Positions 1-10,251 of a stretch of 10,251 nucleotides of DNA are shown piece after piece; the first letter of the stretch is position 1, and each line of letters opens with the position of its first letter. The stretch lies in the NCBI GenBank assembly GCA_024683255.1, contig JAIKYL010000231.1:1-10251 (forward strand), in the 5' to 3' direction. Position numbers and translations under genes: made by a program. Below the pieces are notes generated by a model. That model was not told the origin of the DNA and made no database searches. It worked only from the letters and a program-made list of their open reading frames with translations. Source of the DNA: Bacteroidales bacterium. GTDB taxonomy: Bacteria > Bacteroidota > Bacteroidia > Bacteroidales > UBA932.

Positions 1-60
1 AAGGACGAGGCCGGGCTCCGCAAATTGTTTGAACAAATCTATGCCGATGAAACGCATTGA
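1..60 (+). CDS. C-terminal end of an unidentified upstream gene (partial)
   Basis: Frame 1 is open from the first base and ends at a TGA at 58-60. It gives 19 residues ending LRKLFEQIYADETH, which reads like a normal helical protein C-terminus. The gene starts outside the window, so its family cannot be named. Its stop lies 14 nt inside the next gene if that gene starts at ATG 47, the kind of overlap expected for translationally coupled operon genes. The evidence is only the open frame, the plausible composition and the overlap geometry. Confidence 0.55.
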   Translation, partial: KDEAGLRKLFEQIYADETH

Positions 61-1225
61 GGTAGTTGCCGCCATTATCCGGAAGGGGGACAAGATCTTT
101 GCCACCCAGCGGGGCTATGGCCCCTGGAAAGACTGGTGGGAGCTGCCTGGGGGTAAGATGGAGGCAGGGGAGAGCCCGGAAGAAGCGCTCAAGCGCGAAA
201 TCCGGGAGGAACTGTCCGTGGAAATTGCGGTGGGGAAGCTCCTGCATACCATTGAATATGACTATCCGGAGTTCCACCTTACCATGCACTGCTTCCTCTG
301 TTCACTCATGGGCGAAGCACCGCATCTCAATGAGCACGAAGCCGCCTGCTGGCTCACCCGGGACACGCTGGGAAGCGTACGCTGGCTCCCGGCCGATGAA
401 GAACTTCTTCCCCTCATTGCCAAGGAACTTAGTATGGAAATAACTATAGATCAGATTATTGCCGTTGTAAAAGAGGCATCGGCCTTTATGGTGCGTTCCG
501 GCTTTGAGCTGCACGATAAGGGGACCAAGGAGAACCTGGTCACCAGCTCGGATCTGGCGGTGCAGGACTTCCTTACGGAGCGGCTCCGGGCCCTGCTTCC
601 GGGCAGCGGCTTCCTCTGCGAAGAGGAGGATCTGAACGATATTGCCGGGCACGAATACGTGTGGATCATAGACCCCATTGACGGTACGGCCAATTACTCC
701 CGCGGGCACGAGAACTGCTGCATAAGCGTGGCGCTCGTCCGCGGCGGAGAGCAGTATATGGCCGTGGTCTACAGCCCCTGGAGAGGGGAATGCTGGTGGG
801 CGCAGAAGGGAGAGGGAGCCTTCTGCAACGGAAAACCCATTCACGTGTCTGATCGGCCGTATGAGAATGGTCTCCTGTTCACGGCTCTCAGTACCTACCA
901 TAAGGAATGGTCGCGCTATTGCAGCGACATCATCTATGACATCTACCAGGAATGCAACGACGTGCGCCGGACGGGTTCCGCTGCCGTGGAGCTTTGTCTG
1001 ATGGCCGCCGGATTCGCCGAACTGTACTTTGAGATCCGGCTCATGCCCTGGGACTATGCGGCAGCATCGCTAATTCTCTCAGAGGCAGGCGGTTCCGTGC
1101 TTAGTTTTGACGGCAAATTCCCTTCGCTGTATACTCCGTCCCTGGTGGTGGCGGCCAACACCCCGGAGAACGCCGCACGGCTGCTCTCCGCGGTGCACCG
1201 GTATCTGGATAAGCTCCCGTATTAA
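47..1225 (+). CDS. Nudix hydrolase fused to inositol monophosphatase/CysQ-family phosphatase
   Basis: One frame encodes two full-length enzymes (392 aa from ATG 47). Residues 1 to about 129 are a Nudix domain of the MutT-like NTP pyrophosphohydrolase type. The Nudix box is visible at residues 36-58 (GKMEAGE, then REIREELSV; the usual Gly near the end is Ser). Residues from about 130 are an IMPase-fold Mg-dependent phosphatase. It has Glu192/Glu193 in CEEED, the metal-binding DPIDGTAN (Asp209, Asp212) and WDYAA (Asp336) followed by AGG. Likely substrates are a nucleoside triphosphate for the first half and a small sugar, inositol or 3'-phosphoadenosine-type phosphate for the second; neither can be fixed from sequence. 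ATG 47 is chosen because MKRIEVVAAII is the normal Nudix start; TTG 29 and ATG 41 are alternatives. An internal ATG at 434 with a good ribosome site could also yield the phosphatase alone. Confidence 0.85.
   Translation: MKRIEVVAAIIRKGDKIFATQRGYGPWKDWWELPGGKMEAGESPEEALKREIREELSVEIAVGKLLHTIEYDYPEFHLTMHCFLCSLMGEAPHLNEHEAACWLTRDTLGSVRWLPADEELLPLIAKELSMEITIDQIIAVVKEASAFMVRSGFELHDKGTKENLVTSSDLAVQDFLTERLRALLPGSGFLCEEEDLNDIAGHEYVWIIDPIDGTANYSRGHENCCISVALVRGGEQYMAVVYSPWRGECWWAQKGEGAFCNGKPIHVSDRPYENGLLFTALSTYHKEWSRYCSDIIYDIYQECNDVRRTGSAAVELCLMAAGFAELYFEIRLMPWDYAAASLILSEAGGSVLSFDGKFPSLYTPSLVVAANTPENAARLLSAVHRYLDKLPY
422..436 (+). promoter_or_regulatory. Possible internal ribosome-binding site and start (AAGGA-7 nt-ATG)
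   Basis: AAGGA at 422-426 is followed by 7 nt and an in-frame ATG at 434-436. This is exactly at the Nudix/phosphatase junction, and the protein from here (MEITIDQIIAVVKEA...) is 263 residues, a normal IMPase length. A free phosphatase could therefore be made alongside the fusion. This is inference from spacing only; no separate stop codon interrupts the fusion frame. Confidence 0.4.
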
Positions 1226-1228
1226 AGA

Positions 1229-1261
1229 AAAATGCCTCTGGAACTGTTCCAGGGGCATTTT
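1229..1261. terminator. Bidirectional rho-independent terminator
   Basis: The left arm AAAATGCC-T-CTGGAA (1229-1243) pairs with TTCCAG-G-GGCATTTT (1247-1261) around a CTG loop, with one T-G wobble. On the plus strand it ends in TTTT just 3 nt after the stop codon of the Nudix/phosphatase gene. On the minus strand it reads GGCATTTTTCTTT directly after the tRNA-Cys 3' end. It therefore serves both convergent transcripts. Confidence 0.85.
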
Positions 1262-1264
1262 CGG

Positions 1265-1335
1265 AGGTACCAAGCGGAATCGAACCGCTGTAGCAGGTTT
1301 TGCAGACCTGTGCCTAACCACTCGGCCATAGTACC
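1265..1335 (-). tRNA. tRNA-Cys (anticodon GCA)
   Basis: Reading the minus strand gives a 71-nt cloverleaf. The acceptor arms GGTACTA and TGGTACC pair throughout, with one T-G pair. The D arm contains GCCGAGTGGTTAGGC. The anticodon arm is CAGGT-CTGCAAA-ACCTG with anticodon GCA (plus-strand 1301-1303), and the T arm is AGCGG-TTCGATT-CCGCT. The discriminator base is U, the identity element expected for tRNA-Cys. The terminal CCA is not encoded, so it must be added after transcription. A dedicated promoter lies just upstream and a terminator just downstream, so the gene can be a single-gene transcript. Confidence 0.97.
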
Positions 1336-1346
1336 AAACGGGAATG

Positions 1347-1377
1347 CAAAGATAGCAGGAAAATTGGAATCTGCAAA
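1347..1377 (-). promoter_or_regulatory. Bacteroidota-type promoter for tRNA-Cys (TTTG-N19-TATCTTTG)
   Basis: On the minus strand TATCTTTG (plus 1347-1354) matches the Bacteroidota -7 consensus TAnnTTTG exactly. TTTG (plus 1374-1377) lies 19 nt upstream, matching the -33 element and its usual spacing. The expected start falls about 5 nt before the mature tRNA. The -33 box lies 7 nt beyond the DUF389 stop codon, so the tRNA is not dependent on readthrough from that gene. Confidence 0.8.
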
Positions 1378-1384
1378 ATAAACT

Positions 1385-2620
1385 TTAGCGGCGACGCACA
1401 CTCTGGCGGGAGCCGGACTGGATGAGGGAGTCCAGCCGGTGCTGGAGCTGGGCGTCGTGGGCGCGGAGCGAGTCGTCTGCGTGGCGCAGGGAATCGGCCC
1501 GGTGCTGGAGCTCGCTGATGGAGAAGGAGAGAATGTCCAGCTGGGCCTGCAGCGCGTTGAGGCGGGCATCTTTCTCGGCCAGTTCCGCGTCCGTGCGGGT
1601 GTACACATCGTTGATAAGGGTGTTCATCTCCTCCTGAGACATGCCGATGGTGTGCTCCGTGAGCGAAATGCGGTTCTCCTTAATCTTGTACTTGGCGGCG
1701 TTGGCAAAGAAGGCGGTCTTGAGGCTGTCGTTCAGTCTGGCACCTGCGATGGCGAATACTACATGCCGGTTGTCTATGTCATAGTCGTAGATATAGGATC
1801 GGCCCACCAGGCGGTTTTCGTCCACAAAGGTTTCTACGTTGCGCTGGAAATTATTGTCCATCACCAGGTTAATGGCCGAATAGATGCTGGGGACCAGCAC
1901 TATTACCAGAATGGCGGTAATGAGGTTTCGGCGCTTTTTCTCCACGGCGGGCACCAGACAGCTGTTGGTCTTGAAGCGCAGGTATTTCACCATGAGGTAA
2001 GTGGCCAGGGTGATGAACACGCCGTTGATGATGAACAGGTACATGGCCCCGAAGAAAAAGTGGAAATTGAGGTGGGCCAGGCCATAGCCGGCGGTGCAGA
2101 GCGGCGGCATCAGGGCGGTGGCGATGGCAACGCCGGAGAGCACCGTTCCGCGCTCTTTGCGGCTTTGCTCAAAAATACCCGCCAGACCGCCGAAGAGGGC
2201 AATCAGTACGTCATAGATGGTGGGACTGGTACGGGCCTCCAGTTCCGTGGGATTCACCAGCGAGAGAGGGGAGAGGATGAAAAACAGGGTGGAAGCGATG
2301 AGGGCTATGACCACCATCACCAAAAGGTTCTTGGCCGATAGCTTGAGCAGGTCCGTGTCGTTGGTGCCCAGGGCCAGGCCGGTGCCCACGATGGGGCCCA
2401 TGAGCGGGGAGATGAGCATGGCGCCGATGATCACGGCCGTGGAATTCACATTGAGACCCACGGAGGCTATCACTATGGAGAAGGCAAGGATCCAGACGTT
2501 GGGCCCCTTGAACCAAATGCCGCTCTTGATGCGTTCTGCGGCACTTTCCGTGTCTATCTGGTCATAAACATATATGTATTTCTTCACCAGGCGCTTGATG
2601 TAATCCCAAATGTTCTTCAT
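1385..2620 (-). CDS. DUF389 (TIGR00341-like) multi-pass membrane protein with C-terminal coiled coil
   Basis: This 411-aa inner-membrane protein is recognised as DUF389 by NSTAVIIGAMLISPLMGPI (residues 59-77) and GVAIATALMPPL (163-174). About seven hydrophobic segments are visible, near residues 41-58, 60-82, 97-118, 136-152, 158-180, 187-211 and 231-254. A soluble region follows (255-325), then a long heptad-like helix (about 328-400, with repeated ADSLR/DDSLR/LDSL) and a basic end (SVRRR). The family has no established transport substrate or enzyme activity, so none is assigned. The start at ATG 2620 (MKNIWDYIKR) is chosen because the frame stays open far upstream only as antisense to the flavodiiron gene. 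The start has no clear Shine-Dalgarno, and a perfect palindrome lies 3 nt upstream. The gene is divergent from the flavodiiron operon. Confidence 0.9.
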   Translation of the reverse strand: MKNIWDYIKRLVKKYIYVYDQIDTESAAERIKSGIWFKGPNVWILAFSIVIASVGLNVNSTAVIIGAMLISPLMGPIVGTGLALGTNDTDLLKLSAKNLLVMVVIALIASTLFFILSPLSLVNPTELEARTSPTIYDVLIALFGGLAGIFEQSRKERGTVLSGVAIATALMPPLCTAGYGLAHLNFHFFFGAMYLFIINGVFITLATYLMVKYLRFKTNSCLVPAVEKKRRNLITAILVIVLVPSIYSAINLVMDNNFQRNVETFVDENRLVGRSYIYDYDIDNRHVVFAIAGARLNDSLKTAFFANAAKYKIKENRISLTEHTIGMSQEEMNTLINDVYTRTDAELAEKDARLNALQAQLDILSFSISELQHRADSLRHADDSLRAHDAQLQHRLDSLIQSGSRQSVRRR

Positions 2621-2623
2621 AAG

Positions 2624-2643
2624 CTTGTGGAATTTTCCACAAG
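2624..2643. promoter_or_regulatory. Perfect palindrome TTGTGG-N6-CCACAA, candidate CRP/FNR/HcpR-family operator
   Basis: CTTGTGGAA (2624-2632) and TTCCACAAG (2635-2643) are exact inverted copies separated by TT. The core TTGTGG-N6-CCACAA has the geometry of CRP/FNR-family sites (TGTGA-N6-TCACA). Its centre is about 40 bp upstream of the expected start of the flavodiiron transcript, the position typical of class II activation. On the other strand it lies 3 nt before the DUF389 start codon, so as RNA it could fold over that ribosome-binding region. The regulator is not in the window. Confidence 0.5.
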
Positions 2644-2659
2644 GTACGCATTTTTTTGT

Positions 2660-2667
2660 TATATTTG
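2660..2667 (+). promoter_or_regulatory. Promoter -7 element (TATATTTG) of the flavodiiron-heptose operon
   Basis: TATATTTG matches the Bacteroidota -7 consensus TAnnTTTG. It lies 19 nt before the start codon, implying a very short leader. No good TTTG -33 element is found at the proper distance; that area is taken by the palindrome arm and TTTTCC. This would fit a promoter needing an activator. On the opposite strand TACCTTTA (2674-2681) is a weaker match and might serve DUF389. Confidence 0.6.
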
Positions 2668-2674
2668 CTAGACT

Positions 2675-2679
2675 AAAGG
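2675..2679 (+). promoter_or_regulatory. Ribosome-binding site of the flavodiiron gene
   Basis: AAAGG is followed by 7 nt and ATG 2687. It is one of the clearer Shine-Dalgarno sequences in this window and supports the chosen start. Confidence 0.55.
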
Positions 2680-2686
2680 TATTACT

Positions 2687-3859
2687 ATGAAAGAAATTGC
2701 TCAGGGAATCCGCTATATTGGCGTGGACGACAAAGATCTGGACCTCTTCGAGAGCCAGTATGTTGTGCCGGAAGGCATGGCCTATAATTCCTTTGTGATC
2801 CTGGATCAAAAAGTGGCCGTCATGGACACGGCGGACCGCCGGAAAGGGGAGGACTGGCTCAAGAACCTGGCCGATGCCCTGGAAGGCCGCAAGCCGGACT
2901 ATCTGGTGGTGCATCACATGGAGCCGGACCATTCCGGCCTCATCGGCATGCTGGCCGACCGTTTTCCGGATATCTGCATCGTGGCCAGCGCCAAAGCCAT
3001 CCAGTTCCTGGAGCAGTTCCTGCCGGGCCGCAGTTTCAACACCCTTGCGGTGAAGGAAGGAGATACTCTGGAACTGGGTTCCAAGACGCTGCAGTTCCTT
3101 GCCGCCCCCATGGTGCACTGGCCGGAGGTGATGGTGAGCTTCGAGCGTTCCACCCGCGTCCTCTTTGCGGCCGATGCCTTCGGCAAGTTCGGCGTCCTGG
3201 AAGGCCGCATCTTTGGGGACGAAGATGAGGACTGGGCCTGCGAAGCCCGCCGCTATTACTTCAACATCTGCGGCAAGTACGGCATTCCGGTCCAGACGCT
3301 CCTGAAGAAGATTGTGCCGCTGGAGCCGGCCGTAATCGCGCCGCTGCACGGTCCCATCCTGCGGGAGAACCTCAAGTATTACCTGGACCTTTACAACACC
3401 TGGAGCAGCTACGGTGTGGAAACGGAAGGCGTATTTGTGGCCTGCGCTTCCATCCACGGTGGCACCATGGATGTGGCCAAAACCCTTACCACCGTCCTCA
3501 AGGAAAAAGGCTGCCCCAAGGTGGTGCTGTGCGATTTAACCCGCAGCGACAGAGCCGAGGCCGTGGAAGACGCCTTCCGCTACGGCCGCATGGTGGTGGC
3601 CGCCTGTTCGTACGACGGAGGCCTCTTTACGCCTGCCTACGACTTCCTGCACTCCCTCCAGATGAAGGGCTGGCAGAAGCGTAAGGTGGCGCTCATAGAA
3701 AATGGCTCCTGGGCTCCGTCGGCCGCTCGCGTGATGAAAGAAATGTTCGGTCAGATGAAGGATGTGGAGATTGTAGGGGACACCGTTACCATCAAGAGCC
3801 GTTTCCGGGCCGATGACATCCAAGCCCTGGAAGCTCTGGCCGATGCAATCCTTGCCTAA
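2687..3859 (+). CDS. fprA: Flavodiiron protein (A-type flavoprotein; O2/NO reductase)
   Basis: This 390-aa cytoplasmic enzyme has a standard flavodiiron length and architecture. Residues 1 to about 245 are a metallo-beta-lactamase-like domain carrying every canonical diiron ligand: His77, Glu79, Asp81 and His82 in HHMEPDH, then His144 (MVHW), Asp163 (AADAFG) and His221 (PLHGP). Residues about 248-390 are a flavodoxin-like FMN domain, with a phosphate loop SIHGGT (255-260), CSYDGGLF (307-314) and NGSWAPSA (339-346). The family reduces O2 to water and/or NO to N2O, protecting anaerobes; which is preferred cannot be read here. The electron donor (usually a rubredoxin or rubredoxin-like protein) is not encoded in the window. 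The gene heads a five-gene run; the next start codon is 1 nt past its stop. fprA is a family-level symbol. Confidence 0.95.
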   Translation: MKEIAQGIRYIGVDDKDLDLFESQYVVPEGMAYNSFVILDQKVAVMDTADRRKGEDWLKNLADALEGRKPDYLVVHHMEPDHSGLIGMLADRFPDICIVASAKAIQFLEQFLPGRSFNTLAVKEGDTLELGSKTLQFLAAPMVHWPEVMVSFERSTRVLFAADAFGKFGVLEGRIFGDEDEDWACEARRYYFNICGKYGIPVQTLLKKIVPLEPAVIAPLHGPILRENLKYYLDLYNTWSSYGVETEGVFVACASIHGGTMDVAKTLTTVLKEKGCPKVVLCDLTRSDRAEAVEDAFRYGRMVVAACSYDGGLFTPAYDFLHSLQMKGWQKRKVALIENGSWAPSAARVMKEMFGQMKDVEIVGDTVTIKSRFRADDIQALEALADAILA

Positions 3860-3860
3860 G

Positions 3861-4232
3861 ATGAAATTAAAGCTCATACTTTTGGCGGCCCTGGGGGCTC
3901 TGCTTTGCTCCTGCGGAGGGCCGTCGGCCTCTTCCGGAGAGGAGGCGGTGCCGTCTTCCATCCTGCATTCGCTGGAAGGCAATTACACCATGAAGACCAC
4001 GGACCCTTCCGGTACGCGTTACGCTACGGCCGTGGTTAAAGACCTGGGCTCCAAGCAGTTCCAGATTGCCCGCATCACAGTGTACGGCCCCGTTTATTAC
4101 GGCTTCACCCTGGATGGCACCTCGGTGAATTCAGCCGAATTGGGCAGCGGCGCCGTCACCTATAAGGCCAATATCAAAAAGACAACCATCAGTTTCCAAA
4201 AACAGGAATTCACATGCGAACTCTCAAGATAG
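3861..4232 (+). CDS. Small lipoprotein, function unknown
   Basis: The 123-aa product starts MKLKLILLAALGALLCSC, a typical signal peptide with lipobox LCSC, so Cys18 should be lipidated. The mature part is short and apparently beta-rich, with GNYTMKTTDPSGTRYATAVVKDLG and alternating hydrophobic segments ending in ISFQKQEFTCELSR; this would suit one small beta-barrel or sandwich domain. I do not recognise a family. ATG 3861 is chosen because the signal peptide begins there and it follows the flavodiiron stop by 1 nt; the frame is open further upstream only inside that gene. It overlaps the next gene by 19 nt, so the two are probably coupled. Confidence 0.8.
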   Translation: MKLKLILLAALGALLCSCGGPSASSGEEAVPSSILHSLEGNYTMKTTDPSGTRYATAVVKDLGSKQFQIARITVYGPVYYGFTLDGTSVNSAELGSGAVTYKANIKKTTISFQKQEFTCELSR

Positions 4233-4966
4233 CATCTCTCATGGCCGCCGCCCTTCTGGCATCGGCCTGCCTTAATTCCGGCACTGTTTCCCAGGCCGAA
4301 TATGACCAGCTCCTCCAGGAGTATTCGGACCTCCAGGCGGGGGCCGAGGCTACGCGGGCGGAATATGCCGCCCAGGCCGCTGCGGTGGACGTCATCCTCC
4401 AGGAACTGTCCCAGATTTCCGGGAAGACGGTAAACCTTAGGACGGACATTGAACTGGGAACCGCCCAGCTCACGCAGGTGGAGCAGATCCAGGATAGCAT
4501 AGACAGCATTAAGGACAAGCTGGACCAGCTGGAAAAAGAAGGCGCCCAGTACAAAAAGACCATCCTGAGCCTCCGGAAGGTTATTACGGAGAAAGAGGAA
4601 GAGATTGAGCTGCTAAAGGCGGAGATTGAGGCCAGGGATGCCACCATCTCCGAGCAGCACCAGACCATCGCCAGCCAGCAGGAAGCCATTCAGACGCAGC
4701 ATGAGACCATCGCCACCCAGCGGGAGAACCTGCGTGCCGCCGTTCAGGAACAGGCCCAGATGCTTTTCCAGGCAGGCGTGGACTTTGAGGACCTGGGAGA
4801 TAACGCCCCCCAGATGAGCTGGCGCAAGAACAAGGAAAAGATGAAGGACCTTACCCGGGAAATGTATGAGAAGGCCATCACTTATTACCGCATGGCCCAG
4901 GAGACCGGTTATCCGGAGGCCGCATACCGCATTTCTCAGGTGGAAGAAAAAATGGCTAAGCTATGA
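4214..4966 (+). CDS. Coiled-coil lipoprotein with C-terminal TPR/Sel1-like helices
   Basis: The 250-aa product has a lipoprotein signal (LLASAC, Cys19), so it should be membrane-anchored in the envelope. Residues about 25-180 are almost entirely predicted helix with heptad-like spacing, including four consecutive 7-residue repeats at 144-171. Residues about 210-245 (MYEKAITYYRMAQETGYPEAAYRISQVEEKM) resemble a TPR/Sel1-like helix pair, suggesting protein-protein contact. No catalytic motif is seen. AGGA at 4204-4207, 6 nt before the ATG, supports the start. The stop overlaps the hddA start as ATGA. A structural or scaffolding envelope role is inference. Confidence 0.82.
   Translation: MRTLKIASLMAAALLASACLNSGTVSQAEYDQLLQEYSDLQAGAEATRAEYAAQAAAVDVILQELSQISGKTVNLRTDIELGTAQLTQVEQIQDSIDSIKDKLDQLEKEGAQYKKTILSLRKVITEKEEEIELLKAEIEARDATISEQHQTIASQQEAIQTQHETIATQRENLRAAVQEQAQMLFQAGVDFEDLGDNAPQMSWRKNKEKMKDLTREMYEKAITYYRMAQETGYPEAAYRISQVEEKMAKL
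4643..4726 (+). repeat. Four tandem 21-nt repeats encoding heptads
   Basis: Residues 144-171 of the coiled-coil lipoprotein read TISEQHQ, TIASQQE, AIQTQHE and TIATQRE: four 7-residue units in a row, corresponding to four diverged 21-nt units. They form part of the coiled coil and could expand or contract in frame. Confidence 0.75.
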
Positions 4967-5982
4967 TAGTTAGAAGCAAGGCGCCCCTTCGGCTGGGCCT
5001 GGCCGGCGGCGGGTCGGACGTATCGCCGTACAGTGACCTCTATGGCGGGAACGTGCTCAACGCCACCATCAACCTCAATGCATACTGCACCATAGAAACG
5101 CTGAACCTGCCTGTGGTGCGGGTAGATGCGGCCGATGCCGGCATCCGCCGGGAAGTGTCCATGGGGACGGGGCGGATGGATTCGGGTGCGCTGCTCATAG
5201 ACGGGGTGTACAACCGCATCATCCGGGACTACGGACCCGTGCCAAGCGGCTTTGCCATAACCACTTACAACGACGCTCCGGTGGGCTCCGGCCTGGGAAC
5301 CTCTTCCACCATGGTGGTGTGCATCCTCAAGTGTTTTGCCGAATGGATGGATTTGCCGTTGGGAGATTACGAACTGGCCCGCCTGGCCTATGAGATCGAG
5401 CGCAAGGACCTCCTCCTGTCCGGCGGCAAGCAGGACCAGTATGCGGCAGCTTTCGGCGGTTTCAATTTCATGGAATTCCTGCCCAGCGATATGGTAATCG
5501 TGAATCCGCTGCGCATCAAAGAGTGGATAGTGGAGGAGCTGGAAGGCTCCCTCCTGCTGTATTATACGGGCCGGAGCCGGGACGGCGCGGCCATCATCAG
5601 TGAGCAGCAGAAGGCAACATCGGCCGGTAAGGTGGAGGCCGTGGAGGCCATGCACCGAATCAAGCAAAGCGCCGTAGATATGAAGCTGGCGCTGCTGCAG
5701 GGCAATATGTCCCGCTTTGCGCAAATCCTGGGATCGGCCTGGGAGGACAAGAAGAAGATGGCCGATGCCATTACCAATCCCATGATCCAGGAGGCCTTTG
5801 ACGTGGCCCTGGAGGCCGGTGCCATCTCCGGCAAGGTGTCCGGTGCGGGCGGCGGCGGCTTCATCATGCTAATGGTGCCGCCTACCAAGCGGGTAGCCGT
5901 CAAGGAAGCACTGTCCAAGCTTCCCGGCAAGGTGGTCCCGTTCCAGTTCACCCAGAAAGGTGCCGTAGCATGGAAGTTATAG
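4963..5982 (+). CDS. hddA: D-glycero-D-manno-heptose 7-phosphate kinase (GHMP family)
   Basis: This 339-aa cytoplasmic kinase phosphorylates D-glycero-D-manno-heptose 7-phosphate at C1, giving the alpha-1,7-bisphosphate of the GDP-heptose pathway. The N-terminus (APLRLGLAGGGSDVSPY, residues 7-23, then VLNATINLNAY) is the HddA signature. The GHMP ATP loop is PVGSGLGTSS (106-115), GGKQDQYAA (154-162) carries the likely catalytic Asp, NFMEF and NPLRIKEW are family-typical, and the third GHMP motif is VSGAGGGGF (292-300). Length matches the family. Its ATG lies in the ATGA overlap with the preceding stop, and its own end overlaps the next gene by 13 nt. The next gene supplies the following two steps. 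Confidence 0.95.
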   Translation: MIVRSKAPLRLGLAGGGSDVSPYSDLYGGNVLNATINLNAYCTIETLNLPVVRVDAADAGIRREVSMGTGRMDSGALLIDGVYNRIIRDYGPVPSGFAITTYNDAPVGSGLGTSSTMVVCILKCFAEWMDLPLGDYELARLAYEIERKDLLLSGGKQDQYAAAFGGFNFMEFLPSDMVIVNPLRIKEWIVEELEGSLLLYYTGRSRDGAAIISEQQKATSAGKVEAVEAMHRIKQSAVDMKLALLQGNMSRFAQILGSAWEDKKKMADAITNPMIQEAFDVALEAGAISGKVSGAGGGGFIMLMVPPTKRVAVKEALSKLPGKVVPFQFTQKGAVAWKL

Positions 5983-7319
5983 TCCTTGCAGGCGGCCTGG
6001 GAACCCGCCTCCGCTCCGTAGTGGCCGATACGCCCAAGTGCCTGGCGCCGGTGGGCGACAAGCCGTTTTTGGGCTGGCTGCTGGAGTGGCTGGAGCTGTA
6101 TGAGGTGAGCCATGTGGTGTTTTCGGTGGGCTATCTGAAGGAACAGGTCATAGACTATGTCCAAAGCCGGGAATGGCCGTTTGCGTACGATTTTGCCGTA
6201 GAGGAAAGCCCGCTGGGAACAGGCGGCGGCATCCGCCTGGCGCTCGAGAAATGCCGTGAAAAACAGGTGTTTGTGGTAAACGGCGACACATTCTATCCCG
6301 TAGATCTAAACGCATTGCCTTTCTGCGGTCCGGTAACAGTGGCCCTAAAGCCCATGCAGGACTTTGACCGCTACGGTGCCGTAGAGGTGTCTTCTGGGCT
6401 ATCGGCATCTGCCAGGCCAGCGCCTGCAGAAAATTATTTTTTTGGACGGTGCCAAAAAAACCAATTTCCTGCAGGCAACGCAACGCCAACGCACGCAGAT
6501 GCCGATGCTACGGCGGAGCACACCTCCGTCCCACAACATGCTTCGGCCTCCGTCTTGCCCGACCTGATCGGGCATCTCCTTATAACTGCTTTCCATGAGA
6601 AACAGCCCTGCCGGAAGGGGCTCATCAACGGCGGGGTGTATGCCATAGACCGCAGCCTCCTGGACCTTTCGGGGCTGCCGGAGAAGTTTTCCTTTGAGAA
6701 AGAGGTGCTGGAGCCGGGGGCGGCCAAGGGGCGGATTGGCGGCTGGGTGAGTGATGCGTATTTCATTGACATCGGCGTGCCGGAGGACTACGAGACGGCG
6801 CAATGGGCCATCCCTGGCTGGTTTGCCGTCCGGAAGGCCTTCCAGGCCGTTTTGGCGGCCGATGCGGATACGCTGTTCCTGGACCGGGACGGTGTCCTTA
6901 ACCGGCATCTGGAAGGGGATTACGTGAAATCCTGGCAGGAATGGGAATGGATGCCGGGCATCCTGGAGGCGTTGGCTAAGTGGTCCCGGAAGTTCTCCAA
7001 TATCGTATTAGTAACCAATCAGCGCGGGGTGGGAAGGGGAGTCATGAGCGATGCGGAGCTGGGCCTGGTCCATGCCCGCATGCTGGAGGCCATAGACGCC
7101 GCCGGCGGCCGCCTGGATTTGGTACTTGTATGCACGGCTGTGGATGACGCGGACCCGCGCCGGAAGCCCAATACGGGGATGTTTCAGGAGGCATGCGCAC
7201 TGCTGCCGGATATTGATCCGACGCGCTGCATAATGGTGGGGGATTCTCCCAAGGATGCCTTATTCGCCGCCCGCTCCGGGATGCAGTTTATTCTTCTGAG
7301 TCCGGAAGGGGTTTCTTAG
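5970..7319 (+). CDS. hddC: Bifunctional heptose-1-phosphate guanylyltransferase (HddC) / heptose-1,7-bisphosphate phosphatase (GmhB)
   Basis: Residues 1 to about 290 are a sugar-phosphate nucleotidyltransferase, with LAGGLGTRL (6-14), TPKCLAPVGDKP (21-32), VNGDT with Asp106, and later LINGGVYAIDR and YFIDIGVPEDY. Residues about 302-449 are a HAD phosphatase, with DRDGV (Asp305, Asp307), TNQRG (349-353), RRKPNTG (397-403, Lys399) and GDSPKD (424-429). Together they should turn heptose 1,7-bisphosphate into GDP-D-glycero-alpha-D-manno-heptose for surface glycans. Two oddities stand out. About 62 low-complexity residues (about 143-204) interrupt the transferase between YGAVEV and ITAFHEK, matching a palindromic DNA insertion. 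The phosphatase also lacks the Cys/His zinc cluster of E. coli GmhB, keeping only Cys388. AGAAAGG lies 9 nt before the ATG. The 3' end overlaps rmuC by 32 bp. Whether the transferase is still active is not certain. Confidence 0.88.
   Translation: MEVIVLAGGLGTRLRSVVADTPKCLAPVGDKPFLGWLLEWLELYEVSHVVFSVGYLKEQVIDYVQSREWPFAYDFAVEESPLGTGGGIRLALEKCREKQVFVVNGDTFYPVDLNALPFCGPVTVALKPMQDFDRYGAVEVSSGLSASARPAPAENYFFGRCQKNQFPAGNATPTHADADATAEHTSVPQHASASVLPDLIGHLLITAFHEKQPCRKGLINGGVYAIDRSLLDLSGLPEKFSFEKEVLEPGAAKGRIGGWVSDAYFIDIGVPEDYETAQWAIPGWFAVRKAFQAVLAADADTLFLDRDGVLNRHLEGDYVKSWQEWEWMPGILEALAKWSRKFSNIVLVTNQRGVGRGVMSDAELGLVHARMLEAIDAAGGRLDLVLVCTAVDDADPRRKPNTGMFQEACALLPDIDPTRCIMVGDSPKDALFAARSGMQFILLSPEGVS
6396..6581. 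repeat. In-frame palindromic insertion element inside hddC
   Basis: These about 186 bp have no counterpart expected in the family: the transferase reads YGAVEV, should pass through a short loop, and resumes with ITAFHEK. The stretch is made of palindromes and repeats. A long hairpin lies at 6400-6507, a small CGGAG-CACAC-CTCCG hairpin at 6514-6528, and a TGCCCGA-CCTGA-TCGGGCA hairpin at 6556-6574. CCTCCGTC occurs directly at 6523-6530 and 6547-6554. Near-identical 13-mers ATCGGCATCTGCC (6401) and ATCGGGCATCTCC (6567) mark the two ends. It has no stop in the hddC frame. The exact ends are estimates, and no target duplication was identified. Confidence 0.7.
6400..6507. repeat. Long imperfect hairpin (multi-segment inverted repeat)
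   Basis: From outside to inside, ATCGGCATCTGC (6401-6412) pairs with 6495-6506, GCCTGCAG (6422-6429) with 6469-6476, AAATT (6431-6435) with 6463-6467, and TTTTTTTGG (6437-6445) with CCAAAAAAA (6452-6460). The loop is ACGGTG. Each arm is perfect, and unpaired segments separate them. The T7/A7 tracts contrast with the GC-rich surrounding gene. This is the core of the insertion element. Confidence 0.85.
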
Positions 7320-8574
7320 GGTTCTTGGGGATGCCCAGCTTCAGGAGCTGACGGGCGCTGGTAAGGATGGAATTGCCGCTGTCTCCAATCTTGGCCGATA
7401 CTTTGTCGTACTCTTCCAGGGCGGCGTGAAGCTTGTCGCCCATGGCGGCGTGGGCCTTGGAGAAGTCGTACACGCGGTCCACCATGGTCTGGGCGGCTTT
7501 CATGATCTTTTCCTGGTTGCGGGCCTGGTCGTAATTGGTCCAGGCAATGCGGATCATCCGGAGGAAGGGCATGAGGGTCTCTTCCGTGGTGAGGAGCACC
7601 CCTTGCTGGTAGGCTTCCTGGAAGATGTTGGGGGCCATGGCTTTGGCCAGCTGCAGGGCTCCGTAATTGGGGATGAACATGATAACATAGTCCAGGGTTT
7701 TGCAGCCTTCCCTTATGTAATCCTGGTAGCGCTTGCCGGAGAGGTTCTTAATTTGCGTTCTAATGGCCAAAAGGTTCCTTTTGGCGGCATCTTCCTTCAC
7801 GGCGGGGTCATCGGCCGCAAACCAGTCCGATAGGGCCTCCATGGACGTTTTAGCGTCCACAATCACTTCCGTGCGGTCCGGGTAATGGAGGATGTAGTCC
7901 GGACGCATGCGCTTGCCGCTGTCCTCGTTGAGGACTATGCTGCCCAGCTGGTCCCGGAGCGTTTCTTCCCGGTCAAAATCCCGGCCTTCCACCATGCCTT
8001 CGTTCAGGAGCATGTTGTAGAGGATTACCTCGCCCCAGGTGCCCGTCATCTTGTTCTGTCCCTTGAGGGCCTGGGCCAGATTATCGGCCTTGGAACCTAT
8101 GCTGGCGGTCTGCTCCCGGAGGTTCTTCACGGCATAGTCCATCACTTCCTTGATGGTGGCGGAGCCTTTGTTCTGGGCCTCTTTCTGCGCCTCAAAGGCT
8201 TCCTGCATGGTTTTGAGGTCCTTGCCCAAGGGGCCGGTGAGGTTCTTGAAGGTTTCCTCGGCCTTCTGCTGCAGGGCCTCTTCCCGCTGTTTGAGGAGCT
8301 TTTCCGTCTCGGCCGATAATTGGCTCTTCACAGCCTCCAGCTGTTGCTGGAAAGCTTCCTGCTGCATCTTCATGGCCTTTTCGTGACTGGCCGCATCGGC
8401 CTCCCGGAGTTCCCGGGCGGTCTTTAGCTCTGTCTCCGACACCAACAGGCGGTTCTCCAGGTTGTTGCAGGCCTTCACCTCATGCGAGCGCATCACCAGC
8501 CAGGTAATGACTATGGCCACCGCAATGAGCACCACGGCGGCCACAATCACAATATAAAGGACTTGAGAGGTCAT
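7288..8574 (-). CDS. rmuC: DNA recombination protein RmuC family
   Basis: This 428-aa protein has an N-terminal membrane segment (about residues 5-28), a long coiled coil (about 35-135) and the RmuC domain (about 140-400). Family hallmarks are KGQNKMTGTWGEVIL (171-185), RPDYIL (224-229) and VIVDAKTSMEAL (237-248). Glu182, Asp226, Asp240 and Lys242 fit a PD-(D/E)XK-type nuclease core. RmuC limits recombination at inverted repeats in E. coli, and the exact activity is not settled. The membrane segment implies it works at the inner membrane. It is the last gene of a minus-strand run; its ATG overlaps the preceding stop by one base (TAATG), and its 3' end overlaps hddC by 32 bp, leaving no room for an ordinary terminator between them. 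Confidence 0.93.
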   Translation of the reverse strand: MTSQVLYIVIVAAVVLIAVAIVITWLVMRSHEVKACNNLENRLLVSETELKTARELREADAASHEKAMKMQQEAFQQQLEAVKSQLSAETEKLLKQREEALQQKAEETFKNLTGPLGKDLKTMQEAFEAQKEAQNKGSATIKEVMDYAVKNLREQTASIGSKADNLAQALKGQNKMTGTWGEVILYNMLLNEGMVEGRDFDREETLRDQLGSIVLNEDSGKRMRPDYILHYPDRTEVIVDAKTSMEALSDWFAADDPAVKEDAAKRNLLAIRTQIKNLSGKRYQDYIREGCKTLDYVIMFIPNYGALQLAKAMAPNIFQEAYQQGVLLTTEETLMPFLRMIRIAWTNYDQARNQEKIMKAAQTMVDRVYDFSKAHAAMGDKLHAALEEYDKVSAKIGDSGNSILTSARQLLKLGIPKNPKKPLPDSEE

Positions 8575-9350
8575 TAGAAGAGTTTCTTGAAGAGGCCTTT
8601 GGCTACATCCTTAAGATCCGTGGCCTGCTGGGCGGTTTTCTGCGGCTTGGGGACATAGTTGTCCACGTAGAAGTTCACGTTGATCCAGCCGTCGTAGCAG
8701 GCGTCCGTGCGGTTGAAGGCATAGCATACGCCGTCAATCATCTTGAAATACGTATCTGCATTCAGGTCCAGAGGATTGCTGCAGTGCATGGCTGTGAAGC
8801 CAGCCGCGCGTAGCTTGTTCATGTACAGCTCAATGAGGTAGGGGCGACCCTTGAGGGAGAAACGCCAGGCGGGATGACCGTTAACGGGGGTTTGCTCTTC
8901 CAGTTCAAATTCGCTTCCGCCCACGTCCCAGATGGGGTAGTTGCCCAGATTCTCGTCCCAGTTTTCGAAGATGGCCTTTTCGGCCGCCTTCTTGGCGGCT
9001 TCTTCCGCTTCGGCCTCTTTCTTGGCCTGGGCCACTGCGCCGGAGAACATCATGCCAAGGCCCTTGAGCGCCTGGGCAGCCTGTTTGGCCTGCTCCTGCT
9101 GCTCCGGGGTAAGCTCCTGTTTCTGGGCGCCTTCTGCGGCCTCTGTAACTTCAGCGGCGGCTTTGTCCATGGCGGCGGTGCTTTCTGCAACGGCCTGCTC
9201 CGTCTTGTCGGCCAGTTTATCGATGGCTTCGGCCTGCTTCTGGGCCAAACGCTCTGCGGCGGGGGTAACGGCCTTTTCCACGGCCTGTCCCACCACTTTT
9301 CCAATGCTGTCGCTCACAGCTCCGGAAAGAATGTCTTTGAAAAGTCCCAT
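8574..9350 (-). CDS. Uncharacterised Ala/Glu-rich protein
   Basis: The 258-aa product is not recognised. It has no signal peptide or strong membrane segment. Residues 1-30 (MGLFKDILSGAVSDSIGKVVGQAVEKAVTP) look amphipathic. Residues 31-128 are Ala/Glu/Lys/Gln-rich and probably a long helix. Residues about 130-232 form a mixed, probably folded domain (NYPIWDVGGSEFELEE, YLIELYMNKLRAAGF, CYAFNRTDACYDGWINVNFYVD). It ends KGLFKKLF, echoing the GLFK of the N-terminus. Such amphipathic ends could bind membranes, but this is inference. It lies 7 nt after the stop of the lipoprotein gene and shares one base with the rmuC start, so the three are probably co-translated. There is no obvious Shine-Dalgarno; ATG 9350 is the natural start. 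Confidence 0.75.
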   Translation of the reverse strand: MGLFKDILSGAVSDSIGKVVGQAVEKAVTPAAERLAQKQAEAIDKLADKTEQAVAESTAAMDKAAAEVTEAAEGAQKQELTPEQQEQAKQAAQALKGLGMMFSGAVAQAKKEAEAEEAAKKAAEKAIFENWDENLGNYPIWDVGGSEFELEEQTPVNGHPAWRFSLKGRPYLIELYMNKLRAAGFTAMHCSNPLDLNADTYFKMIDGVCYAFNRTDACYDGWINVNFYVDNYVPKPQKTAQQATDLKDVAKGLFKKLF

Positions 9351-9357
9351 ATTAGTC

Positions 9358-10242
9358 TTAGTTTGTTTTTGGTATTTCTCTTATGACCAGGTGGATATCC
9401 TTCTTGGTGGGCTTGTCCGTGAAGTAGGTTACTTCCCAGGTGCAGCCGTTCTTGATGCTCATGCCGCCGCCGGATCCGTTGCCCACCGTCTTGTAAAGGA
9501 AATTGTATTCTTTATCCACATAATAGTCTTTCTCCGTGTGCACGTGCTGGGTGAGGATGTCCTCGTCCTTTTCCGTGTGGATGATGGCCACCGGGCGCCC
9601 GCTGATGGTGGTTTCCTTCTGCGCGCGGGAAATGTCCGGATGACTGCCCAGAATGGCGTTGAAGGTGTTTCCTACGTCCGTAAACTGATGACGGAGGTAC
9701 TTGTGGGCGTCGCCTTCCTTCTTGTTGCTCCGCATCTGGATGCCGCCCATGTAATAGGTGAAGGTGCGGGTACCGTCGGCATGGAATTCCAGTACGGAAT
9801 CTTCCGCCACCTGCCCGGGTTTGTGCAGATATACCTTATTGCCGATGCGGGTATAATACATGGTGAAATCTCCCGCCTTGTAGTGCTGGGTTCCCACGTA
9901 CTGGTGGTAGGTGAAGGAGAGGGCGAAGTCGTGGTCGTACCACTCGTCCGGGGCCTGGGGCTCCGCCACGGGCTCTTCCTCCGGCTCTTCCTCAATCTCC
10001 TCTGGCTCAAGCGCTTCCTCTACGCTGGTGGTGTCAATCCAGCCCTTCTCCACGGCCTTTTCGGCCAGCTCCTTTAATCCCCCCAGGATCTTACCCAAAG
10101 AAGCCAGCGGGTCATCTTCGTCCAGCGTGACCTCTTCGGCCTGTTCCTCTTCCGGAACAGGCTCCGGCACCTCCCGTTTCCCACTGATCCAGTTGCAGGA
10201 AACCGCGCAGAGCATACACAGTATGAAAAGTAAACGTCTCAT
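9358..10242 (-). CDS. Acidic lipoprotein with C-terminal beta-rich domain, function unknown
   Basis: The 294-aa product starts MRRLLFILCMLCAVSC, a short signal peptide with lipobox AVSC, so Cys16 should be lipidated. Residues about 24-100 are a strongly acidic, Pro/Glu-rich linker (EEEQAEE, EPEEIEEEPEEEP) with a helical patch (LASLGKILGGLKELAEKAVEKGWI). Residues about 100-290 alternate hydrophobic and polar residues as in a beta-rich envelope domain (FTMYYTRIGNKVYLHKPG, TFTYYMGGIQM, EKDYYVDKEYNFLYKTV). The style resembles LolA/DUF4412-like lipoproteins, but I cannot assign a family. It heads the minus-strand run leading to rmuC. Only 9 bp of upstream sequence are in the window, so its promoter cannot be judged. 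Confidence 0.8.
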   Translation of the reverse strand: MRRLLFILCMLCAVSCNWISGKREVPEPVPEEEQAEEVTLDEDDPLASLGKILGGLKELAEKAVEKGWIDTTSVEEALEPEEIEEEPEEEPVAEPQAPDEWYDHDFALSFTYHQYVGTQHYKAGDFTMYYTRIGNKVYLHKPGQVAEDSVLEFHADGTRTFTYYMGGIQMRSNKKEGDAHKYLRHQFTDVGNTFNAILGSHPDISRAQKETTISGRPVAIIHTEKDEDILTQHVHTEKDYYVDKEYNFLYKTVGNGSGGGMSIKNGCTWEVTYFTDKPTKKDIHLVIREIPKTN

Positions 10243-10251
10243 TTCTACAAA

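Follow-up and report, generated by a model that had tools for sequence, protein, structure and literature searches.

Palindromic repeats stacked in frame within an HddC-GmhB-like gene of a Bacteroidales bacterium

Palindromic repeats that enter pre-existing ORFs in frame are described for Rickettsia and Wolbachia (RPE and WPE), where elements of about 100-150 bp are reported to occupy solvent-exposed places and to have insertion hot spots (PMC3767692; PMC10969869). RPEs are cited as losing their repeat identity over time, and coding palindromes kept inside genes are reported for Nematomorpha mitochondria, where template switching was proposed to maintain the arms (PMC6649704). CGTC-tagged REPs were reported from five phyla, Bacteroidetes among them, and REPs within ORFs from several other species, in some of which they encode 20 to 82 residues (PMC3733652). 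The TnpA-REP subclass 2.6 of Bacteroidetes is described as flanked by atypical secondary structures (PMC6006769). Protein-invading palindromes kept in frame are so far known mainly from Rickettsia and Wolbachia, next to the shorter REPs within ORFs, and a literature search in which subscription journals were poorly covered found no report of such in-frame palindromes in Bacteroidota.

We analyzed a window of 10,251 nucleotides, i.e., the whole stretch from position 1 to 10,251 of contig JAIKYL010000231.1 (assembly GCA_024683255.1) of a Bacteroidales bacterium. The host gene of the insert contains the Pfam families NTP_transf_3, NTP_transferase and HAD, and its nearest solved structures were HddC and heptose bisphosphate phosphatase. 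A GHMP kinase gene (4963-5982, Pfam) is located directly upstream, which presumably fits a heptose activation cluster. Elsewhere in the window a single ORF (29-1225) combines NUDIX and inositol monophosphatase domains (Pfam).

A sequence-only reading of this DNA had placed one palindromic element at 6396-6581, in frame and without a stop, in a GDP-heptose transferase gene. The interval does lie within an open ORF of 449 aa, and about 62 extra residues were found there between YGAVEV and ITAFHEK, flanked by residues that are conserved across homologues; the residues of the insert are not conserved. The nested hairpins were recovered as well. The inverted-repeat search of the window gave perfect 12-nt arms at 6401-6412 and 6495-6506 and 17-nt arms of 82% complementarity at 6429-6445 and 6452-6468, while the single-stranded DNA fold of 6380-6600 had an energy of -48.6 kcal/mol compared to a mean of -30.85 (sd 3.41) for dinucleotide shuffles (z -5.21; 0 of 200 shuffles equally good). 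What did not hold was that this is one element. When 6380-6600 was used as query, two of six relatives' genomes were matched in three separate pieces, 6403-6504 (A), 6499-6533 (B) and 6549-6579 (C). The insert is therefore a stack of three palindromic elements, A, the right half of B, and C, all read through in frame (Table 1).

Table 1. Host gene and elements of the insert, in positions of the window.
Feature	Position	Strand	Basis
Host gene, HddC-like nucleotidyltransferase + GmhB-like HAD phosphatase fusion, 449 aa	5970..7319	+	ORF, Pfam, nearest solved structures
Element A, 100-nt nested hairpin, terminal arms GGCATCTGC / GCAGATGCC	6404..6503	+	Matches in relatives, covariance model hit 6404-6503, paired changes over 60 copies
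Nearly invariant core of A: TTATTTTT, variable apex, AAAAACC	6434..6464	+	
Element B, right half, encodes ADATAEHTSVP; overlaps A right arm	6499..6532	+	Matches in relatives
Element C, CGTC-type REP, encodes PDLIGHL	6549..6579	+	Matches in relatives, motif, described class
Codons of residues 144-198, predicted disordered	6399..6563	+	AlphaFold2, pLDDT below 50

A covariance model of A was built from eight copies and run on 14 of the 15 genomes matched by a DNA query (the weakest, G454, was omitted). All 14 genomes were matched. The model search of 58 sources gave 108 rows, 29 of which were dropped as reverse-strand readings of the same place or as copies in overlapping loci, and 79 places were kept in the window and the 14 related genomes. 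Full copies are 100 or 103 nt long, and a single genome had up to 22 matches. The sequence-only reading had made a new class of protein-invading repeat conditional on recurrence in other genes and had taken the lack of a second copy in this genome or its relatives as an argument against its proposal; copies were found many times over, in other genes and in frame, in the relatives' genomes that were searched.

The places were sorted by the spanning ORF and Pfam, for hddC, the HAD phosphatase and CitC-CitG also by orthologues, and a call of in frame required an open ORF. Sorted in this way, 47 of the 79 places lie in frame, and their host enzymes are recognisable and belong to 16 kinds: HAD phosphatase, CitX, CitC-CitG, HddC, HI0933-like flavoprotein, RnpA, MutY, DNA alkylation repair, nucleotide-sugar dehydrogenase, SpoU methylase, RmlB-like dehydratase, AtpG, alanine-racemase-like, RibF, TrpC and glycosyltransferase family 2. 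The other 32 were not securely in frame. Twelve of them were probable or unresolved, namely three probable in-frame places (an ORF without Pfam match, with ends common to G001 and G519/G523), two uncertain ones near the N terminus of AtpB and seven unresolved ones; 20 looked intergenic, 19 of these among the 22 of genome G034 and one in G001. No copy was noticed to break a recognised gene among the 79 places, which is not a systematic count, and the in-frame call needs an open ORF. Calling frames by codon usage was too weak and the Pfam and orthologue evidence was used instead; codon usage put 17 places in frame, left 60 without a two-sided call and gave one between opposite strands and one with a stop (L031, otherwise read as between two genes), and its call at L028:789 conflicts with the probable reading there. 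Many of the A copies in the G034 loci L122-L137 are shorter, without closed end arms, and lie just downstream of a GTCATTCTGAGCG...GAAGAATCT repeat.

Insert-free orthologues exist for three of the host genes, hddC, the HAD phosphatase and CitC-CitG. The segment of the HAD phosphatase from MVGHG to the next YY has 34-37 residues in nine genomes and 50-155 residues in G001 (two versions), G517, G519/G523, G425, G520 and G433. In G425 the A copy is turned the other way round, and the G433 insert is without A. The CitC-CitG fusion has at least five insertion places across species. From the sequences, orthologues with and without inserts point to repeated gain. One ORF on the minus strand (L162:4630-6033) joins an HAD phosphatase to an aminoacyl-tRNA editing domain and carries three A copies.

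A was found in one Bacteroidales genus, in close relatives only. The exact core matched one of 393 genomes of the order, which was G001 itself, and the model, under strict filters, one of 295 genomes, while within the genus the DNA query, scored on no more than three candidates per genome, matched at least 15 of 250 genomes. As A-like peptides are present in the CitC of G043 and G011, two genomes outside the 14, the counts understate how widespread A is in the genus. Rfam gave no match to 6350-6650 up to E = 1, plasmid and phage records gave none to 6396-6584 (distant mode), and the exact core was absent from viral contigs.

To describe covariation we used the 60 best-scoring copies (from 45 of the 58 sources, E up to 2e-8), in an alignment that was fitted to the structure and leans towards it. 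In these copies 93.8% of the pairing cells form a pair compared to 80.0% in shuffles, both partners have changed in 24 of the 32 pairs, and the score for covariation was 0.305 compared to 0.095 when shuffled and 0.024-0.054 when slid. The TTATTTTT...AAAAACC core hardly varies, and the apex and arms covary. The A hairpin is thus kept via paired, compensatory changes. Both selection on the folded strand and template-switch repair fit such changes. Of 25 closed-arm copies, 15 remained complementary for one or more pairs beyond the element, and six of them for three or four pairs. The named sources are metagenome-assembled, and in one bin, G001, contigs C151 and C180 (L016, L020, L034) carry the HAD phosphatase and DNA alkylation genes each in two versions with different A inserts, suggesting mixed strains. 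An assembly artefact of metagenome bins could be read from a gene that is present in two such versions, but diverged and covarying copies are found in 14 genomes and in protein clusters from several sources, so that this explanation is extremely unlikely.

The reading frame of A was found to be biased. The core was readable in 45 of the 47 in-frame copies, and 40 of these used one frame, four another forward frame, none the third and one the reverse strand; copies inherited together with one gene are not independent counts here. The dominant frame gives the peptide ...NYFSGRxPKNQF... In the 70 copies with a length of 80 nt or more, the three forward frames were open in 50, 63 and 56 copies and the reverse frames in 40, 18 and 41, with a mean of 3.83 open frames per copy compared to 2.88 in shuffles, and all six frames were open in two of 70 copies (0.85 expected). 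Freedom from stops alone does not explain the frame bias. Stable, conserved hairpins inside genes could also be palindromes that are left out of the protein by skipping or removal at the level of RNA or of translation, like the bypassed hairpins of yeast mitochondria, and palindromic elements are reported as bypassed in Magnusiomyces mitochondria (PMC6649704). Bypassing would, however, not require one frame in 40 of 45 copies, and a preference at the peptide level fits translation better; in addition, the 47 places are in frame and free of stops, though they were partly chosen that way. We find bypass very improbable.

The loop that carries the insert in the window varies greatly between HddC proteins. 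Of 4494 homologues found, 120 were listed and the loop could be parsed in 118, with lengths from 12 to 125 residues among these matches. A recognisable A, B, C or D module was present in the loop of 75 of the 118 listed homologues, A being in 61 of the 75 and read from the reverse strand in 10 of the 61. A further 16 of the 118 loops were longer without a module call, and several look like decayed remnants. In 27 of the 118 listed homologues the loop has 17 residues or fewer, and the insert-free turn of other HddC proteins consists of a few residues, e.g., FDRYGAVDWDGDLVTGFREK. Conservation of the insert in distant HddC proteins, the other result that the sequence-only reading had set against itself, was accordingly not seen, and the nearest solved HddC chains (5xhw and 6jq8, single-domain, 225-237 aa) align without it. 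The beta-turn is an insertion hot spot. Loops in L046-L057, P0069, P0076 and P0077 vary in length, and some (ATPTHADAL) resemble footprints of a mostly deleted A.

The modules appear stepwise in homologues. P0003 has C only, P0002 has half of B and C, and P0001, which is 97% identical to the window protein, has A, half of B and C, as does the window. These protein sequences suggest an order of arrival in hddC. In an AlphaFold2 model of the host protein, based on 44 sequences, the window's own and those of 43 of the 120 listed homologues, the mean pLDDT was 82.6 and both domains were folded, while residues 144-198 had pLDDT below 50 between the strands 137-141 and 201-209. In HddC the insert is thereby predicted to be a disordered surface loop at an exposed place, which is what the sequence-only reading had proposed to check with a model. 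The dominance of one A frame and the recurrent NYF..KNQF peptide could mean that the peptide itself is under selection and the inserts serve as functional protein segments, with hairpin DNA as a by-product. This is very improbable in our view: the loop is short in the 27 listed hddC homologues mentioned above and in the HAD phosphatase of nine genomes, different and reverse-strand elements occupy the same loops, A is also found between genes (20 places), and the insert is predicted disordered.

Elements B and C also recur in relatives. There B is a palindrome of about 70 nt, found in full in L037. Its right half, as query part 120-154, gave nine matches in the genomes of two relatives, all in frame and located in six ORFs (two HddC, two HI0933-like, CitX and MutY). 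Query part 170-200 gave four matches of C in two relatives, and the C motif was located at 6552-6577 with three mismatches allowed. Within element C a CGTC precedes a TTGCCCG...CGGGCA hairpin, which is the 20-40 bp size and the tag of CGTC REPs. The sequence-only reading knew of no such family in Bacteroidota; this agrees with the literature search above for in-frame palindromes of the present kind but not for C, as CGTC REPs are a described class reported to include Bacteroidetes (PMC3733652). In the fetched loci 43 matches to the C or D motif were found. A adjoins C- or D-type REPs in 21 of 77 places compared to about 2.8% expected from their density in the same loci, with the REP upstream in 19 and its orientation the same in all 21. 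Thirteen of the 21 pairs are in G034, where A and the REP may have been copied together. In a methionine synthase ORF (L027:668-3028, minus strand), a C-type REP sequence is read in frame in the stretch that links the B12-binding domain to the activation domain.

ORFs for Y1 transposases are frequent in the clade. They reached the cut-off in 13 of the 14 genomes that bear A and in 9 of 16 others. This contrast is weak, and the 16 are not all free of A, as they include G043 and G011 with their A-like peptides. The A core was absent from 20 Y1 loci searched; in 38 Y1 loci, with mismatches allowed, the only A copies were those of L191-L193, which lie in a neighbouring gene at about 1-2 kb from the Y1 ORF. 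As no fetched Y1 gene was directly flanked by A in these loci, a Y1 transposase was rejected as adjacent partner of A. Long nested hairpins follow Y1 ORFs in L197, L199 and L208 (downstream) and also in L183 and L202, three of them with AATCCTCC...GGAGGATT; their layout is like that of A and their sequence unlike it. Twenty-five A copies of at least 95 nt had 8 or 9 of 9 terminal pairs, i.e., terminal inverted repeats as in MITEs, and no autonomous transposon sharing the ends of A was found beside the fetched Y1 genes. Direct repeats of 2 nt flank six of 25 closed-arm copies (chance would give about 1.6), of 3 nt one of 25 and of 5 nt none of 25. Neither a transposition event nor an exact empty site of A was seen.

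Altogether, these observations make it very likely that non-autonomous palindromic repeats were stacked at a tolerant turn of the HddC-GmhB-like enzyme, where their translation gives a disordered loop. That they form an in-frame repeat family is the part of this explanation of which we are most confident. A, half of B, and C would have entered one after another at the surface beta-turn, and the repeats would be translated as part of the protein. Copies presumably arise by transposition, and selection would remove those that break the frame or disturb a folded region. The most likely mover would be a HUH (Y1) transposase of the TnpA-REP kind that acts in trans and recognises the hairpin as single-stranded DNA; we consider movement by Y1 possible rather than probable. 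Template switching would most likely help to keep the arms complementary. A further reading, which we find rather unlikely, is that A is a genomic parasite adapted to life inside proteins. Its folded core would be copied while one frame is tuned to the harmless disordered peptide NYFxxxxxKNQF, so that it could enter conserved enzymes, pile up with other palindromes at turn hot spots and reshape the proteome; the site-specific complementary arms, some running into host sequence, would be as left by fold-back or template-switch copying.

In the Bacteroidales case there are several repeat families and many host enzymes, and the inserts grow stepwise at the same turns. It can now be tested by what means such repeats move, what makes enzymes tolerant of them and whether new protein segments regularly come from repeat DNA. 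The repeats also explain long odd loops in proteins of the clade, which in annotation could be mistaken for real features.

Compared to known systems, C resembles CGTC REPs in size and tag, whereas A and B are longer than CGTC or GTAG REPs and lack the tag at their ends: REPs are 20-40 bp with a GTAG or CGTC tag, and A has 100-103 nt and ends in GGCATCTGC / GCAGATGCC or site-specific variants. The Y1 ORFs of the clade are like TnpA-REP subclass 2.6 in often having nested hairpins alongside, but A flanks none of them directly, and the likeness is one of layout rather than a subclass assignment. The arms of the Nematomorpha palindromes encode conserved residues of the gene, while those of A encode extra residues. 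The sequence-only reading had likened the insert to Rickettsia palindromic elements, and this comparison gained from the multicopy A in 16 kinds of enzyme. Like RPE and WPE, A is a multicopy palindrome in the size range of about 100-150 bp that entered pre-existing ORFs without loss of frame (47 of 79 places), and its peptide, in the HddC model, is predicted to lie at an exposed place; unlike them it is found in another phylum, and its hairpin has a nearly invariant core with covarying apex and arms. By analogy, A behaves like the Rickettsia palindromic elements, and the likeness meant here is one of behaviour.
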